Below are positions 1 to 64,000 of a stretch of 64,000 nt of DNA, in pieces. Where the stretch lies: contig NZ_CANLAG010000003.1 in NCBI RefSeq assembly GCF_947488715.1, forward strand, positions 62,001-126,000, in the 5' to 3' direction. Both the position numbers and the translations under genes were made by a program. Position 1 is the stretch's first letter. The number at the start of each line of letters is the position of its first letter. The stretch comes from an uncultured Tateyamaria sp. (GTDB lineage: Bacteria; Pseudomonadota; Alphaproteobacteria; Rhodobacterales; Rhodobacteraceae). The notes under the pieces are model-generated. The model made no database searches. It saw only the letters and a list, made by a program, of their open reading frames with translations, and had not been told where the DNA came from.

Positions 1-2084
1 GAGGCGACAAAGCCGTACCATGTGGCGGCGTAGCGCCGTGCGGTCACGTGCCCGCCCTTGAGCGCGGGCTGACCGGAGACGGGATCGACACCGACATGGG
101 CCACCGCATTGATCGGGCCGCTGCCGTTGCGCTGGCGGGTCCAGTGGATGGGCGCAAAGAGCGTGCCGGGTGCCACATGTGTCGTGACCAGAGCGCGGGC
201 CAGGGTGTGGTCCGTGTCGCCCTTGCGCAGCTCAACGATATCCGCGACGTCCAGCCCGAGGCTCTGGGCGTCATCGGGGTGGATTTCGACATAGGGTTCC
301 GCAAGGTGGCTGCCCAGACGTTGGGATTTGCCGGTGCGGGTCATCGTGTGCCACTGGTCGCGGTTGCGCCCCGTGTTTAGTCGAAAGCCCGTGCCCGCAG
401 ACGTTTGCGGCGCGGTGAGCGGCAGCATCCGTGCCTTGCCGTTCGGGTGGAAAAACGCCCCATCCGCAAAGAAACGACCGCCCTGTTCGCCGTCGGACGG
501 CACCGGCCATTGCATGGGTTTCCAGTTGGCGTAGTCCGCATCGGACACATCACGCAGGCCCGAAATGTCAAAGTCCCGCCCGTGCGGTGCGGCGGCTTGG
601 GACAGACGGGCGTATTCGCGGAACACGTCGGCGGGACTGTCAAAGTTGAACCCATCCGCCCAGCCCATGGCCGCCGCAACATCACAAATGATGCGCCAGT
701 CGGGGCGCGCCATACCCGGCACTGGCAAGAACGCGCGTTGGCGGGACATGCGGCGTTCGGAATTGGTGACTGTGCCGTCCTTTTCGCCCCAGCCCGTTGC
801 AGGCAACAGAACATCCGCCAGATCGCCAGTATCAGTATGGGCCATGATGTCCGACACGACGGTAAAGGGGACGTTTGCGATGGCTTCAGCCACGCGGCCT
901 GCGTCGGGCAGGCTGACGGCCGGGTTGGTGGACATAATCCACAGCGCCTTGATCCGGCCATCCGCGCAGGCGTCAAAGAGGTCGACCGCCTTGAGACCCG
1001 CCTGTGTGCAGATGGTTGGGCTGTTCCAGAACCCCTGGACTGTGTCGCGATGTTCTGGGTTCTCGATGTCGAGGTGATTGGCCAGCATGTTGGCGAGGCC
1101 ACCCACCTCGCGACCGCCCATCGCGTTGGGTTGGCCCGTGACAGAGAACGGCCCCATACCGGGCCGTCCGATCCGGCCCGTGGCAAGGTGGCAATTCAGG
1201 ATGGAGTTGACCTTGTCCGTGCCACTTGTCGATTGGTTCACGCCTTGGGAATAGATGGTGACAACCTTTTCGGTGCCTGCCCACATGGCGTAGAACTGGT
1301 GCAGCAGATCGGCGCTGAGGCCTGTGGCGCGCAGATCGGTGTCGGCCGCTTGCGCAATGGCTGCCTGCGCGCCGTCGACATGGGCGTCGACAAAGGCATC
1401 GTCGATCCGTCCGGTCAGTGCCAGATGGGCCAGCAGCCCGTTGAACAGTGCGACGTCGCCGTCTGCGTCTATGGGAAGGTGCAGATCGGCGAGGTCGGAG
1501 GTTACGGTGCGGCGCGGATCGATGTTGACCACGCGCAGCGATGGGCGCTGAGCCTTGGCCGCTGCGATGCGCTGGTGCAGGACGGGGTGGCACCACGCCA
1601 GGTTGGAACCGACCAAAACGATTAGGTCGGTGTGTTCGAGGTCCTCGTATGTGCCGGGCACCGTATCGGAGCCAAAGGCGCGTTTGTGCCCTGCCACGGA
1701 CGACGCCATGCAAAGCCGCGAGTTTGTGTCGATGTTCGCCGATCCGATGTAGCCTTTCATCAGCTTGTTCGCGACGTAGTAGTCTTCCGTCAGCAACTGC
1801 CCCGACACGTAAAACGCAACGGAATCAGGGCCATGGTCGCGGATCGCGGTGCGGAACTTGTCAGCCACCATATCAATGGCGGTGTCCCAATCGGTGTCTG
1901 AGCCGTACACGCGCGGGGCAAGCAGCCGCCCATCAAGATCGATCGTTTCACCCAGCGCGGCCCCTTTGGAGCAGAGCCGCCCGTAGTTTGCAGGGTGATC
2001 GGGGTCGCCTGTGATCGTGCCGTCAGCATCGGCGAGGATGCCGCACCCCACGCCGCAATACGGGCAGGTCGTGCAAGTGGTCAT
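1..2084 (-). CDS. nasA: Assimilatory nitrate reductase catalytic subunit, 3' end outside the window
   Basis: Cytoplasmic molybdopterin enzyme reducing nitrate to nitrite. The frame is open from the ATG at 2084 to base 1, giving about 694 residues of a family usually near 870-900, so the C-terminus lies beyond the left edge. The N-terminus shows the [4Fe-4S] ligands C7, C10, C14 and C38 (CPYCGVGC ... RLCSKG). Further in are molybdopterin-binding stretches such as NQSTSGTDKVNS and a C-terminal dinucleotide-binding region beginning near TGRNRDQWHTMTRTGKS. The start overlaps the nirD stop by 4 bases (ATGA), so it is translationally coupled as the last visible gene of the nas operon. Family assignment is certain; the missing end may carry the usual BFD-type [2Fe-2S] domain. 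Confidence 0.95.
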   Translation of the reverse strand, partial: MTTCTTCPYCGVGCGILADADGTITGDPDHPANYGRLCSKGAALGETIDLDGRLLAPRVYGSDTDWDTAIDMVADKFRTAIRDHGPDSVAFYVSGQLLTEDYYVANKLMKGYIGSANIDTNSRLCMASSVAGHKRAFGSDTVPGTYEDLEHTDLIVLVGSNLAWCHPVLHQRIAAAKAQRPSLRVVNIDPRRTVTSDLADLHLPIDADGDVALFNGLLAHLALTGRIDDAFVDAHVDGAQAAIAQAADTDLRATGLSADLLHQFYAMWAGTEKVVTIYSQGVNQSTSGTDKVNSILNCHLATGRIGRPGMGPFSVTGQPNAMGGREVGGLANMLANHLDIENPEHRDTVQGFWNSPTICTQAGLKAVDLFDACADGRIKALWIMSTNPAVSLPDAGRVAEAIANVPFTVVSDIMAHTDTGDLADVLLPATGWGEKDGTVTNSERRMSRQRAFLPVPGMARPDWRIICDVAAAMGWADGFNFDSPADVFREYARLSQAAAPHGRDFDISGLRDVSDADYANWKPMQWPVPSDGEQGGRFFADGAFFHPNGKARMLPLTAPQTSAGTGFRLNTGRNRDQWHTMTRTGKSQRLGSHLAEPYVEIHPDDAQSLGLDVADIVELRKGDTDHTLARALVTTHVAPGTLFAPIHWTRQRNGSGPINAVAHVGVDPVSGQPALKGGHVTARRYAATWYGFVA

Positions 2085-2416
2085 GCCGCACTCCGGGCGC
2101 GCAGGAAGGCGGCGTCGAGCAGGATGCGACCACCTTCGACCCGCGCGGGGTAGGTTGCGACCTGTCCGGTGTCATTGCCCTGAACCAAACCGGTTTCGAG
2201 CGAAATCACCCAGTTGTGCAGCGGACAGGTCACCGCTGCGCCGTGCACGATCCCTTCGGACAGTGGCCCGGCCTTGTGCGGGCATGCGTTGTCGAGGGCG
2301 AACACTTCGTCCGCCGCTGTGCGGAACACGGCAACGCATCCATCGCGTGTCTTGACCACCCGCGCGCCGCGTTGGGGGATGTCGTCGAGGGCTGCAATAT
2401 CGGTCCAGTCGGTCAT
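2081..2416 (-). CDS. nirD: Nitrite reductase (NADH) small subunit
   Basis: Small Rieske-like subunit of assimilatory nitrite reductase, partner of NirB in the cytoplasm. It has 111 residues, the normal size. Unlike many enterobacterial NirD proteins it keeps a complete Rieske motif: C45-P-H47 in ACPHKAGPL and C64-P-L-H67 in CPLHNW, so it should bind a [2Fe-2S] cluster and may transfer electrons. Its start overlaps the nirB stop by 4 bases and its stop overlaps the nasA start by 4 bases, so the three genes form one translationally coupled block. Confidence 0.95.
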   Translation of the reverse strand: MTDWTDIAALDDIPQRGARVVKTRDGCVAVFRTAADEVFALDNACPHKAGPLSEGIVHGAAVTCPLHNWVISLETGLVQGNDTGQVATYPARVEGGRILLDAAFLRARSAA

Positions 2417-4845
2417 TCCGCAGCCTCCAGAGCCAGATTGGCGACGGGTCTGTAGATCGCAGCTTTTTGTTGTACGTGTTCGGCCCAGGGGTCTTTTTGA
2501 TAGACGGTTTGGGACAGATCGAAGCGTGCAGCCAAGGTTGCGCGCTCTGCCGGGTCAGCAATGCGTTCGCGTATCCAGTCCAGCCCGACCTTGTTCATCC
2601 ATTTGTAGATGCGGTCGAGGTAGCGGGCATTTTCGCGGTATAGCTGGGTCATGGCCTTGATGACGATCATCGTCTCTTCTTCGGTTTCGACATCGATCAA
2701 CCGTTCGATTTCGCGCACATCCATCCCGGCGGCGCCGCCGATGCCGATCTGGAAGCCGCTGTCCACGCAGACAACCCCGATGTCCTTACAGGTCGCTTCG
2801 GCGCAGTTGCGCGGGCATCCTGACACGCCCAACTTGAGCTTGTGCGGGGTCCACGACCCCCAGAGGGCTTGCTCAAGCTTGATACCCAGGCCGGTCGAGT
2901 CCTGTGTGCCAAAGCGGCAGTGATCGGTCCCGACGCAGGTTTTGACGGTGCGCAGACCTTTGGAATACGCGTGGCCAGAGACCATGCCCGCAGCGTTCAA
3001 ATCCGCCCAGATATCGGGCAGATCCTCGCCTTTGACGCCCAAAAGGTCGATCCGTTGTCCGCCTGTGACCTTAACGGTCGGCACATCGTATTTGTCGGCG
3101 GCATCGGCAATGGCGCGCAATTCGTCGGGCGTTGTGATCCCACCCCACATGCGCGGCACAACGCTGAATGTGCCGTCCTTTTGGATGTTGGCGTGTTTGC
3201 GTTCGTTGATGAAACGCGATTGCGGGTCGTCCAGATACTCCAACGGCCAATCCGCGATCAGGTAGTAGTTGAGCGCGGGCCGGCACACGTGGCATCCGTC
3301 CACGGTTTTCCATGCGCATTCCTGCCAGACAGCAGCCATGGATTTCAGTTCCTGGCTTTTGATCATCCGGCGCACGTCTTCGTGCGTCAGGTCGGTGCAG
3401 CCGCAAATGGGCTGCGCCCCCGACAACACAAAATCGTCGCCGAGTGAGACGGCCAGAACCTGTTCGACCAAGCCGGTGCACGTCCCGCAGGAGGCTGACG
3501 CCTTGGTGACGGCGCGCACTGCGCCGAGGTCGGTTGCCCCACCTTCGATGGCGTCGACGATTGTTCCTTTGCAAATGCCGTTGCAGCCACAGATTTCCGC
3601 ATCACGCGGTAAGGCTGCAACGGCTGCCAAAGGGTCCACGGGGGCACCCCCTTGGTAGGCAGGACCAAAGATCACCGTCTCACGCATGTCTGCGATGTCG
3701 GTCTTGTCGCGGATCAGGCCGAAGAACCAGTTGCTGTCGGCCGTGTCGCCATACATGACAGTGCCGACGATCACGTTGTTTTCGATCACCAGCCTGCGGT
3801 AGACGCCGCGCCCCGGATCACGGAACACGATGTCTTCGCGCCCCTCGCCGTCGGTGAAGTCGCCCGCGCTGAACAGGTCACAGCCCGTGACCTTCAGCTT
3901 GGTGCTGAGTTCCTTTTGAACAAACGCCGCCTCTTCGCCCATGATCGTTTGGGCGGCGACTTTGGCCTGATCATAGAGTGGTGCCACAAGGCCAAAGATT
4001 GCGCCATCGTGTTCGACGCATTCACCTACCGCGAGGATGCTTTCGTCAGACGTCAGCATCTGGTCATCCACATGGATACCTTTGCCGACTGCCAGCCCCG
4101 CATCTACCGCCAGCGCGATGTTCGGGCGGATCCCCACGGCCATCACCAGCAGGTCGCAAGGCAATTCGGTGCCATCGTCCAGCAGCAGGGCTTTGACCCT
4201 GCCGTCCTTGCCCAGGATTTCCTTGGAATTTGCCTGGCACAGCACGGTGATGCCCTTGTCCACCAACGCTTTGCGCAAGAGGTAACCTGCGGCCTCGTCC
4301 AGTTGACGTTCCATCAGGTGACCCATGATGTGAACCACGGTGACATCTACGCCGCGCGCGGCCATGCCTGCGGCAGCTTCCAGACCCAGCAGACCACCAC
4401 CGATAACCACAACTTTGTTGTGTGGACCCATCGACATCATCAACTCGGTGTCTTCCAGATCGCGGTAAGCAATCACGCCGTCCAGATCGTGACCGGGCAG
4501 GGGGATCATGAAGGGGTTCGATCCGGTGCCAAAGATCAGCTTGTCATAGGGCAGGACATCGCCGTTCTCTGCCGTGACGGTCTTGGCCGCACGGTCCACC
4601 GACGCGACCCGTTCACCAAAGCGGCACGTAACCCCGTTGGCCTCGTACCAATCGGCGTCGTGGGTGACGATCTCTTGGTACGTCTTGTCGCCCGCTAGAA
4701 CCGGCGACAGCATGATGCGGTTGTAGTTGCCACGCGGTTCAGCGTTGAACAGGGTGACGTTGACGTCCGCGCCTGCGTCGAACAGATGCTCTAGCGCGCG
4801 GCCAGACGCCATGCCGGCCCCAATGACGATGATGTTCTGTGTCAT
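2413..4845 (-). CDS. nirB: Nitrite reductase (NADH) large subunit
   Basis: Reduces nitrite to ammonium with NADH as donor. With the ATG at 4845 it has 810 residues. Domains in order: FAD and NAD(P) Rossmann folds (VIGAGMASG at the N-terminus, VVVIGGGLLGLEAAAGMAARG near 145-165), two BFD-like Cys clusters (CGCNGIC about 419-425 with CGTC at 453-456, then CGC and CHVC), and the siroheme/[4Fe-4S] domain with C637-x5-C643 (CVGTDHC) and C677-x3-C681 (CPRNC). I prefer the ATG at 4845, which has GGAG upstream; a GTG at 4854 would add three residues and overlap the ATPase stop by 4 bases. Sits between the transporter genes and nirD. Confidence 0.95.
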   Translation of the reverse strand: MTQNIIVIGAGMASGRALEHLFDAGADVNVTLFNAEPRGNYNRIMLSPVLAGDKTYQEIVTHDADWYEANGVTCRFGERVASVDRAAKTVTAENGDVLPYDKLIFGTGSNPFMIPLPGHDLDGVIAYRDLEDTELMMSMGPHNKVVVIGGGLLGLEAAAGMAARGVDVTVVHIMGHLMERQLDEAAGYLLRKALVDKGITVLCQANSKEILGKDGRVKALLLDDGTELPCDLLVMAVGIRPNIALAVDAGLAVGKGIHVDDQMLTSDESILAVGECVEHDGAIFGLVAPLYDQAKVAAQTIMGEEAAFVQKELSTKLKVTGCDLFSAGDFTDGEGREDIVFRDPGRGVYRRLVIENNVIVGTVMYGDTADSNWFFGLIRDKTDIADMRETVIFGPAYQGGAPVDPLAAVAALPRDAEICGCNGICKGTIVDAIEGGATDLGAVRAVTKASASCGTCTGLVEQVLAVSLGDDFVLSGAQPICGCTDLTHEDVRRMIKSQELKSMAAVWQECAWKTVDGCHVCRPALNYYLIADWPLEYLDDPQSRFINERKHANIQKDGTFSVVPRMWGGITTPDELRAIADAADKYDVPTVKVTGGQRIDLLGVKGEDLPDIWADLNAAGMVSGHAYSKGLRTVKTCVGTDHCRFGTQDSTGLGIKLEQALWGSWTPHKLKLGVSGCPRNCAEATCKDIGVVCVDSGFQIGIGGAAGMDVREIERLIDVETEEETMIVIKAMTQLYRENARYLDRIYKWMNKVGLDWIRERIADPAERATLAARFDLSQTVYQKDPWAEHVQQKAAIYRPVANLALEAAE

Positions 4846-4850
4846 CTCTT

Positions 4851-6572
4851 TCACTCCGCTGCGATCGCTTTGCCGCCGCCATTGGCGGGTGGCTTTGTTG
4901 TTCCGTTGGCAGGTGGTTTCGGCTTGGCCCCGTGTTCGTATTCCTCAAGGAAATCGAGCACGTCCTGCCGGTAGTTGTAGTAATCCGGATGCTCCAGCAG
5001 CGCCTTGCGCGTGCGCGGGCGAGGCAGGTCGACATCCACGATCTTGCCAATGGTCGCTTGCGGCCCGTTGGTCATCATCACCACGCGGTCGGCCAGCAAG
5101 ATCGCTTCGTCCACGTCGTGGGTGACGCAAATGGCGGTGACTTTGGTGCGGCTCCACACCTCCATCAGGACCTCTTGCAGCTCCCACCGTGTGAGGCTGT
5201 CGAGCATGCCAAAGGGTTCGTCCAGCAACAAAAGTTTGGGTGACAGGGCAAAGGCGCGGGCGATGCCGACCCTTTGTTTCATCCCGTTGGACAGAGAGGC
5301 CGCTTGTTTGTCCATCGCATCGGCCAGACCCACGCGTTCGAGATAGTATTCGACGACGTCCTGCCGTTCCGCGCGCGAGGCTTTGGGATAGACCTTGTCG
5401 ACGCCAATGGCGACGTTCTCCTTGGCAGAGAGCCAAGGAAAGAGGTTTGGCGACTGGAACACGACGGCGCGTTCCGGGTCCGCGCCCTCAACGTGGCGGC
5501 CATCCAGTTTGATCGCGCCCTTTGAAATGTCGTTCAAGCCCGCGGCCATGGTCAGGACTGTTGATTTGCCGCAACCGGAATGCCCGATGAGCGAGATAAA
5601 TTCGCCCCGGTTGATCTTGAGGTCAAAGTCTTCGACCACGGTCAACGGACCCTTCGGGGTCGGATACACTTTGTGAAGCTGGCTGAAATCCAGGAACCGG
5701 TTTTCGATCATACCCTTTTGCGCATCGGCCACCGCCGTTGGCACGCCGTGGATGGGCGTCACATCGGGCAAAAGCTTGGTGCCTTCGACCTTGGCCTCGA
5801 TGCCGACATCCATCAGGTACTTGGTCACGTCCGCACGCAGGCGCTTGAACGTTTCGTTGTGGTTCATCTCCATCCGGTCGCGCGGGCGTGGAATAGAGAC
5901 CTGGAACGCGTCGCCAAGGCTGCCGTCGGGGTTCAAGGCAATGATCCGGTCGGCGAGGATGATGGCCTCGTCCACATCGTTCGTGATCAGCACACAGGTT
6001 TTCTTGTCCGCTTCCCAGATATGTTCGATTTCGTCCGCAAGGTTCGCGCGGGTCAGGGCATCAAGCGCGGAAAGAGGTTCGTCCAGCAACAGAACCTCTG
6101 GGTTCATCGCCAGCGCACGGGCCACGTTCACACGTTGGCGCATCCCCCCTGACAGCTCGGCGGGGCGGCGGGTGGCTGCGTGTCCCAGCCCCACCATTTC
6201 GACGTAATGTGCGACCTTTTCTGCGCGTTCAGCCTTGGAAAGGTTGGGAAAGATGGTGTCGACCGCCAGTCCGACATTTCCGTTCACAGTCAGCCATGGC
6301 ATCAGCGAATAGCTCTGAAAGATGACACCACGTTCGGGGCCCGGACCAGTGATCGGTGCGCCGCGGAACGTCACGCTGCCGGATGTGGGCGTGTCCAGCC
6401 CGGCCATCAGGTTGATTAACGTGGTCTTGCCGGTTCCGGAGAAGCCGAGGAGGACGAGGAATTCGCCCTCCTCCACGGTCAGGGAAATGTCATTCAACAC
6501 GTCCGTGCGTTCGGTGCCAACGGTGAAGGACTTTGATACGTTTTTGAACTCGAGCATGCTCATGGCGATCAC
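4851..6572 (-). CDS. Nitrate/nitrite ABC transporter, tandem ATP-binding protein (NrtC/NrtD-type domains fused)
   Basis: Both ATPase domains of a nitrate importer in one 573-residue chain; cyanobacteria use two separate proteins, NrtC and NrtD. Domain 1: Walker A GFSGTGKT (43-50), signature LSGGM (140-144), Walker B LLLDEP. Domain 2: Walker A GHSGCGKS (330-337), signature LSNGM (427-431), Walker B LLLLDEP. Domain 1 has Asn (ITNDVDEA) where the H-loop His is expected; domain 2 keeps His (VTHDVDEA). The Asn at the H-loop and the altered signature fall in the same composite ATP site, so one site looks canonical and the other degenerate. Start is a GTG at 6572 overlapping the nrtB stop by 4 bases; ATG codons at 6563 and 6557 are alternatives. 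Confidence 0.9.
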
Positions 6573-7648
6573 CGGTTGTTCGTGAAGGTGAACATGGACT
6601 GGATGGCGTACATCAGACGGTCCAGCAGGAAGCCGATGATGCCGATGGTGAACACGGCCACCATGATCTTGGCGAGGGATTGAGAGGACCCGTTCTGGAA
6701 TTCATCCCAGACGAACTTGCCCAATCCGGGGTTCTGCGCCAGCATTTCGGCGGCGATCAGAACCATCCAGCCCACACCAAGCGACAGACGCAGGCCGGTA
6801 AAAATCAGCGGCAGGGCCGAGGGCAGGACCAGTTTGGTGATCTTGGTCCAGGTGTTCATTTTCAACACCTTCGACACGCTCACCAGATCCTTGTCGATGC
6901 TCGCCACACCAAGGGCCGTGTTGATCAGCGTGGGCCATAGCGAACACAAGGTCACCGTGATCGCAGAGGTCAGAAACGACTTGGCGAACCAGCCGTCAGA
7001 GGCATAGGTGGCCGAAACGATCATGGTCACAATCGGCAACCACGCCAGCGGGGACACGGGTTTGAAGATCTGGATCAGCGGGTTGATGGCAGAGTTGACC
7101 ATCGGGCTGAGACCAGCCGCAATTCCCAGCGGGATGGCGACGATCGAGGCGATCAGGAACCCGAAGAATACGGTTAGGATTGATGTCCAGATTTGGTCGT
7201 AATAGGTGGGTTTGCCGGTATAGACACGTTCCTTGACGCGGTCAGCGCGACCATCTGCAATCAGCTTGGCGTTGCGCTCATCCTGACGCACGTAGAACGC
7301 GGCCTCTTTCTCTTTTTCACGTTGGGCATCTGCGTGCAGGTTGCCGACCTGCTCCCATACCTGCGCAGGCCCCGGTATCGCGCCCAGGGATGTTTGCACC
7401 GTTGGCGCCAGCGTGGCCCATGATGCCATGAACAGCGCAATGGCCAAAAGTGGTACCCCGAGCAGCCGCCAAATTTCCTTGCCTTGGGCTTTGGGGTTGT
7501 CGCCCGCCGCCGCCTTAAGAACCGGGGTCAGCCAGCTGAGGCCGAGAACCTGAAACCATTTGTCGGCGGCGTTGATGCGGGTGAATGTCCGTTGCTTGCG
7601 CGCGTCGCGGGCGGCGGCATCCAGCTCGGATGGGTCTATGGCAGTCAT
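6569..7648 (-). CDS. nrtB: Nitrate/nitrite ABC transporter permease
   Basis: Membrane component of the importer, 359 residues with the ATG at 7648, which has GGAG 8-9 bases upstream; the frame stays open further upstream but that stretch is not protein-like. The N-terminal ~60 residues are cytoplasmic and charged, then several hydrophobic segments follow ([33 protein letters not shown]). The EAA-type ATPase-contact loop is seen around [19 protein letters not shown]. There is a long periplasmic insert after the first membrane segment. Followed after a 4-base overlap by the ATPase gene, and separated from nrtA by 168 bases holding a strong hairpin. Confidence 0.92.
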
Positions 7649-7784
7649 GTCAGGGTCTCCTGGCAGTGTCAGGCGGGGCATTGGGCACCCCATGTGATGT
7701 GCGTGATCGCGTGCGCTGTGCTGTTGGGTGCCTATTTGCTGTGCAGAAGCGTTTGAGACGTCGAAAATTCTGCATTGCAGCATG

Positions 7785-7806
7785 GGGTGGGCGAAGCCGC
7801 CCACCC
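7785..7806 (-). terminator. Intercistronic hairpin between nrtA and nrtB
   Basis: A perfect 9-bp stem (GGGTGGGCG/CGCCCACCC in either strand) closes a 4-base loop, 10 bases after the nrtA stop. On the transcribed strand it is followed at some distance by only a short run AATTTTC, so it is more likely a partial terminator or a 3'-end stabiliser than a full stop. Such an element would let the abundant binding protein be made in excess over the membrane parts, as in many ABC operons; that role is inference. Confidence 0.6.
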
Positions 7807-7816
7807 GCTATGTGGT

Positions 7817-9187
7817 TCACCCTTCGACGGCGTTCCCGATCACCTTCTGGTCGGCTTTCAGGCCGATGGGCAGGCTGTCGATATAGGCGTTGGGTGCTTT
7901 GCCATCATAGGCAATCCCGTCGATGATATCGGCCGCGGGTGTCGGTGCTTTGAAACCGTCGCTGTCCCAAGGGAAGTCCGCCTGGTCAGCGAGGCCTTCG
8001 TCGACCAGCATGCGAGCGGCTTCGAGGTAGATTTCGGGTTTGTAGACCTTGGCCGCCACGTCGAAATACCATTGGTCAGACTTTGCCTCGGCGATCTGAC
8101 CCCAGCGGCGCATCTGGGTCAGATACCAGATGGCGTCGGAATAGAACGGGTAGGTCGCGTTGTAGCGGAAGAACACGTTAAAGTCGGGCGCTGGGCGACG
8201 ATCCCCTTTTTCGAATTCAAAGAACCCGGTCATGGAGTTGGCGATCACTTCGTAATCCGCGCCGACATATTCCGACCGGCTGAGGATTTCGACCGCTTCG
8301 GGACGGTTGGCGTTGTCGTTCTCGTCCAACCAGATCGCTGCGCGGATCAGCGCCTTGGTGATGGCTGTGGTGGTGTTCGGATACTGTTCAGCAAACTCAT
8401 TGGTGATGCCGAACACTTTTTCCGGATTGTTCTTCCACATGTCGTAGTCAGTGATGACCGGCACACCGATGCCTTTGAACACGGCTTGCTGGTTCCATGG
8501 CTCACCCACGGCGTAGCCATATATTGTGCCAGCTTCCATTGTGGCGGGCATTTGTGGGGGTGGTGTGACGCTCAGCAGGACATCCGCACCGATTTGGCCG
8601 CTGATGTTTTCGGGGCTGTAGTAACCTGGTTCAAGACCACCAGCGGCCAACCAGTACCGGATTTCGTAGTTGTGGGTAGAGACCGGGAACACCATGCCCA
8701 TGTTGAAGGGCAGGCCCTGATCCTTGTAGTCCTCGACCACAGGCGCGAGGGCTGTGGCGCTGATCGGGTGCTGTGGGCGACCGTCATCCATCAGCGGCAC
8801 ATGGGGTTTCATTTCTTCCCAGATCTCATTGGAAACGGTGATGCCGTTGCCGTTCAGGTCCATCGAAAAGGGCGTGATGATATGCGCTTCTGTGCCGTAG
8901 CCAATGGTCGCCGCCAGCGGTTGACCGGCCAGCATGTGCGCGCCGTCCAACTGGCCGTCGATCACACCATCCAGCAGCACTTTCCAGTTGGCTTGTGCTT
9001 CGAGAGTAACAAATAGGCCTTCGTCTTCGAAGTAGCCATTCTCGTATGCGATGGCGAGCGGCGCCATATCGGTCAGCTTGATAAAGCCGAACTTCAGCTC
9101 GTCCTTTTCAAGATCGAGCAATTCGGCATAGGCGGCTGAGCCCATGAGCGCGGCAAGCGTTCCGGCAGCAGCAAAGAGACGTGTCAT
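7817..9187 (-). CDS. nrtA: Nitrate/nitrite ABC transporter substrate-binding protein
   Basis: Periplasmic nitrate/nitrite-binding protein of the NrtA/CmpA family, 456 residues. The ATG at 9187 follows an AAAGGA stretch and begins a Sec-type signal peptide ([21 protein letters not shown], cleavage after AYA). The body starts [19 protein letters not shown] and includes the family pattern [18 protein letters not shown]. It is homologous to the upstream NasS, but NasS lacks the signal peptide. First gene after the antitermination leader, so its expression should depend on NasT. Confidence 0.93.
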
Positions 9188-9204
9188 CCTGTTGGTCCTT
9201 TCGG

Positions 9205-9270
9205 CAAATAAAAAAGCCGCCCGATCCGGACGCGAGGGAGGAGGAACGCGTGACCCGGAACGAGCGGCTT
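9205..9270 (-). terminator. Intrinsic terminator in the nrtA leader (target of antitermination)
   Basis: On the minus strand the arm AAGCCGCTCGTTCCGG (from 9270) pairs with CCGGATCGGGCGGCTT (ending 9214) over about 16 positions with one T-T mismatch and one G-T pair, followed directly by TTTTTTATTT. It lies between nasS and the nrtA ribosome site, 20 bases before the nrtA start, where a terminator makes sense only as a regulated one. Its 5' arm contains the loop and 3' strand of hexaloop hairpin P2, so the two structures exclude each other. Confidence 0.85.
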
Positions 9271-9324
9271 TGCTCTTGTAAAATGCCCCCATCTGCGGAG
9301 GCATGGTGTAAAGCATCGTTGCTT
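9262..9324 (-). promoter_or_regulatory. Two-hexaloop ANTAR target in the nrtA leader, with an extra hexaloop hairpin between
   Basis: Read on the minus strand. P1 (9324-9311) is AAGC-AACGAT-GCTT and P2 (9275-9262) is GAGC-AAAGCC-GCTC. Both loops have six bases with A at position 1 and G at position 4, the pattern known for RNA targets of ANTAR proteins such as NasT and EutV. P2 overlaps the 5' arm of the terminator at 9205-9270. Between them a longer hairpin (9304-9283), ATGCCTCC-GCAGAT-GGGGGCAT, also has a six-base loop. With nasT and nasS directly upstream, NasT released by nitrate-bound NasS is expected to stabilise P1/P2 and prevent termination. Sequence and structure are seen; the mechanism comes from known NasTS systems. 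Confidence 0.85.
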
Positions 9325-9381
9325 ATTGAGATGAAGTTAGCGTGCTGAAGGTTGGTGGGCCAAACGGGTTTGTGCACTTTT

Positions 9382-9398
9382 TGCCAGATTTTTGCCGC
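9382..9398 (-). promoter_or_regulatory. Weak sigma-54-like promoter candidate before the nrtA leader
   Basis: On the minus strand CGGCAAAAATCTGGCA gives GG (9396-9395) and GC (9384-9383) separated by exactly 10 bases, as in -24/-12 promoters, and would start transcription around 9371, ahead of P1. The -24 and -12 elements match the consensus only partly (CGGCAA for TGGCAC, TGGCA for TTGCA). Just upstream lies a dyad GTGCAG-N3-CTGCAC at 9400-9414. Sigma-54/NtrC control is common for nitrogen assimilation, which raises the plausibility, but the match is weak. Confidence 0.3.
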
Positions 9399-9423
9399 GG
9401 TGCAGCAACTGCACATTTATTGA

Positions 9424-10602
9424 TCAGTTTTTCGGCGCAAAGTCGTAGGTTTTGCCATCAAAGAAAGCATCCGGTCCAAGAATCATCTGCCCGCGTGTCG
9501 ACGCGACCGCAGTTGGATGGGTCAGCGCGCCTTCGATTTTTGCCGATGCGCCGGGCATATCGACCCCCATCGCGCCCAGATGGGTGCGATAGCAATCCGG
9601 GCGCATGGTCGATTGCGCAGTTGAGATAGCGTGAGTTTTGTCGATTCCGGTCAGGCGGCTGATCTCGCTGCCGATCCACGCCGCCTGACTGCGCCATGGA
9701 AACGTGGTGGCATTGGTGTGAAAGCGGACAAAATTCGGCACATGTACCGGATCTGCGCCTGCGCGTGTGGCAAAGCGGCCGGTCAACGCGTGTTCAATGG
9801 CGGCCACTGGCAGATCGAGATGTGCGCTTCGGGCCAGGATTTCGATGGCCAGCATCCGGTTGTCGGGTTGATCCAACCATTGCGCCGCGCGCACCACCGC
9901 CCGCATCAGCGCGCCGACGCTTTCTGCGTTGTCATCGACCCAAGTGCGACGGGCAGCCAGTACTTTTTCCGGCGCGTTGGCCCAGATTGCAGCGCCCGGC
10001 AGCACAAGTTCCCCGACACCTGCAGTCACAGCGACAGATCCCCAGGGTTCGCCGACGCAGAACACATCGATCTCTCCGGCCTGAACGGCTTCGGCCATGA
10101 GCGGTGGGGGCTGCGTCACGATGCGAATGTCTGATGCACCCACGACAGGCGCGTTCCTGACCCAATAGTCAAAAAGAAGCCTGTGCATTGAATAAGGAAA
10201 TGGGACGCCAACGCGCAGAGGTCGGTCCAGTGCGGTCAATAAGGGCGTCAGCGTGGCGCGCGGGTTGTCAAAGCCGCCTGTCCACCCTGTGGCGCGCATC
10301 GCATTGGCCATATCCGTCGACACGCCGATCACGGTGCCGTTTGCGGACAGAACCATCAGGGCGTCGATTTGCGCCGCCGGCCCGCTGAGGCCAAGTGACA
10401 TGGCGGTGGGCATGGGCGACAACATATGTGCCACGTCCAGATGCCCCAAGGCGAGCAAGTCACGCAGGGCCGCCCATGAGGGTTGGCGCAACAGGTTCAG
10501 GGTGATCCCCTCATCTGCGGCAAAGCGCAATTCCTGCGCAACGATAAGAGGGGCGCAGTCGACAAGGGGCACATACCCGCAATTCAAAGGGCGCCCGGTC
10601 AT
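9424..10602 (-). CDS. nasS: Nitrate/nitrite sensor of the NasTS system
   Basis: Cytoplasmic nitrate-binding regulator, 392 residues. It resembles NrtA throughout (HLDVAHMLSPMPTAMSLGLSG corresponds to the NrtA stretch at [10 protein letters not shown]) but begins directly with the mature-type sequence MTGRPLNCGYVPLVDCAP and has no signal peptide, which identifies NasS rather than a transport protein. In characterised NasTS systems NasS holds NasT inactive and releases it when nitrate or nitrite binds. The ATG at 10602 overlaps the nasT stop by 4 bases; equimolar production fits the NasS-NasT complex. Confidence 0.9.
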   Translation of the reverse strand: MTGRPLNCGYVPLVDCAPLIVAQELRFAADEGITLNLLRQPSWAALRDLLALGHLDVAHMLSPMPTAMSLGLSGPAAQIDALMVLSANGTVIGVSTDMANAMRATGWTGGFDNPRATLTPLLTALDRPLRVGVPFPYSMHRLLFDYWVRNAPVVGASDIRIVTQPPPLMAEAVQAGEIDVFCVGEPWGSVAVTAGVGELVLPGAAIWANAPEKVLAARRTWVDDNAESVGALMRAVVRAAQWLDQPDNRMLAIEILARSAHLDLPVAAIEHALTGRFATRAGADPVHVPNFVRFHTNATTFPWRSQAAWIGSEISRLTGIDKTHAISTAQSTMRPDCYRTHLGAMGVDMPGASAKIEGALTHPTAVASTRGQMILGPDAFFDGKTYDFAPKN

Positions 10603-11171
10603 CCCAACAGATCCGATGCTGTCAGCAGGGCTTGCGCCACGTCGATGACCTTGCGGTTTTGCGACATCGCCGTTTTGCGCAGCAGCGCATAGGCGTCTTC
10701 TTCGCCCAATCCCTTGGCGCGCATCAGAATGCCTTTGGCACGGTCCAGCGTCTTGCGGTCGGCCAGCGCCTGTTTGGCAGCGGCGAGTTCCAGACGCATC
10801 TGGCTCATCATCTGGAACCGGGCAATTGCAGTTTTGAGCACGGGGCGGATGCGTTCGGGCCGCAACTCTCCGACCACATAGGCCGAGAGACCGGCGGCAA
10901 CGGCGGCCTTGGTCATCTCATCGTCGGACCTGTCGACAAACATGGCAACCGGACGGCCCTGCGGGTCCGAAGCGGCGCTGACTTGTTCGAGCGCATCGCG
11001 GCTGGGATTGTCCAGATCGATCAAGACGAGGTCGGGTTCCAGCGCGGCCAGCTTGCGGGCCAACCCCGTAACGTCGCCCAGAACAACAACATCCTGCCAG
11101 CCGTCTTCTTTGAGTGCGTCGATGATCCCGATGGCCCGCGCACGGTCGGATTCGATGACGGCGATTTTCAT
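10599..11171 (-). CDS. nasT: ANTAR-domain antiterminator of the NasTS system
   Basis: RNA-binding response-regulator-like protein, 190 residues. The N-terminus MKIAVIESDRARAIG and VLIDLDNP form a receiver-like fold that lacks a full acidic pocket (E-S-D). The C-terminal ANTAR helices are around LDRAKGILMRAKGLGEEDAY and MSQNRKVIDVAQALL. It should bind the paired hexaloop hairpins before nrtA. I chose the ATG at 11171; a GTG four codons upstream is possible because no strong ribosome site is evident. The gene is first in the operon. Confidence 0.92.
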   Translation of the reverse strand: MKIAVIESDRARAIGIIDALKEDGWQDVVVLGDVTGLARKLAALEPDLVLIDLDNPSRDALEQVSAASDPQGRPVAMFVDRSDDEMTKAAVAAGLSAYVVGELRPERIRPVLKTAIARFQMMSQMRLELAAAKQALADRKTLDRAKGILMRAKGLGEEDAYALLRKTAMSQNRKVIDVAQALLTASDLLG

Positions 11172-11381
11172 GTCTTTGCTCACGGGCGGACACTGATCAC
11201 AGCGCCACAAGAGGTGCCATGGCCCGTTGTCTCGGGCCGGGCATCGCGGGGGGATGTTGTGCGGTGGCGACTGCGCAACCGGCGGCCTGCCTGTTTTTCG
11301 GGCGCACTGTAAAAAACCGGCTGGTGCGTTTTCGCGAAGTATTCCAAGGTGCGACGATTGAGATCGCAGAGGACGGCGCAC
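11172..11381. other. Divergent intergenic region between nasT and the FAD oxidoreductase gene
   Basis: 210 bases that must hold promoters for both directions. A 6-bp hairpin GGCCCG-N6-CGGGCC lies at 11221-11238, about 50 bases before nasT; its minus-strand loop AGACAA does not fit the A1/G4 rule. A -24-like TGGCAC is present on the minus strand, but the matching -12 GC is one base too far. No convincing -35/-10 pair was found by eye. Confidence 0.5.
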
Positions 11382-12593
11382 ATGGCACTTCAAACACCTA
11401 CACATGATACCTACGACGTTGTCATCGTTGGTGGTGCGATCATGGGAGCGTCCGCCGCCTGGTTTCTGAGCGACAACGCCGATTTCGATGGTCGCGTTCT
11501 GGTTGTTGAACGCGATTTGACCTACGAAGCCTGTTCGACATCACACACCAACAGCTGCATGCGGCAGCAGTTTTCGACCGAGCTTAACGTGCGGATCAGC
11601 CAATTTGCGGCCGATTTTGTCAAGAATATCAGGACTTACATGGGTGGCGACGACCGGGTGCCAAACCTGTCGATCCACAATTTCGGGTACATGTATTTTG
11701 CAGACAACGCGGGGTTTGCCGAAACCTTGCGCGAAAGCGTCGAGGTGCAGAACGCGGCAGGTGCGGCGACACGGTTGCTTTCGCCGGAGCAGATCAAGGA
11801 AGCCTATCCGTTTTACAACGTGGACGACATTGTTGTGGGCGCGATCAACACAGTGGATGAAGGGTATTTTGACGGGGCGGCTTTGTTCGACTGGTGGCAC
11901 AGACAATCGCGGGAACGCGGTGTCGAATACATACAGAACGAGGTCGTCGCGATGACCCGAAATGCGTCCGGATCCCGCGTGGAAAGCATCACGCTGGCCA
12001 GTGGTGAGGTCGTGTCATGCGGGCAGGTGGTCAACGCCTCGGGTCCGCGTGCAGACCGCACCGCCAAAATGGCGGGGATCACCGTGCCGGTCGAGCCGCG
12101 CAAGAGGTTCACATGGATGTTCACGGCGGCGCATCCTCTGGACCGTGACCTGCCACTGACAATTGACCCATCCGGTGTCCACGTGCGTGAGGTTGGCGGT
12201 GGCACCTATCAGGCCGGTGGTCACGGGGATGTCGACCCGGCTGTGGGATTTGATGATTACGACATGGATCACAGCCTTTGGGAAAATCACATCTGGCCCG
12301 CCCTCGCGACCCGCATCCCCCAATTCGAGGCGATCAAGGTGACGTCCGAGTGGGGTGGCCACTATGCGATGAACACCTTTGACCATAACGCGATTTTGGG
12401 CTCGCACACTGAAGTTGAGAATTTTGTCTTTCTCAACGGGTTTTCTGGCCACGGCTTGCAACAATCGCCTGCGATGGGCCGTGGCACCGCCGAATGGCTG
12501 ACCTATGGCGCCTACCGGACGCTCGATCTGACACCGTTCAACTATGCCCGCATTCCTGCCGGCACTCCGATTATCGAAAAGGCGGTCATCTGA
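11382..12593 (+). CDS. FAD-dependent oxidoreductase, DAO family
   Basis: 403 residues with the ATG at 11382 (AGAGGA upstream). The N-terminal dinucleotide motif VVIVGGAIMGASAAW and the later GRGTAEWL segment place it in the D-amino-acid/sarcosine/glycine oxidase (DAO) superfamily. The stretch VERDLTYEACSTSHTNS follows the second strand of the FAD fold. No signal peptide. Followed after 15 bases by a uronate-dehydrogenase-like gene and then a beta-hydroxyacid dehydrogenase, so it probably oxidises a small amino or hydroxy acid in the same pathway. The exact substrate cannot be read from the sequence. Confidence 0.8.
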   Translation: MALQTPTHDTYDVVIVGGAIMGASAAWFLSDNADFDGRVLVVERDLTYEACSTSHTNSCMRQQFSTELNVRISQFAADFVKNIRTYMGGDDRVPNLSIHNFGYMYFADNAGFAETLRESVEVQNAAGAATRLLSPEQIKEAYPFYNVDDIVVGAINTVDEGYFDGAALFDWWHRQSRERGVEYIQNEVVAMTRNASGSRVESITLASGEVVSCGQVVNASGPRADRTAKMAGITVPVEPRKRFTWMFTAAHPLDRDLPLTIDPSGVHVREVGGGTYQAGGHGDVDPAVGFDDYDMDHSLWENHIWPALATRIPQFEAIKVTSEWGGHYAMNTFDHNAILGSHTEVENFVFLNGFSGHGLQQSPAMGRGTAEWLTYGAYRTLDLTPFNYARIPAGTPIIEKAVI

Positions 12594-12608
12594 CCGAAAG
12601 GAAACGAC

Positions 12609-13451
12609 ATGAAAAAACTGGTTCTCACGGGTGCTGCTGGCAATCTCGGAGCCCATCTTCGCGGGCCGTTGGCGGCGATGTGCGATACATTGGTGAGCAC
12701 GGATATCGTCGATGATCTGGGCGATCTGGCCGCGAACGAAACCTATGTCAAAGCAGACGTGGGGCAGATGGACGAAATTGGCCCGCTGCTTGAAGGTGCG
12801 GACATGGTGATCCATTTCGGCGCGCTGGTTGACGAAGCCCCGTTTGAGGAATTGCTGGGCCCAAACTTCATCGGCGCGTACAATGTCTGGGAGGCGGCGT
12901 ATAAACATGGGGTGCGGCGCGTGGTCTATGCCTCGTCCATCCATGCGGTTGGCATGTATCCCAAGAATGAGGCCATCGGCATCGACGTGCCGCACCGGCC
13001 AGACACGTTTTACGGGCTGGCCAAGTGTTTCGCCGAGGATCTCGGGCGCATGTACTGGGAAAAACGCGGTCTGGAATCCGTATGCTTGCGCATCCTGAGC
13101 TGTGCCAAGGTCACAAATCCTCGCGCCGTTGGCAGCTGGCTCAGCTTTGATGATATGATCCTGTTGGTGAAACGCGCGATCGATACGCCGATTACAGGAT
13201 TTTCCATCGTTTATGGCGTGTCCGACAACGACCGCGCGCCCGTGGATAACTCGGGGGCACGCCATTTGGGGTATCGGCCGCGGGACAACGCCGAACAGTT
13301 CGCCGAAGAGATCTATGCGTCGTCCGAACCGCTTGATCCGCAGGACCCGTCCCACTACCGGCACGGCGGACCGTTTGCGGGTATTCCGCTTGGCAACAGC
13401 GCGATGGGTTTGTTCAATTTTGACAAGGACAAAAACGACGACCCGTCTTGA
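12609..13451 (+). CDS. NAD-dependent epimerase/dehydratase family protein, uronate dehydrogenase-like
   Basis: 280 residues, an extended SDR. N-terminal GAAGNLG binds NAD. The catalytic elements are ASSIHAVG (Ser) and YGLAK (Tyr, Lys). The run of SSIHAVGMYP, ARMYW-like GRMYWEKRGLES and VRI-like LRILSC parallels what I recall of Agrobacterium uronate dehydrogenase, which oxidises D-galacturonate and D-glucuronate to aldaric acid lactones. Ribosome site GAAAGGA precedes the ATG. Second gene of the three-gene unit. Family is secure; uronate specificity is inferred from remembered family similarity. Confidence 0.75.
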   Translation: MKKLVLTGAAGNLGAHLRGPLAAMCDTLVSTDIVDDLGDLAANETYVKADVGQMDEIGPLLEGADMVIHFGALVDEAPFEELLGPNFIGAYNVWEAAYKHGVRRVVYASSIHAVGMYPKNEAIGIDVPHRPDTFYGLAKCFAEDLGRMYWEKRGLESVCLRILSCAKVTNPRAVGSWLSFDDMILLVKRAIDTPITGFSIVYGVSDNDRAPVDNSGARHLGYRPRDNAEQFAEEIYASSEPLDPQDPSHYRHGGPFAGIPLGNSAMGLFNFDKDKNDDPS

Positions 13452-13492
13452 CCATGTGTGTCGCAAACAGAACGGACAGTCACCAACGCGCG

Positions 13493-13522
13493 CCGTTTGA
13501 GTGAGCGGCAACACTCAGACGG
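13493..13522 (+). promoter_or_regulatory. Hairpin overlapping the ribosome-binding site of the beta-hydroxyacid dehydrogenase gene
   Basis: CCGTTTGAGT (13493-13502) pairs with ACTCAGACGG (13513-13522) over 10 positions with one G-T pair, and an inner G-C extends it by one. The last two Gs of the 3' arm belong to the Shine-Dalgarno run GGGGAA before the ATG at 13532. It could limit translation or protect the transcript end; there is no T-run, so it is not a terminator. Confidence 0.45.
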
Positions 13523-13531
13523 GGAAATGGC

Positions 13532-14476
13532 ATGAGAGTTGGGTTTATTGGATTGGGCAATGTGGGCGGCAAACTGTCAGGCAGTTTGATCCGCAACGGA
13601 TATGACGTGTCCGTCCACGATCTGAACGCGGATTTTGTCGCTGGAAAAGTGGCCGATGGAGCGCGTGACGGTCAAAGCCCCGCGCAGTTGATGCAGGACT
13701 GTGATGCCGTGATCACCTGCTTGCCCAGCCCGGCGGCATCCGCTGCGGTGATGGCTGAGATGTTGCCGCATATCGGGCCGTGCAAGATCTGGATGGAGAT
13801 GTCGACGACCGACGAGGCCGAGGTCAAACGCATCGGCGCACAGGTGATTGATGCGGGCGGGGCTGCTGTCGATTGCCCGGTATCCGGCGGGTGCCACCGT
13901 GCAGATACGGGCAACATCAGCATCTTTGCGGGCTGTGGCCGTCCAACCTTTGATCGTATCCTGCCGCTCTTGACCACCATGGGCCGGCGCGTGTTGCACA
14001 CTGGCGAGCTGGGCAGTGCGTCTGTTCTGAAGGTTCTGACAAACTACCTCGCGACGGCGAACTTGGTGAGCTGTGCGGAGGCACTGACTGTTGCCAAGGG
14101 TGCGGGCATGGATCTGGGTGTGGCCTATGAGGCCATGGCCATCAGTTCTGGCACGTCTTTCGTGCATGAGACTGAAAGCCAGGTCATTCTGAATGGCAGC
14201 CGGGACATATCGTTCACCATGGACTTGGTCGCGAAAGACATCGGGCTGTTTCAGGATGTGGCAGACCGGGCAGGGGTGCCGTTGCAACTCAATCCCCTGT
14301 TGATCGAAATTTTCAATGACGGCATTGCGCGGTTTGGTCCGCGTGAATTGTCGCCCAACATCATCAAACGTCTCGAAGAAGCGACAGGTTTGGACGTCAC
14401 TGCACCGGGTTTTCCATCCGAAATGACAGATGATGAGCCCGAGGAACAAGGCGCCGAAGTCATCGTTCGCAGGTGA
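13532..14476 (+). CDS. NAD(P)-dependent beta-hydroxyacid dehydrogenase (3-hydroxyisobutyrate dehydrogenase/GlxR family)
   Basis: 314 residues. The start MRVGFIGLGNVGGKLSGSL is the Rossmann signature; the substrate-binding motif CPVSGGCHRADTGN and the catalytic-lysine helix VLKVLTNYLAT are present. The family includes 3-hydroxyisobutyrate dehydrogenase, tartronate semialdehyde reductase and L-threonate dehydrogenase. With a uronate-dehydrogenase-like gene just upstream, a sugar-acid or tartronate semialdehyde step is plausible, but no aldarate dehydratase or transporter is beside it, so the substrate stays open. The C-terminal tail after residue 285 is acidic (TDDEPEEQGAE) and unlike the catalytic core. 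Confidence 0.8.
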   Translation: MRVGFIGLGNVGGKLSGSLIRNGYDVSVHDLNADFVAGKVADGARDGQSPAQLMQDCDAVITCLPSPAASAAVMAEMLPHIGPCKIWMEMSTTDEAEVKRIGAQVIDAGGAAVDCPVSGGCHRADTGNISIFAGCGRPTFDRILPLLTTMGRRVLHTGELGSASVLKVLTNYLATANLVSCAEALTVAKGAGMDLGVAYEAMAISSGTSFVHETESQVILNGSRDISFTMDLVAKDIGLFQDVADRAGVPLQLNPLLIEIFNDGIARFGPRELSPNIIKRLEEATGLDVTAPGFPSEMTDDEPEEQGAEVIVRR

Positions 14477-14517
14477 CAGACCTTGTGAGCGGCGACGCTG
14501 CGGGCTAGAGGCACCGC

Positions 14518-15015
14518 ATGTTACCAATTGATACGTCTGACCCGCACCGCGTTCTTGCCACGATCACAGCCTCGCCCGGCCGCCGTATTTTGGGGATCGG
14601 GTCGTTGTGGATCTTGTCGCTGCTTGTCATCTACGTGGCAATTGTGCAGCCGCCAGCACTGGGTTGGCAGGTGTTTCTTTTTGCGCTTGGCGGTGTTTCG
14701 ATCTGGATCGCAGAACAAATGCGCCGAGCCACGGCGATGTCGCTTGAACTGACGATGCTGGAGCTGCGCGACAGCGGCGGCACTGTTTTGGCGCGGACCG
14801 ATGACATCCAGATGATAGACCGCGGGATGTTCGCGTTCAAACCGTCAAACGGCTTCCTGTTGCGATTGAATACACCCGGACCACGCACGTGGCGGCCGGG
14901 CTTGTGGTGGCGTATGGGCCGCCGCGTCGGTGTGGGCGGTATGACGCCCGGTCACCAGGCGAAATTCATGGCCGAGATGATTTCGGCCATGATCGCAGAT
15001 CGGGATGTCCACTAG
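14518..15015 (+). CDS. Small membrane protein of unknown function
   Basis: 165 residues, start supported by AGAGGC 6-8 bases upstream. Two hydrophobic segments near residues 22-45 (ILGIGSLWILSLLVIYVAIV) and 49-66 (WQVFLFALGGVSIWIA) are followed by a ~100-residue soluble domain containing LELTMLELRDSGG. A similar arrangement occurs in the protein at 59106-59642 (two membrane helices, then a small domain with RELARL), so both may be distant relatives. Its stop is two bases from the stop of the convergent TadE-like gene. Confidence 0.65.
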   Translation: MLPIDTSDPHRVLATITASPGRRILGIGSLWILSLLVIYVAIVQPPALGWQVFLFALGGVSIWIAEQMRRATAMSLELTMLELRDSGGTVLARTDDIQMIDRGMFAFKPSNGFLLRLNTPGPRTWRPGLWWRMGRRVGVGGMTPGHQAKFMAEMISAMIADRDVH

Positions 15016-15017
15016 GC

Positions 15018-15569
15018 TTAGTCGTTGCTCCAGAGCACGCGGGGTGCATAGCGCGGCCGCGTAAAGACAAAGTTGTGGATCTCACGCTCTTGCAGCCCGG
15101 TTTTGAACGGCGGGTCGTATTTCACGAAGGTTTCCACAACCATCACCCGTTCGTTGTGCGGCATGATGGGCAGGTCGTCCTTGAGCGCTTTCACAGCGTT
15201 GTTCGACAGGGTCGGCATCCAGCCTTTCCGCTTGGACCAATCCCGCTTGTAGACCTTGTTGTTGGCGTCGTACCGCACGCTGGTCACACGAATGGCCACA
15301 TCGGCCTTTGGGTTCGCGGTCAAATAGGCCAGCATTTCGCGTGTGCCGTTGAGGTACGAGTTGTCCAGCGGCGTCGTCTCGCGAGAGATTATGTCGCCAA
15401 GCGTGTAAGCCGCCTTTTGGTTCAGCGAGTGCTGACGGTAGGCGTCAAAGATCGCGAACATCGAAAGATAGGCCCAGAACAGGATAGGCAGGATCAGAAC
15501 GGTCTCGACCGCGATACTGCCTTTCTCGTCGTCCCGAAATCGGCGCAGGTGGTTGAGCAGGCGGATCAT
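15018..15569 (-). CDS. TadE/TadG-like pilus assembly protein
   Basis: 183 residues. The N-terminus has the TadE-type layout: basic MIRLLNHLRRFRDDEKG, then the acidic-before-hydrophobic segment SIAVETVLILPILFWAYLSMFAIFD, an inner-membrane anchor with a Glu inside the start of the helix as in Flp/TadE prepilin-like proteins. The rest would lie in the periplasm. Last gene of a three-gene unit; its ATG overlaps the previous stop by 4 bases. Confidence 0.75.
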   Translation of the reverse strand: MIRLLNHLRRFRDDEKGSIAVETVLILPILFWAYLSMFAIFDAYRQHSLNQKAAYTLGDIISRETTPLDNSYLNGTREMLAYLTANPKADVAIRVTSVRYDANNKVYKRDWSKRKGWMPTLSNNAVKALKDDLPIMPHNERVMVVETFVKYDPPFKTGLQEREIHNFVFTRPRYAPRVLWSND

Positions 15570-16105
15570 GTGCTTGGCTCCTGTACAAATCCGGAGAGCG
15601 AGACCATTTTCACGCGGCCAGTGCCGTCTTTGGTGAATGCGTATCCCAAACCGGTTGTCGGAAAGACTGGTTCAAACATGTAGCAGGCCCGCATCAGCAT
15701 AAGCTGGTGTTCACTGCCGTGCACAAATGTCAGAGACGGCGTAACCGGCAAGGACACATCGGCACATTCCGCCGAACCGGCAAAGCCGCTGAACGACCGT
15801 GGGTTGATCGGCGTCATCTGCAGTTTGAGTGCTTCGTCGCAATCGGTCAGGAACCCCGCGTAGCCGCAAATCCGGTCCTTGATCTGTTTGTGCGTATAGT
15901 TCGCCCCGGTGTTCAGCCGGACATCACGGATTGCCATGTCCAGACCCCGATCAAGGAAGTTCTGGCGGACCGCATAGATGCCCATCTCGACCGATGTCAG
16001 GAACATGGTGAAGATCAGTGGCACCGCCAGTGCGAATTCGACCATCATTTGCCCGTCTTCTTCTTTGCGGAAACGGCGCAGGAACTGTGTGGCTTTGCGT
16101 ATCAT
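15566..16105 (-). CDS. TadE-like pseudopilin/pilus assembly protein
   Basis: 179 residues. It shares the N-terminal design of its downstream neighbour: MIRKATQFLRRFRKEEDGQ followed by the anchor MMVEFALAVPLIFTMFLTS with Glu near the helix start. Cys residues in the periplasmic part (ICGYAGFLTDCDEA, SAECADVS, MRACYMF) could form disulfides. The ATG overlaps the stop of the VWA gene by 4 bases. It probably acts with that TadG-like protein in surface-appendage assembly; no ATPase or secretin gene is near. Confidence 0.75.
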   Translation of the reverse strand: MIRKATQFLRRFRKEEDGQMMVEFALAVPLIFTMFLTSVEMGIYAVRQNFLDRGLDMAIRDVRLNTGANYTHKQIKDRICGYAGFLTDCDEALKLQMTPINPRSFSGFAGSAECADVSLPVTPSLTFVHGSEHQLMLMRACYMFEPVFPTTGLGYAFTKDGTGRVKMVSLSGFVQEPST

Positions 16106-17511
16106 TGGGTCAGCCTCAATTGGTTGATTTGCTTGGCGATTGCCTCAAAGGCTTCGCTGATCTCGACACCTTCCACCCGGAAGAAGTGAGAGGGGGACGA
16201 GGCGCAGTCTTCCATGATCCCGGCAGAGAAGTTGGTCACTTCGAAGCCGACAGACCACACCACGATGCCTTTGGCTTTGGCCGCGTCACAGATGTTGCCC
16301 AGCATGGTATCGGCCTGTGCGGACGTGTATTTGGTGTAGCGCCAGTTGTCCCAGTTGTTCCAAACGTAGTTGTTCAGATACCAGTACAGCGGGTACCTTG
16401 ACCAATGCACACGCTGGCTTGCGCTTGCGTAGTACGCAGGCTGAATACGTGTCGTGTTCACGTTCTGACCATCGGTCATCAGAACAATTGTTTTCAGCGT
16501 TTCCACGTCGTCATAGGCCGCAGGTCGGCTGGCAAAGGCCGCGTCGATGCGGTTTTCCAACGAAAGCGCCTGAGTGATGGGTTTGAAGCTGGGGTCCAGC
16601 ATAGCAACGCCCCATTTCATGCCCAGGTGGATCGACGTATTTGCACGTGCGCGATACTGATCAATGCGTGCCTTGAGGTTGTTCGCATCCTGGCTGAACG
16701 GCATGATCTCTTCGTAGTTTTGCTGCGGGCAACCGGGGTTTCCAATCGGGTTGGACCAGTTCCAGCCTTCTTCAAAGTGCTGCATGTGCTCATAGTCTTC
16801 GTCGAGGTCGAGACCGGCGACATCGAAGTCTTCGATTTCAAAGTCGACGCAGTAGGAAAAGGCGTGCAGGTCATTGATCGACAACTCGTCAAAGATCGGG
16901 AAGCCCGCGTTCACCTGAGCGGTGTAGGGGATCAACGACATCGAGATGAGGTCGTCGGTTTCCTCCCGGATGACGGTGTCGACAAATGTCTTGGCCGCGT
17001 CTTGCAGGTTGTCCATCTTGTTGTTCCAGCCCATTGAGCCAGAGATATCCAACACCATCGAAATCTCGACGTTTGAAATACGTTCTTCGGCCGCGCTGCG
17101 GACGGGCACCGGCAGGGTTGGGACACCCATCAAGCGCATGAACTGTGTCGGCGTCGATCCGTTGGTATGTGCGACAACGGTTTTGTAGTTGAGGCCCGTG
17201 TCAGGGTCGACGGACACTGCGTATTCGGCGAGACCCGACTTGGCCATGTAGTCCTCGACAACCGCCTTGGGTTCCAGCGTCTGGTCCAGATCGGCGGCGG
17301 CCAAAACGGCGCGGTCCAATGTGCCCTGCACACGGGTGCGTTCCATTTCGTTGCGCATCAGGTCGACGCCGATGCCGCCAACCAGCAACATCATCATGAG
17401 CATCATGACGGCGAACATTGTCATTGTGCCCGTTTCTTCACGCGCAAATCTGCCAGTGCTGTGTTTCAGCGCCGACCAGATGGCCAATTTCGATGTCGAG
17501 TTCTTAGGCAT
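16102..17511 (-). CDS. TadG-like protein with von Willebrand factor A domain
   Basis: 469 residues with the ATG at 17511 (AAGG upstream); an in-frame extension to 17646 lacks support. A basic N-terminus and the anchor TMTMFAVMMLMMMLLVGGIG resemble Tad pilus proteins. A VWA domain follows with the MIDAS motif DISGSMG, then VLMTDGQNV later. A tract rich in acidic residues (YCVDFEIEDFDVAGLDLDED) lies in the insert. The product should be anchored in the inner membrane facing the periplasm. First gene of a three-gene unit with two TadE-like proteins. Confidence 0.8.
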   Translation of the reverse strand: MPKNSTSKLAIWSALKHSTGRFAREETGTMTMFAVMMLMMMLLVGGIGVDLMRNEMERTRVQGTLDRAVLAAADLDQTLEPKAVVEDYMAKSGLAEYAVSVDPDTGLNYKTVVAHTNGSTPTQFMRLMGVPTLPVPVRSAAEERISNVEISMVLDISGSMGWNNKMDNLQDAAKTFVDTVIREETDDLISMSLIPYTAQVNAGFPIFDELSINDLHAFSYCVDFEIEDFDVAGLDLDEDYEHMQHFEEGWNWSNPIGNPGCPQQNYEEIMPFSQDANNLKARIDQYRARANTSIHLGMKWGVAMLDPSFKPITQALSLENRIDAAFASRPAAYDDVETLKTIVLMTDGQNVNTTRIQPAYYASASQRVHWSRYPLYWYLNNYVWNNWDNWRYTKYTSAQADTMLGNICDAAKAKGIVVWSVGFEVTNFSAGIMEDCASSPSHFFRVEGVEISEAFEAIAKQINQLRLTQ

Positions 17512-17810
17512 GATACACCTTGTTTGTTCGTTGGTTTCCGGGGCCATGGGGCCTTTTGGTCCAAGGGTCGGTGTGGCGGCGGATTGTGTTCGAAATTGGG
17601 CAAAAGGGCGGAACCTCCAAGGTGATTGCAGGTCGGTTGGCGTCAATGCGGCCCCGTTTGGTCCACTGTTTACGATCTGTTAATTATTGAGGTCAGAATG
17701 TGGAGTTTCTAAAATCTGCACAAAAAAGTCGCACTGATTAACGGAACCATCATAGGCTGGGCGCACAGACTGCGTGCAATGCGAGTCGAACCGGAAGAAG
17801 GAGATCCCGG
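17512..17810. other. Divergent intergenic region between the TadG-like gene and gdhA
   Basis: 299 bases, the longest gene-free stretch here. On the minus strand TTAACAGATCGTAAA (17683-17669) resembles the CtrA box TTAA-N7-TTAA with one mismatch, pointing toward the TadG-like gene. The stretch from 17680 to 17760 is A/T-richer than its surroundings and probably holds the gdhA promoter. No protein-like frame was found. Confidence 0.35.
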
Positions 17811-19241
17811 ATGAGCACCCCCAACGAGCCTAGTTTCCGCGAAAGTGTTGACATCATGTTCAACCGCGCAGTGGCGTTGATGGACCTGCCACCTGGGCTG
17901 GAAGAAAAAATCAGGGTGTGCAATGCGACCTATACCGTGCGGTTCGGCGTTCGGCTTCGGGGGCAGATCCAGACCTTTACCGGTTATCGGTCTGTTCACT
18001 CCGAGCATATGGAACCGGTCAAAGGCGGCATTCGATTTGCCTTGGGCGTGAACCAGGACGAGGTTGAGGCGCTGGCGGCACTGATGACCTATAAATGCGC
18101 TCTGGTCGAAGCGCCATTTGGCGGATCAAAGGGTGGGTTGTGCATCGACCCGCGCGAGTACGACGATCACGAATTGGAACAGATCACCCGGCGCTTTGCC
18201 TACGAGTTGATCAAGCGCGATCTGATCAATCCAAGCCAGAACGTACCCGCCCCCGACATGGGAACGGGCGAGCGTGAGATGGCGTGGATTGCGGATCAGT
18301 ACAAACGCATGAACACGACAGACATCAACGGTGTGGCCTGTGTTACTGGGAAGCCGACCAATGCGGGCGGGATTCAGGGCCGGACGGAGGCAACAGGGCG
18401 CGGTGTGCAATATGCCTTGCGCGAGTTTTTCCGTGACAGCGAAGGCGTTGCCAAGGCGGGCATGAGCGGTTCGTTGGACGGCAAGCGCGTCGTTGTTCAG
18501 GGCCTGGGCAACGTGGGGTATCACGCGGCCAAGTTTCTGGCCGAAGAGGACGGGTGCTCTGTCGTCGGCATCATCGAACGTGACGGGGCGCTGACTGACC
18601 CGGATGGTTTGGATGTCGAAGCCGTGCGCAACTGGATTGCGGGCCATGGCGGTGTGTCGGGATGCCCAGTTGGGACTTTCGTCGAAAACGGCAACAGCGT
18701 GCTGGAAGCGGATTGTGATATCCTTATTCCTGCCGCGCTTGAGGGTGTGATCAACCTGTCCAACGCCGCAAACGTCAAGGCGCCTTTGATCATCGAGGCT
18801 GCGAATGGTCCGGTCAGCGCGGGTGCTGATGCCATCCTGCGGGACAAAGGCACGGTCATCATCCCGGACATGTACGCAAATGCAGGCGGGGTGACGGTGT
18901 CCTATTTCGAGTGGGTCAAGAACCTCAGCCATATCCGGTTTGGTCGCATGCAGCGTCGTCAGGAAGAGGCGCGGCACCAATTGGTTGTCGACGAGCTTGA
19001 ACGCCTAAGCCACCACTTGGGCGATGCATGGAGCATGACGCCAGATTTCAAGGACAAGTACCTTCGCGGTGCTGGCGAGTTGGAATTGGTTCGGTCCGGC
19101 CTCGATGACACGATGCGCACAGCCTATCAGTCAATGGCGTCCGTCTGGCACGAACGCAGCGACGTTGATGACCTGCGAACGGCCGCGTATCTGGTTTCCA
19201 TTGGCAAGGTGGCGGACAGCTATCGCGCCAAGGGGCTGTGA
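17811..19241 (+). CDS. gdhA: Glutamate dehydrogenase (Glu/Leu/Phe/Val dehydrogenase family)
   Basis: 476 residues, with a strong ribosome site AAGAAGGAG before the ATG. It interconverts glutamate with 2-oxoglutarate and ammonium. Visible motifs: PVKGGIRF, the catalytic-lysine region MTYKCALVEAPFGGSKGG, the PAPDMGTGEREM segment and the Rossmann motif VVQGLGNVGYHAAKF. The size fits the hexameric class closer to mitochondrial/archaeal-type enzymes than to the 450-residue NADP biosynthetic type; coenzyme choice cannot be settled by eye. It lies away from the nas operon but uses the same product, ammonium. Confidence 0.9.
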   Translation: MSTPNEPSFRESVDIMFNRAVALMDLPPGLEEKIRVCNATYTVRFGVRLRGQIQTFTGYRSVHSEHMEPVKGGIRFALGVNQDEVEALAALMTYKCALVEAPFGGSKGGLCIDPREYDDHELEQITRRFAYELIKRDLINPSQNVPAPDMGTGEREMAWIADQYKRMNTTDINGVACVTGKPTNAGGIQGRTEATGRGVQYALREFFRDSEGVAKAGMSGSLDGKRVVVQGLGNVGYHAAKFLAEEDGCSVVGIIERDGALTDPDGLDVEAVRNWIAGHGGVSGCPVGTFVENGNSVLEADCDILIPAALEGVINLSNAANVKAPLIIEAANGPVSAGADAILRDKGTVIIPDMYANAGGVTVSYFEWVKNLSHIRFGRMQRRQEEARHQLVVDELERLSHHLGDAWSMTPDFKDKYLRGAGELELVRSGLDDTMRTAYQSMASVWHERSDVDDLRTAAYLVSIGKVADSYRAKGL

Positions 19242-19264
19242 GCCGGCCGGCCACATAAATCGTG

Positions 19265-19291
19265 TTTGCATCGGCCCTGTGCCGGTGCAAA
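19265..19291. terminator. Hairpin between the convergent gdhA and SGNH-like genes
   Basis: TTTGCATCGGC pairs with GCCGGTGCAAA (11 positions, one G-T pair) around the loop CCTGT, placed between two convergent stops. It could serve as a shared terminator for both directions, although neither side has a long T-run. Confidence 0.5.
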
Positions 19292-19301
19292 CCGTACGGG
19301 C

Positions 19302-20195
19302 CTATCTTTTGGCCAATTCGGGCATCGCATCGTCGATCTGATCGTAGACTGCGGTGCAGATGTCATCCATGGCGATCATAAAGAAGGTTTTGGCCGCCCT
19401 TTCGTTCGGATGGTACGGGTCTTTGACCTTGCCCGACTTGTTCACTCGAAAGTACTTTCGATTGCCCTGATTGGCCGCAACGGTTTCTGGGGTCGCACCT
19501 TCGACAAAACTGCACTGGCTGCCTGTCTCGGCAAAGGCGCGTTTGACATTCTTCTGCGCCTTGAGCCTCAGGTCGGTGATCTTTTTCGAATAGCTCGGCG
19601 CGGTTGTCATAAAGATACATGGCGTGCCGGGTGGCAGTTGTTCGTTCATCCGCTGCACGTCCTGAATTGCCTTTTCAAGGCTGGATGCCCAGCGTTTGGC
19701 TGAGTTGCCCAGGAATGACAGCAAGATCAGCTTGGGGGCATAGTAGTCCGGGCGGAACATGACCTGAAACGCCGATTTGTCCCGCTCGCAGAACTGATAG
19801 GCATCGCCCTTGCCGATCTGTTTGTACTTGTTGCCTGTGGTGTTGATGAAACCATACGTGCCCGCATTGACTTTCCATTTGGGGTCGACGTCGCAAATGG
19901 CACCTTTCGCCTTGCCCATCTTGGCGGTCCAAGAATGCAGGGACGTTGATCTCACGCCGATCACGGCCACCTTCATGTCCGCCAGCACTTCGAGGTTGGC
20001 CGCTTGCGCAGGCGTCGGCGGGCAATGTGTTTTGATGTTCTCGAAAAAGTCGAGGAACACCGGTCCGGACCCAAACGGGATTTGGCTGTCGCCCAGGATG
20101 ACAATCGACGGGGATTGAAAATCCGCCGATTGTGCCAGCGCCGCAGATGGCAAAAGACAGGCAAATGCAAATTTGCGCAAAAGAGAAAGAAGCAT
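19302..20195 (-). CDS. Secreted SGNH/GDSL-like hydrolase family protein
   Basis: 297 residues with an N-terminal signal peptide (MLLSLLRKFAFACLLPSAALA). After it, IVILGDSQIPFG resembles block I (GDS, nucleophile Ser) and the C-terminal DPYHPNERAAK resembles block V (D-x-x-H). The middle of the protein diverges from well-known esterases, so this may be a cell-envelope deacetylase or acyl esterase of the SGNH superfamily. Alone on the minus strand between gdhA and soxB. The exact substrate is unknown. Confidence 0.65.
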   Translation of the reverse strand: MLLSLLRKFAFACLLPSAALAQSADFQSPSIVILGDSQIPFGSGPVFLDFFENIKTHCPPTPAQAANLEVLADMKVAVIGVRSTSLHSWTAKMGKAKGAICDVDPKWKVNAGTYGFINTTGNKYKQIGKGDAYQFCERDKSAFQVMFRPDYYAPKLILLSFLGNSAKRWASSLEKAIQDVQRMNEQLPPGTPCIFMTTAPSYSKKITDLRLKAQKNVKRAFAETGSQCSFVEGATPETVAANQGNRKYFRVNKSGKVKDPYHPNERAAKTFFMIAMDDICTAVYDQIDDAMPELAKR

Positions 20196-20414
20196 GAATG
20201 CGTACTCTTGGTTCCGGTACCGTATTGAAACCCATCTGCCCTACACAAAACAGCCAAATTTGCGTCATCGCATGAAACGGTCGCTGTCTGACCGGCGTAT
20301 GACGAAAACTGTGGCCCGTGTTGCAAACCTCCTTGATACAAATCGTGGGATGTCCAAGGGTATGACCGTCTTCACGGTGTCGACCGATGAGGCACAGACG
20401 GGGTGGAGGTACGC
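20196..20414. other. Divergent intergenic region upstream of soxBDAG
   Basis: 219 bases between the SGNH-like gene and soxB. It must hold promoters for both. A short palindrome CGGTACCG is seen at about 20215-20222. Nothing else recognisable, and no riboswitch fold was found by eye. Confidence 0.4.
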
Positions 20415-21668
20415 ATGCGCTTTTCCGGGCTAAGGGTCCTGAAGGAAGGTTTGACCGGCAACAAGGGTTGGGGACCGCATTGGCGCAGCCCGGAACCCAA
20501 GGCGGAGTATGACATCGTACTGATCGGCGGTGGTGGTCATGGCCTTGCCACGGCGCACTACCTGGCGTCGGTGCATGGGCTGACAAATGTTGCGGTTCTG
20601 GAAAAAGGGTATCTTGGCGGCGGCAACGTTGGGCGGAATACGACGATTGTGCGCGCCAACTATATGCTGCCCGGCAATTCGGAATTCTATTCGCACTCGC
20701 TGAAGTTGTGGGAAGGGTTGGAGGAAGACCTGAACTACAACGTGATGCATTCACAGCGTGGTATCGTCAATCTGGTGCATTCCGACGGTCAGCGTGATGC
20801 GTTTGTCCGCCGCGGCAACATGATGGTTGGTCAGGGCGATGATGCCGAAATGCTGGATGCGGCCGGGGTGCGTAAGATGCTGCCTATGATCGATTTTGAT
20901 CAGACGCGTTTTCCAATTTTTGGCGGTCTCTATCATCGACGTGGCGGCACGGCGCGCCATGACGCCGTTGCCTGGGGCTATGCCCGGTCGGCGAGCACGC
21001 GCGGCGTTGACTTGATCCAACAATGCGAGGTGACCAGCATTGATGTTGTTGGCGGCGTTGTCAAAGGCGTCCAGACAACACGCGGCCCCATTCGCGCCAA
21101 GAAAGTGGGCATGGTCGCCGCAGGCCGTTCCAGCCAAGTGGCCGCGATGGCGGGCCTGCGCTTGCCTATCGAAAGCCACGTTTTGCAGGCGTTTGTCACC
21201 GAGGGGTTGAAGCCCTGCCTGGATCACGTTGTGACCTATGGAATGGGGCATTTCTATATCAGCCAGTCCGACAAGGGTGGGTTGGTCTTTGGCGGCGATC
21301 TGGACATGTATGCCAGCTATGCTGCGCGCGGTAACCTGCCGCTGGTTGAGCACGTGGCCGAGGCCGCAATGACGCTCATGCCCCAGATTGGCAAGGCCAA
21401 GATGCTGCGCAGTTGGGGGGGCATCATGGACATGTCACCTGATGGGTCGTTCATCATGGACAAAACGGACATAGACGGGCTCTTTGTCAACACGGGCTGG
21501 TGCTATGGCGGTTTCAAGGCGACGCCTGCGTCCGGCCATACCTTTGCGCACCTGCTGGCAACGGGCAATCCGCATCCCACAACAGTACAGCACCGGCTGG
21601 ACCGCTTCCGCACTGGACGGGGGATCATGGACGAAGAGTCCACTGGCTCTCAACACAACCTGCATTGA
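20415..21668 (+). CDS. soxB: Sarcosine oxidase subunit beta
   Basis: FAD/FMN-binding subunit of heterotetrameric sarcosine oxidase, which demethylates sarcosine to glycine with transfer of the methyl carbon to tetrahydrofolate. 417 residues with the ATG at 20415 (GGAGG six bases upstream). The N-terminal MRFSGLRVLKEGLTGNKGW and HWRSPEPK are typical SoxB openings, and IVLIGGGGHGLATAHYLA binds the flavin. The C-terminal WCYGGFKATPASG carries the usual substrate-side pattern. First gene of soxBDAG. Confidence 0.95.
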   Translation: MRFSGLRVLKEGLTGNKGWGPHWRSPEPKAEYDIVLIGGGGHGLATAHYLASVHGLTNVAVLEKGYLGGGNVGRNTTIVRANYMLPGNSEFYSHSLKLWEGLEEDLNYNVMHSQRGIVNLVHSDGQRDAFVRRGNMMVGQGDDAEMLDAAGVRKMLPMIDFDQTRFPIFGGLYHRRGGTARHDAVAWGYARSASTRGVDLIQQCEVTSIDVVGGVVKGVQTTRGPIRAKKVGMVAAGRSSQVAAMAGLRLPIESHVLQAFVTEGLKPCLDHVVTYGMGHFYISQSDKGGLVFGGDLDMYASYAARGNLPLVEHVAEAAMTLMPQIGKAKMLRSWGGIMDMSPDGSFIMDKTDIDGLFVNTGWCYGGFKATPASGHTFAHLLATGNPHPTTVQHRLDRFRTGRGIMDEESTGSQHNLH

Positions 21669-21749
21669 GGGCGCAATCATGATGACCCTTGATACGATAT
21701 ATCCAAGACAACTGACCGGGTGCTATGGCCGCCCGAATGGAGACCTCTG

Positions 21750-22013
21750 ATGCGGCTGCCTTGTCCGATCTGCGGCGCACGGGACGTGCGCGAGTTTTAC
21801 TATCAGGGGGCGGCAGAGATGTTGCGCCGGCCAGCAGAAGACGCAGGAGAAGCCGCCTGGGACAACTATCTGCATTTGCGCGACAACCCGGCAGGGGACC
21901 TCGAGGAGCTGTGGAGTCATGACGCGGGATGCGGTGCATGGCTCGTCGTGACGCGGCACACTGGATCGCACGACGTCAAAGGCGCGGTTTTGGCGTTGGA
22001 GGTCAAGCGATGA
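21750..22013 (+). CDS. soxD: Sarcosine oxidase subunit delta
   Basis: Small zinc-binding subunit, 87 residues from the ATG at 21750 (GGAG nine bases upstream). Ligand candidates are in MRLPCPICGARD (C5, C8) and WSHDAGCGAW (His and Cys), as in characterised SoxD. It lies between soxB and soxA, and its stop overlaps the soxA start by 4 bases. Confidence 0.93.
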   Translation: MRLPCPICGARDVREFYYQGAAEMLRRPAEDAGEAAWDNYLHLRDNPAGDLEELWSHDAGCGAWLVVTRHTGSHDVKGAVLALEVKR

Positions 22014-24943
22014 GGGTCAAGGACAGGGGGCTGGTCGACAGGAGGCAATCTGTCTCGTTCCGCTTTGATGGGAACACCTACCGCGGGCATCCGGGGGATA
22101 CACTGGCCTCTGCACTGCTTGCCAATGACATTCGGTTGGTTGCGCGATCATTCAAATATCACCGTCCGCGCGGGATACTGACCGCCAGTTCCGAAGAGCC
22201 AAATGCCTTGGTGACAATTGGCACCGGCCCCGCAACTGACCCCAACGTGCGCGCCACGGTGCAAGAGATTTACGACGGCTTCGAAGCGCGCAGCCAGAAT
22301 GCGTGGCCCTCTTTGGCGTTGGACGTGATGAGTGTGAACGATCTGGCCGCACCGTTTCTGGGCGCTGGGTTTTACTACAAGACCTTCATGTGGCCGCGCG
22401 CCTTTTGGGAAAAACTGTACGAGCCTGTGATCCGTAAAGCGGCTGGGTTGGGAGCGTTGGCGAAGGACAAAGATGACGACCATTATGAAAAGGCCTACGC
22501 GTTTTGTGATGTTCTGGTGATTGGGGCCGGACCTGCGGGGTTGATGGCCGCGTGGACTGCGGCGCAGGCGGGAGTTCAGGTCATCCTCGCGGATGAAGAC
22601 AGCATTATGGGCGGCAGGTTGAATGCTGAAACCCATGAGGTTGAGGGGCAACCCGGCGCGGACTGGGCGGCTGGTATCGTGGCGAAATTGGCCGCGATGG
22701 ACAACGTGCGTTTGATGCGACGAACAACAGTAACCGGCGCGTACGATGGTGGTACTTTTGGCGCGCTGGAACGTGTCTCGCATCATGTGGCCACAGTGCC
22801 CGCAGGCGGGGTCAAAGAGACCTTTTGGCGGATCGTGGCCAAACGGTCGGTGCTCGCCGCAGGCGCCATCGAACGGCATATCGCATTCGAGAACAACGAC
22901 AGACCAGGCATCATGGCGGCAGGTGCGGTACGTGCCTATCTCAACCGCTGGGGCGTCGCACCGGGCAAGGCGGTGACCGTTTTCGCCAACAATGATGACG
23001 CGCACCGAACGGCGATGGATATGCAGGATGCCGGTGTCCACGTTGCTGCCGTTGTCGACAGCCGCAAGGATGCCAAGGCCTTTGGGGATTACAAGCTGAT
23101 TGCTGGCGGCCTCGTCAATGGCACGGCCGGTCGTGGGGGCCTGAACGCCATTTCGATACAAACCGGCGCTGGGCAGGAAAAGATCGCAACCGATTGTCTC
23201 GCCGTGTCCGGTGGTTGGAACCCAACTATCCATCTGACGTGCCATATGAATGGTAGGCCGCGCTGGAACGCCGATCTGATCAGCTTTGTGCCAACGCCGG
23301 GCGCAATACCGGGCATGGAAACAGCGGGGGCCTGCAATGGTGCGTTTTCGACCAGCCAGTGTTTTGCCGAAGGCATCGCCGCTGCCAGGACGAGCCTGGA
23401 GGCACTTGGCCTTAAAGCGCCGGAGGTGGCGCTGCCCGACACTGAGAATACAGAATACGTGGTTGAGCCGATTTGGGCGGTTCCCGGCAAGGGGCGTGCG
23501 TGGCTGGATTTCCAGAACGATGTTAGCGTCAAGGACGTGCGACAGGCCGCAAAGGAGAACTTTACCTCTGTCGAACATATGAAACGCTACACCACGCAAG
23601 GTATGGCGACGGATCAAGGCAAGAACTCCAACGTGACTGCCCTTGCTCTTTTGGCGGATGCGACGGGTCGCGGGATACCTGAGACCGGGACAACCACGTT
23701 CCGCCCACCTTACAGCCCCGTCGCCTTGGCGGCACTTGGGGCTGGTGCGCAGGGCGCTGGCTTTGCCCCGGAACGCAAAACAACGAGCCATGTTGCAACT
23801 GTCGATGCCGGCGCGCCGATGATTGCGGCGGGGCTTTGGTATCGGCCGTCCTATTTCCCGCAGGACGGCGAAAAGAACTGGCGCCAATCCTGTGATCGTG
23901 AGGTCGGTTTTGTGCGTGACGCAGTGGGGGTCTGTGATGTCTCGACCCTGGGCAAGATTGATATTCAGGGTCCCGATGCCGCCAAGCTGTTGGATTTTGT
24001 CTACGTCAACATGTTCTCGACCCTCAAGGAAGGGCGGGTGCGTTACGGATTGATGCTGCGCGAAGACGGTTTTGTCATGGATGACGGCACAACTGCACGT
24101 TTGGCGGCAAACCATTACGTCATGACGACAACCACCGCCGCTGCGGGTCAGGTGATGCGTCATCTTGAGTTCGCAACGCAGGCGCTGCACCCGGAATGGG
24201 ATGTGCGGATTGTGTCAGTGACAGAGCAATGGGCGCAATTTGCCGTGGCTGGCCCGCAGTCGCGTGCGTTGCTGAATGGTCTGTTGGACAGCCCCATCGA
24301 CAACGACACCTGGCCATTCATGTCATGCGGCCCGGTACGTGTTCTTGGCGTGGCAGGGCGATTGTTCCGCATCTCGTTCTCGGGCGAGCATGCCTATGAA
24401 ATCGCTGTGCCCGCGCGCTATGGCGACAGCCTGTTCCGCCTGCTGGTTGCGCGTGCCAAAGAGACGGGCGGCGGCGCTTATGGCATGGAGGCGCTCAATG
24501 TTCTGCGTCTTGAAAAGGGGTTCATCACGCACGCTGAAATTGATGGCCGTGTGACGGCTGGTGATATCGGTATGGAGCGCATGATGTCGCAGAAGAAGGA
24601 CTTTATCGGCAAAACCATGGCCGCGCGTCCGGGGCTGGTGGAAGAAGGGCGCGCGCAGTTGGTGGGGCTCAAACCCATTGGGCCAGTCAAACAACTGACT
24701 GCTGGCGCGCATATCTACGCGGACGGGGCAGAGCCTGTGCGTGCGCATGATCAGGGATATGTGACATCCGTCGGATTTTCCCCGACGCTGGGCCACTTCA
24801 TCGGCCTTGGGTTCGTACGTGACGGTTTGATCCGCAAGGGAGAGGTCTTGAACATGGTCGACCACGTGCGCGGTATCCAAACACGGGTCGAACTGTGTGA
24901 GCCTGTGTTTTTTGACCCGGACGGAGGACGCACACGTGACTGA
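22010..24943 (+). CDS. soxA: Sarcosine oxidase subunit alpha
   Basis: 977 residues from the ATG at 22010. Domains: an N-terminal ferredoxin-like fold (SVSFRFDGNTYRGHPGDTL, RSFKYHRPRG), a NAD-binding disulfide-oxidoreductase domain with VLVIGAGPAGLMAAWTAAQA near residue 165, and a C-terminal GcvT/aminomethyltransferase-like folate domain from about residue 600 (DVSTLGKIDIQGPDA, SFSGEHAYEI, EALNVLRLEKGF, GFVRDG near the end). This folate domain accepts the one-carbon unit. The size is normal for SoxA, and it is overlapped by soxG by 8 bases. Confidence 0.95.
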   Translation: MRVKDRGLVDRRQSVSFRFDGNTYRGHPGDTLASALLANDIRLVARSFKYHRPRGILTASSEEPNALVTIGTGPATDPNVRATVQEIYDGFEARSQNAWPSLALDVMSVNDLAAPFLGAGFYYKTFMWPRAFWEKLYEPVIRKAAGLGALAKDKDDDHYEKAYAFCDVLVIGAGPAGLMAAWTAAQAGVQVILADEDSIMGGRLNAETHEVEGQPGADWAAGIVAKLAAMDNVRLMRRTTVTGAYDGGTFGALERVSHHVATVPAGGVKETFWRIVAKRSVLAAGAIERHIAFENNDRPGIMAAGAVRAYLNRWGVAPGKAVTVFANNDDAHRTAMDMQDAGVHVAAVVDSRKDAKAFGDYKLIAGGLVNGTAGRGGLNAISIQTGAGQEKIATDCLAVSGGWNPTIHLTCHMNGRPRWNADLISFVPTPGAIPGMETAGACNGAFSTSQCFAEGIAAARTSLEALGLKAPEVALPDTENTEYVVEPIWAVPGKGRAWLDFQNDVSVKDVRQAAKENFTSVEHMKRYTTQGMATDQGKNSNVTALALLADATGRGIPETGTTTFRPPYSPVALAALGAGAQGAGFAPERKTTSHVATVDAGAPMIAAGLWYRPSYFPQDGEKNWRQSCDREVGFVRDAVGVCDVSTLGKIDIQGPDAAKLLDFVYVNMFSTLKEGRVRYGLMLREDGFVMDDGTTARLAANHYVMTTTTAAAGQVMRHLEFATQALHPEWDVRIVSVTEQWAQFAVAGPQSRALLNGLLDSPIDNDTWPFMSCGPVRVLGVAGRLFRISFSGEHAYEIAVPARYGDSLFRLLVARAKETGGGAYGMEALNVLRLEKGFITHAEIDGRVTAGDIGMERMMSQKKDFIGKTMAARPGLVEEGRAQLVGLKPIGPVKQLTAGAHIYADGAEPVRAHDQGYVTSVGFSPTLGHFIGLGFVRDGLIRKGEVLNMVDHVRGIQTRVELCEPVFFDPDGGRTRD

Positions 24944-25481
24944 ATTGATTGCACAAACGCCGCTCTACGGGGCCGTTCCTCGCACGATTGGTCAGACCAC
25001 TATGACCGAGGTGGACCTCGGGTGGCTAACGTCCATCTCGCCATATGCGGGCCGTGTTCCAGCGGCTGGTGCTGCCCTCAAGGCAGCGCATGGCATGGCG
25101 TGGCCGTCAGCCGGGCGGATGACCGGCAAGGACGGCGCGCGGGCCATCTGGTTCGGGCGGGATATGGTGCTGCTTGCCGGGCCGGAGCCATCGCACGACC
25201 TGGCGGAACACGCGGCTCTGACGGATCAGACGGATGCGTGGACCACTGTACAGCTGTCGGGGGATGGCGCCGAGGACGTGTTGGCACGGCTGGTGCCTGT
25301 GGATCTGGCGGCTGCCAATTTCAAACGTGGCCACACAGCGCGCACGCAGGTTCAGCATATGAACGGTTCCGTCACCCGCCTTGGCGCTGACAGCTTTCTG
25401 ATCATGGTGTTTCGTTCAATGGCGGGCACCATGCTTCACGATATGGAAAGGGCCATGGCAAGCGTCGCGGCGCGGGGGTAA
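24936..25481 (+). CDS. soxG: Sarcosine oxidase subunit gamma
   Basis: 181 residues starting at a GTG (24936) that overlaps the end of soxA by 8 bases and has GGAGG upstream; the frame also stays open upstream but only inside soxA. GcvT-like small subunit with the pattern DQTDAWTTVQLSGDGAEDVLARLVPVDL and a C-terminal FLIMVFRSMAGTML. Completes the soxBDAG set. The formyl-THF and serine hydroxymethyltransferase genes often found beside sox loci are not here. Confidence 0.92.
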   Translation: MTELIAQTPLYGAVPRTIGQTTMTEVDLGWLTSISPYAGRVPAAGAALKAAHGMAWPSAGRMTGKDGARAIWFGRDMVLLAGPEPSHDLAEHAALTDQTDAWTTVQLSGDGAEDVLARLVPVDLAAANFKRGHTARTQVQHMNGSVTRLGADSFLIMVFRSMAGTMLHDMERAMASVAARG

Positions 25482-25521
25482 AGTCTCGTATCGATTCCTT
25501 CATGTTGCTCCGGAGCCTGCC

Positions 25522-25821
25522 ATGACCCGTTTTGCCCTGACCGTTGCCCTGTCGCTGATTTCCGCACCCGCATTTGCGCAGGACGCTGCGGAAAGCTGTG
25601 GCTATCAGGCGGATGTTGTGGCCGCCGTTCAGCAAGCGCGGCTTGACCGTGTTCCAGAGCGTGAAGTGCAGGACCACATTATCGCGCAATCGCCGGAATG
25701 GCCCGAACAGTACAACAATGCGATCCCGCTGATCGCCCCGTGGGTGTACGAGCAAAAGCGTAAGATCATTCGTAACGAAAGCCTTGCTGACGCGTGGACC
25801 GAACTGTGCCTTCAGCAGTAG
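25522..25821 (+). CDS. Small secreted protein of unknown function
   Basis: 99 residues with a clear signal peptide (MTRFALTVALSLISAPAFAQ). The mature part of ~80 residues has two Cys (ESCGYQ and ELCLQQ) placed at its ends and able to form one disulfide. Starts 40 bases after soxG and ends 42 bases before dnaG. A CTCCGGAGCC palindrome sits just ahead of its start. No known domain recognised. Confidence 0.65.
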   Translation: MTRFALTVALSLISAPAFAQDAAESCGYQADVVAAVQQARLDRVPEREVQDHIIAQSPEWPEQYNNAIPLIAPWVYEQKRKIIRNESLADAWTELCLQQ

Positions 25822-25863
25822 GCCGGACTCGACTCTCGGTGCGCGCGACCCAATATTAAAGGC

Positions 25864-27825
25864 ATGAGCCTGCCCCCCGGATTCCTGGACGAATTGCGCA
25901 CGCGCCTGTCATTGGGACAGGTGGTCGGGCGCAAAGTCATGTGGGATGCACGCAAGTCCAATCAGGGCAAGGGAGATCTGTGGGCCCCATGCCCCTTTCA
26001 CCATGAAAAAACCGCAAGTTTTCACGTCGATGATCGCAAGGGCTATTACTATTGCTTTGGATGCCACGCCAAGGGCGACGCCATTTCCTTTGTGCGCGAG
26101 ACTGAAAACGTAAGTTTCATTGAAGCGGTCGAGATATTGGCGGGGGAGGCGGGCATGCCGATGCCCGAACGTGACCCCCGTGCACAGGAAAAGGCGGACA
26201 AACGGACGCAATTGGCGGACGTAATGGAACTCGCCGTTCAGCATTTTCGCCTGCAACTCAAGACGGCTGTGGCATCGGATGCGCGTGCCTACCTGGACCG
26301 ACGCGGCCTTGATCCTGCGGCGCAGGACCGGTGGGAAATCGGCTTTGCTCCTGACACGTGGCAAGGCCTTTGGGATGCTCTCAAGGCCAAGGGCATCGAA
26401 GATGAGCTGATCCTTGGTGCGGGCTTGGCCAAGCCCAGCCAGAAGGGCGGTAAGCCCTACGACACATTTCGCGGGCGCATCATGTTCCCGATCCGTGACG
26501 CGCGCGGGCGGTGCACTGCGTTTGGCGGGCGGGCGATGGACCCGAACGACAATGCGAAATACCTGAACTCACCTGAGACGGAACTGTTCGACAAAGGCCG
26601 GAGTCTTTACAACCACGGCCCCGCACGGACTGCGGCGGGCAAGGGGCAGCCTCTGATCGTGGCAGAGGGCTATATGGATGTCATTGCGCTGGCCGAACAC
26701 GGGTTTGGCGCGTCTGTGGCGCCATTGGGGACGGCAATCACCGAGCACCAGCTTGCCATGCTGTGGCGCGTTTCGCCCGAACCGATCATTGCCCTGGACG
26801 GTGACACAGCAGGCTTGCGCGCGGCGATGCGGTTGATCGATCTCGCCCTGCCACTGCTCGAGGCGGGGAAATCCTTGCGGTTTGCGTTGATGCCCCAAGG
26901 GCAGGACCCAGATGATCTGCTCAAGGCGCAGGGCGCTGGCGCGTTACAGAAACTGCTGGATACGGCGATCCCGATGGTGCGCCTGCTGTGGCAACGTGAG
27001 ACCGAAGGCAAAGTGTTCGACAGCCCCGAGCGCAAAGCCGCGCTGGACAAGGCCCTGCGTGACAAGATCAAGCTGATCCAGGATCCGTCAATCCGCCAGC
27101 ACTACGGTCAGGAAATCAAGGATTTGCGTTGGGACCTGTTTCGGCCTCAGCGCGGTGGACCTGCGGCTGGCACGGGTCGGACGTGGCAAGCTGGTCGCGG
27201 CTGGCAAGCGCCGCCCACACCTATGCCTTCGACCAAATCCTCCGCTTTGGCATCCGGGGGTGATCAGATCACGGATCGTTTGCGAGAAGAGGTTATTCTC
27301 GCGGTGTTGGCCAATACACCCGAAGTGGTCGAGGAGTTTGAAACCGGTCTCGAGGGTTTGACCTGCGCAGACCCGGATCATGCCGTTCTGCGGGACACGA
27401 TTCTTCGCCACGGACACACGGGCCGCGAGGTGTTGCGTGAAAAGATTTTGAGCGTACTAGGCCCGGATGCCCTTGATAACCTCATGGGATCGCGCCATGT
27501 CGCGATAGTCCCTTGCATCCGCACACCAGGCAACGCCGAGATGGCCCGCATGACCGTGGCCGAAGAGCTTGCAAAACTCAGCGCGGCAAAAGGGTTGGAT
27601 GCCGAGATCGCAGATGCGGTCCAAGACCTTGAAGGGGTCGCCGATGAGGGCGTGACCTGGCGGCTCAGCCAGGCTGCTGCTGCTGCATCGGATGCAACCC
27701 GAAGTGGCAAAGAGGACAATGCCGAATACGAAACTGGCGACAACGGCGCCCGAATCAATCGCAGTGAACGGGATGCGTTTGCGGCCTTGATGGACCAGAT
27801 CAGATTTGCCAAGCCAGAGCGGTGA
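25864..27825 (+). CDS. dnaG: DNA primase
   Basis: Makes RNA primers at the replication fork. 653 residues. CHC2 zinc finger: C43, H46, C64, C67 (CPFHHEK ... CFGCH). TOPRIM core: VAEGYMDVIALAEHG and ALDGDTAG. The helicase-binding C-terminal third diverges, as usual. Gly/Trp-rich linker GRTWQAGRGWQAPP around residue 437-450. Followed by rpoD, the old macromolecular-synthesis arrangement, here without rpsU. Confidence 0.95.
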   Translation: MSLPPGFLDELRTRLSLGQVVGRKVMWDARKSNQGKGDLWAPCPFHHEKTASFHVDDRKGYYYCFGCHAKGDAISFVRETENVSFIEAVEILAGEAGMPMPERDPRAQEKADKRTQLADVMELAVQHFRLQLKTAVASDARAYLDRRGLDPAAQDRWEIGFAPDTWQGLWDALKAKGIEDELILGAGLAKPSQKGGKPYDTFRGRIMFPIRDARGRCTAFGGRAMDPNDNAKYLNSPETELFDKGRSLYNHGPARTAAGKGQPLIVAEGYMDVIALAEHGFGASVAPLGTAITEHQLAMLWRVSPEPIIALDGDTAGLRAAMRLIDLALPLLEAGKSLRFALMPQGQDPDDLLKAQGAGALQKLLDTAIPMVRLLWQRETEGKVFDSPERKAALDKALRDKIKLIQDPSIRQHYGQEIKDLRWDLFRPQRGGPAAGTGRTWQAGRGWQAPPTPMPSTKSSALASGGDQITDRLREEVILAVLANTPEVVEEFETGLEGLTCADPDHAVLRDTILRHGHTGREVLREKILSVLGPDALDNLMGSRHVAIVPCIRTPGNAEMARMTVAEELAKLSAAKGLDAEIADAVQDLEGVADEGVTWRLSQAAAAASDATRSGKEDNAEYETGDNGARINRSERDAFAALMDQIRFAKPER

Positions 27826-27865
27826 TGCGTTTTGGCCGCGATTCCTTAGGAAAAAGACTGTAATG

Positions 27866-27927
27866 GGGTGGTCGAATCACCCAGAGCACTAAATGATTCT
27901 CGGAAGCGATTCGGGCAAGCGAATCGC
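27866..27927 (+). promoter_or_regulatory. Two hairpins in the rpoD leader
   Basis: GGGTG-GTCGAAT-CACCC (27866-27882) and the perfect 8-bp GCGATTCG-GGCAAG-CGAATCGC (27906-27927) lie in the 129-base gap between dnaG and rpoD, the second about 18 bases before the GAGGAG ribosome site. Neither has a T-run, so neither is a standard terminator. They may stabilise or cleave-separate the rpoD message. Confidence 0.4.
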
Positions 27928-27954
27928 CAAGGAGCCCCGGTAGAGGAGCCCAGT

Positions 27955-29940
27955 ATGGCCGCGAAAGACACGAACGAAGACGCCAAGACGGACGACCACG
28001 ACAACGAGCATTCGCTCGATATGAGTCAGGCCGCCGTCAAAAAGATGATCGGTGAAGCCCGCGAAAAGGGTTACATCACCTATGATCAGCTCAATACTGT
28101 GTTGCCTCCCGACCAGGTCAGTTCGGAACAAATCGAAGACGTGATGTCGATGCTGTCCGAAATGGGCATCAACATCATCGAAGACGAAGAAGCCGAAGAA
28201 GAAGAGCAAAAAGGGTCGACCGAGGTCACAACGACCGAAGGCACCCGCGATTTGACGCTGGGCGCCACTGGCCAGGAAAAACTCGACCGCACGGACGACC
28301 CCGTACGGATGTACCTGCGCGAAATGGGCAGCGTCGAACTGCTGTCTCGCGAGGGCGAGATTGCGATTGCCAAGCGTATCGAGGCTGGCCGCAACACGAT
28401 GATTGCCGGGCTGTGCGAAAGCCCGCTGACCTTTCAGGCGATTACAATCTGGCGCGACGAACTTCTGAGCGAAGAGATCCTGCTGCGCGACGTCATCGAC
28501 CTTGAGGCGACGTTCGGCAATCAGATGGGTGAAGAGGGCGAAGAAGTCTCCGAACCGGTCGTGGATGCAAGCGCCAAGACCGAAGAAAAGGCTGATGCGG
28601 GTCCGGAACTGGACGCGGACGGCAACCCCATCGCCAAAGACGATGACGACGACGAAGACGATCAGGCCAACATGTCACTGGCCGCGATGGAAGCGGCGCT
28701 CAAGCCTCAGGTGCTTGAAACGCTCGACATCATTGCATCGGATTACGCGACACTGTCCGAAATGCAGGACAGCCGGATTTCGGCCACGTTGAACGAAGAC
28801 GGTTCGTTCAGCTCGGGCGATGAAGACACCTATCAGAAACTGCGGTCCGAAATCGTGTTGCTGGTCAATGAACTGCACCTGCACAACAACCGGATTGAGG
28901 CGTTGATCGACCAGCTCTATGGCATCAACCGCCGCATCATGCAGATCGACAGCGCAATCGTGAAGCTGGCGGACCAAGCCCGTATCAACCGCAAGGAATT
29001 TGTGGACGCATATCGCGGTCGTGAACTCGATCCCGGCTGGCTCGAAGAAATGGGTGGCAAGTCCGGTCGCGGCTGGCAGATGTTCATCGAACGCTCTGCC
29101 GAGAAGGTCGAAGAACTGCGCAGCGACATGGCACAAGTTGGTCAGTATGTCGGCCTCGACATCTCCGAATTCCGCCGCATCGTGCAACAGGTCCAGAAAG
29201 GCGAGAAAGAAGCCCGTCAGGCCAAGAAAGAAATGGTCGAAGCCAACCTGCGCCTCGTCATCTCGATTGCCAAGAAATACACGAACCGTGGCCTGCAATT
29301 CCTCGACCTGATCCAGGAAGGTAACATCGGTCTGATGAAGGCGGTCGATAAATTCGAATACCGCCGTGGTTACAAGTTCTCGACCTACGCCACATGGTGG
29401 ATCCGTCAGGCGATCACCCGGTCCATCGCGGATCAGGCACGTACCATCCGCATCCCCGTGCACATGATCGAAACGATCAACAAACTGGTCCGTACGGGCC
29501 GGCAGATGCTGCACGAGATCGGGCGCGAACCGACACCCGAGGAACTGGCTGAAAAGCTGCAAATGCCGCTTGAGAAGGTTCGCAAGGTGATGAAAATCGC
29601 CAAAGAGCCGATCAGCCTAGAGACCCCCATCGGCGATGAGGAAGACAGCCAGCTTGGTGATTTTATCGAGGACAAGAATGCCGTGCTGCCATTGGACAGC
29701 GCCATTCAGGAAAACCTCAAGGAAACCACGACACGCGTTCTGGCCTCGCTCACACCACGTGAGGAACGTGTGCTGCGTATGCGGTTTGGCATTGGCATGA
29801 ATACCGACCACACACTCGAAGAAGTGGGTCAGCAGTTTAGCGTGACGCGTGAACGTATCCGTCAGATCGAAGCGAAGGCGCTGCGCAAGCTGAAGCATCC
29901 GAGCCGCAGCCGCAAGTTGCGCAGCTTCCTCGACCAGTGA
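27955..29940 (+). CDS. rpoD: RNA polymerase primary sigma factor (sigma-70)
   Basis: 661 residues from the ATG at 27955, which has GAGGAG upstream. Region 1.1 and a long acidic non-conserved insert ([11 protein letters not shown] around residue 222-232) precede the core. Region 2.3/2.4 is [15 protein letters not shown] with IRIPVHM; region 4.2 is [20 protein letters not shown] near the end. House-keeping sigma factor. The stop overlaps a GTG start of the next gene by 4 bases, an unusual neighbour for rpoD. Confidence 0.96.
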
Positions 29941-30455
29941 AGCGGATGTCCGCTGCTTTGGTGTTGGCCGTCATGGCCAACACTGCTCTGGCGGACACGT
30001 CTCCTATCGTGCGGCTCGACAATCCTGCCGCTGTTGCCGTTGCATTGCGCCAGGAAGGGTTCCGTTCGCAACTGACCAAGGATGATCGCAATCGACCGGT
30101 GATCGAAACCGGGATCGGCGGCATCTATTTCTCGGTGAAATTCTATGGTTGCAGCGATGGTCGCGACTGTTTCGGTCTGCTGCTCACCGCGTGGTTCGAC
30201 GTCGAAAATGGCGTCGCGCTTGACGTGCTCAACCGATGGAATTCTGACGCATATATCGGGCGCGCCTATTCCAATGCCCAATGCGATCCCGTGATTGACC
30301 ACTACATTTTTGTGGATCGAAAACGCGAAGTGTCTCACTTCATCGAAGAAATTGAGTTTTGGGGCGAAGCATTGGCCGATTTCCGCGACGCTGTTTTTGA
30401 AGCGGATGAAACGCCAAACCGAGTCGCGACATGTGGTGGCGACGACGTCCTGTGA
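29937..30455 (+). CDS. Secreted YbjN-like domain protein
   Basis: 172 residues from a GTG at 29937 (overlap with rpoD stop); an ATG at 29946 would remove the basic residues KR that suit the signal peptide [19 protein letters not shown]. The mature part ([39 protein letters not shown]) follows the YbjN fold as known from bacterial secretion/chaperone-like families. Periplasmic location suggested. Coupled by a 4-base overlap to the yjbQ-like gene. Confidence 0.7.
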
Positions 30456-30862
30456 CTGCGTTCAAGACATTCGAAATCCAAACGACCGGGCCGGGACTGT
30501 ACGAGTTTACCCAAGACGTCTGTGCATGGACAACTGGTACGGGCCTTCTGACCCTATTTGTCCGGCACACGTCGTGTTCGCTTCTCATCCAGGAAAACGC
30601 GGATCCCGAAGTGCAGGTTGACTTGCAGAACTTTTTTGCCGGTCTGGTGCCACCCACGACGGACCCGTCGATGGACTACCTCACACATACCTATGAGGGA
30701 CCGGATGACATGCCCGCGCATATCAAGGCCGCGATGCTGCCCGTTAATTTGACGATCCCGGTGATGAACGGGCAGCCGGTTTTAGGGACGTGGCAAGGCA
30801 TCTATCTTTTCGAACATCGCGACGCGCCCAAAAAACGAACGGTGATCGGTCATTTGGCCTGA
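30452..30862 (+). CDS. YjbQ/UPF0047 family protein
   Basis: 136 residues from the GTG at 30452, overlapping the previous stop by 4 bases; an ATG at 30431 would add seven unlikely residues (MWWRRRP). The family pattern is seen in FVRHTSCSLLIQENADPEV and LGTWQGIYLFEHRD. E. coli YjbQ and relatives have been reported with low thiamine-phosphate synthase activity, and the natural role is unsettled. Confidence 0.85.
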   Translation: MTAFKTFEIQTTGPGLYEFTQDVCAWTTGTGLLTLFVRHTSCSLLIQENADPEVQVDLQNFFAGLVPPTTDPSMDYLTHTYEGPDDMPAHIKAAMLPVNLTIPVMNGQPVLGTWQGIYLFEHRDAPKKRTVIGHLA

Positions 30863-30937
30863 TCAAAAACACAACGCAAAAACATGATTTGGGTTTTGTG
30901 ATCCGGCACCTTAAGTCTGTTGCAAAGGAGATCCGAC

Positions 30938-31366
30938 ATGATGCGCCCTATCGCTGCCGTTGTGCTTGCCGCCGCTGTAACTCTGCCGACCTTGGGTGAG
31001 GCACAGCAATTTGTGCGCCGGGACCGTTTTGACATACCTATATTTCCCATCGATGCGAACACATTCGAAGTGGTCGAAAACGATGGGGCAGGTGGCACCG
31101 CGTTGTGGTGTGCGGCGGGGGTGTATACCCGCGAGACTTTGGGCCAACGCGGTGGGTCTCTTTACATCCTCAAGGGACGCAGCGACTCCGAGCGTATTCG
31201 CGGTCGCAAGAGTGTCATTTTCACGACCCAACCCGTGGACGGTGCGTTTTCGTCCTTTTCCCAAGGTGTGCGGCGCGCGGGCAAGGTATTCAGCATGGCG
31301 CATGCCTACGCGCTCTGCCGTGGAACGCCGCGCTTGACCGTGAATATTCGGGAAAATCGCTTGTAA
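30938..31366 (+). CDS. Small secreted protein, paralogue of the next gene
   Basis: 142 residues with AAGGAG before the ATG at 30938. Signal peptide MMRPIAAVVLAAAVTLPTLGEA. The mature part reads TFEVVENDGAGGTALWCAAGVYTRE, FTTQPVDGAF and HAYALCRGTP. These blocks repeat in the gene at 31536, so the pair is a tandem duplication. Two conserved Cys are likely to be paired. No known domain recognised; a secreted or periplasmic role is inferred from the signal peptide. Confidence 0.7.
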   Translation: MMRPIAAVVLAAAVTLPTLGEAQQFVRRDRFDIPIFPIDANTFEVVENDGAGGTALWCAAGVYTRETLGQRGGSLYILKGRSDSERIRGRKSVIFTTQPVDGAFSSFSQGVRRAGKVFSMAHAYALCRGTPRLTVNIRENRL

Positions 31367-31535
31367 ACCTGTGCACGATGCAGTGTGGCGCTGTGAAAAG
31401 GCGTCTGGTGAGCCGAGACGTGATGCCGAACAAAACGCTGAAATCAATGGGTTATAATCGATTTCCTGATTGCACCAAAGTGATTTTCGAAAGTCGCTGT
31501 GACACCCCATGTCAAATGGCAAAGGAGATAGGTTG

Positions 31536-31973
31536 ATGTTCAAACATGCTTTTTTCGCCGCAATGGCTTTTGCCGCAACCGCGCCAACACTCGCGCCAGC
31601 GCAGGACTTTGAGAGGCGCCAACGGTACACGCTGCCAGCGGCGCAGATTGGTCCGCAGTCCTTTGAGATCGTCGAGGCGGATGGCGCGGGGAACTCTCAA
31701 ATGTGGTGCGCCGCAGGTCTCTATGCCCGCAAGGTCTTGGGCGCGCGCGGTGGCACGTTGGCCATCGAAACACCACGTGGCCCGGCACAATCTACACCCG
31801 GACGCCGCGGTGTCGTGTTCACAACAGCCCCGGTCCAGGGTGCATTCGGAGGCGTTTCGTTAAGTGTCCGGCAGGCTGGCCTGACGTTTTCAATGACGCA
31901 CGCTTATGCGCAGTGCAGCCAATTCCCGAATTTAAAGCTGCGCACTGGACCGAACACTCTGGTCCGGCGTTAA
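31536..31973 (+). CDS. Small secreted protein, paralogue of the previous gene
   Basis: 145 residues with AAAGGAG before the ATG at 31536. Signal peptide MFKHAFFAAMAFAATAPTLAPA. Shared blocks with the neighbour: FEIVEADGAGNSQMWCAAGLY, FTTAPVQGAF, FSMTHAYAQC. The spacing of these blocks is kept while the linkers differ. The 169-base gap between the two copies contains a perfect -10-like TATAAT at 31453-31458 without a good -35. Confidence 0.7.
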   Translation: MFKHAFFAAMAFAATAPTLAPAQDFERRQRYTLPAAQIGPQSFEIVEADGAGNSQMWCAAGLYARKVLGARGGTLAIETPRGPAQSTPGRRGVVFTTAPVQGAFGGVSLSVRQAGLTFSMTHAYAQCSQFPNLKLRTGPNTLVRR

Positions 31974-32032
31974 CCTGAAGTGGTACCGCGTATCTTGCGG
32001 TGTCATTTCCCCTCTACCCAAAACCTAGACAA

Positions 32033-32093
32033 CCCCCTATAGTTTCGCGGAATAGGGGGAAAACCCCCATACAGGCAGAAAGAACAAAGGGGG
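32033..32093 (+). promoter_or_regulatory. nrdR leader with alternating C5 and G5 tracts
   Basis: Four five-base tracts lie in order: CCCCC (32033-32037), GGGGG (32055-32059), CCCCC (32064-32068) and GGGGG (32089-32093). The first pair forms CCCCCTAT/ATAGGGGG around an 11-base loop; the middle pair forms GGGGG-AAAA-CCCCC; the last pair would mask the ribosome site AAAGGGGG of nrdR. The pairings exclude each other in sequence, which is how an RNA switch is built. Function is inference. Confidence 0.45.
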
Positions 32094-32100
32094 ATGCGCG

Positions 32101-32568
32101 ATGCGCTGTCCGTTTTGCGGCAATATCGACACTCAGGTAAAAGACAGCCGCCCAGCAGAAGACCACGTGTCCATTCGGCGTCGGCGGTTTTGCCCGGCGT
32201 GCGGGGGCCGTTTTACCACCTATGAGCGGGTTCAATTGCGCGATCTCGTTGTGATCAAGTCCAACGGCAAGCGCGAGGATTTCGACCGGGACAAGCTGGA
32301 ACGCTCGATCCGTATTTCGATGCAGAAACGCCCCATTGATCCGGAGCGGATTGATCAAATGATCTCGGGCATTGTGCGGCGACTGGAATCCATGGGCGAA
32401 ACCGATATCCAATCCAAGCAGATTGGTGAAATCGTGATGGAAGCGCTGCACAGGATCGACACGGTGGCCTATGTCCGCTTTGCGAGTGTGTACAAGAACT
32501 TCCAGGCGGCTGACGACTTTGACAAGTTCGTTCAGGAATTGCGCCCCGACACGCCTTCGGAAGAGTGA
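32101..32568 (+). CDS. nrdR: Transcriptional repressor NrdR
   Basis: 155 residues. ATP/dATP-sensing repressor of ribonucleotide reductase genes. The N-terminal zinc ribbon has C3, C6, C31 and C34 (MRCPFCGN ... FCPACGGRF); the ATP-cone follows from about residue 48 ([20 protein letters not shown]). The ATG at 32101 is spaced 7 bases from a G5 ribosome site. Overlaps ribD by 4 bases, the usual nrdR-ribD pair. Confidence 0.95.
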
Positions 32569-33671
32569 CGGCAGCGTCAGACACCAGATACATGCGCCTT
32601 GCTCTTGGCCTCGGTCGTCGGGGGCAGGGGCTGACGTGGCCTAACCCCGCTGTGGGGTGCGTGATTGTAAACCAAGACAGGATTGTTGGCCGCGGCTGGA
32701 CCCAGCCGGGCGGTCGCCCGCATGCCGAGGTCGTCGCATTGGCACAGGCCGGCGCGCTGGCGCGTGGCGCAACGGTCTATGTCACGCTGGAACCTTGTGC
32801 GCATCACGGGCAAACGCCCCCATGTGCCGAGGCGCTTGTTGCGGCAGGTGTTGCGCGGGTTGTTGTCGCCGTTCAGGACAGTGACTCCCGTGTCGATGGG
32901 GCGGGGGTGTCCATTCTCACGCAGAACGGGATTGCCGTAGAAACCGGCATTTGCGCGACAGAAGCCCAGGATGATCATGCAGGGTTCTTCCTGCGAACGG
33001 ATCTTGGTCGGCCGCTCGTCACGCTTAAACTGGCCAGTAGCTTTGATGGCCGTATCGCCACGGGAACGGGCCAAAGCCAATGGATCACTGACGCGCCTGC
33101 GCGCCGCGTCGTCCACGCCATGCGCGCGCGCCATGATGCGGTGATGGTCGGTGGTGGCACTGCGCGCCATGATGATCCATCCCTGACGGTTCGTGGGTTG
33201 GGGGATGTGCCGCAGCCCGTGCGCGTTGTCGTGTCGCGGCGGCTGGATATCCCGTTGATGGGTGTACTGGCCCGAACGACGACAGAGGTGCCCGTTTTGC
33301 TGTGTCACGGTCAGGATGCCGATCCGGTGTTGCAAGACACGTGGCGCGATCTGGGCGCGCAGTTGCTGCCTTGTGCGACCCGTGGCAGCCAACTGGATCC
33401 GCGTGACGTGTTGCAAAAACTTGGTGACCACGGGCTGACGCGCGTGTTTTGTGAAGGCGGCAGTGCGCTGGCCGCCTCCCTGATCGAGGCGGATCTTGTG
33501 GACCGTCTGGTTGGATTCACCGCTGGACTGACCATCGGTGCCGAAGGGTTGCCGAACATTGGCGCCTTGGGCCTCCGCAACCTGTCGGAGGCGGCGCGGT
33601 TCAAATTGCTGGATTTAAGGCAGATCGGTCCAGATATTTGCCACGTCTGGACGCGGCCTCACGTGGTCTAG
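32565..33671 (+). CDS. ribD: Bifunctional riboflavin biosynthesis deaminase/reductase
   Basis: 368 residues from a GTG at 32565 overlapping nrdR by 4 bases. Two domains: a zinc cytidine-deaminase fold ([10 protein letters not shown] and [11 protein letters not shown]) deaminating the pyrimidine, then a dihydrofolate-reductase-like domain ([30 protein letters not shown]) reducing the ribosyl group. Ends with TAG at 33669-33671, which overlaps the stop of kpsC on the other strand. Confidence 0.95.
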
Positions 33672-35680
33672 CGCCACAAATGGGCACGGCTGGCGAACAG
33701 CCCCTGGAGCTTTGACAGAACGCGATTTGCGGCACTGGGTCCTGGCACATTGCCCCCGGCCAAGCGTTCAACGACCACTTCAACCGGGCAGGGCAGGCGC
33801 GTGACTGGATCGAAATAGCGCGGGTAGTCTATCAATGTCGCGTGGACCAGACCCAAGTGGGAAATGTCCTCCCGCCGTCTGGGTGGCACTAGGCCAAGAT
33901 CGCGGGTCAGTCCCCAACCCGCATAAAACGGAGCGCCGGTGGTCACCACATCCACGCCACGCAGCAACGCCTCAAAACCTGTGAGTGAGGTCATCGTCCA
34001 CAATGTATCCACTTGCTCCAGCAGCGCAGAAATGTCCGCCGTGTCGGCGACAACATCAGCCAAATCGCTTGCGTCAAAGGCCCCGGTTCGCAGACCCGCC
34101 TCTACATCTGGGTGGGGCTTGTAGATCACCGTGGCATCTGGATGTGCCGCGCGCGCCGCGACCAACAGATCGCGGTTGGTCTTAATTGTACCGGCCCCTG
34201 TTCGAATTGATGCATCATCTTCTACCTGTCCGACAACCAACACACGCGGCCCATCTGGCAGGGTAGGAACTGAGCCCCCGAGGTTGTACTTGCTCAACGC
34301 GCCGCGCGTCAGCGCAGCGACCAGTGCCTCGGCGCGCTGGGTCTGATCGGGGCGTAAAGTACGGCGCATCTGGATCATCTTTTCCAACCGGCTTGGACGG
34401 CGCGGATCGTAGTATATGCCCAGATCGTCGGTCACGAGCGACAAGGGCGGCACCAACGCGGCACCAAGGCCCTTTGACCTGAGGAAGCCATCCTCGACCC
34501 TTACGGCACCGTCATGGCCGACATCGGCCTTTCCCGCCCAAACCATCCAGGGTCGGCCAGTGACGCGCGCTGTTGCGGGATTGTCATCGAACTGCATGGG
34601 TGTATGCCGCCCGAAAACCTGTTGCAGTGGGCGGCGTTTCCACATCCGCATGCCGCTGGCAACCCAACCGGCGTGATCGTCCCGCCAGGCGCGTGTGTCC
34701 GCCGCGAATGTTTCGATGGCAGTCTCGAGCGTGCACAACTGATCGCGAAACGGGTCGTACCACTTGGGATATAGCATCATCGCACCGGCAAAGAGCTGGG
34801 CGCGCGTCAGGGTACGTTGCCTGCGTTGCACGGGGAATTCGTCCTGCGTCAGCCCCCAACCCGCGTAAAAGGGTTGTCCGAACGTGCGCGGTTTGTGTCC
34901 TGCGAGGATGGCCTCAAACCCCAACCCGGACGACACCGTGTAGACGGCGATAGCGCCCTCCATGAGTGTCCAGGGGCTGATCGCTGTGTCAATCAGGCTG
35001 ATCCGATCGTTTGTGTCAGCGGCATCGAAATAGCCTTGCCTATAGCCTTGGGCGGTTTCGGGATGTGTCTTGATCAGGATGCGAGCGCCGGGGTGTTCTT
35101 CCTGCGCGACGAACAGCATTTCGAGAAACCTGTTGCGATCGCCGCCGGATGCCGTGACTGCGGCATCGCCGCGGGTCTGGTCGATGACAAGCACATAGCC
35201 GGGTGCAGGGGCGGGTATGGAAGGGTCAAAGGCGCTGTATTTGGAAAGTTGCGCCTCGATTATCCGCGCCATCGCACCACGCGCCCTGTTCAACAGCGCC
35301 GTGTCATCCAAAGGGTGCGTCGACAGGATGGTTTCCAGGTCTGACGGGGCGGAGGGGTCAAAATGCGAGCGCTTGTGATCGATCATCAGACCCAGAGGTG
35401 GCCCACCGGCGCGACCGGGAAACAGGGACCGCAGCAATGCATCTTCGATCCGGACAACGGGAACGTCACGCTTTTCGGCAACGGCTTCGCCGCGATGGGC
35501 GGTGGGTGCATTGCCCCACACCCCAACCAGATCATCCGGGCCGGGGCGCCCCAGCGATATCCGGTAGCCGGACAACTGCAGAATACGCCGCACGCGGGAT
35601 TGGGTCAGAAAACCGCCGTTGTAAACGTAAAGCCGCCGGGCCTTTTCAGGTCCGGCGGCTGGATCGGAATGATGGGTCAA
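33668..35680 (-). CDS. kpsC: Capsular polysaccharide biosynthesis protein KpsC (dual beta-Kdo transferase)
   Basis: 670 residues. It assembles the poly-Kdo linker on lipid for group 2-type capsules. The internal duplication typical of KpsC is visible: YAGWGLTQDEFPVQRRQR and YAGWGLTRDLGLVPPRRRED mark the ends of two GT modules, with YPKWYDP and YPRYFDP after them. Likely cytoplasmic face of the inner membrane. No kpsM/kpsT transporter lies in the window, so export genes must be elsewhere. Stop overlaps the ribD stop. Confidence 0.9.
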   Translation of the reverse strand: MTHHSDPAAGPEKARRLYVYNGGFLTQSRVRRILQLSGYRISLGRPGPDDLVGVWGNAPTAHRGEAVAEKRDVPVVRIEDALLRSLFPGRAGGPPLGLMIDHKRSHFDPSAPSDLETILSTHPLDDTALLNRARGAMARIIEAQLSKYSAFDPSIPAPAPGYVLVIDQTRGDAAVTASGGDRNRFLEMLFVAQEEHPGARILIKTHPETAQGYRQGYFDAADTNDRISLIDTAISPWTLMEGAIAVYTVSSGLGFEAILAGHKPRTFGQPFYAGWGLTQDEFPVQRRQRTLTRAQLFAGAMMLYPKWYDPFRDQLCTLETAIETFAADTRAWRDDHAGWVASGMRMWKRRPLQQVFGRHTPMQFDDNPATARVTGRPWMVWAGKADVGHDGAVRVEDGFLRSKGLGAALVPPLSLVTDDLGIYYDPRRPSRLEKMIQMRRTLRPDQTQRAEALVAALTRGALSKYNLGGSVPTLPDGPRVLVVGQVEDDASIRTGAGTIKTNRDLLVAARAAHPDATVIYKPHPDVEAGLRTGAFDASDLADVVADTADISALLEQVDTLWTMTSLTGFEALLRGVDVVTTGAPFYAGWGLTRDLGLVPPRRREDISHLGLVHATLIDYPRYFDPVTRLPCPVEVVVERLAGGNVPGPSAANRVLSKLQGLFASRAHLWR

Positions 35681-35696
35681 TCGGCCACCTCTGTGG

Positions 35697-36830
35697 TCAG
35701 TTGCCCGCGAGGCTGGACAAGGTGTTGACCGATCCCAGCGGCCCGGTCAGGGCGCTGATGATTTTGGTGAATTGCGTGTACGGCGCTTCGGTGACGTAGA
35801 TCGTGTCGGAATCGCGGATCACAAAATCACGCGCCTGGAACATGCCGTTGGGCTGCGTGAGGTCCAGAACGTAGACGAGGCGTTGCGCGCCAATCAGGTC
35901 GTCCCGGCCCAAGACCACATTTGCGACTTCGGCCGGTTCGTTGCGGAACACAAAGATGCCCGTTGGATCAGCGGTGGCCGATTGCAGGCCGCCAACCTGT
36001 GCGATGGCCTCCAGCGCGCTGAGCGTTTGGCTTTCGAAAGGCACGCGTGCCTGGCCCCCGGTTGCGCCAAGCGCGGTGAAGGCGCGGGTGTCCTCTTCGA
36101 CCAGGATCCGGTCACCGCCGCGCAACGCGATGTCCAGTTCTGGGTGGTCATAGAGGTCCTGGAACCAGATGCGGCTGCGCATTGTGCCACGGATCACGGT
36201 GATCTGGGCAATTTCGGGTTCGATTGTCACGCCGCCAGCACGTGCCAGCATTGTGGACAGGGTGCGTGTCGGGCGTTCGATTGCATAGACACCTTGTCCG
36301 CCGACCGACCCAATCAGCGATACGGTCGAGCCGTCACCGGCCACGCGGCGGACTTGCACCTGTGGGTCGGGGGTCTGGTCTTCGAGCTTGGCTGTGATGA
36401 TACGGCGGATGGCGTCAGGCGAATTGCCCGCGGCGCGGATGCGGCCAGCATAGGGCACAAAGATAAAGCCTGCACCGTCCACCTGGACCTCTTCGAGGAT
36501 CGTGGAGTTTTGCGCCTCTCCGGCCAACAAGCCGTCGTCCACGTTTTCCCAGATGGTCAGGCCCAAAACATCGCCCGGCCGGATTGTGTCGGAACCGATC
36601 ACGCCCGCGTTGATGAATTCCTGGCTGAACCCCAGCGCAGGTGTCACAGCCGTGGCGCGCGTCACGCGGTCGTTGACCGAAACGATGAATGCGTCGCCTT
36701 CCTGTTGAACCGAGCCGGAAAAAATCTCGCGTTTGCTGGGGCCGACCTGCGGCAACCCGCACGAGGAAACGATACCCAAAATGGCCAACAGCGCGCCAGC
36801 ACGCGCCCAGCGGAATGATTGGAAAATCAC
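35697..36830 (-). CDS. Wza-like polysaccharide export lipoprotein
   Basis: 377 residues with a GTG start at 36830, chosen because GAGGAG lies 9 bases upstream and because it puts a lipobox (GIVSSC, Cys at 24) at the end of a signal peptide. An ATG at 36890 lacks a ribosome site. The polysaccharide-export motif IRPGDVLGLTIWENVDD is followed by soluble-ligand-binding beta-grasp repeats (VSLIGSVGGQGVYAI). An outer-membrane or periplasmic export channel for capsule is expected. Lies between kpsS and kpsC. Confidence 0.85.
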   Translation of the reverse strand: MIFQSFRWARAGALLAILGIVSSCGLPQVGPSKREIFSGSVQQEGDAFIVSVNDRVTRATAVTPALGFSQEFINAGVIGSDTIRPGDVLGLTIWENVDDGLLAGEAQNSTILEEVQVDGAGFIFVPYAGRIRAAGNSPDAIRRIITAKLEDQTPDPQVQVRRVAGDGSTVSLIGSVGGQGVYAIERPTRTLSTMLARAGGVTIEPEIAQITVIRGTMRSRIWFQDLYDHPELDIALRGGDRILVEEDTRAFTALGATGGQARVPFESQTLSALEAIAQVGGLQSATADPTGIFVFRNEPAEVANVVLGRDDLIGAQRLVYVLDLTQPNGMFQARDFVIRDSDTIYVTEAPYTQFTKIISALTGPLGSVNTLSSLAGN

Positions 36831-36979
36831 TGCTACGGTCTCCTCGACCTGTTCTTGTTCTGCCTCAAACCACGGATTGTTCCGCAGCATTTTTGTTTTT
36901 TCCGACGGTTTTCCGCCGTTGATTTGTACTCAAACTACCGGACTTGGACGATAAAATCTAGCCATAGGGGTAGTGGTCG

Positions 36980-38272
36980 TTACTTGACCAACCGCAACTG
37001 TTGCCGTGGGGCCGCGGTGCCAGAGGCCAGCGCATCATATGGATCTTCGGGGGACAGCATCATGTCGACCACCTGCCGCAGCAGTTGGCGACGACCACGC
37101 GCGGAGTAGAAACCGCCGGGCAACTGGCTGGTTTCCAACAGGTAGCGCCGGTAGTCTTTGTAGGCGCGATTGTCCGGGCGCGATGCGCCGGAGAAGAACT
37201 CGGGCAGGGGCTGATCGCTGACGAACTCAGGCTTGGCAAAAACGGCGCGCCCAAACACCTTGAGCGGGATGCCGCGCCACAGAACCTGTTGTGCGGCGGT
37301 AGAATTCACGGTGACCGCGCTGCGGGCGTCATTGAGCAATTGCGCCAGCTTGCCACCTCGTACGTAGTGTACACGCCCACGCAGATTGTGGTCGCGGGTG
37401 AGTGCTCGGATGGTTTTGCGGATGGGGGAACGGCCATCTTCGAGGGGATGCGCCTTGATAACAAGGTGATGGTGCCCCGGCGCGCCTTCGGCAAAGCCTT
37501 TGATCACAAGGTCAAGAAACTCGGTCATGTTGTTAAAGGGCGAGTGTTGTTGGAAACTGCTGTCGTGCTCGAGTTGCAGCATGGCCAAGTGGTAGGGGAA
37601 ACCGCCATAGCGAATGCGCAAGGTGGCCTGCATCCGGTCCAGCATATGGAACGGCATCAGCAACAGGCGCTGTAGGTAGAGCTTGAACTCATGTGCCACG
37701 CTCAGGGCGCGGTGCGGTTGAAAGTTGCGGTAGTCGCCGTTCCGGAACAGCACAAACCAGTGGTAGAGCGCGCCGTAGAAAACATGCTGACGCATGTCGC
37801 CCCAATGACCGGGTGGCAGAGGCGCTTCCATGTCGGACATGGCCAGGGCCGCCTGCATCTGGTCCACGCCCATGTCCATCAGGCGCGAGTTGCCGTTGGT
37901 GCCGCCCCGTTCGTAGGTCACCCAATAGGGGCGCATGTACCCTTCTTCAAAAACGTGGACGGTGATGCCGCGCCGTTTGGCTTCGGCGACGGCTTGGGCG
38001 TGGATGGGGCGCACATCTCCATAAAGAACGATATCTGTAACGCCCTTGGTCTCGATCAGCGTTGTAAACGTGTCGGACCAGTCGGCGGCTTTGCCGCGAT
38101 AGGGGATATAGCTGCGTGGGTGGAACCAGAACGCGCGGTCACCCGCGTTGAAACCGACGCGCCACACCGTCGCACCAGCACGGCGCAACATCGCGCCGAG
38201 GCGGTGGAAAAACGGTCCGTGGGGGCCCTGCAAGAACAGGAAAACCCTGGATTTGGGAGCATGGAGTGTCAT
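36980..38272 (-). CDS. kpsS: Capsule polysaccharide biosynthesis/export protein KpsS
   Basis: 430 residues from the ATG at 38272, with AGGA six bases upstream; another in-frame ATG at 38293 is possible. KpsS adds the first Kdo to the lipid acceptor, KpsC then extends it. Visible family features: RVFLFLQGPHGPFF at the start, RRGITVHVFEEGYMRPYWVTY, and TVNSTAAQQVLWRGIPLKVFG. First gene of the minus-strand capsule module; divergent from ribE across 152 bases. Confidence 0.88.
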   Translation of the reverse strand: MTLHAPKSRVFLFLQGPHGPFFHRLGAMLRRAGATVWRVGFNAGDRAFWFHPRSYIPYRGKAADWSDTFTTLIETKGVTDIVLYGDVRPIHAQAVAEAKRRGITVHVFEEGYMRPYWVTYERGGTNGNSRLMDMGVDQMQAALAMSDMEAPLPPGHWGDMRQHVFYGALYHWFVLFRNGDYRNFQPHRALSVAHEFKLYLQRLLLMPFHMLDRMQATLRIRYGGFPYHLAMLQLEHDSSFQQHSPFNNMTEFLDLVIKGFAEGAPGHHHLVIKAHPLEDGRSPIRKTIRALTRDHNLRGRVHYVRGGKLAQLLNDARSAVTVNSTAAQQVLWRGIPLKVFGRAVFAKPEFVSDQPLPEFFSGASRPDNRAYKDYRRYLLETSQLPGGFYSARGRRQLLRQVVDMMLSPEDPYDALASGTAAPRQQLRLVK

Positions 38273-38424
38273 CTGGTTCCTGATACGCGGCATGTCTTGA
38301 CCTATGATGAACACCTGACTGGGGCAGATTTATGGCTCAAGTGGGAAAATTCCGCAATGTGCGCCCCTCTTGCTCTTGGATCACGGCGGGGCTACCTCAG
38401 ACTTTACAGCAAAAGGATGGCCCC

Positions 38425-39012
38425 ATGTTTACTGGAATCGTTACCGACATTGGCACCATTGCGGACCTCCGACAGGACGGTGATCTGCGGGTCCGCGTCC
38501 AGACCGGGTATGACACGTCCGGGATCGACATGGGTGCGTCGATTGCCTCTGACGGTGTGTGCCTGACTGTGGTTGATTTGGGGCCAGATTGGTACGACGT
38601 GCAGGTCAGCGCCGAGACCGTGTCAAAAACCAACCTGTCACAGTGGGTCGTGGGCAAACGGGTCAATCTGGAGCGCGCCTTGCGGGTAGGCGACGAGTTG
38701 GGTGGTCACATCGTATCAGGCCATGTGGATGGCGTTGCCGAAGTTGTATCGGTTGAGGATGAAGGTGACAGCACGCGCGTGCAGCTGCGCGCGCCGGACG
38801 CATTGGCGCGGTTTATTGCGCCCAAAGGCTCTGTCGCATTGAACGGGACGTCGTTGACTGTGAACGAAGTCGAAGGGGCCGTGTTTGGCATCAACTTTAT
38901 CCCGCACACCAAGGACGTGACCACATGGGGCGACGTCAAATTGGGCGATGCCGTCAATCTGGAGATCGACACGTTGGCACGCTACGTGGCGCGGCTCGCC
39001 GAACAGGCGTGA
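38425..39012 (+). CDS. ribE: Riboflavin synthase
   Basis: 195 residues; the ATG at 38425 begins the family start MFTGIVTDIGTI and has AAAAGGA upstream. Two lumazine-binding repeats: SIASDGVCLTVVDL with NLERALRVGDELGGHIVSGHVDG, then SVALNGTSLTVNEV with DAVNLEIDTLARYVARL. Dismutates two lumazines to riboflavin. No FMN riboswitch consensus is visible ahead of it. Confidence 0.95.
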   Translation: MFTGIVTDIGTIADLRQDGDLRVRVQTGYDTSGIDMGASIASDGVCLTVVDLGPDWYDVQVSAETVSKTNLSQWVVGKRVNLERALRVGDELGGHIVSGHVDGVAEVVSVEDEGDSTRVQLRAPDALARFIAPKGSVALNGTSLTVNEVEGAVFGINFIPHTKDVTTWGDVKLGDAVNLEIDTLARYVARLAEQA

Positions 39013-39021
39013 CCTCGCGGA

Positions 39022-39046
39022 CAGGCCTTGCGGCCTGACTGTTTTT
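39022..39046 (+). terminator. Intrinsic terminator after ribE
   Basis: CAGGCC-TTGC-GGCCTG hairpin, followed by ACTG and TTTTT. It would end or attenuate transcription between ribE and ribB(X). Confidence 0.65.
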
Positions 39047-39059
39047 CTGACGTCGGGTG

Positions 39060-39077
39060 TTTTGCGTGCTCGCAAAA
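39060..39077 (+). other. Second perfect hairpin in the ribE-ribB(X) gap
   Basis: TTTTGCG-TGCT-CGCAAAA, a perfect 7-bp stem. It starts 14 bases after the terminator T-run. In either strand it is flanked by A or T, so it may back up termination. It lies in a 171-base gap that holds no other recognisable element. Confidence 0.4.
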
Positions 39078-39183
39078 TGCCATCGGCGGCTTGGGGTGAT
39101 GCGCAAGGCGTGTGCGCGCGCCACCACTGGTATTGGTGTGGATGATCCTCTATGTGGCAAACACGTTTTGCCGAAGGTGTCCC

Positions 39184-40305
39184 ATGAGCTTTGAAACCCC
39201 CGGACCTGTTGAAACCGATCTGGCTGCTGCGATTTCCCCGATTGAGGAAATTATCGAAGACGCACGCAATGGCCGTATGTTCATTCTCGTGGACCACGAA
39301 GATCGCGAAAACGAGGGTGATCTGGTGATCCCGGCGAATTTTGCAGACGCCGCCGCGGTCAATTTCATGGCAACCCATGGGCGCGGATTGATCTGCGTTA
39401 CCCTGCCGGCCGAGCGGATCGACGCATTGGGTTTGCCGATGATGGCGATGCACAATTCGTCCCGGCACGAAACTGCGTTCACCGTGTCTGTCGAGGCGCG
39501 GGAAGGCGTGTCGACGGGAATTTCTGCGGGCGACCGCGCATTGACGATTTCCACCCTTGTGAACCCGCAGGCGACATCTGCTGATCTCGCGACGCCGGGG
39601 CATGTGTTTCCGTTACGCGCGCGCAAGGGTGGTGTGCTGGTGCGGGCGGGTCATACCGAGGCGGGATGCGATGTCTCGCGTCTGGCCGGGCACTACCCGA
39701 GTTCGGTCATTTGCGAGATCATGAACCCAGACGGTTCGATGGCCCGCTTGCCTGACCTTGTTGACTACGCCAAGACGCATGGGCTGAAAATCGGGACCAT
39801 CTCCGATCTCATCACGTACCGTAGGCGCCACGACAACCTGGTGGTTGAGACGGACCGGCGCACGGTGCATTCGCAACACGGCGGCGCATGGGACATGCGC
39901 ATCTTTACCGATCAGACCTATGGCATCGAGCATGTGACGCTGTCCAAGGGCGACTTGACCACCGATGACCCGGTCCTGGTTCGGACGCATGCGCTGGCCG
40001 AAGTGACGGACATTCTGGGTCTCAGTGACAAACCGGTGGGTGAGCTTCCCCGCGCGATGGAGCTGATCGCCAAGGAAGGTCGCGGTGTGGTCTGTCTGTT
40101 CCGTGAGCCGCGCAAGTCGCTCTTTACCGACGAAGAGGCGGGACCCCGGATCGTCAAGAACACTGGCCTTGGCGCACAGATGTTGTCGAATATGGGACTG
40201 TCGCGCCTGATCCTCCTGACAGACAGCCCGCGCACCACCTATATGGGCATCGACGCCTACGGCCTCGAAATCGTTGGCACGCGCCCCATTCTCGGAGAGA
40301 CTTAA
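39184..40305 (+). CDS. ribB: 3,4-dihydroxy-2-butanone-4-phosphate synthase with degenerate GTP cyclohydrolase II domain (RibBX type)
   Basis: 373 residues from the ATG at 39184 (GAAGG upstream). The RibB half is intact: DHEDRENEGDL, THGRGLICV, GCDVSRLAGHYPSSVICEI. The C-terminal half follows the GTP cyclohydrolase II fold but has lost the zinc-binding cysteines: where active enzymes read HSECLTGD...CDC it reads HALAEVTDILGL. It should therefore make the four-carbon unit but not open GTP. This fits the RibBX variant described in Proteobacteria. GTP cyclohydrolase II must be encoded elsewhere. Stop and ribH start overlap (TAATG). Confidence 0.9.
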   Translation: MSFETPGPVETDLAAAISPIEEIIEDARNGRMFILVDHEDRENEGDLVIPANFADAAAVNFMATHGRGLICVTLPAERIDALGLPMMAMHNSSRHETAFTVSVEAREGVSTGISAGDRALTISTLVNPQATSADLATPGHVFPLRARKGGVLVRAGHTEAGCDVSRLAGHYPSSVICEIMNPDGSMARLPDLVDYAKTHGLKIGTISDLITYRRRHDNLVVETDRRTVHSQHGGAWDMRIFTDQTYGIEHVTLSKGDLTTDDPVLVRTHALAEVTDILGLSDKPVGELPRAMELIAKEGRGVVCLFREPRKSLFTDEEAGPRIVKNTGLGAQMLSNMGLSRLILLTDSPRTTYMGIDAYGLEIVGTRPILGET

Positions 40306-40847
40306 TGGCTTCCATTGACCACCACGTTCTGGACCGTCCGCAGTTTGACGACCCCGTGAAACTGCTCATCGTTGTTTCGCCCTACTACAAACAGATCGCC
40401 GCGGACCTCGTGGCGGGCGCCAAGGCCGAGATCGAAGCGGCTGGCGGAACCTGGGACTTGGTTGAGATGCCGGGTGCGCTGGAAATTCCGACGGCGATCG
40501 GCATTGCGGAGCGGTTGTCGAATTTCGACGGCTATGTTGCGCTTGGCTGTGTGATCCGTGGGGAAACCACACACTATGAGACGGTGTGCAACGACTCGTC
40601 TCGCGCCATCCAGCTTTTGGGGTTGCAAGGGCTCTGTATCGGCAACGGCATTCTCACGGTCGAGAACACGGAACAGGCTGAGGTCCGTGCTGACCCTGCC
40701 AAGCAAAATAAAGGTGGTGGGGCCGCCGCTGCGGCCTTGCACCTGATCGCACTCAGCCGTAAGTGGGGCCGCTCCAGCAAGGGGGTCGGGTTCAAACCGG
40801 CCACCGAATACCAGCTGGCATCCAAGACAGGATCCACCACCGCATGA
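40305..40847 (+). CDS. ribH: 6,7-dimethyl-8-ribityllumazine synthase
   Basis: 180 residues. Condenses the butanone phosphate with the pyrimidine to give lumazine. Conserved stretches are VEMPGALEIPTAIGIAER, GCVIRGETTHYE and NGILTVENTEQAE. A C-terminal extension (KGVGFKPATEYQLASK) is longer than in E. coli. Overlaps nusB by 4 bases. Confidence 0.95.
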   Translation: MASIDHHVLDRPQFDDPVKLLIVVSPYYKQIAADLVAGAKAEIEAAGGTWDLVEMPGALEIPTAIGIAERLSNFDGYVALGCVIRGETTHYETVCNDSSRAIQLLGLQGLCIGNGILTVENTEQAEVRADPAKQNKGGGAAAAALHLIALSRKWGRSSKGVGFKPATEYQLASKTGSTTA

Positions 40848-41314
40848 CGACCCTTTCGGGCAACCAGAAACGCAAGATGCGCTCGGCCGCACGGCTCTAT
40901 GCTGTTCAAGCGTTGTTTCAGATGGAACAGACCGCGCAGACTGTTGATCAGATCAAGGTCGAGTTCATGGACCACCGCTTTGGTGCGTCCTATGAGGGCG
41001 ACGAGATGACCGAAGGTGATCCCGATCACTTTGCACGGGTTATGGATGATGCGGTGAACTATCAGGCGCCGATTGACCAGATGACGGACCGGGCGTTGGT
41101 GGCGAAATGGCCGATTGCGCGGATTGATCCGACGTTGCGCGCGCTGTTTCGTGCGGCAGGGGCCGAATTCCGTGACACTGGCACGCCGCCCAAGGTGGTG
41201 ATCGTGGAATATGTTGAGGTCGCGCGGGCGTTCTTTCCGGAAGGGAAAGAGCCGAAATTCGTGAACGCCGTTCTGGACCATATGGCGCGCGAGGCGCGGC
41301 CAGAGGCGTTCTAA
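40844..41314 (+). CDS. nusB: Transcription antitermination factor NusB
   Basis: 156 residues from the ATG at 40844 (ATGA overlap with ribH). All-helical RNA-binding factor acting with NusE on rRNA boxA. The pattern RSAARLYAVQALFQME at the start and EFRDTGTPPKVVIVEYVEVA, FVNAVLDHMAR at the end are typical. Last gene of the rib operon. Confidence 0.94.
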   Translation: MTTLSGNQKRKMRSAARLYAVQALFQMEQTAQTVDQIKVEFMDHRFGASYEGDEMTEGDPDHFARVMDDAVNYQAPIDQMTDRALVAKWPIARIDPTLRALFRAAGAEFRDTGTPPKVVIVEYVEVARAFFPEGKEPKFVNAVLDHMAREARPEAF

Positions 41315-41409
41315 GGTCGGCTGCGCGGACAAAGGGGGCTTTCGCTGCGGTTGCGCCAACGGCTGCTTGTTGACGATTGGGACCTACGCTCAACGGGTGA
41401 ATCAATCGT

Positions 41410-43128
41410 TTAGGTTGACAAGCCAAGGTCGGGCAACTGCTCCAGTTCCGTCTGCCAGACTCGCCAAACTCGGCTTCTGTCGAAAATGTCGGCGATGGCT
41501 GACATTGAAAGTGCCGGAAACAGAGTATGCGCAGCTGCGATGTGCTGTTGCGCAATCTGCCTCTTGCCCCGCCGCAGTTTTGCCAAAGCGAGAAACAAGC
41601 TTGGCCACCAATTGGCACCAGCAGCACCTGCTGATCTTTCCAAGGTGGAGATGCCAAGTTGTAGGTCTGATGCATCATGCAGCAGCTGACCAATACCCAG
41701 AAAGAAAAGGTGCCCAGATCGAAACTTGGATGATTGCGCCAGCTCCAATGTTCGTTCTGCGTTCGAGATCGCGAGCAACGCTTCAGGATCGTGCATCCGA
41801 GCCCAATCTGGCGTCGCAAATGTGTACGCTATGGATCTTCCATGCGGTGCGCCCCAAGCATTTGGATTCAAGCGTTCAACTTGCGCTGCGGCTTCAAGCG
41901 CGGCTTCGGTATTGCCCATCATGCCGTTCACACTGGCCAACATGACATAGCCACCCGGCGTTTTGGGGTCCATCCGAACGACTTCCATGGCAGGTTGCAA
42001 TGCCGCCGCGAGCGTTGCATGTACCGGCCACCCGCCGCTCATGGCCTTGCGGTAGCCCACGAAAGACTTCTGTATATGGGCCGATGTATTCCTTGGTTCG
42101 AGCGCAACCGCCCGCGTGAGCATGGCGTCCGCTTCCTGAAATGCGTTATATAGGCCTGATGACATCAGATCATTGGCGCGCGCACTGAGCTCGCCGGCGT
42201 TCAACTGTTCTGGTGGACGCACCTGGGCTTGCACTTTTTCGTGTGCGTCGATCTCTGCGCTGATCCGCAGAGCAATTGCCAAACCAAGCTCATCTGTTAG
42301 CTTGAACTCATCGACAACGATCCGATCAAACCGCTCGCTCCAAAGCCGCCGCCTGTCATGTCGAGCGGAAAGATGGACTGTGAGCCGTATCCGATCCCCG
42401 GACCGGCGCAGTGCACCGTTCAAGATATACTTCGAAAGTGCGCCCTCGTTTTCCGGTCGAAGGACATGCAGCCAACGATACTTCTCGAGCTCGATTGCGG
42501 TTGCTTCCGCGATCTCCGGGGCAAGGGTGTTGAGTGATGCCTTTTCGACGAAATTCTCGAGCTGGATAGAAATTGGTCCAGATGTTAGCTCGGTGGGGGG
42601 AATGCCACCAAACGTCCAGACCTTCACGGGCTCTGCAATGTTCTTGAGTACCCGCGCTCCCGCATTCTCAAACGACACTTGCAAGTCTTTGGACAGGTTT
42701 GCGAACACAGCATCTGAAATGGCGACGCCGCCCGGTTTTGCGAGCGCCTCGAGCCGCGACGCGATATTGACTCCGGTCCCAAAGACATCTTCATCCACAA
42801 AGCTGGCCAGTCCATGGTGAATCCCGATGCGGAGTGCTGGGGTACCATCATCGGCTAACAGGTCTTGTATCTTTAATGCCGATGCGCACGCGTCCGAGCA
42901 TTCATCGAACGCGGCCAGCCAGCCATCTCCAAGACGTTTGATAACCACACCGCCGCCATCTGCAATGGATGGCTCGACAATACAGTCGCGGACGTTTCTC
43001 AGGGCGTCTAACGCGACACTGTGATCTTCATCCATCATCCGCGAATATCCCACGATATCCGCCGCCAGAATGACTGTTTTTTGCTCTGAAGAACTCAACT
43101 GAAACTTTCCAAAATCGCCGTCACACAT
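41410..43128 (-). CDS. Class III adenylate cyclase with TPR-type C-terminus
   Basis: 572 residues with the ATG at 43128; ATG at 43158 is an alternative and neither has a clear ribosome site. Cyclase domain from about residue 15: ILAADIVGYSRMMD (first metal Asp), VIKRLGDGWLAAF (Lys and second Asp), VNIASRLEALA (Asn and Arg). All catalytic positions appear intact, so cAMP synthesis is likely. A TolB-like middle region (YILNGALRRSGDRIRLTVHL, LWSERFDR) and TPR repeats follow. Base use seems lower in GC than neighbours. It lies opposite to its neighbours between nusB and a truncated gene, which suggests acquisition. Confidence 0.85.
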   Translation of the reverse strand: MCDGDFGKFQLSSSEQKTVILAADIVGYSRMMDEDHSVALDALRNVRDCIVEPSIADGGGVVIKRLGDGWLAAFDECSDACASALKIQDLLADDGTPALRIGIHHGLASFVDEDVFGTGVNIASRLEALAKPGGVAISDAVFANLSKDLQVSFENAGARVLKNIAEPVKVWTFGGIPPTELTSGPISIQLENFVEKASLNTLAPEIAEATAIELEKYRWLHVLRPENEGALSKYILNGALRRSGDRIRLTVHLSARHDRRRLWSERFDRIVVDEFKLTDELGLAIALRISAEIDAHEKVQAQVRPPEQLNAGELSARANDLMSSGLYNAFQEADAMLTRAVALEPRNTSAHIQKSFVGYRKAMSGGWPVHATLAAALQPAMEVVRMDPKTPGGYVMLASVNGMMGNTEAALEAAAQVERLNPNAWGAPHGRSIAYTFATPDWARMHDPEALLAISNAERTLELAQSSKFRSGHLFFLGIGQLLHDASDLQLGISTLERSAGAAGANWWPSLFLALAKLRRGKRQIAQQHIAAAHTLFPALSMSAIADIFDRSRVWRVWQTELEQLPDLGLST

Positions 43129-43207
43129 TCGATGCGAGCTGCAATCCCTGCATAGCATGTAATCTCAAGCAACTCACCATCAATGCGGACCTTCGTACAG
43201 AGTGTAG

Positions 43208-43426
43208 TATCCGGCAAAGTGGGCTCAACTCGGACATTCGACACCCTCCAACGTCGCCTTCGTGACGGGCATCTGGCTCCTCGACATCGCGGGGATCTAC
43301 ACGCGCGCTGCGCTTAGCGACGGCGCGGTCCTTGTGCTCTTCATCCCGTGGTTCTTCCATGGCCTCCTGTTCGGCGCCTTGCAGATCAGTTATCAGGTCT
43401 GGCAAATCGGCCGCGAGGGCCAGTAG
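43208..43426 (+). pseudogene. 3' remnant of a small membrane-protein gene
   Basis: The frame runs from just after a stop at 43205 to TAG at 43424-43426 and has no ATG; a lone GTG at 43262 lacks a ribosome site. From about 43235 it codes convincing membrane-protein sequence: NVAFVTGIWLLDIAGIYTR, VLVLFIPWFFHGLLFGA, then LQISYQVWQIGREGQ. The 5' part is missing and the cyclase gene begins 80 bases away. It ends 15 bases before the quinone oxidoreductase gene, so it was probably the first gene of that unit. Confidence 0.6.
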
Positions 43427-43441
43427 ACGAGGGATACCAAA

Positions 43442-44407
43442 ATGCGCGCCATGCAAGTCACCGCCCTGGGGCAGCCGCTCGAGATGCGCGAGATCGACAC
43501 GCCCACAGCCAAGGCAGACGAGGTGCTGGTGCGCGTCCACACATGCGGCCTCAACTTTGGGGACACGCTGATCGTCAAAGGCACCTATCAGGAAAAACCA
43601 CAGCTCCCCGCGACAATCGGGATGGAAATGTGCGGCACCATCCAAGCCGTTGGTGCGGATGTCACGCACCTCAAACCCGGTCAGCGCATCGCGGCCTATG
43701 CGGGCTTTGGCGGCTTGGGTGAATACGCGGCGCTGCCTGCCAATATCTGTGTGCCAATCCCGGACGAAATGTCTGAAGTCGACGCCGCCGCCTTCCTGGT
43801 CGCCTATGGCACCAGCCATGTGGCACTGGACTACAAGGCGCATATGAAACCCGGCGAGCGGTTGCTTGTGCTGGGGGCATCTGGCGGTGTGGGCCTGACG
43901 GCTGTGGAACTGGGCAAGCTGATGGGGGCAGAGGTGATTGCTTGCGCACGCGGGGCCGAAAAGCTCGCGATTGCGAAGGGGGCCGGGGCCGATCACCTAC
44001 TGGACAGTGAGACATGTGACCTCAAGGCGGACGTCAAGGCGCTGGGCGGGGCCGATGTCGTCTATGACCCGGTTGGTGGCGCGCTTTTTGATGCGGCCCT
44101 GCGTGCCTGCAACCCCGAAGCGCGGCTGCTGCCGCTGGGGTTTGCCTCGGGCACTGTGCCGCAAATCCCCGCCAACTACCTGCTGGTCAAGAACTTGCAT
44201 GTGCTTGGGTTCTATTGGGGCGGGTATATGCGGGTGAACCCCAAGGTTCTGACCGACAGTTTCGAACAGCTTTTTGCCTGGTATGCGCAAGGCAAGCTCA
44301 AACCCCACGTCAGTCACGTCTTGCCCTTGGCTGATGCGAATGCGGGCCTTGATCTGCTGCGGACGCGCAAAGCGACAGGCAAGGTGGTGATCCAGGTGGA
44401 TGCCTGA
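43442..44407 (+). CDS. NADPH:quinone oxidoreductase-like protein, zinc-free MDR family
   Basis: 321 residues with GAGGGA before the ATG. Zeta-crystallin/QOR-type medium-chain reductase: VLVRVHTCGLNFGDTLIVKG, the cofactor-binding LLVLGASGGVGLTAVELGK around residue 142-160 and ADVVYDPVGGALF. No structural or catalytic zinc Cys pattern. Broad family acting on quinones or alkenals; the substrate is not predictable. Confidence 0.85.
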   Translation: MRAMQVTALGQPLEMREIDTPTAKADEVLVRVHTCGLNFGDTLIVKGTYQEKPQLPATIGMEMCGTIQAVGADVTHLKPGQRIAAYAGFGGLGEYAALPANICVPIPDEMSEVDAAAFLVAYGTSHVALDYKAHMKPGERLLVLGASGGVGLTAVELGKLMGAEVIACARGAEKLAIAKGAGADHLLDSETCDLKADVKALGGADVVYDPVGGALFDAALRACNPEARLLPLGFASGTVPQIPANYLLVKNLHVLGFYWGGYMRVNPKVLTDSFEQLFAWYAQGKLKPHVSHVLPLADANAGLDLLRTRKATGKVVIQVDA

Positions 44408-44422
44408 GGACCCGCTAACCGG

Positions 44423-45406
44423 CTAGCCGTTGCGACCACGTATGGGGCGCCGATGCATGTCGCGCGCCTTTTGTCGTTCCCGAAGGAACACGAACAGGCC
44501 TGCGCCAAGGATCAGTGTGATGCCGATCCAAACCTCGACCACCGGCAGGTCACCGAATACGACAAACCCCCAGATGACGGCTAAGGGCAGTCCGATGTAT
44601 TCGAACGGTGCAATCGTCGCCGCGTCGGCCAGACGGTATGCCTGGCTGAGGCAATATCCGATCACGGCGGAATTCAAACCAAGCCCCAAGAACACCCACA
44701 TGTCCGCGTCGTCGGGCCAAACCCATGCGCGCAGCAGGAAAATGACCGACCCGTTGCTGGTGCCCGCGGCAAATCGCCCGTCCCCTGCAACCACGTAGAA
44801 CGCAAGCGACACGACAATGAACGTGGCCTGAATATAAACCGCCATCGCGCTGGCTTTGCTTTCTACGCCTAGTTTGCGCGTCATCAACTGGTTCAGGGCA
44901 TAGGTCAGCGCGGACAAAACGGGCAGCAGCAGTACAAGACGGTTCACGTCCAAGGCACTCGCATTTGCCCAGGGACGTTGCATGATCACCACCCCCGCAA
45001 AACCCACCGCAACAGCCGTCAAACGCAACGGTCCGACACGCTCACCCAGAATGGGGATCGACAGCAGCGTGATGAAGAGTGGTGCCGCAAAGAACAGTGC
45101 CGTGGCGTCGGCCAGTGGCAAAACCGCCAGCGCGAGGAAAAAGGTCATGTTGGCCACCACGATCAACAGACCGCGCATCATGTGTAGCCATGGGTGACGG
45201 GTGCGCAATATGCCCCAGCCACCTTCGAATTGCACAATGACGAGACTGACCAAAATACCCAGTCCAGAGCGCGCAAAAACGATCTGATGCAACGGGTAAC
45301 CACCCGACAACTGCTTGATCAACAGATCGTTGATCGAGATGCAGAACACGCCAATGAGGACAAACAAGATGCCCATCCCCGCGAGGTTCTGCCGTGGTTG
45401 CGTCAT
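44423..45406 (-). CDS. EamA/DMT family transporter
   Basis: 327 residues with about ten hydrophobic helices and two EamA repeats. The N-terminal helix GILFVLIGVFCISINDLLIKQLS and later PFEYIGLPLAVIWGFVVFGDLP are typical of drug/metabolite transporters. The C-terminus is basic (RERQKARDMHRRPIRGRNG). Convergent with the oxidoreductase gene, with the palindrome CGGCTAGCCG overlapping its stop. Substrate unknown. Confidence 0.85.
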   Translation of the reverse strand: MTQPRQNLAGMGILFVLIGVFCISINDLLIKQLSGGYPLHQIVFARSGLGILVSLVIVQFEGGWGILRTRHPWLHMMRGLLIVVANMTFFLALAVLPLADATALFFAAPLFITLLSIPILGERVGPLRLTAVAVGFAGVVIMQRPWANASALDVNRLVLLLPVLSALTYALNQLMTRKLGVESKASAMAVYIQATFIVVSLAFYVVAGDGRFAAGTSNGSVIFLLRAWVWPDDADMWVFLGLGLNSAVIGYCLSQAYRLADAATIAPFEYIGLPLAVIWGFVVFGDLPVVEVWIGITLILGAGLFVFLRERQKARDMHRRPIRGRNG

Positions 45407-45515
45407 GGCACAGCCCTAGCACGTCACGGCCTGCTGTCACGCGATTTCCTGCGTGGTGTTGGTTTCTGGACTGGGCTATGATTGCAGCACGCAAAAGAGC
45501 CAAGGAAGCGCACCG

Positions 45516-46046
45516 ATGCAGATGTCAGACACCCGTCAAATCGCGGCCACCCCGCAAGAGGTCTATGCCGCGTTGTTGAACCCCGATGTGCTCAAGGCTT
45601 GCGTGCCCGGCGCAACCGCCGTCACCGGCAATCCCCAAGATGGTTTCGAAGCGTCCGTGACCCAAAAGGTTGGCCCGGTCAAAGCGACATTCAAAGGCCA
45701 GGTCACCCTGTCCGAGATGGTCGAAAACCAGAGCCTGAAAATCACAGGCGAGGGCAAGGGCGGAGCGGCGGGCTTTGCCAAAGGCGGTGCAGAAGTGCGC
45801 ATGACCGAAAGCGACGGCGGAACCGAACTCAGCTATGATGTTGAAGCGAAAGTAGGCGGCAAGCTGGCGCAATTGGGCAGCCGCATCATTGACGGTTTTG
45901 CCAAGAAAATGGCCGACCAGTTCTTTACCAATTTGCAGGACACGCTGGAAACGCCCGAAGCGACGGATGAAGACGCTACGGATCAAACGACTGAGGCCGA
46001 AGGCACCAAGAAGGGCTGGCTGGGTCGTTTGACCGGCAAGGACTGA
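45516..46046 (+). CDS. CoxG-like (SRPBCC superfamily) protein
   Basis: 176 residues from the ATG at 45516 with AAGGAA upstream. The START-like fold is recognised in [21 protein letters not shown] and [10 protein letters not shown]; further similarity to the carbon monoxide dehydrogenase accessory CoxG is seen in [16 protein letters not shown] variable acidic linker ([17 protein letters not shown]) and a basic tail with [11 protein letters not shown] follow, the latter perhaps a membrane-contact helix. No CO dehydrogenase genes are beside it, so its partner molybdenum enzyme is uncertain. Confidence 0.75.
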
Positions 46047-46132
46047 CCACTGCACAACGCAGTGTGCGCATGTGCGCTGGTCACAGTGTTCGCGGCGCGT
46101 TACCTGAGCGACAAACCGGTCCCGGAGACAGA

Positions 46133-47071
46133 ATGCCCCCAATCCTGAGTATCCAAAACCTGCGCAAAGCCTATTCCGGCGGTTTCGAGGCGCTCAAGGG
46201 CGTGTCCCTTGATATCGAAGAGGGCGAGATCATCGCGCTTTTGGGGCCAAACGGGGCCGGGAAGACGACGCTGATCTCGACCGTTTGCGGCATCACCATG
46301 CCAACATCCGGAACGGTCAGTGTCGCAGGTTTCGACATTCTGACCGACTACCGACAGGCGCGCAGCCTCATTGGCCTCGTGCCACAGGAAATCGCGTTGG
46401 AACCGTTTGAGCGCGTGATCAACACCGTTCGTTTCTCGCGCGGTTTGTTTGGTAAGGGGCGCAAGGACGCTGCCGTCGAGGACATCCTCAAACGTCTGTC
46501 GCTGTGGGACAAGCGCGACAACCAAATTCGCGAGTTGTCCGGCGGCATGAAACGCCGGGTGTTGATCGCCAAGGCGCTGGCCCATGAACCTCGGGTGCTG
46601 TTTCTGGATGAACCGACGGCCGGTGTGGATGTTGAGCTGCGCAAGGACATGTGGGACATCGTCGAACAACTGCGCGCGGACGGTGTCACAACGATCCTGA
46701 CAACCCACTACATCGAAGAGGCCGAAGCCATCGCGGATCGTGTCGGCGTGATCAACAAGGGCGAGATCCTGTTGGTCGAAGACAAAGACAAGCTGATGGC
46801 GCGCATGGGGCAAAAGCAGTTGGATGTTCAACTGACCACACAGCTTGATGCGATCCCAGAGGCGTTGGCTGGATATGATCTGGCCTTGTCGCAAGACGGT
46901 TGGACGCTGGTCTACAGCTACGACGTCAATGCAGAGCGCACAGGCATCACCAAATTGCTGACCGATGTGGCGAACGCTGGTCTGCAACTGCGCGACGTGG
47001 TCACACGGCAATCCAGCCTCGAAGACATTTTTGTTTCGCTTGTCCATGAAAACGCAGAGGTGACCGTATGA
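46133..47071 (+). CDS. ABC-2 type exporter ATP-binding protein
   Basis: 312 residues from the ATG at 46133 (GGAG upstream). Walker [16 protein letters not shown]-loop GLVPQE, signature [15 protein letters not shown], Walker [13 protein letters not shown] and H-loop [10 protein letters not shown] are all canonical. A C-terminal extension of ~85 residues follows. Its stop overlaps the permease start by 4 bases. Typical of ABC-2 exporters for drugs, lipids or glycans. Confidence 0.9.
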
Positions 47072-47829
47072 ACTGGTCCGCCATCAGTGCCATCTACGTA
47101 TTTGAGATGACACGGTTTTTCCGAACATTGGCACAGTCGCTGATTTCTCCGGTCTTGTCGACGTCCCTCTATTTTGTCGTCTTTGGCGCCGCCATCGGCA
47201 GCCGCATTCAAGAAGTGGATGGCGTGAGCTACGGCGCATTCATCGTGCCGGGCCTTATCATGTTGACCGTGATGACACAGAGCATCTCGAACGCTTCCTT
47301 CGGCATCTATTTCCCGAAATTCATCGGCACGATTTATGAATTGTTGTCAGCGCCCGTGAGCTTTCTGGAAATTGTCATGGGGTATGTCGGCGCGGCCGCG
47401 ACAAAGGCGATGTTCATCGGCGTTATCATTCTGATCACCTCGTTCTTTTTCGTGGATATCGAGATTGCGCACCCGCTGGCGATGATCCTGTTCCTTGTGC
47501 TGACCTGCATCAGTTTTGCGTTGTTCGGCTTTATCATCGGGATATGGGCAGGCAATTTCGAACAACTGCAATTGGTGCCGCTGCTGATCGTGACGCCATT
47601 GGTGTTTCTGGGCGGGTCCTTTTATTCGATCTCGATGTTGCCGCCGGTCTGGCAGACGATTTCAATGTTCAACCCTGTGGTCTATCTGATTTCCGGGTTC
47701 CGCTGGGCGTTCTTTGGCCTCACGGATGTACCCATTCTGACATCGCTCATCGCGATTGCCGGGTTCACGACGCTCTGCCTCGGCGCGGTCTGGTGGATCT
47801 TCAAATCCGGGTGGCGCATCCGCCAGTAA
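47068..47829 (+). CDS. ABC-2 type transporter permease
   Basis: 253 residues with six hydrophobic helices, e.g. [20 protein letters not shown] and the last [16 protein letters not shown]. The ABC-2 signature region is around [19 protein letters not shown] and [13 protein letters not shown]. Forms the membrane half of the exporter with the preceding ATPase. Cargo unknown. Confidence 0.88.
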
Positions 47830-47898
47830 CGCTGCGGCAGACAACTCGTTTCGGCGCTGGCCTTGTTTGGGTGCGGGACGCAATCTACATGGGCTAGA

Positions 47899-48696
47899 AT
47901 GAAACGCTGGATCCCCTTCATGTCATCCGATCCCACTGTGGCCGTCATTCGGCTGCAAGGGGTCATTGCCGGTGGCTCGCGCGGCACGCTGAACGATCAG
48001 GCCCTTGGCCCTGTGATCGAAAAGGCGTTTGCCCGCGGCAAGCCCGCCGCAGTCGCGCTTGAAATCAATTCGCCGGGCGGCAGCCCGGTACAGTCTTCGT
48101 TGATCGGCGCGCGTATCCGCAGGCTGGCCGAAGAAAAAGATGTGCCTGTCCTCGCCTTTGTCGAAGACGTTGCCGCATCAGGTGGCTACTGGCTTGCCGT
48201 GGCGGCCGATGAAATCTATGCCGACCCGTCTTCGGTGGTGGGGTCCATTGGTGTGATTTCCGCCGGTTTCGGCGCGCATGAATTTCTGGCGAAACAGGGT
48301 GTTGAACGCCGCGTCTACACGGCGGGTAAATCCAAATCGATGCTCGACCCGTTCCGCCCCGAAAAGCCAGAAGACGTCGACCGCCTCAAAGGGCTGTTGG
48401 ACGACATCCACACCAATTTTATCGACCACGTGCAATCGCGGCGTGGCGGCAAACTGGACGCCGAGGCCGATCTGTTCACGGGCGAAGTCTGGCTGGCGCA
48501 AAAGGCAAAAGAGCTGGGACTGATCGATGGGATCGGCCATATCCGCCCGATGCTGAAAGAGCGGTTCGGCGACAAGGTCAAACTGAGGCGTTACGGTGTC
48601 CGTCGCTCGTTTTTGTCGCGCTTCGGCGCACAAATGGTTGACGACACAATCAGTTCCATCGAAGAACGGGCAGCCTATGCCCAGTTTGGACTGTAA
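47899..48696 (+). CDS. S49 family serine peptidase (SppA-like)
   Basis: 265 residues from the ATG at 47899, a short-form signal peptide peptidase. The nucleophile Ser is in VEDVAASGGYWLAVAADE and the general-base Lys in YTAGKSKSMLDPF; ALEINSPGGSPVQS is the oxyanion strand. N-terminal hydrophobic character is weak (MKRWIPFMSSDPT), so it may be cytoplasmic or peripheral. It is followed after 3 bases by a 55-residue CxC microprotein and then an antiporter, with an overlap linking the last two. Confidence 0.85.
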   Translation: MKRWIPFMSSDPTVAVIRLQGVIAGGSRGTLNDQALGPVIEKAFARGKPAAVALEINSPGGSPVQSSLIGARIRRLAEEKDVPVLAFVEDVAASGGYWLAVAADEIYADPSSVVGSIGVISAGFGAHEFLAKQGVERRVYTAGKSKSMLDPFRPEKPEDVDRLKGLLDDIHTNFIDHVQSRRGGKLDAEADLFTGEVWLAQKAKELGLIDGIGHIRPMLKERFGDKVKLRRYGVRRSFLSRFGAQMVDDTISSIEERAAYAQFGL

Positions 48697-48699
48697 CGC

Positions 48700-48867
48700 A
48701 TGTTGTCGAAGATCGTCGTTTTGTTCCTCGTTTTCATGGGTGTGCTTGCCATGGCAGGCAAGTTGCATTGGATCGGGGGCAAACGTCTGAAACAGACAAA
48801 ATGCGATTGCGGACGCCACCGTATCGGCAAAGGGCCGTGCGCCTGCGGGCGGGGTAAGTCTGGATGA
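48700..48867 (+). CDS. 55-residue membrane microprotein with two CxC motifs
   Basis: ATG at 48700, three bases after the peptidase stop; TGA at 48865-48867 overlaps the antiporter ATG by 4 bases. This spacing is the best proof that it is translated. A hydrophobic helix near residues 5-20 (IVVLFLVFMGVLAMAG) is followed by CDC at 35-37 and CAC at 49-51 in a basic, Gly-rich context (GRHRIGKGP). Four Cys could bind zinc or iron-sulfur. No known family recognised. Confidence 0.7.
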   Translation: MLSKIVVLFLVFMGVLAMAGKLHWIGGKRLKQTKCDCGRHRIGKGPCACGRGKSG

Positions 48868-49826
48868 CAGAACTTATGCCATGGCTGCTGAGCGGGCTGG
48901 GCCTGTTGATCCTGCTTTTGGCGGGAGACTCATTGGTCAAAGGCGCCGTCAACTTGTCTTTGCGGTTGGGTGTACCCGCCTTGATCGTCAGTCTGACCAT
49001 CGTGGCATTTGGCACATCCGCGCCCGAGTTGCTGATTGCTGTTCAGGCGATCCTGGACGACGCGCCAGGTCTGGCCATCGGGAATGTGGTTGGGTCCAAC
49101 ACGGCGAACATCCTGTTGGTGCTGGGCATTCCGGCGCTGCTGGCGACGATGCACACGTCTGAATGCGACACGCGCAAAAGCTATAACTACATGATCGCCG
49201 CCTCGATCCTGTTCATTGCACTCGCGTTTCGCGGTGTATTCGACTGGATTGCAGCGCTTGTCTTGCTGGCTGCGCTGGCCTTTGTCCTTTTCGACCAAGC
49301 GATGGAGGCACGTGGCCACCGCGCCGCCTGTGCAGACGTTTCCGAGGACGAAGAAGACATTGAAGGCGTGGACCCGGACCTGCCCGGATGGCGGATCGCG
49401 GTGTTTCTTGTCCTGGGTTTGATCGGCCTTCCGCTTGGGGCGAGCCTTTTGGTGGACAACGCCACTGTCATCGCCAAAACCTATGGCGTCAGCGACACAG
49501 TCATCGGTTTGACCCTCGTGGCTGTTGGTACGTCCTTGCCGGAACTTGCCACGACAGTAATGGCCGCCTTGCGCCGCCAGGCGGACGTGGCACTGGGCAA
49601 TGTGATCGGCTCGAACATGTTCAACCTGCTGGCCATCATCGGTGTTGCCAGCCTGGTGGGGCCGATCCCGGTCGACCAATCGTTCCTGACCTTCGATCTG
49701 TGGGTCATGCTGGCCGCGTCGATCCTGCTGGTGCCGTTTGTCTATTTGCGGCGCGACATCACACGCATTTGGGGCGTGATCTTGACCGTCCTGTATGTGG
49801 CCTATTTGGCTATCGTACTGAGCTGA
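48864..49826 (+). CDS. Calcium/sodium antiporter (CaxA/YrbG family)
   Basis: 320 residues with ten or eleven predicted helices. The two inverted-repeat alpha motifs GNVVGSNTANILLVLG and GNVIGSNMFNLLAIIG identify the family. A cytoplasmic acidic loop between the halves (SEDEEDIEGVDPDLP) separates them. Overlaps the microprotein gene by 4 bases. Confidence 0.9.
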   Translation: MTELMPWLLSGLGLLILLLAGDSLVKGAVNLSLRLGVPALIVSLTIVAFGTSAPELLIAVQAILDDAPGLAIGNVVGSNTANILLVLGIPALLATMHTSECDTRKSYNYMIAASILFIALAFRGVFDWIAALVLLAALAFVLFDQAMEARGHRAACADVSEDEEDIEGVDPDLPGWRIAVFLVLGLIGLPLGASLLVDNATVIAKTYGVSDTVIGLTLVAVGTSLPELATTVMAALRRQADVALGNVIGSNMFNLLAIIGVASLVGPIPVDQSFLTFDLWVMLAASILLVPFVYLRRDITRIWGVILTVLYVAYLAIVLS

Positions 49827-49848
49827 GTTTGCAAAAAGGGAGAGTGCG

Positions 49849-50628
49849 ATGACGTGCGCGCTTGTGACAGGGGCAGGGCACCGTTTGGGTCAGGCCATGG
49901 CAGTGTATCTGGCGGAACGGGGCTATGATGTGGCCGTGCACTATGCCAGTTCCGACAAGGGCGCACAGGAGACCGTCGCACAAATCGAAGCCAAGGGGCG
50001 GCGTGGCGTGGCGCTTCAGGCGGATCTGTTGGACGAGGACGCCACGCAGGCGCTGTTTGGTCGTGCTGTGGATGCACTGGGCGGGCCAATCACCTGTCTG
50101 ATCAACAACGCGTCGATCTTTGAATATGACACGGTTGAGACGGCCACCCGCGAGACGTGGGACAAACACATGCATTCGAACCTGCGCGCACCCTTTGTGC
50201 TGACACAGGCCATGGCCGCCCAGGGGCTGACGCCAGATACCGATGACATGAATGAACCAAAGGCGTCGGGCCTCATTGTGAACATGGTCGATCAACGCGT
50301 GCGCAAACTGACGCCGGAGTTCATGACCTACACACTCGCCAAGATGGGTCTGTGGGCGCTCACCCAGACCAGTGCGCGGGCGCTGACGCCCGCCATTCGC
50401 GTGAATGCCATTGGCCCAGGTCCAACTCTGCAAGGGGGACGTCAGAGCGCGGAACACTTTGCCAAGCAGCGCGCCGCGACCGTATTGCAGCGCGGGTCCA
50501 ATCCCGCAGACATCGTGGGCGCGCTTGGTTATTTCCTCGATGCGCCGGGTGTCACAGGGCAATTGCTGTGCACCGATGGCGGGCAACATCTGGCGTGGGA
50601 AACACCTGACGTTGTGGGGGTCGAATAG
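49849..50628 (+). CDS. Short-chain dehydrogenase, possibly FolM-like pterin reductase
   Basis: 259 residues, ribosome site AAAGGGAGAG before the ATG. The cofactor motif is TGAGHRLG rather than the classical TGxxxGIG, which resembles pteridine and dihydromonapterin reductases (TGAAxRLG-like). Catalytic Tyr-Lys in YTLAK and the NNAS motif are present. The run NMVDQRVRKLTPEF parallels pteridine reductases. A role in tetrahydropterin reduction is plausible and untested. Confidence 0.7.
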   Translation: MTCALVTGAGHRLGQAMAVYLAERGYDVAVHYASSDKGAQETVAQIEAKGRRGVALQADLLDEDATQALFGRAVDALGGPITCLINNASIFEYDTVETATRETWDKHMHSNLRAPFVLTQAMAAQGLTPDTDDMNEPKASGLIVNMVDQRVRKLTPEFMTYTLAKMGLWALTQTSARALTPAIRVNAIGPGPTLQGGRQSAEHFAKQRAATVLQRGSNPADIVGALGYFLDAPGVTGQLLCTDGGQHLAWETPDVVGVE

Positions 50629-50904
50629 CTGACGTAAGGTGAGTTTTGCACCGCGTTAACTTCCGTTACAAAACTGTTACCAAAATGTCTTTATTTTCAG
50701 TCACTTGTAAGAAGTGTAAAAATAAGGGTAGCAAAAACAATAGCTTGGAGTATTGCCTAAAAATTAGGCATCTTAAGGAAGGGTCGAAAAAACAACGATA
50801 TTTTCCACATGCCGAGAACTTGTCCTTAGACTTATCCACAGCTTTGGTGGATGCAAGTTTGCTTGAACCCTCATCTGAATCAGTGCAGCCAAATCACGAA
50901 TCAA
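50629..50904. other. AT-rich intergenic region with two DnaA-box-like sites and a hairpin
   Basis: 276 bases much richer in A/T than the rest of the window. TTATCCACA at 50832-50840 is a perfect DnaA box and TTTTCCACA at 50801-50809 matches TTWTNCACA; both face the same way, 31 bases apart. TGCCTAA-AAA-TTAGGCA at 50754-50770 is a perfect 7-bp stem. The A/T-rich run before them contains repeated short patterns such as GTTAC. It may be a DnaA-regulated promoter for uvrC or part of an origin. An open frame at 50646-50942 has no start signal and overlaps uvrC. Confidence 0.5.
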
Positions 50905-52791
50905 ATGGCGAACCCAGACGATCCCACTCCTCCTCAGATTGAAGAGCCTGTGCCAGTTGGGCACGAGGTTATTCAGTCGTATTTGCGCACGCTCGACAGC
51001 TCGCCGGGTGTGTACCGCATGCTCGACCGTGACAGTCGGGTGTTGTACGTCGGCAAGGCGCGCAACCTGCGTGCACGGGTGTCGAACTATGCCCGGCCGT
51101 CGGGGCATTCGGGACGCATTGCGCGGATGATTTCGATGACCGCGTCAATGATGTTCCTGACGACGCGGACCGAGACCGAAGCGTTGCTGCTCGAACAGAA
51201 CTTGATCAAACAGCTCAAGCCCAAGTTCAATGTGCTGCTGCGCGATGACAAGTCCTTTCCCAATATTATGGTGACGGGCGATCACGTCTATCCGCAGATC
51301 AAGAAACACCGCGGCGCCAAGAAACAGAAGGGCGCCTACTACGGCCCCTTTGCCAGTGCTGGCGCTGTGAACCGCACACTGAACCAGCTGCAAAAGGTGT
51401 TCTTGCTGCGCAACTGTACTGACAGTGTGTTCGACAGCCGCACCCGCCCGTGCCTGCTGTATCAGATCAAACGCTGTTCTGGTCCTTGCGTCGGGCTGAT
51501 TTCAGAGAGCGACTACGCCCAGACGGTCAAGGATGCCGAACGCTTCCTGTCCGGCAAATCGACGGACATTCAGGCCAAGCTTGCCGGGCAGATGCAAGAG
51601 GCGTCTGAGGCGATGGAGTTCGAGCGTGCGGCGGCGTTGCGCGACCGTATCCGCGCGATGACACAAGTGCAGACGGCGCAAGGCATCAACCCCCGCGGCG
51701 TGACCGAGGCGGACATCGTCGCCCTGCATATGGAGCAGGGGCAGGCCTGTGTTCAGGTGTTCTTTATCCGTGCGGGCCAGAACTGGGGCAACCGCGACTT
51801 CTATCCCCGTGTGGGTGCCGATGTGGACGCTGCCGAGGTGCTCGAGGCGTTCCTAGGGCAATTCTACGACACCAAGGAACCGCCCCGGCAATTGATCCTG
51901 TCCAACGAGATCGAAAACCCTGATCTGATGGCCGAGGCGCTCAGCGGCAAATTGGGGCGCAAGGTTGAACTGCTGGTGCCACAGCGCGGCGAAAAGGCCG
52001 AGTTGGTGGACAGTGCGCTGCGCAATGCCCGCGAGAGCCTTGCACGCAAGATGGCGGAAAGCGCCACACAGACCAAGTTGCTGAAAGGGCTGGCCGAGGC
52101 CTTTGATCTGTCCGAACCGCCCACCCGGATCGAGGTCTATGACAACAGCCACATCCAGGGCACCAATGCCGTTGGTGGCATGATCGTTGCGGGCCCCGAG
52201 GGGTTCGTCAAAAACAGCTATCGTAAGTTCAATATCAAGGGCGAGGATCTGACGCCGGGCGATGACTTTGGCATGATGAAAGAGGTGCTGCACCGGCGCT
52301 TCAAGCGGTTGTTGAACGAAGACCCTGACCGGCAAAAGGGCATGTGGCCGGATCTGCTTTTGATCGACGGTGGTGCGGGGCAGGTCAGCGCCGTGGCCGA
52401 GATCATGGCGGAACACGGGGTCGAGGACATTCCAATGGTCGGCGTCGCCAAAGGTGTGGACCGTGACGCGGGCAAGGAAGAGTTCCACCGCGTCGGCAAA
52501 CGCCCCTTTGCGCTGCGGCACAACGATCCGGTGTTGTACTTTGTCCAGCGGATGCGCGACGAGGCGCACCGCTTTGCGATTGGCACCCACCGGGCGAAAC
52601 GGGCTAAATCCAACATGAAAAACCCGCTGGACGACATTCCAGGTGTCGGCGCGGCGCGCAAGCGGGCGTTGCTGGCGCATTTCGGTTCGGCCAAAGCGGT
52701 CAGCCGTGCAAACCTCGCCGATCTCAAGGCGGTGGACGGCGTATCCGAAGGCTTGGCGCAAAAGGTCTATGACTTCTTTCACGATCAGTAA
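50905..52791 (+). CDS. uvrC: Excinuclease ABC subunit C
   Basis: 628 residues from the ATG at 50905; the frame extends upstream to an ATG at 50851 but inside the AT-rich control region, so I rejected that. GIY-YIG-like N-terminal nuclease: [23 protein letters not shown] domain [19 protein letters not shown]. RNase H-like C-terminal nuclease [12 protein letters not shown] and [10 protein letters not shown]. Terminal helix-hairpin-helix [18 protein letters not shown]. Dual incision nuclease of nucleotide excision repair. No good ribosome site is seen. Confidence 0.95.
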
Positions 52792-52848
52792 GGTGCACGT
52801 GACATGCGCCCCCTTCCTGCTCCGCTCTGTACGCGCTAGAGGTGTGAC

Positions 52849-53508
52849 ATGATTTGGAACATTCCGAATATCCTCACAACACTGCGCCTGATTGCGGCGC
52901 CGCTGGTGGCTGTGATGTTCCTCTATTTCACGCGCCCCTATGCCGACATCTTTGCGGTTGTTCTGTTTGTAGGGGCTGCGATCACCGACTGGTTTGACGG
53001 CTATCTGGCGCGCGCATGGGGCCAACAGACGAAACTGGGCACGATGCTCGACCCCATCGCGGACAAGGCGATGGTGGTGATCGCGTTGATGGTCATCATC
53101 GGGTTTTCGTCCTGGTCGCCCTGGCTGGTCTTGCCCGCAACCATGATCCTGTTCCGCGAAGTGTTCGTGTCCGGCCTCAGAGAGTTTCTGGGCGATACCG
53201 CCGGCACGCTCAAAGTGACCCAGTTGGCCAAATGGAAAACCACGCTCCAGATGGTCGCAATCGCGGTCCTGTTTTCCCAGGGCGTGTTCGAACACTACTT
53301 TGGCATGTCCGTCTGGGGCATGGATGATGACATTGTCGTTGCGATCCTGAACGGGGATCAACCGGACGTTCAGGGCCTAGGCTGGAAACTGGCAGGCGCC
53401 GATTGGTCAGGCCGGATCGGGTTGTGGTTGTTGTGGGGTGCGGCTGCGCTGACCTTGATCACGGGCTGGGACTATTTCCGCAAGGCGACCCCCTATCTGA
53501 AAGGATAA
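52849..53508 (+). CDS. pgsA: CDP-diacylglycerol--glycerol-3-phosphate 3-phosphatidyltransferase
   Basis: 219 residues. Makes phosphatidylglycerol phosphate in the inner membrane. The CDP-alcohol phosphotransferase motif D-G-x2-A-R-x8-G-x3-D-x3-D is seen in DGYLARAWGQQTKLGTMLD followed by PIAD. Four or more hydrophobic helices. GAGG precedes the ATG. An insert near residues 155-185 (WGMDDDIVVAILNGDQP) is longer than in E. coli PgsA. Confidence 0.93.
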   Translation: MIWNIPNILTTLRLIAAPLVAVMFLYFTRPYADIFAVVLFVGAAITDWFDGYLARAWGQQTKLGTMLDPIADKAMVVIALMVIIGFSSWSPWLVLPATMILFREVFVSGLREFLGDTAGTLKVTQLAKWKTTLQMVAIAVLFSQGVFEHYFGMSVWGMDDDIVVAILNGDQPDVQGLGWKLAGADWSGRIGLWLLWGAAALTLITGWDYFRKATPYLKG

Positions 53509-53513
53509 GAGCC

Positions 53514-53759
53514 ATGGATGTGTTGTATTTCGCATGGGTGCGCGAACGCATTGGCCTGCCACGCGAGGTGGTCCAGACGGATGCAGCAACGGTCATGGAT
53601 CTGGTCGAGGAATTGCGCGTCCGCGAGGACCGCTATGCCGCCGCCTTTGCCGATATCACCGCATTGCGCGTGGCTGTGGATCAGGTTTTGAGCGATTTTG
53701 ACACCCCGCTTGACGGCGTGCGCGAGGTCGCGTTTTTCCCACCGATGACCGGCGGCTAA
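53514..53759 (+). CDS. moaD: Molybdopterin synthase sulfur carrier subunit
   Basis: 81 residues with AAGGA before the ATG at 53514. Ubiquitin-like fold ending in the thiocarboxylate-forming Gly-Gly tail (FFPPMTGG). Works with MoaE to build the dithiolene of molybdopterin, which NasA in this window requires. Three bases separate it from moaE. Confidence 0.93.
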   Translation: MDVLYFAWVRERIGLPREVVQTDAATVMDLVEELRVREDRYAAAFADITALRVAVDQVLSDFDTPLDGVREVAFFPPMTGG

Positions 53760-53762
53760 CCC

Positions 53763-54203
53763 ATGCGCGTCGTTGTTCAGGAAGCACCCTTTGATCTCGG
53801 GGCCGAGGCGGATGCGTTTGCCAAGGGCCAAAGCCGTTCGGGTGCGATTGTGACCTTCACCGGTGTGGTGCGCGACGTGGCGGGCGGTCTCGACGCGATG
53901 GAGATCGAACATTATCCCGGCATGACCGAAGCCGCACTGACAGACATCGCGTCCGAAGCCACAACGCGTTGGTCGCTGGAGGATACGCTGGTGATCCACA
54001 GGCATGGACGTTTGGCACCGGGTGAGATGATTATGATGGTCGCAACCGCAGCCCCGCATCGCAAAGATGCGTTTGAAGCGGCGGAATACCTGATGGACTA
54101 CCTCAAATCCCGCGCGCCTTTCTGGAAACGCGAAATCGTCGCGGGTACACCGCGTTGGGTCGACGCCAAGGATGCGGACGAGGACGCGCTGCGCCGCTGG
54201 TGA
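53763..54203 (+). CDS. moaE: Molybdopterin synthase catalytic subunit
   Basis: 146 residues. Conserved features: GAIVTFTGVVRDV, EHYPGMTE, VIHRHGRLAPGE and the active-site lysines near LKSRAPFWKRE. Transfers sulfur from MoaD to precursor Z. Last gene of the uvrC-pgsA-moaD-moaE series; convergent with the coiled-coil gene. Confidence 0.94.
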   Translation: MRVVVQEAPFDLGAEADAFAKGQSRSGAIVTFTGVVRDVAGGLDAMEIEHYPGMTEAALTDIASEATTRWSLEDTLVIHRHGRLAPGEMIMMVATAAPHRKDAFEAAEYLMDYLKSRAPFWKREIVAGTPRWVDAKDADEDALRRW

Positions 54204-54243
54204 TCCAGCGACCTGCCCGTCCCGCACTATCTTGAAATGATGG

Positions 54244-54570
54244 TCAGCTCGCCTGTTGGCGGTCGATCCACGCGCGCAGCTCTTCGGCCTCGTGACGCGC
54301 GTCGCGCAGTCCGTCCATGGCAGCGCGCAATTCTGCTTCGGTCTGGCTCAACTGATTGGTCAGTTCCGCCTCACGTTGTTGCAGGTAGGTGATCGCCTGA
54401 TCACGCGTTTCTTCGGCCTCGTGCAGCTCTTGGCTCATCCGGTCCAATTCGGCCACGTCGCCGGCGGCCACGCGGGTGAACCGGTGGATCAGCCAGTTGG
54501 CAAACCAGCCCAAACAGAACGCAATGAAGAGAATGATGGCTGTCGCAATGACAAACTCAGTTCTGCTCAT
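54244..54570 (-). CDS. Membrane-anchored coiled-coil protein of unknown function
   Basis: 108 residues from the ATG at 54570 (AGGA six bases upstream); it overlaps the end of the OmpA-family gene by 14 bases. A membrane helix at residues 6-25 (FVIATAIILFIAFCLGWFAN) is followed by a heptad-rich segment from ELDRMSQELHEAEE to LRAAMDGLRDA. Similar small proteins accompany OmpA-like proteins in Rhodobacteraceae, from memory. An envelope scaffold role is a guess. Confidence 0.7.
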   Translation of the reverse strand: MSRTEFVIATAIILFIAFCLGWFANWLIHRFTRVAAGDVAELDRMSQELHEAEETRDQAITYLQQREAELTNQLSQTEAELRAAMDGLRDARHEAEELRAWIDRQQAS

Positions 54571-56470
54571 CGGATGTTCCTGTCGTGTCTTCGGTCGCTG
54601 CTTCGCCTGTATCGCTTGTTCCCGCGATGGATTCCAGCGTTGTTTCACCTTCGGGCGCAGTCGGAGCAGGGCGGATCAGCTTGAATTCGATGCGGCGGTT
54701 TGCTTCGCGGCCTTCTTCGCCCTCATTGTCCGCGATTGGATCGGTTTCGCCGTAGCCCTTGGCCGAGTAGCTGGCGGTCAGAACGCGCCGCGCACGCAGC
54801 TCGTTCAAAACCGATTGCGCCCGCGCCTGGCTCAGGTTGAGGTTCATTTCCTCGCGGCCCTGGCTGTCCGTATGGCCCTGAATTTCCAACCGGATGTCGC
54901 CACACTCTCGCAGCACTTCGGCGATGTCATCCATCGTCCCAAGCGCAGAGGCGTCGATCGTGGCACTGCTGGGTTCAAATGTGATCTTGGAGCCAGCCAG
55001 AATGCCCGAGATTTCGGCCTCGCATTCATCCGGCGTCGGCAGCGCGGCCACCGGGTCCAGTTTTTCCTGGTAGGTTACGCTGATGTCGAAGTCTTCGGCC
55101 TCACCCAACTTGGTTGCCAAAAGCGACGCGATGGTTGTGCTGGCCTTGGGATTGCCGGTGTTGCCTGACACTGCCACCGTGTCGGGCGTGACGGTCACGG
55201 CGCCGTTGGACAGCTGCGCCAACGCCTCCAAGCCCGTCAGCACCCGCACCGGCCAGCTGTTGGGCAGGTCATCGACGACGCGGGTGGCTGTGTAGACATT
55301 GGCGGACCCAAACGCGGCCTTCGCGTAGCTGTCGGCCACATTGCGCAGGTTGTCATCGGTCAGCCGCCCGCGCAGTTGCACCAGGCCCTCTGGACTGAGG
55401 GTTGCAACGAACTCAGGTGGGCCCTGGTCCGGGTCCACAGTCTCCGGCAGTTTGGCGTATAGGGCAAAGACCTCAGGCAGTTGGTTTTCCAATTCGCCCA
55501 CCACACGGTCAAAATCGCCTTGTGCAGTGCCTTCGGCGGCAACCAAGGTGATGTCGGCGTCGGAAAACGTAATCGTGCCCGCGCCCAGATTGGCCAATGC
55601 GCCGATGGCTTGCTCAACCGCCACGCCCCAGTTCGGGCTGGGCACACCCATGCCAACTGTGCATGTGCCTGGCCCGGTCAGCCCGGCCTCGAATGCTGCG
55701 TTCAAAATGCGCGTACGGCTGGCGTCTGTGTCCGCAGAACAGGCGTCAAAACGTGTGCCCGTGTCATCCTTGACCAACCGCAAGGTGAACGGCGTGATCA
55801 CGGGCCGCGGCGCTGCGATGTCGAGGCGCACGCGCAGTCCGGGTGGTGCGGCCCGGTTCAACTGCGCCTCCAGCTTGGCCTTTTCTTCCGCGCTGTCGGT
55901 GATCGCCGTGATGGCCACGCGACCTGCAGACACCGAAACCTTGGCGCGGGGCAAACGCTCCATCGCGGTCAATGAAAAGCCCAAGGCGTCCGCCCAACCG
56001 TCTGGCGCCGGATAGTCGGCCACCTCGATCAGGTCCGTTACGGGTAAATCACCACTGATCGCACGAACGCGGTCGAGTACGTCGTCGCGGTTGGTCGATG
56101 CAGGCATCAGACCAATGATGGACAGGCCAGCGTCGTTGCGCAGAACCTCAGCGGAGAAACGGGGTGGCGCAATTGCGGCGGCGGCTTCGACTTGCATGTC
56201 GTCAATCACCCGCGCGGCATCCACCACCGTACCTGCCGTGGACAGGGCGGCAAAGCGCACCGCCTCAGTCGGGGCAATCCCGGCCAGTGTGACCTGCAGC
56301 CCATCGGCCTGTACCTCGGCCCATGTCATGCCGCGCCCATCCAGCGCATCACGCACGCCGATCTCTGAACTTTCCTCGATCAGTTTGACGGACAGATTGG
56401 CTGCCACCAGCGACAGCAGGGCTGCGACGGCAAACGTGCCGACAATCACGAGGAGCGAGGACAGGCGCAT
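54557..56470 (-). CDS. OmpA-family protein with BON-like repeats
   Basis: 637 residues. N-terminal hydrophobic anchor or signal (LLVIVGTFAVAALLSLVAANL). A long middle part contains several BON/SIMPL-like alternations of VRFAALSTAGTVVDAARVID type. The C-terminal OmpA domain has ITFEPSSATID and GHTDSQGREEMNLNLS, ARSVL-like ARAQSVLNEL, and NRRIEFKL, so it should bind peptidoglycan. A Thr/Glu-rich low-complexity tail (TSDTGEAATEDTTGTSDEQN) follows. Likely links the inner membrane to the wall. Confidence 0.85.
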   Translation of the reverse strand: MRLSSLLVIVGTFAVAALLSLVAANLSVKLIEESSEIGVRDALDGRGMTWAEVQADGLQVTLAGIAPTEAVRFAALSTAGTVVDAARVIDDMQVEAAAAIAPPRFSAEVLRNDAGLSIIGLMPASTNRDDVLDRVRAISGDLPVTDLIEVADYPAPDGWADALGFSLTAMERLPRAKVSVSAGRVAITAITDSAEEKAKLEAQLNRAAPPGLRVRLDIAAPRPVITPFTLRLVKDDTGTRFDACSADTDASRTRILNAAFEAGLTGPGTCTVGMGVPSPNWGVAVEQAIGALANLGAGTITFSDADITLVAAEGTAQGDFDRVVGELENQLPEVFALYAKLPETVDPDQGPPEFVATLSPEGLVQLRGRLTDDNLRNVADSYAKAAFGSANVYTATRVVDDLPNSWPVRVLTGLEALAQLSNGAVTVTPDTVAVSGNTGNPKASTTIASLLATKLGEAEDFDISVTYQEKLDPVAALPTPDECEAEISGILAGSKITFEPSSATIDASALGTMDDIAEVLRECGDIRLEIQGHTDSQGREEMNLNLSQARAQSVLNELRARRVLTASYSAKGYGETDPIADNEGEEGREANRRIEFKLIRPAPTAPEGETTLESIAGTSDTGEAATEDTTGTSDEQN

Positions 56471-56531
56471 GGGCGGGCCTTTGCTTGGGGTCAGTCGTAT
56501 TGGGTCTAAGCCCCTTGGCGGCTTGTTTCAA

Positions 56532-57494
56532 TCAAACGAGCAGCGCGGCGCAAAAAAACACGAGCGGAATCATGCCGGTGTCGCGATTGGACCGAAAAAG
56601 CTGGAGGCATTTGTCCGGGTTTTCGATGTCGAGGCCGCGCAATTGCCACGCCATGTGCCATCCCATGGCCCACGGTCCACCCAGCGCAATCACCAGCGCC
56701 AGCACCGATGCCTCGTCCAGCATGGCAAAAATCACGGCAATTCCCATCAGGCCCACGGTCGCCATGAGAAACCGGCGCAGCCACGGAGCCGTGTTCGCAC
56801 CAAAGAGCCGTGCAGTGGACTTGATGCCGATCAAGGCGTCATCTTCCGTATCCTGATGCGCGTAAATCGTGTCGTAAAACAGTGTCCAGGCAATGCCCGC
56901 CAGATACAAAACAACTGCCGGTGCCTCGAGTTTGCCGGTATGCGCCGTCCAAGCCAGCAACGCCCCCCAGTTGAATGCCAGTCCCAAAAAGACCTGTGGC
57001 CACCACGTGAACCTTTTGGCGAACGGGTAGACGGCGACCGGCACCAAGGCCAAGACGCCCAGCAGGATCGCGTTGATATGAAACGTCAACAATATGCCAA
57101 AGGCGATCAGGGCCTGCGCGCACATCCATGCGACGGCACCCCGCACGCTGACCTGCCCCGAAGGGATCGGCCGCGACCGCGTGCGTTCCACCTTGTCGTC
57201 AAAATCGCGGTCGGTGATGTCGTTCCACGTGCAACCCGCTCCGCGCATCAACCACGCCCCCAGCGCACAGCCGATGGCGATCCACGCATCTTCCCATCGG
57301 GGGGACTGATCGTGCAGCATCGCCAGAACCAACCCCCACCAGCACGGCAACAACAACAGCCACGTGCCAATGGGCCGGTCCGCGCGGCTCAGCCGCAAAT
57401 AGGGGCGCGTTGCCGCCGGGGCATAGGTGTCCACCCAATTGCCTTTTACCGCATCCGCGACGTGACCATCTGGTGATGGGCTCAGGTTGGTCAT
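56532..57494 (-). CDS. ubiA: 4-hydroxybenzoate polyprenyltransferase
   Basis: 320 residues. Attaches the polyprenyl chain in ubiquinone synthesis. Asp-rich metal sites: NDITDRDFD at 91-99 and DTIYAHQDTEDD in the second half. Eight or nine hydrophobic helices. Its ATG lies only 11 bases from the divergent rsmE start, so its promoter must lie inside rsmE. Confidence 0.93.
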   Translation of the reverse strand: MTNLSPSPDGHVADAVKGNWVDTYAPAATRPYLRLSRADRPIGTWLLLLPCWWGLVLAMLHDQSPRWEDAWIAIGCALGAWLMRGAGCTWNDITDRDFDDKVERTRSRPIPSGQVSVRGAVAWMCAQALIAFGILLTFHINAILLGVLALVPVAVYPFAKRFTWWPQVFLGLAFNWGALLAWTAHTGKLEAPAVVLYLAGIAWTLFYDTIYAHQDTEDDALIGIKSTARLFGANTAPWLRRFLMATVGLMGIAVIFAMLDEASVLALVIALGGPWAMGWHMAWQLRGLDIENPDKCLQLFRSNRDTGMIPLVFFCAALLV

Positions 57495-57505
57495 ATGTAG
57501 GCCTT

Positions 57506-58231
57506 ATGAGTGAAGCGAAAGTCCGCCTTTATGTAGATCACCCTTTGGGTGCTGCGCAATCTGTCGTCCTGTCGCGGGATCAGGCGCATTATCTGTTTGG
57601 GGTCATGCGCCTTGGCGTTGGGGCGGCGGTTTTGCTGTTCAACAGCCACGACGGCGAATGGCGCGCCACTGTGACTGAGGCGGGCAAGCGTGGCGGTGTG
57701 TTGCAGTGCGACGTCCAAACCGCTCAATTGCAGATGCCGCCGGACCTGTGGCTGATCTTTGCGCCGATCAAAAAGGCACGTACCGATTTCATCGTAGAAA
57801 AGGCGACTGAAATGGGCGCACGGCGCATCGTGCCGGTGCAAACCGCGTTCACGAATGCGGGCCGTATTCAACAATCGCGGCTTCAGGCCCACGCGGTCGA
57901 AGCAGCAGAGCAATGCGGCGGCACATTTGTCCCCGAAGTTACGGACTTGGCGCGATTGGACCGGGTCTTGGCCGATCTCGGTGACCGGCAGTTGATGTTC
58001 TGTGACGAGGCGCTCGCTGGTGCATCTGCGGCGTCAGCATTGCCGGGTATTTCAGGGCCCTGGGCCATTCTGATTGGCCCCGAAGGTGGGTTTTCAGAGG
58101 CCGAGCGCGCCCGCCTGCATGCACGTGAAACGGCGCACCCGGTCCAGTTGGGGCCGCGCATCCTGCGTGCTGACACGGCCGCTGTGGCCGCGTTGACGGT
58201 CTGGCAACAACAATTGGGGGACTGGGCGTGA
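57506..58231 (+). CDS. rsmE: 16S rRNA (uracil1498-N3)-methyltransferase
   Basis: 241 residues from the ATG at 57506. SPOUT-type trefoil knot methyltransferase. Family blocks: RDQAHYLFGVMRLGVG, KKARTDFIVEKATEMGARRI, EAAEQCGGT and the knot GPWAILIGPEGGFSEAE with LGPRILRADTAAVAAL. Overlaps the GNAT gene by 4 bases. Confidence 0.94.
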   Translation: MSEAKVRLYVDHPLGAAQSVVLSRDQAHYLFGVMRLGVGAAVLLFNSHDGEWRATVTEAGKRGGVLQCDVQTAQLQMPPDLWLIFAPIKKARTDFIVEKATEMGARRIVPVQTAFTNAGRIQQSRLQAHAVEAAEQCGGTFVPEVTDLARLDRVLADLGDRQLMFCDEALAGASAASALPGISGPWAILIGPEGGFSEAERARLHARETAHPVQLGPRILRADTAAVAALTVWQQQLGDWA

Positions 58232-59109
58232 CAGGCCCATCCCCAGGCATCTTGCGGCAGGCGACGACACAAGACGTTGTGAAGATGGACGAATTTCTGG
58301 CGCGCCACGCTGCGACGTCCATGTTTCTGCGCTCCAATTTGGCAGCATGCGGCACGGATGAAACCAGTCACCCACATGGCACGTCGTTTTTTCTGACAAG
58401 GGATGCGGATGGCGTATCAGGCGTGTTTGGCTTAACAAATGGCGGCTATCTCATGGCCCAGGCACCAGCGGCACAACCGGCGGAATGGACCGGTTTCGCA
58501 CAGGCAATCAGCGGCAGGACAGTCCGGGGTATGACTGGCGTTCCGGCCCAGGTTCAGGCGTGCCTTGCCGCCTGTGGTCTGGCGCACGGGCCATTCCAAC
58601 TGCTCGCGGACGAGCCGCTTTATCATCTGAACATCGCTGACCTTGTGGACCACCCCGCCGACGTACGAACGCCGCATGCGGGTGATGTGCCGATGCTGAA
58701 ACAGTGGTTTACGGCCTACGAGACAGACACCGGCATGGCCCCACCGACAGATGCGCCTACTGACAGCGCCTGCGCGCGGGCGGCGGCGGCCATCGGTGCC
58801 GCACACATTGTCATTCTGGAGGACGCAGGCCAGCCCGTTGCGATGGCCGCGATCAATGCCCACGTGGCTGACATGGTACAAATCGGCGGCGTCTTTACCC
58901 CGGATGGGCTGCGCGGGCGCGGGTATGCCCGACGCGCCGTCGCAGGTCTGTTGCGTCGTGCCGCGATACAGGACGGCGCGGCACAGTCCGTTCTCTTTGC
59001 CAACAATACTGCGGCGGCTCATGCCTATGAGGCGCTTGGCTATCAACGGGTCGGGGACTACCGTGTGGCCTTGCTGGCTGCCCCAACCGAGATCGGAGAT
59101 CACGCATGA
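58228..59109 (+). CDS. GNAT family acetyltransferase
   Basis: 293 residues from a GTG at 58228 in a GTGA overlap with rsmE. The N-terminal half (TTQDVVKMDEFLARHAATSMF) is a family-specific extension. The C-terminal GNAT core has MVQIGGVFTPDGLRGRGYARRAVAG, the acetyl-CoA P-loop, then NNTAAAHAYEALGYQRVGD. Substrate unknown. Overlaps the next gene by 4 bases. Confidence 0.85.
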   Translation: MTGPSPGILRQATTQDVVKMDEFLARHAATSMFLRSNLAACGTDETSHPHGTSFFLTRDADGVSGVFGLTNGGYLMAQAPAAQPAEWTGFAQAISGRTVRGMTGVPAQVQACLAACGLAHGPFQLLADEPLYHLNIADLVDHPADVRTPHAGDVPMLKQWFTAYETDTGMAPPTDAPTDSACARAAAAIGAAHIVILEDAGQPVAMAAINAHVADMVQIGGVFTPDGLRGRGYARRAVAGLLRRAAIQDGAAQSVLFANNTAAAHAYEALGYQRVGDYRVALLAAPTEIGDHA

Positions 59110-59642
59110 GCTTTGTCAGACCCGAGGCCAACGCGGCCATGTGGCGGTGGCGCGAAGTGCTGGTTGGCATTGCACTCGCGGTGCTTGCGCTTTGGTGGTT
59201 GGCCGGTCCGCGTGGGCTCTTGGGATGGATCGCACCTGTCCTGCTGGTTGGCGCAGGCGCGCTGATCGTGATCGGGTTGCAGCGCGGGCGCTTTCGTGGC
59301 GCGGGCGGGGGCCTGGGGACTGTACAGGTCGACGAAGGGCAAGTGACCTATTTTGGCCCACTCACCGGCGGCACAATCGCGATGCGCGAATTGGCACGGC
59401 TGACGCTCGACGGTGCGCAACGGCCTGCGCATTGGCTGTTGCAGCAACCTGAACATCCCCCGTTGTTGATCCCTGTGGATGCGGACGGGGCCGACGCGCT
59501 CTTTGACGCTTTTGCGGCTCTGCCGGGGCTCAAGACCGAACATATGTTGGCCCAGTTGCGCGCGGCACCCGCCGCACCCGTGGTTATCTGGGAACGCGCC
59601 GCGCCGACGCTGGCACAGATGGAACCACTGGGCCGCGCCTGA
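59106..59642 (+). CDS. Membrane protein of unknown function
   Basis: 178 residues; ATGA overlap with the GNAT gene. Two hydrophobic helices at about 18-34 (EVLVGIALAVLALWWLA) and 38-57. A cytoplasmic part holds GTVQVDEGQVTYFGPLTGG, IAMRELARLTLDG and repeated PAAP near the end. Resembles in layout the protein at 14518-15015. Last gene before gshA. Confidence 0.65.
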   Translation: MSFVRPEANAAMWRWREVLVGIALAVLALWWLAGPRGLLGWIAPVLLVGAGALIVIGLQRGRFRGAGGGLGTVQVDEGQVTYFGPLTGGTIAMRELARLTLDGAQRPAHWLLQQPEHPPLLIPVDADGADALFDAFAALPGLKTEHMLAQLRAAPAAPVVIWERAAPTLAQMEPLGRA

Positions 59643-59694
59643 GGCTCTGCACCTGCGCGCACATCCCCGTGACCTGACGCACGGCGAGGGCGCA

Positions 59695-59755
59695 TTGACA
59701 CCCCCGGCAAATCCCAGCATGCCTTGACCCTAAGAACAACCGTGGAGCGCCCCTC
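59695..59755 (+). promoter_or_regulatory. Promoter candidate before gshA
   Basis: A perfect -35 hexamer TTGACA is at 59695-59700 in the 113-base gap before gshA. No good -10 hexamer at 17 bases was found (CATGCC lies there). The ribosome site GTGGAGC follows at 59741-59747. Confidence 0.25.
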
Positions 59756-61126
59756 ATGTCCATTCCTCAATCCGGCGGCGGGCCGATCGAACACCACGAC
59801 CAGTTGGCCCAATACCTCGCAGACGGGTGCAAACCCAAATCAGATTGGCGCATCGGGACCGAGCACGAGAAATTCGGCTACTGCCGCGACACGTTGAAAC
59901 CCTTGCCGTTTGAGGGCGCGCGCTCCATCGAGGCGGTGCTCGGTGCGTTGCGGGATCGGCACGGCTGGCTCGAACTGCGTGAGGCGGGCAAGCTGACCGG
60001 GCTGGAAAAGGATGGCGCGAACATCTCTCTGGAACCGGGTGGCGCGCTGGAGCTGTCGGGCGCCCCGCTCGAGACGATCCACGAAACCTGCGACGAGGTG
60101 AACAGCCACCTGCGCGAAGTTATGGACATCGCCAATGAGATCGGCGTGGGCTTTATCGGTCTGGGCGCAGCCCCACACTGGAGCCACGAGGAAATGCCCC
60201 TCATGCCCAAGGGGCGCTACAAGCTGATGGACGCCTATATGGGCAAGGTCGGCACGATGGGCCGTACCATGATGCGCCGCACCTGCACCGTGCAGGTGAA
60301 CCTCGATTTCAGTTCCGAGGCGGACATGGTGCAAAAGATGCGCGTGGCCGTGGCGTTGCAGCCCGTTGCCGTGGCCCTCTTTGCCAATTCCCCGTTCTTC
60401 GAGGGTGGGCTGAACGGTCACAAAAGCTGGCGCAGCCGCGTGTGGCGCGATCTGGATCCGGCGCGCACGGGCATGATCCCGTTCATCTTCGAGGATGGGT
60501 TCGGGTTCGAGGCATGGGTGCAATATGCGCTCGATGTGCCAATGTACTTTGTCTACCGCGACGGCAAATACATCGACGCACTGGGCATGTCGTTCCGCGA
60601 TTTCCTCAAGGGCAAATTGCCCGCCCTCCCCGGTGAGACACCGACGCTCAGCGACTGGGCGGATCACCTGACCACCGCATTCCCCGAGGCGCGGGTCAAG
60701 AAGTTCATCGAAATGCGCGGTGCCGACGGCGGCCCTTGGCGGCGTCTGTGCGCTCTGCCTGCGTTCTGGGTGGGCCTGACTTATGATCAAACGGCGCTGG
60801 ATGCGGCGTGGGATCTGGTCAAAGGGCTGGATGCCGAGACCCGCGAAGGTTTGCGTGTGGCGGCCTCGGTCGACGGGTTGCAAGCCGAAGTAAACGGCGT
60901 CCGCATGCACGATCTGGCGCGCGAGGCCGTGGCGATTTCCCATGCCGGTCTCAAGGCGCGCGCGCGGCCCGGTGCCGGTGGCCTGATCCCGGACGAAACA
61001 CATTTTTTGAACGCGCTTCAGGAAAGTGTCGAAACCGGCAAAGTCCCGGCGGATGAATTGATCGAACGGTTCCACGGCGATTGGGACGGCGATGTCACGC
61101 GGGTGTTTGCGGACTATTCCTACTGA
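59756..61126 (+). CDS. gshA: Glutamate--cysteine ligase
   Basis: 456 residues. First step of glutathione synthesis in the cytoplasm. The plant/alphaproteobacterial-type ligase, as judged from FGYCRDTLKPL, EPGGALELSGAPLETIH, CTVQVNLDFSSEADMV and PFIFEDGFGFEAWVQYALD. The length fits that class. Independent of its upstream neighbours across 113 bases. Confidence 0.93.
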   Translation: MSIPQSGGGPIEHHDQLAQYLADGCKPKSDWRIGTEHEKFGYCRDTLKPLPFEGARSIEAVLGALRDRHGWLELREAGKLTGLEKDGANISLEPGGALELSGAPLETIHETCDEVNSHLREVMDIANEIGVGFIGLGAAPHWSHEEMPLMPKGRYKLMDAYMGKVGTMGRTMMRRTCTVQVNLDFSSEADMVQKMRVAVALQPVAVALFANSPFFEGGLNGHKSWRSRVWRDLDPARTGMIPFIFEDGFGFEAWVQYALDVPMYFVYRDGKYIDALGMSFRDFLKGKLPALPGETPTLSDWADHLTTAFPEARVKKFIEMRGADGGPWRRLCALPAFWVGLTYDQTALDAAWDLVKGLDAETREGLRVAASVDGLQAEVNGVRMHDLAREAVAISHAGLKARARPGAGGLIPDETHFLNALQESVETGKVPADELIERFHGDWDGDVTRVFADYSY

Positions 61127-61131
61127 CGAAA

Positions 61132-61199
61132 GGTGCGCGATGAACGCGCACCCTACGGCCTGTGTGCCGGCTGTGTAGGGTGCGCATTTACTGCGCACC
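61132..61199. repeat. REP-like palindromic repeat pair
   Basis: GGTGCGC-N7-GCGCACC occurs twice (61132-61152 and 61179-61199), and GCGCACCCTAC (61146-61156) is the inverse of GTAGGGTGCGC (61175-61185), so the unit folds into alternative larger hairpins. It fills the 85-base gap between convergent gshA and the membrane-protein gene. This looks like an extragenic palindrome of the BIME kind; copies elsewhere in the genome would confirm. Confidence 0.6.
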
Positions 61200-61211
61200 G
61201 CTCTCTTCAAC

Positions 61212-61583
61212 TTATTTCGCCGGTGCAGCAACCATCGGTTCAGGCGCGGGTTGATCGGGCACAAATGGCGGTGCCAACACCGCACGCAGGGTGCCGATTG
61301 CATGGGTGAACCCTAGCCCCAGGCACAACGCGGCCAAGCCGAGCGCCAGCATCAGCGCCGCATAGGGCGCGTCCGGCAGCACAAACAGGCCCGCTCCGAT
61401 CAGAATGACACCCCCTGCACCGATGGCGGCAAAGCCGGTCGCCACAGTGATCCCTGCGGCATGCGCCCTTTCAGGGCCTGCATCGCAGATTTCCGCCAGT
61501 GCCGCGATCCGCAGGATCATGACGGCCAGTGCCGCAACAGCACCCAAGGCAAGGTTAAAGTAGACAAGGCTGATGGTCAGCAT
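61212..61583 (-). CDS. Small membrane protein of unknown function
   Basis: 123 residues with four hydrophobic segments (ISLVYFNLALGAVAALAVMI, GFAAIGAGGVILIGAGLFVL, AALMLALGLAALCLGLGF) and a Pro-rich C-terminal tail (FVPDQPAPEPM). Downstream of a GbsR-like regulator and a second membrane protein in the same direction, 12 bases after it. No family recognised. Confidence 0.65.
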   Translation of the reverse strand: MLTISLVYFNLALGAVAALAVMILRIAALAEICDAGPERAHAAGITVATGFAAIGAGGVILIGAGLFVLPDAPYAALMLALGLAALCLGLGFTHAIGTLRAVLAPPFVPDQPAPEPMVAAPAK

Positions 61584-61595
61584 GGTGTATTCCTT

Positions 61596-62048
61596 TCAGT
61601 TTATGAGAAACGGAGGCAGAGGCTGGCGCGACAGGTCGCTGCGCCAACGATTGTAGAGCATGCCAAAGGTTGCGCCCCAGATCAGGGCGAACCCGGCAAC
61701 AAACACACTCGCAATGGCCAGAGCGGGCAAGGTATCCACGTCACCGGTTATCAGCATCACAGGGGCTGCGATCCCGCAGCCGATGATCGCGGCCAAAAGG
61801 GCCAACTGGCCCGCGCCGTTTGGCGTACCGGGGTGACGGTGCAAGTAGATCAACAAGATCGGCGTGCCAAAGACGAGATAGGCAGGGCCGCCAAAGATCA
61901 GGGCAAAGACGGGGATACCAAAAACCCAAAACCCCAAGACCGCCACCAAAACAGGCGCGCCAATCAACGCCCCCGCAAAGGCAACAGGATCAATTGCGTA
62001 TCTCGGACCTTGTGCAATCCTTTCAGCAACTTTCAACGTTTCTGTCAT
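61596..62048 (-). CDS. Membrane protein of unknown function
   Basis: 150 residues. I chose the ATG at 62048, which has GGAGA 7-8 bases upstream; an ATG at 62063 lacks a ribosome site. Four hydrophobic segments, e.g. FAGALIGAPVLVAVLGFWVF, PAYLVFGTPILLIYLH, ALLAAIIGCGIAAPVMLITG and FVAGFALIWGATFGMLYN. It lies 24 bases after the regulator gene, so it is probably the regulated product. Confidence 0.65.
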   Translation of the reverse strand: MTETLKVAERIAQGPRYAIDPVAFAGALIGAPVLVAVLGFWVFGIPVFALIFGGPAYLVFGTPILLIYLHRHPGTPNGAGQLALLAAIIGCGIAAPVMLITGDVDTLPALAIASVFVAGFALIWGATFGMLYNRWRSDLSRQPLPPFLIN

Positions 62049-62072
62049 CAGAGAAATCTCCATCCAAATTTT

Positions 62073-62609
62073 TTAGTCGGGCGACTTGGCCTTGGGCAAG
62101 AACCGCGCAATGCGCGCACCCATCTTGACCAATGCCAACTGTACGGACCGGGGCAGGCGGTTCACCTCTGCGTACCAGTCGTCGAACATCTGCATCGTTT
62201 CCAACGTGTCGGCGATGCGCGCCTTGACAGCGGTGGGCGTGGCGTCGGCCTCGGCCTCCTGCCGCACCTTCTGCAAGGCTTTCAGAGTGGGGGCATATTC
62301 GCGCGCCCGGCGGCTTTCCACGACGGTATGCACCAGGTCGAACATGTCGCGGATCGAATGAAAATGGTCCCGACGATCCCCCAATTTGCGCGAGCTGTGG
62401 ACCAAGCCAAGGCTTTGCAACTCTTTCAGGCCGGTCGATACGTTGGACCGGGCAAGGTTCAGCAACTCACAGATATCATCCGCACTCAGCGGGTCCGGCG
62501 AAATGTGCAACAGCGCGTGAATCTGCGCCACCGACCGATTGGTCCCCCATTTTTGGCCCATCTCCCCCCAGTGGAGGATAAAGTCTTGCATGGCGGGGGT
62601 CAGGTGCAT
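62073..62609 (-). CDS. GbsR/MarR-type transcriptional regulator
   Basis: 178 residues with a winged helix-turn-helix: ADDICELLNLARSNVSTGLKE is the recognition unit, preceded by IHALLHISPDPLS. The N-terminal FILHWGEMGQKWGTNR matches the GbsR family, which in Bacillus senses choline. Here the neighbours are two small membrane proteins rather than choline enzymes. An 18-base palindrome upstream may be its operator. Confidence 0.8.
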   Translation of the reverse strand: MHLTPAMQDFILHWGEMGQKWGTNRSVAQIHALLHISPDPLSADDICELLNLARSNVSTGLKELQSLGLVHSSRKLGDRRDHFHSIRDMFDLVHTVVESRRAREYAPTLKALQKVRQEAEADATPTAVKARIADTLETMQMFDDWYAEVNRLPRSVQLALVKMGARIARFLPKAKSPD

Positions 62610-62629
62610 CTTTTCGACTCAGGCTGAAT

Positions 62630-62647
62630 TTTCTGTTGTGACAGAAA
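62630..62647. promoter_or_regulatory. Palindromic operator candidate upstream of the GbsR-like gene
   Basis: TTTCTGT-TGTG-ACAGAAA, a perfect inverted repeat with 7-base arms, centred about 29 bases before the regulator start. It overlaps the -10 region of the promoter candidate at 62644-62671, the geometry of an autorepressor site. Confidence 0.55.
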
Positions 62648-62671
62648 TATCAGACATGAATGTAGAGTCAA
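62644..62671 (-). promoter_or_regulatory. Promoter candidate of the GbsR-like unit
   Basis: On the minus strand TTGACT (62671-62666) is five of six to the -35 consensus, and TATTTC (62649-62644) lies 16 bases further as a weak -10. The palindrome at 62630-62647 overlaps the -10. Confidence 0.4.
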
Positions 62672-62692
62672 CGCAATTCGACCGCAGGTGCG

Positions 62693-63679
62693 TCACGGCA
62701 GCGCGTTCAGGATAATACGCACGGTACTGGCGTGCACGTCGGCGCGGTCAATGCCGGGGAGGTCTGTAAAAATGTCGATCTGTTGTGCCAGATTTGCGTC
62801 TGCGGGTAGTCCAAGGAACGTATAGTGGCCCACACCCGGACCCATATCATGGTGCACAAACGCTCGGTTATACGATGCCAGCCAGTCTGCGCCGTGTTCT
62901 GTTGGCGCCTCGGCATCAAGTTGCGCAGTGATCAGATGGACCGGGGTGGCGATGTCACGCAAAGATGTCTCGGAAAACGCACGCACAGGGGGTGGGGGCG
63001 CAATTGCGATCACACAATCTACACGCGGATCGGTATAGTCCGCTTCCTGCCGGTCCCAGGACGCGCGGAACACGGCACTGTTTGCCATAAGATCTGGCAG
63101 GGACTGCATCACATCCGGGCATTCGCGCGGCCCTTCCAGGTGGGTCCCGTTTTCGGCGTGCCATGCCTCAAACCTTTGCCACGCCGTTCTGGCCCCGACC
63201 AACGCAAGCGCTGTGTAAGCCCCAAGCGAGAACCCGATCACAGTGACGGCCGCCGTATCCAGACGGTTCGCAAACGGGCCATGGTGCGCAAGTTCAGACA
63301 AAAGCGCACTCATATCAGCGGCGCGGTCCCACCAGCACAGGAACCCCTCCGGGCGGACATCGACGCCCGAATTGCCATGATGATTGGCACCAATCACCAC
63401 ATACCCTTCCGCAGCCAGCGCGCAACCGATCCAGCCCAGGCTTTCTGCTGACCCGCCCGTCCCATGCGACAACAAAACAACGGGCAGACGGTCCGATCCG
63501 ACCACGGTCGCATCCTGCACCACGTCGCCGGGATCAAAGAACGTTTTGGTTGGCGCTGCGCCTGAGGTGTCAGTGCAGGGATACCAGGCACTCCACGCCA
63601 GCGGGCGCGGCCCCGTGCCGTCCCAGTTCCGTTGCGCGTGGTCCAGTGCCACACCCGTCCGATACCCGCAAAACGCCAT
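62693..63679 (-). CDS. Alpha/beta hydrolase, dienelactone hydrolase or PAF-acetylhydrolase-like
   Basis: 328 residues from the ATG at 63679 (GGAGG six bases upstream). The strand-turn PVVLLSHGTGGSAESLGW gives the oxyanion region and GFSLGAYTA the nucleophile elbow Ser. The likely acid is in the LITAQLDAEAP stretch, and the His in GVGHYTFLG. No signal peptide. Substrate unknown. Confidence 0.8.
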   Translation of the reverse strand: MAFCGYRTGVALDHAQRNWDGTGPRPLAWSAWYPCTDTSGAAPTKTFFDPGDVVQDATVVGSDRLPVVLLSHGTGGSAESLGWIGCALAAEGYVVIGANHHGNSGVDVRPEGFLCWWDRAADMSALLSELAHHGPFANRLDTAAVTVIGFSLGAYTALALVGARTAWQRFEAWHAENGTHLEGPRECPDVMQSLPDLMANSAVFRASWDRQEADYTDPRVDCVIAIAPPPPVRAFSETSLRDIATPVHLITAQLDAEAPTEHGADWLASYNRAFVHHDMGPGVGHYTFLGLPADANLAQQIDIFTDLPGIDRADVHASTVRIILNALP

Positions 63680-63742
63680 GACCTGTCCTCCTTCCGCCAA
63701 AGGAGGTCGAAATATTTGAACAAATTCAACAGGTTTCTGTAG

Positions 63743-64000
63743 CTACACCACGCGTGCCGTCAGAATGCGCAACGCAGCGGCCCCAAAGAACAGCGCAAAG
63801 GCCGCCTCGAACAGCCGCTTGGCGCGGGTATAGGCGCGCATCATCGGAGCAGACGAAAAGATGAACGCATAACCGTGAAAAACGATGAAACTCTGCGCGC
63901 CCACGGACAGGATAACGACCAACAGCGCAGTGACCGGCGTGTCCGGCGGCACACCCACCGAATAGAGCGCGCCAAAGAACAGCACCGCCTTTGGGTTCGT
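63743..64000 (-). CDS. LysE/RhtB family exporter, C-terminal part only
   Basis: The frame ends at TAG (63743-63745) and is open to the right edge, about 85 residues. It begins TNPKAVLFFGALYSVGV, where NPKA is the hallmark of LysE/RhtB amino-acid exporters, and continues with hydrophobic helices VTALLVVILSVGAQSFIVFHGY and LFEAAFALFFGAAALRIL. The N-terminal half lies outside. An internal GTG at 63985 is not a real start. Confidence 0.85.
   Translation of the reverse strand, partial: TNPKAVLFFGALYSVGVPPDTPVTALLVVILSVGAQSFIVFHGYAFIFSSAPMMRAYTRAKRLFEAAFALFFGAAALRILTARVV

Follow-up and report, generated by a model that had tools for sequence, protein, structure and literature searches.

What is encoded in the narrow gap between the genes for an S49 peptidase (sppA) and a Na+/Ca2+ antiporter (cax) in the window, by which we mean the whole 64,000-nucleotide stretch of DNA analyzed here, and might its product work with either neighbor? 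The stretch belongs to a 4.1 Mb genome in 24 contigs, whose own bacterial family is called the host family below. The preliminary description had placed a 55-residue frame in this gap, 3 nt after sppA and coupled to cax by an ATGA, and the frame is present in just that form: nucleotides 48700-48867 of the forward strand translate as MLSKIVVLFLVFMGVLAMAGKLHWIGGKRLKQTKCDCGRHRIGKGPCACGRGKSG (55 residues, stop TGA), with CDCGRHRIGKGPCACG as the C-terminal four-Cys tail. The sppA stop at 48694-48696 leaves 3 nt before the microprotein ORF, and the microprotein stop shares the ATGA at 48864-48867 with the ATG of cax. At 168 bp the ORF exceeds the default size limit of common gene callers. The neighbors also include uvrC and the oxidoreductase gene of Table 1. 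The sppA product matches Peptidase_S49 (9.1e-35) and, with a score under the curated cut-off, SppA_dom (3.1e-41), in a domain scan of the longer ORF that begins with TTG at 47863. Rfam gave no match in 47800-49900 and a scan for sigma-70-type promoters found none in 47750-49900; the latter interval contains eight terminator-like sites, against a mean of 2.3 in shuffles.

Table 1. Features at and around the microprotein gene (window coordinates).
Feature	Position	Strand	Remarks
Microprotein ORF	48700..48867	+	55 aa, then TGA; N-terminal membrane helix, basic linker, four-Cys tail
Membrane helix, residues about 2-24	48703..48771	+	AF2 helix; hydropathy over 17 residues is 2.18 or higher in 69 relatives
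Cys tail C35-C37-C47-C49, conserved G38, R39, R41, G43	48802..48849	+	Presumed zinc ribbon
sppA, S49 peptidase	47899..48696	+	265 aa from ATG; no N-terminal membrane helix; C-terminus QFGL
cax, Na+/Ca2+ antiporter gene	48864..49826	+	ATGA overlap with microprotein ORF
SDR oxidoreductase (NF006597)	49849..50628	+	Further member of the conserved neighborhood

As many as 78 ORFs of at least 40 aa overlap the 8 kb around the microprotein, and frames of this size are thus so common here that its length is no evidence for a gene; the evidence has to come from conservation. In a first search of 61 genomes, a match at E up to 0.1 was recovered in 34, including all 20 genomes of the window's genus (its own among them), some of those outside the genus being weak. 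A second genome collection contributed 49 loci, in which the nearest relative, from an uncultured Tateyamaria sp., is 91% identical; pooling the sets gave 79 loci, with some genomes in both. The small ORF lies directly 3' of sppA in every one of these 79 close loci, with gaps of up to about 120 nt, and they specify 69 distinct proteins of 52-68 aa, 68 with exactly four Cys and one with five. Among the pairwise comparisons of the distinct proteins, pN is below pS in 2345 of 2346, and dN/dS averages about 0.40 over the 586 unsaturated pairs; the microprotein frame is under purifying selection. A profile built from 43 members (A1) matches 281 of the 296 host-family genomes (295 genera) at E up to 0.01, although at least one of these (G299) is without the Cys part. 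The sppA-cax gap of relatives, proposed earlier as the place to look for a constant frame and Cys, has both. That a chance, untranslated frame merely happens to sit between two genes is therefore extremely improbable, abundant as short ORFs are in the stretch, in view of the purifying selection, the breadth of the profile matches and the constancy of frame and Cys across divergent loci. Judged by its sequence relatives, the microprotein is a real, broadly conserved protein of an unnamed family.

Neither Pfam nor NCBIfam has a model that the window protein matches at E up to 1, and the small protein (at E up to 0.01), SppA and Cax had no match among the PADLOC models. Across the 43 members of the short form typical of the host family, the scattered weak matches were to SWIM (0.0011, two of 43), Moricin (0.031, eight of 43) and a TatA-type model (0.0037, one of 43). 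A CDGSH (mitoNEET-like) motif was considered and dropped by eye on its spacing and the missing His; no CDGSH-type family occurs among the Pfam matches of the 43 members.

The membrane helix claimed for the protein is borne out by high hydropathy in all 69 proteins and by an AF2 model with a helix over residues 2-24. The model (mean pLDDT 70.7, pTM 0.34) is confident for the helix only: the first two ten-residue blocks score 91 and 86, the remaining ones 57, 65, 65 and 50, and the Cys tail is modeled with low confidence. The Cys are the best conserved residues of the family, separated from the helix by a linker that varies in length and sequence. In the 43 aligned sequences C35, C37, G38, C47 and C49 are invariant, while R39, R41 and G43 are conserved in at least 90%. 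Two Cys knuckles with four or more Cys are found in all 69 proteins, but the pair of CxC motifs originally described, correct for the window protein, does not hold as the general motif. The usual form is CxxC-x9-CxC (Cys spacings 3,10,2), seen in 48 of the 69; CxC-x9-CxC (2,10,2) occurs in just 19, CxxC-x8-CxC (3,9,2) in one, and the remaining protein has a fifth Cys. CxC...CxC was hence dropped as the defining motif. All 19 CxC forms come from loci of the window's genus, in which another locus (L007) has CxxC, so that the simplest reading is that the window's CxC probably arose from CxxC by a one-residue deletion.

The suggestion that the Cys pairs hold a metal fared less clearly. The near invariance of the Cys speaks for it, as do the PDB matches of the short-form profile, which are weak (E 0.21 and above) and mostly to zinc-finger or zinc-ribbon proteins; metal binding as such is plausible, and the four-Cys tail, a presumed ribbon, is probably zinc-binding. 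Regarding the side of the membrane on which such a ribbon would lie, the net charge after the helix is higher than that before it in all 69 proteins. By the positive-inside rule, the more positive flank of a membrane helix is the cytosolic one, and hence the charge distribution favors a tail on the cytosolic face.

The surroundings of the gene were followed into more divergent members of the host family. Among the 30 host-family genomes with the weakest matches, the small ORF lies behind sppA in 28. The two exceptions are G299, with a distant S49 match only (E 2.9e-13) and a small ORF that retains the helix and not the Cys, and G318, in which the small gene is intact and no SppA match was found at E up to 0.001. 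The G299 ORF (L132, 2388-2525) is a helix-only remnant of 45 aa, devoid of Cys, and overlaps cax by 4 bases. All 15 host-family genomes without an A1 match were inspected at their best SppA match. A close SppA is present in 13; the other two have a distant S49 gene only, with no small gene beside it. Behind the close SppA, six of the 13 show, by eye, a divergent ORF with helix and Cys (L080, L082, L086, L090, L091 and L092), two have a helix-only ORF lacking Cys (L087 and L089, 37 and 46 aa) and five have nothing similar.

The gene after the microprotein in the host family is usually cax or an SDR gene. The coupling to the antiporter emphasized in the preliminary description is real in the window as an ATGA overlap, but it is uninformative as to function, as many loci retain the small gene but have no cax: there is no cax match in the fetched stretch of two of the 79 close loci and 14 of the 30 divergent ones (L103, whose contig ends early, was left out of the divergent count). 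With the small gene staying while cax is absent, the antiporter link looks incidental and was dropped as a functional one; by this gene-order evidence, cax is probably a neighbor and not a partner.

Searched against 289 genomes of the class, profile A1 gave five matches, all from the host family, which by itself suggested restriction to one bacterial family. This was overturned by a second profile (A3), which includes the divergent members found behind sppA and gave 99 matches at E up to 0.01. Of these, 94 are from non-family genomes, 40 of which match at E up to 1e-4; the weaker matches may be spurious. Twenty-five non-family loci were fetched by A3, and sppA lies upstream within about 500 nt in 12. 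Ten of the remaining 13 were inspected, with glyQ found downstream in seven, a dihydroorotase gene upstream in two and one locus left unassigned; several of these small genes precede glyQ and follow a methyltransferase-like gene, with no close SppA. A family model confirmed one GlyQ and one dihydroorotase, the other glyQ calls having been made by eye; for the methyltransferase-like gene, the matches to PrmC/HemK-type models stayed below the cut-offs. At L136 and L137 (G562 and G386), a protein with a helix and CxxC...CxxC is specified downstream of dihydroorotase, and SppA is on another contig; this small protein is possibly a paralogue.

The converse search started from the peptidase. A close SppA occurs in 139 of the 289 class genomes, 134 of them non-family, and 85 non-family sppA loci were scanned for an ORF that starts no more than 450 nt after sppA and combines a helix with three or more Cys (CxxC or CxC, followed by C). 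Such an ORF was found in 44, against none of 85 in an antisense-strand control of the same scan. Extending the scan to 900 nt in 38 of the 41 negatives, here with no matching control, added one more, at 478 nt. In total, 45 of the 85 loci have a longer version (helix, then CxxC...C) and 40 do not. The gene that then follows is glyQ in 35 of the 44 sppA-linked loci and in 17 of the 41 negatives of the first scan. The short- and long-form profiles can be aligned across both helix and ribbon (hhalign probability 97% in one comparison), and their common position behind sppA lends further support to their homology. The longer relatives occupy the same place in many other alphaproteobacteria. Besides the NCBIfam model discussed at the end, the long form has weak matches to Zn_ribbon_3 (0.001, four of 16) and L32p (0.0018, four of 16).

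A hydrophobic helix is absent from the window SppA and from all 75 host-family N-termini checked, and in the 85 class loci SppA is without an N-terminal helix in 84 when the longest start is taken and in 81 with the nearest ATG. An SppA helix is found in none of the 44 loci with a small neighbor versus one of the 41 without (longest start), or in one versus three (nearest ATG). As SppA lacking a small neighbor is also helix-free, the two kinds of N-termini being alike, the strict version of the idea, in which the microprotein replaces a lost SppA anchor, is not supported. At its other end, SppA finishes in [FYW]G[LVIM], mostly as RFGL, RYGL or QFGL, in 78 of the 79 close and 22 of 28 divergent family loci (48685-48693 in the window); the same ending is seen in 39 of the 44 class loci with the small gene and 34 of the 41 without. 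It is a possible self-inhibiting or docking tail. In Bacillus subtilis, the C-terminus of SppA can occupy the active site and the membrane protein SppI blocks SppA self-cleavage (PMC7568657); the [FYW]G[LVIM] tail is therefore where a contact would reasonably be sought first. As to S49 genes on plasmids, an SppA-like S49 peptidase less than 60% identical to the window's is found in 33 Rhizobium plasmid records; on one of them (NZ_CP030762.1) its neighbor is an IS6 transposase, and the annotation shows no small gene between the two. Mobile copies of the microprotein itself were sought with the protein of a relative (L051): viral contigs contain none, and plasmids gave two weak, partial Rhizobium matches, of which one, when opened, lies in a conjugation operon and was judged a chance match.

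Taken together, we tentatively favor, while not regarding it as probable, that the microprotein is an adaptor or regulator acting on a helix-free S49 peptidase at the inner membrane, with its ribbon in the cytosol. It would be a single-pass inner-membrane protein with a four-Cys tail forming a minimal zinc ribbon on the cytosolic side; its helix might keep the SppA complex at the membrane, and the ribbon might dock on or control SppA, as SppI does for the SppA of B. subtilis. That it binds SppA, and whether any control would be positive or negative, are inferences. In support of such a partnership, the small gene stays behind sppA where cax is gone, its longer version is found at about half of the class loci, and the two genes co-occur: among 284 non-family genomes, a close SppA is present in 31 of the 40 with the small gene (E up to 1e-4) versus 103 of the 244 without it (odds ratio 4.7, p=3e-5, uncorrected for relatedness). 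Against it stand the small genes without a close SppA (nine of those 40 genomes, as well as G318), SppA without a small gene, the lack of a complementary helix in SppA, the helix-only ORFs of L087 and L089, the five host-family genomes with SppA alone and the low-confidence AF2 tail. A more specific version, an alphaproteobacterial two-part membrane protease in which the small zinc-ribbon protein recruits and controls the helix-free peptidase, with [FY]GL as a possible docking or self-inhibiting tail, is in our estimate unlikely.

The linkage to sppA could also be explained by long-kept gene order alone. The small protein would then be an SppA-independent membrane zinc-ribbon protein, encoded in an ancestral alphaproteobacterial block (methyltransferase-like gene, sppA, small gene, glyQ) that stayed together, a reading we consider possible, if rather doubtful. 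It would account for the 13 of 25 A3-fetched loci with no sppA upstream and the glyQ downstream in seven of the ten inspected, for the glyQ that also follows most sppA-linked class loci, and for G318, which retains the small gene without SppA. It sits less well with the host family, where cax comes and goes and the small gene is still behind sppA in 28 of 30 genomes, or with a co-occurrence with SppA above chance. A role as a membrane redox or metal sensor, in which the four Cys would either coordinate zinc, copper or an Fe-S cluster or pair up in disulfides, and would signal stress to a partner such as SppA, strikes us as distinctly unlikely. Conserved Cys next to a linker variable in both length and sequence would suit a sensor, but the combination of CxxCG and a further Cys knuckle comes closest, through weak matches, to the structural zinc ribbons of Nop10 and bL32, and the sole metal-related neighbor, cax, is often absent.

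The open-licence PMC literature yielded nothing linking such a small protein to SppA, no report that brings together sppA and a zinc ribbon in Alphaproteobacteria or sppA and glyQ, and nothing on the signal peptide peptidase SppA in Roseobacter; the main text of a Sinorhizobium meliloti paper (PMC10117765) contains none of the terms sppA, glyQ, zinc and peptidase. The microprotein is nearly universal in a large bacterial family, with longer relatives across many alphaproteobacterial families, yet the window protein is without a matching Pfam or NCBIfam model. A conserved gene adjoining sppA opens a direct experimental route to the question of what keeps a helix-free SppA in place and regulates it.

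Among characterized proteins, the ribbons of Nop10 and bL32 share with the microprotein family CxxCG and, at a similar distance, a second Cys pair, and in the alignments the first Cys pair and the last Cys-Gly line up (short-form profile, E 0.21 and above); the long-form PDB matches reach 0.00068 and above, L32 accounting for 19 of 24 sequences. Nop10 and bL32 are, however, soluble ribosome or snoRNP proteins, and they have CxxC in both knuckles, whereas the second knuckle of the microprotein is CxC.

No Pfam or NCBIfam model fits the family convincingly, the nearest being PP0621_fam (NF041023). Its members are likewise small, with an N-terminal membrane helix, a linker and a C-terminal ribbon that starts with CxxC, in contrast to the CxC of the window's own first pair. 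The model finds all 16 long-form proteins of set A4 at E up to 0.1 (best 6.5e-11), long forms mostly scoring under its cut-off; one scored long-form member has 36.8 bits against the cut-off of 45, and G348 just reaches the cut-off. None of the 43 short-form proteins was listed at E up to 1 or reached 45 bits, and nothing in the window genome matches at E up to 0.01. By eye, the PP0621_fam proteins mostly end in C-S..H or similar, in contrast to the CxC of the short form, and sppA occurs in none of 25 stretches fetched with the model (22 above cut-off). We found no study of PP0621 function; where it is mentioned in the open-licence PMC literature, it appears as a hypothetical protein.

A functional parallel is offered by SppI (YteJ) of B. 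subtilis, a membrane protein whose gene shares an operon with sppA and which binds and inhibits SppA (PMC7568657). The likeness is one of analogy only: SppI belongs to the RDD superfamily, and the SppA of B. subtilis brings an N-terminal membrane domain of its own (PMC7568657), whereas the window SppA is helix-free. What the microprotein has in common with SppI is the direct linkage of its gene to sppA, seen in 79 of 79 close and 28 of 30 divergent loci.
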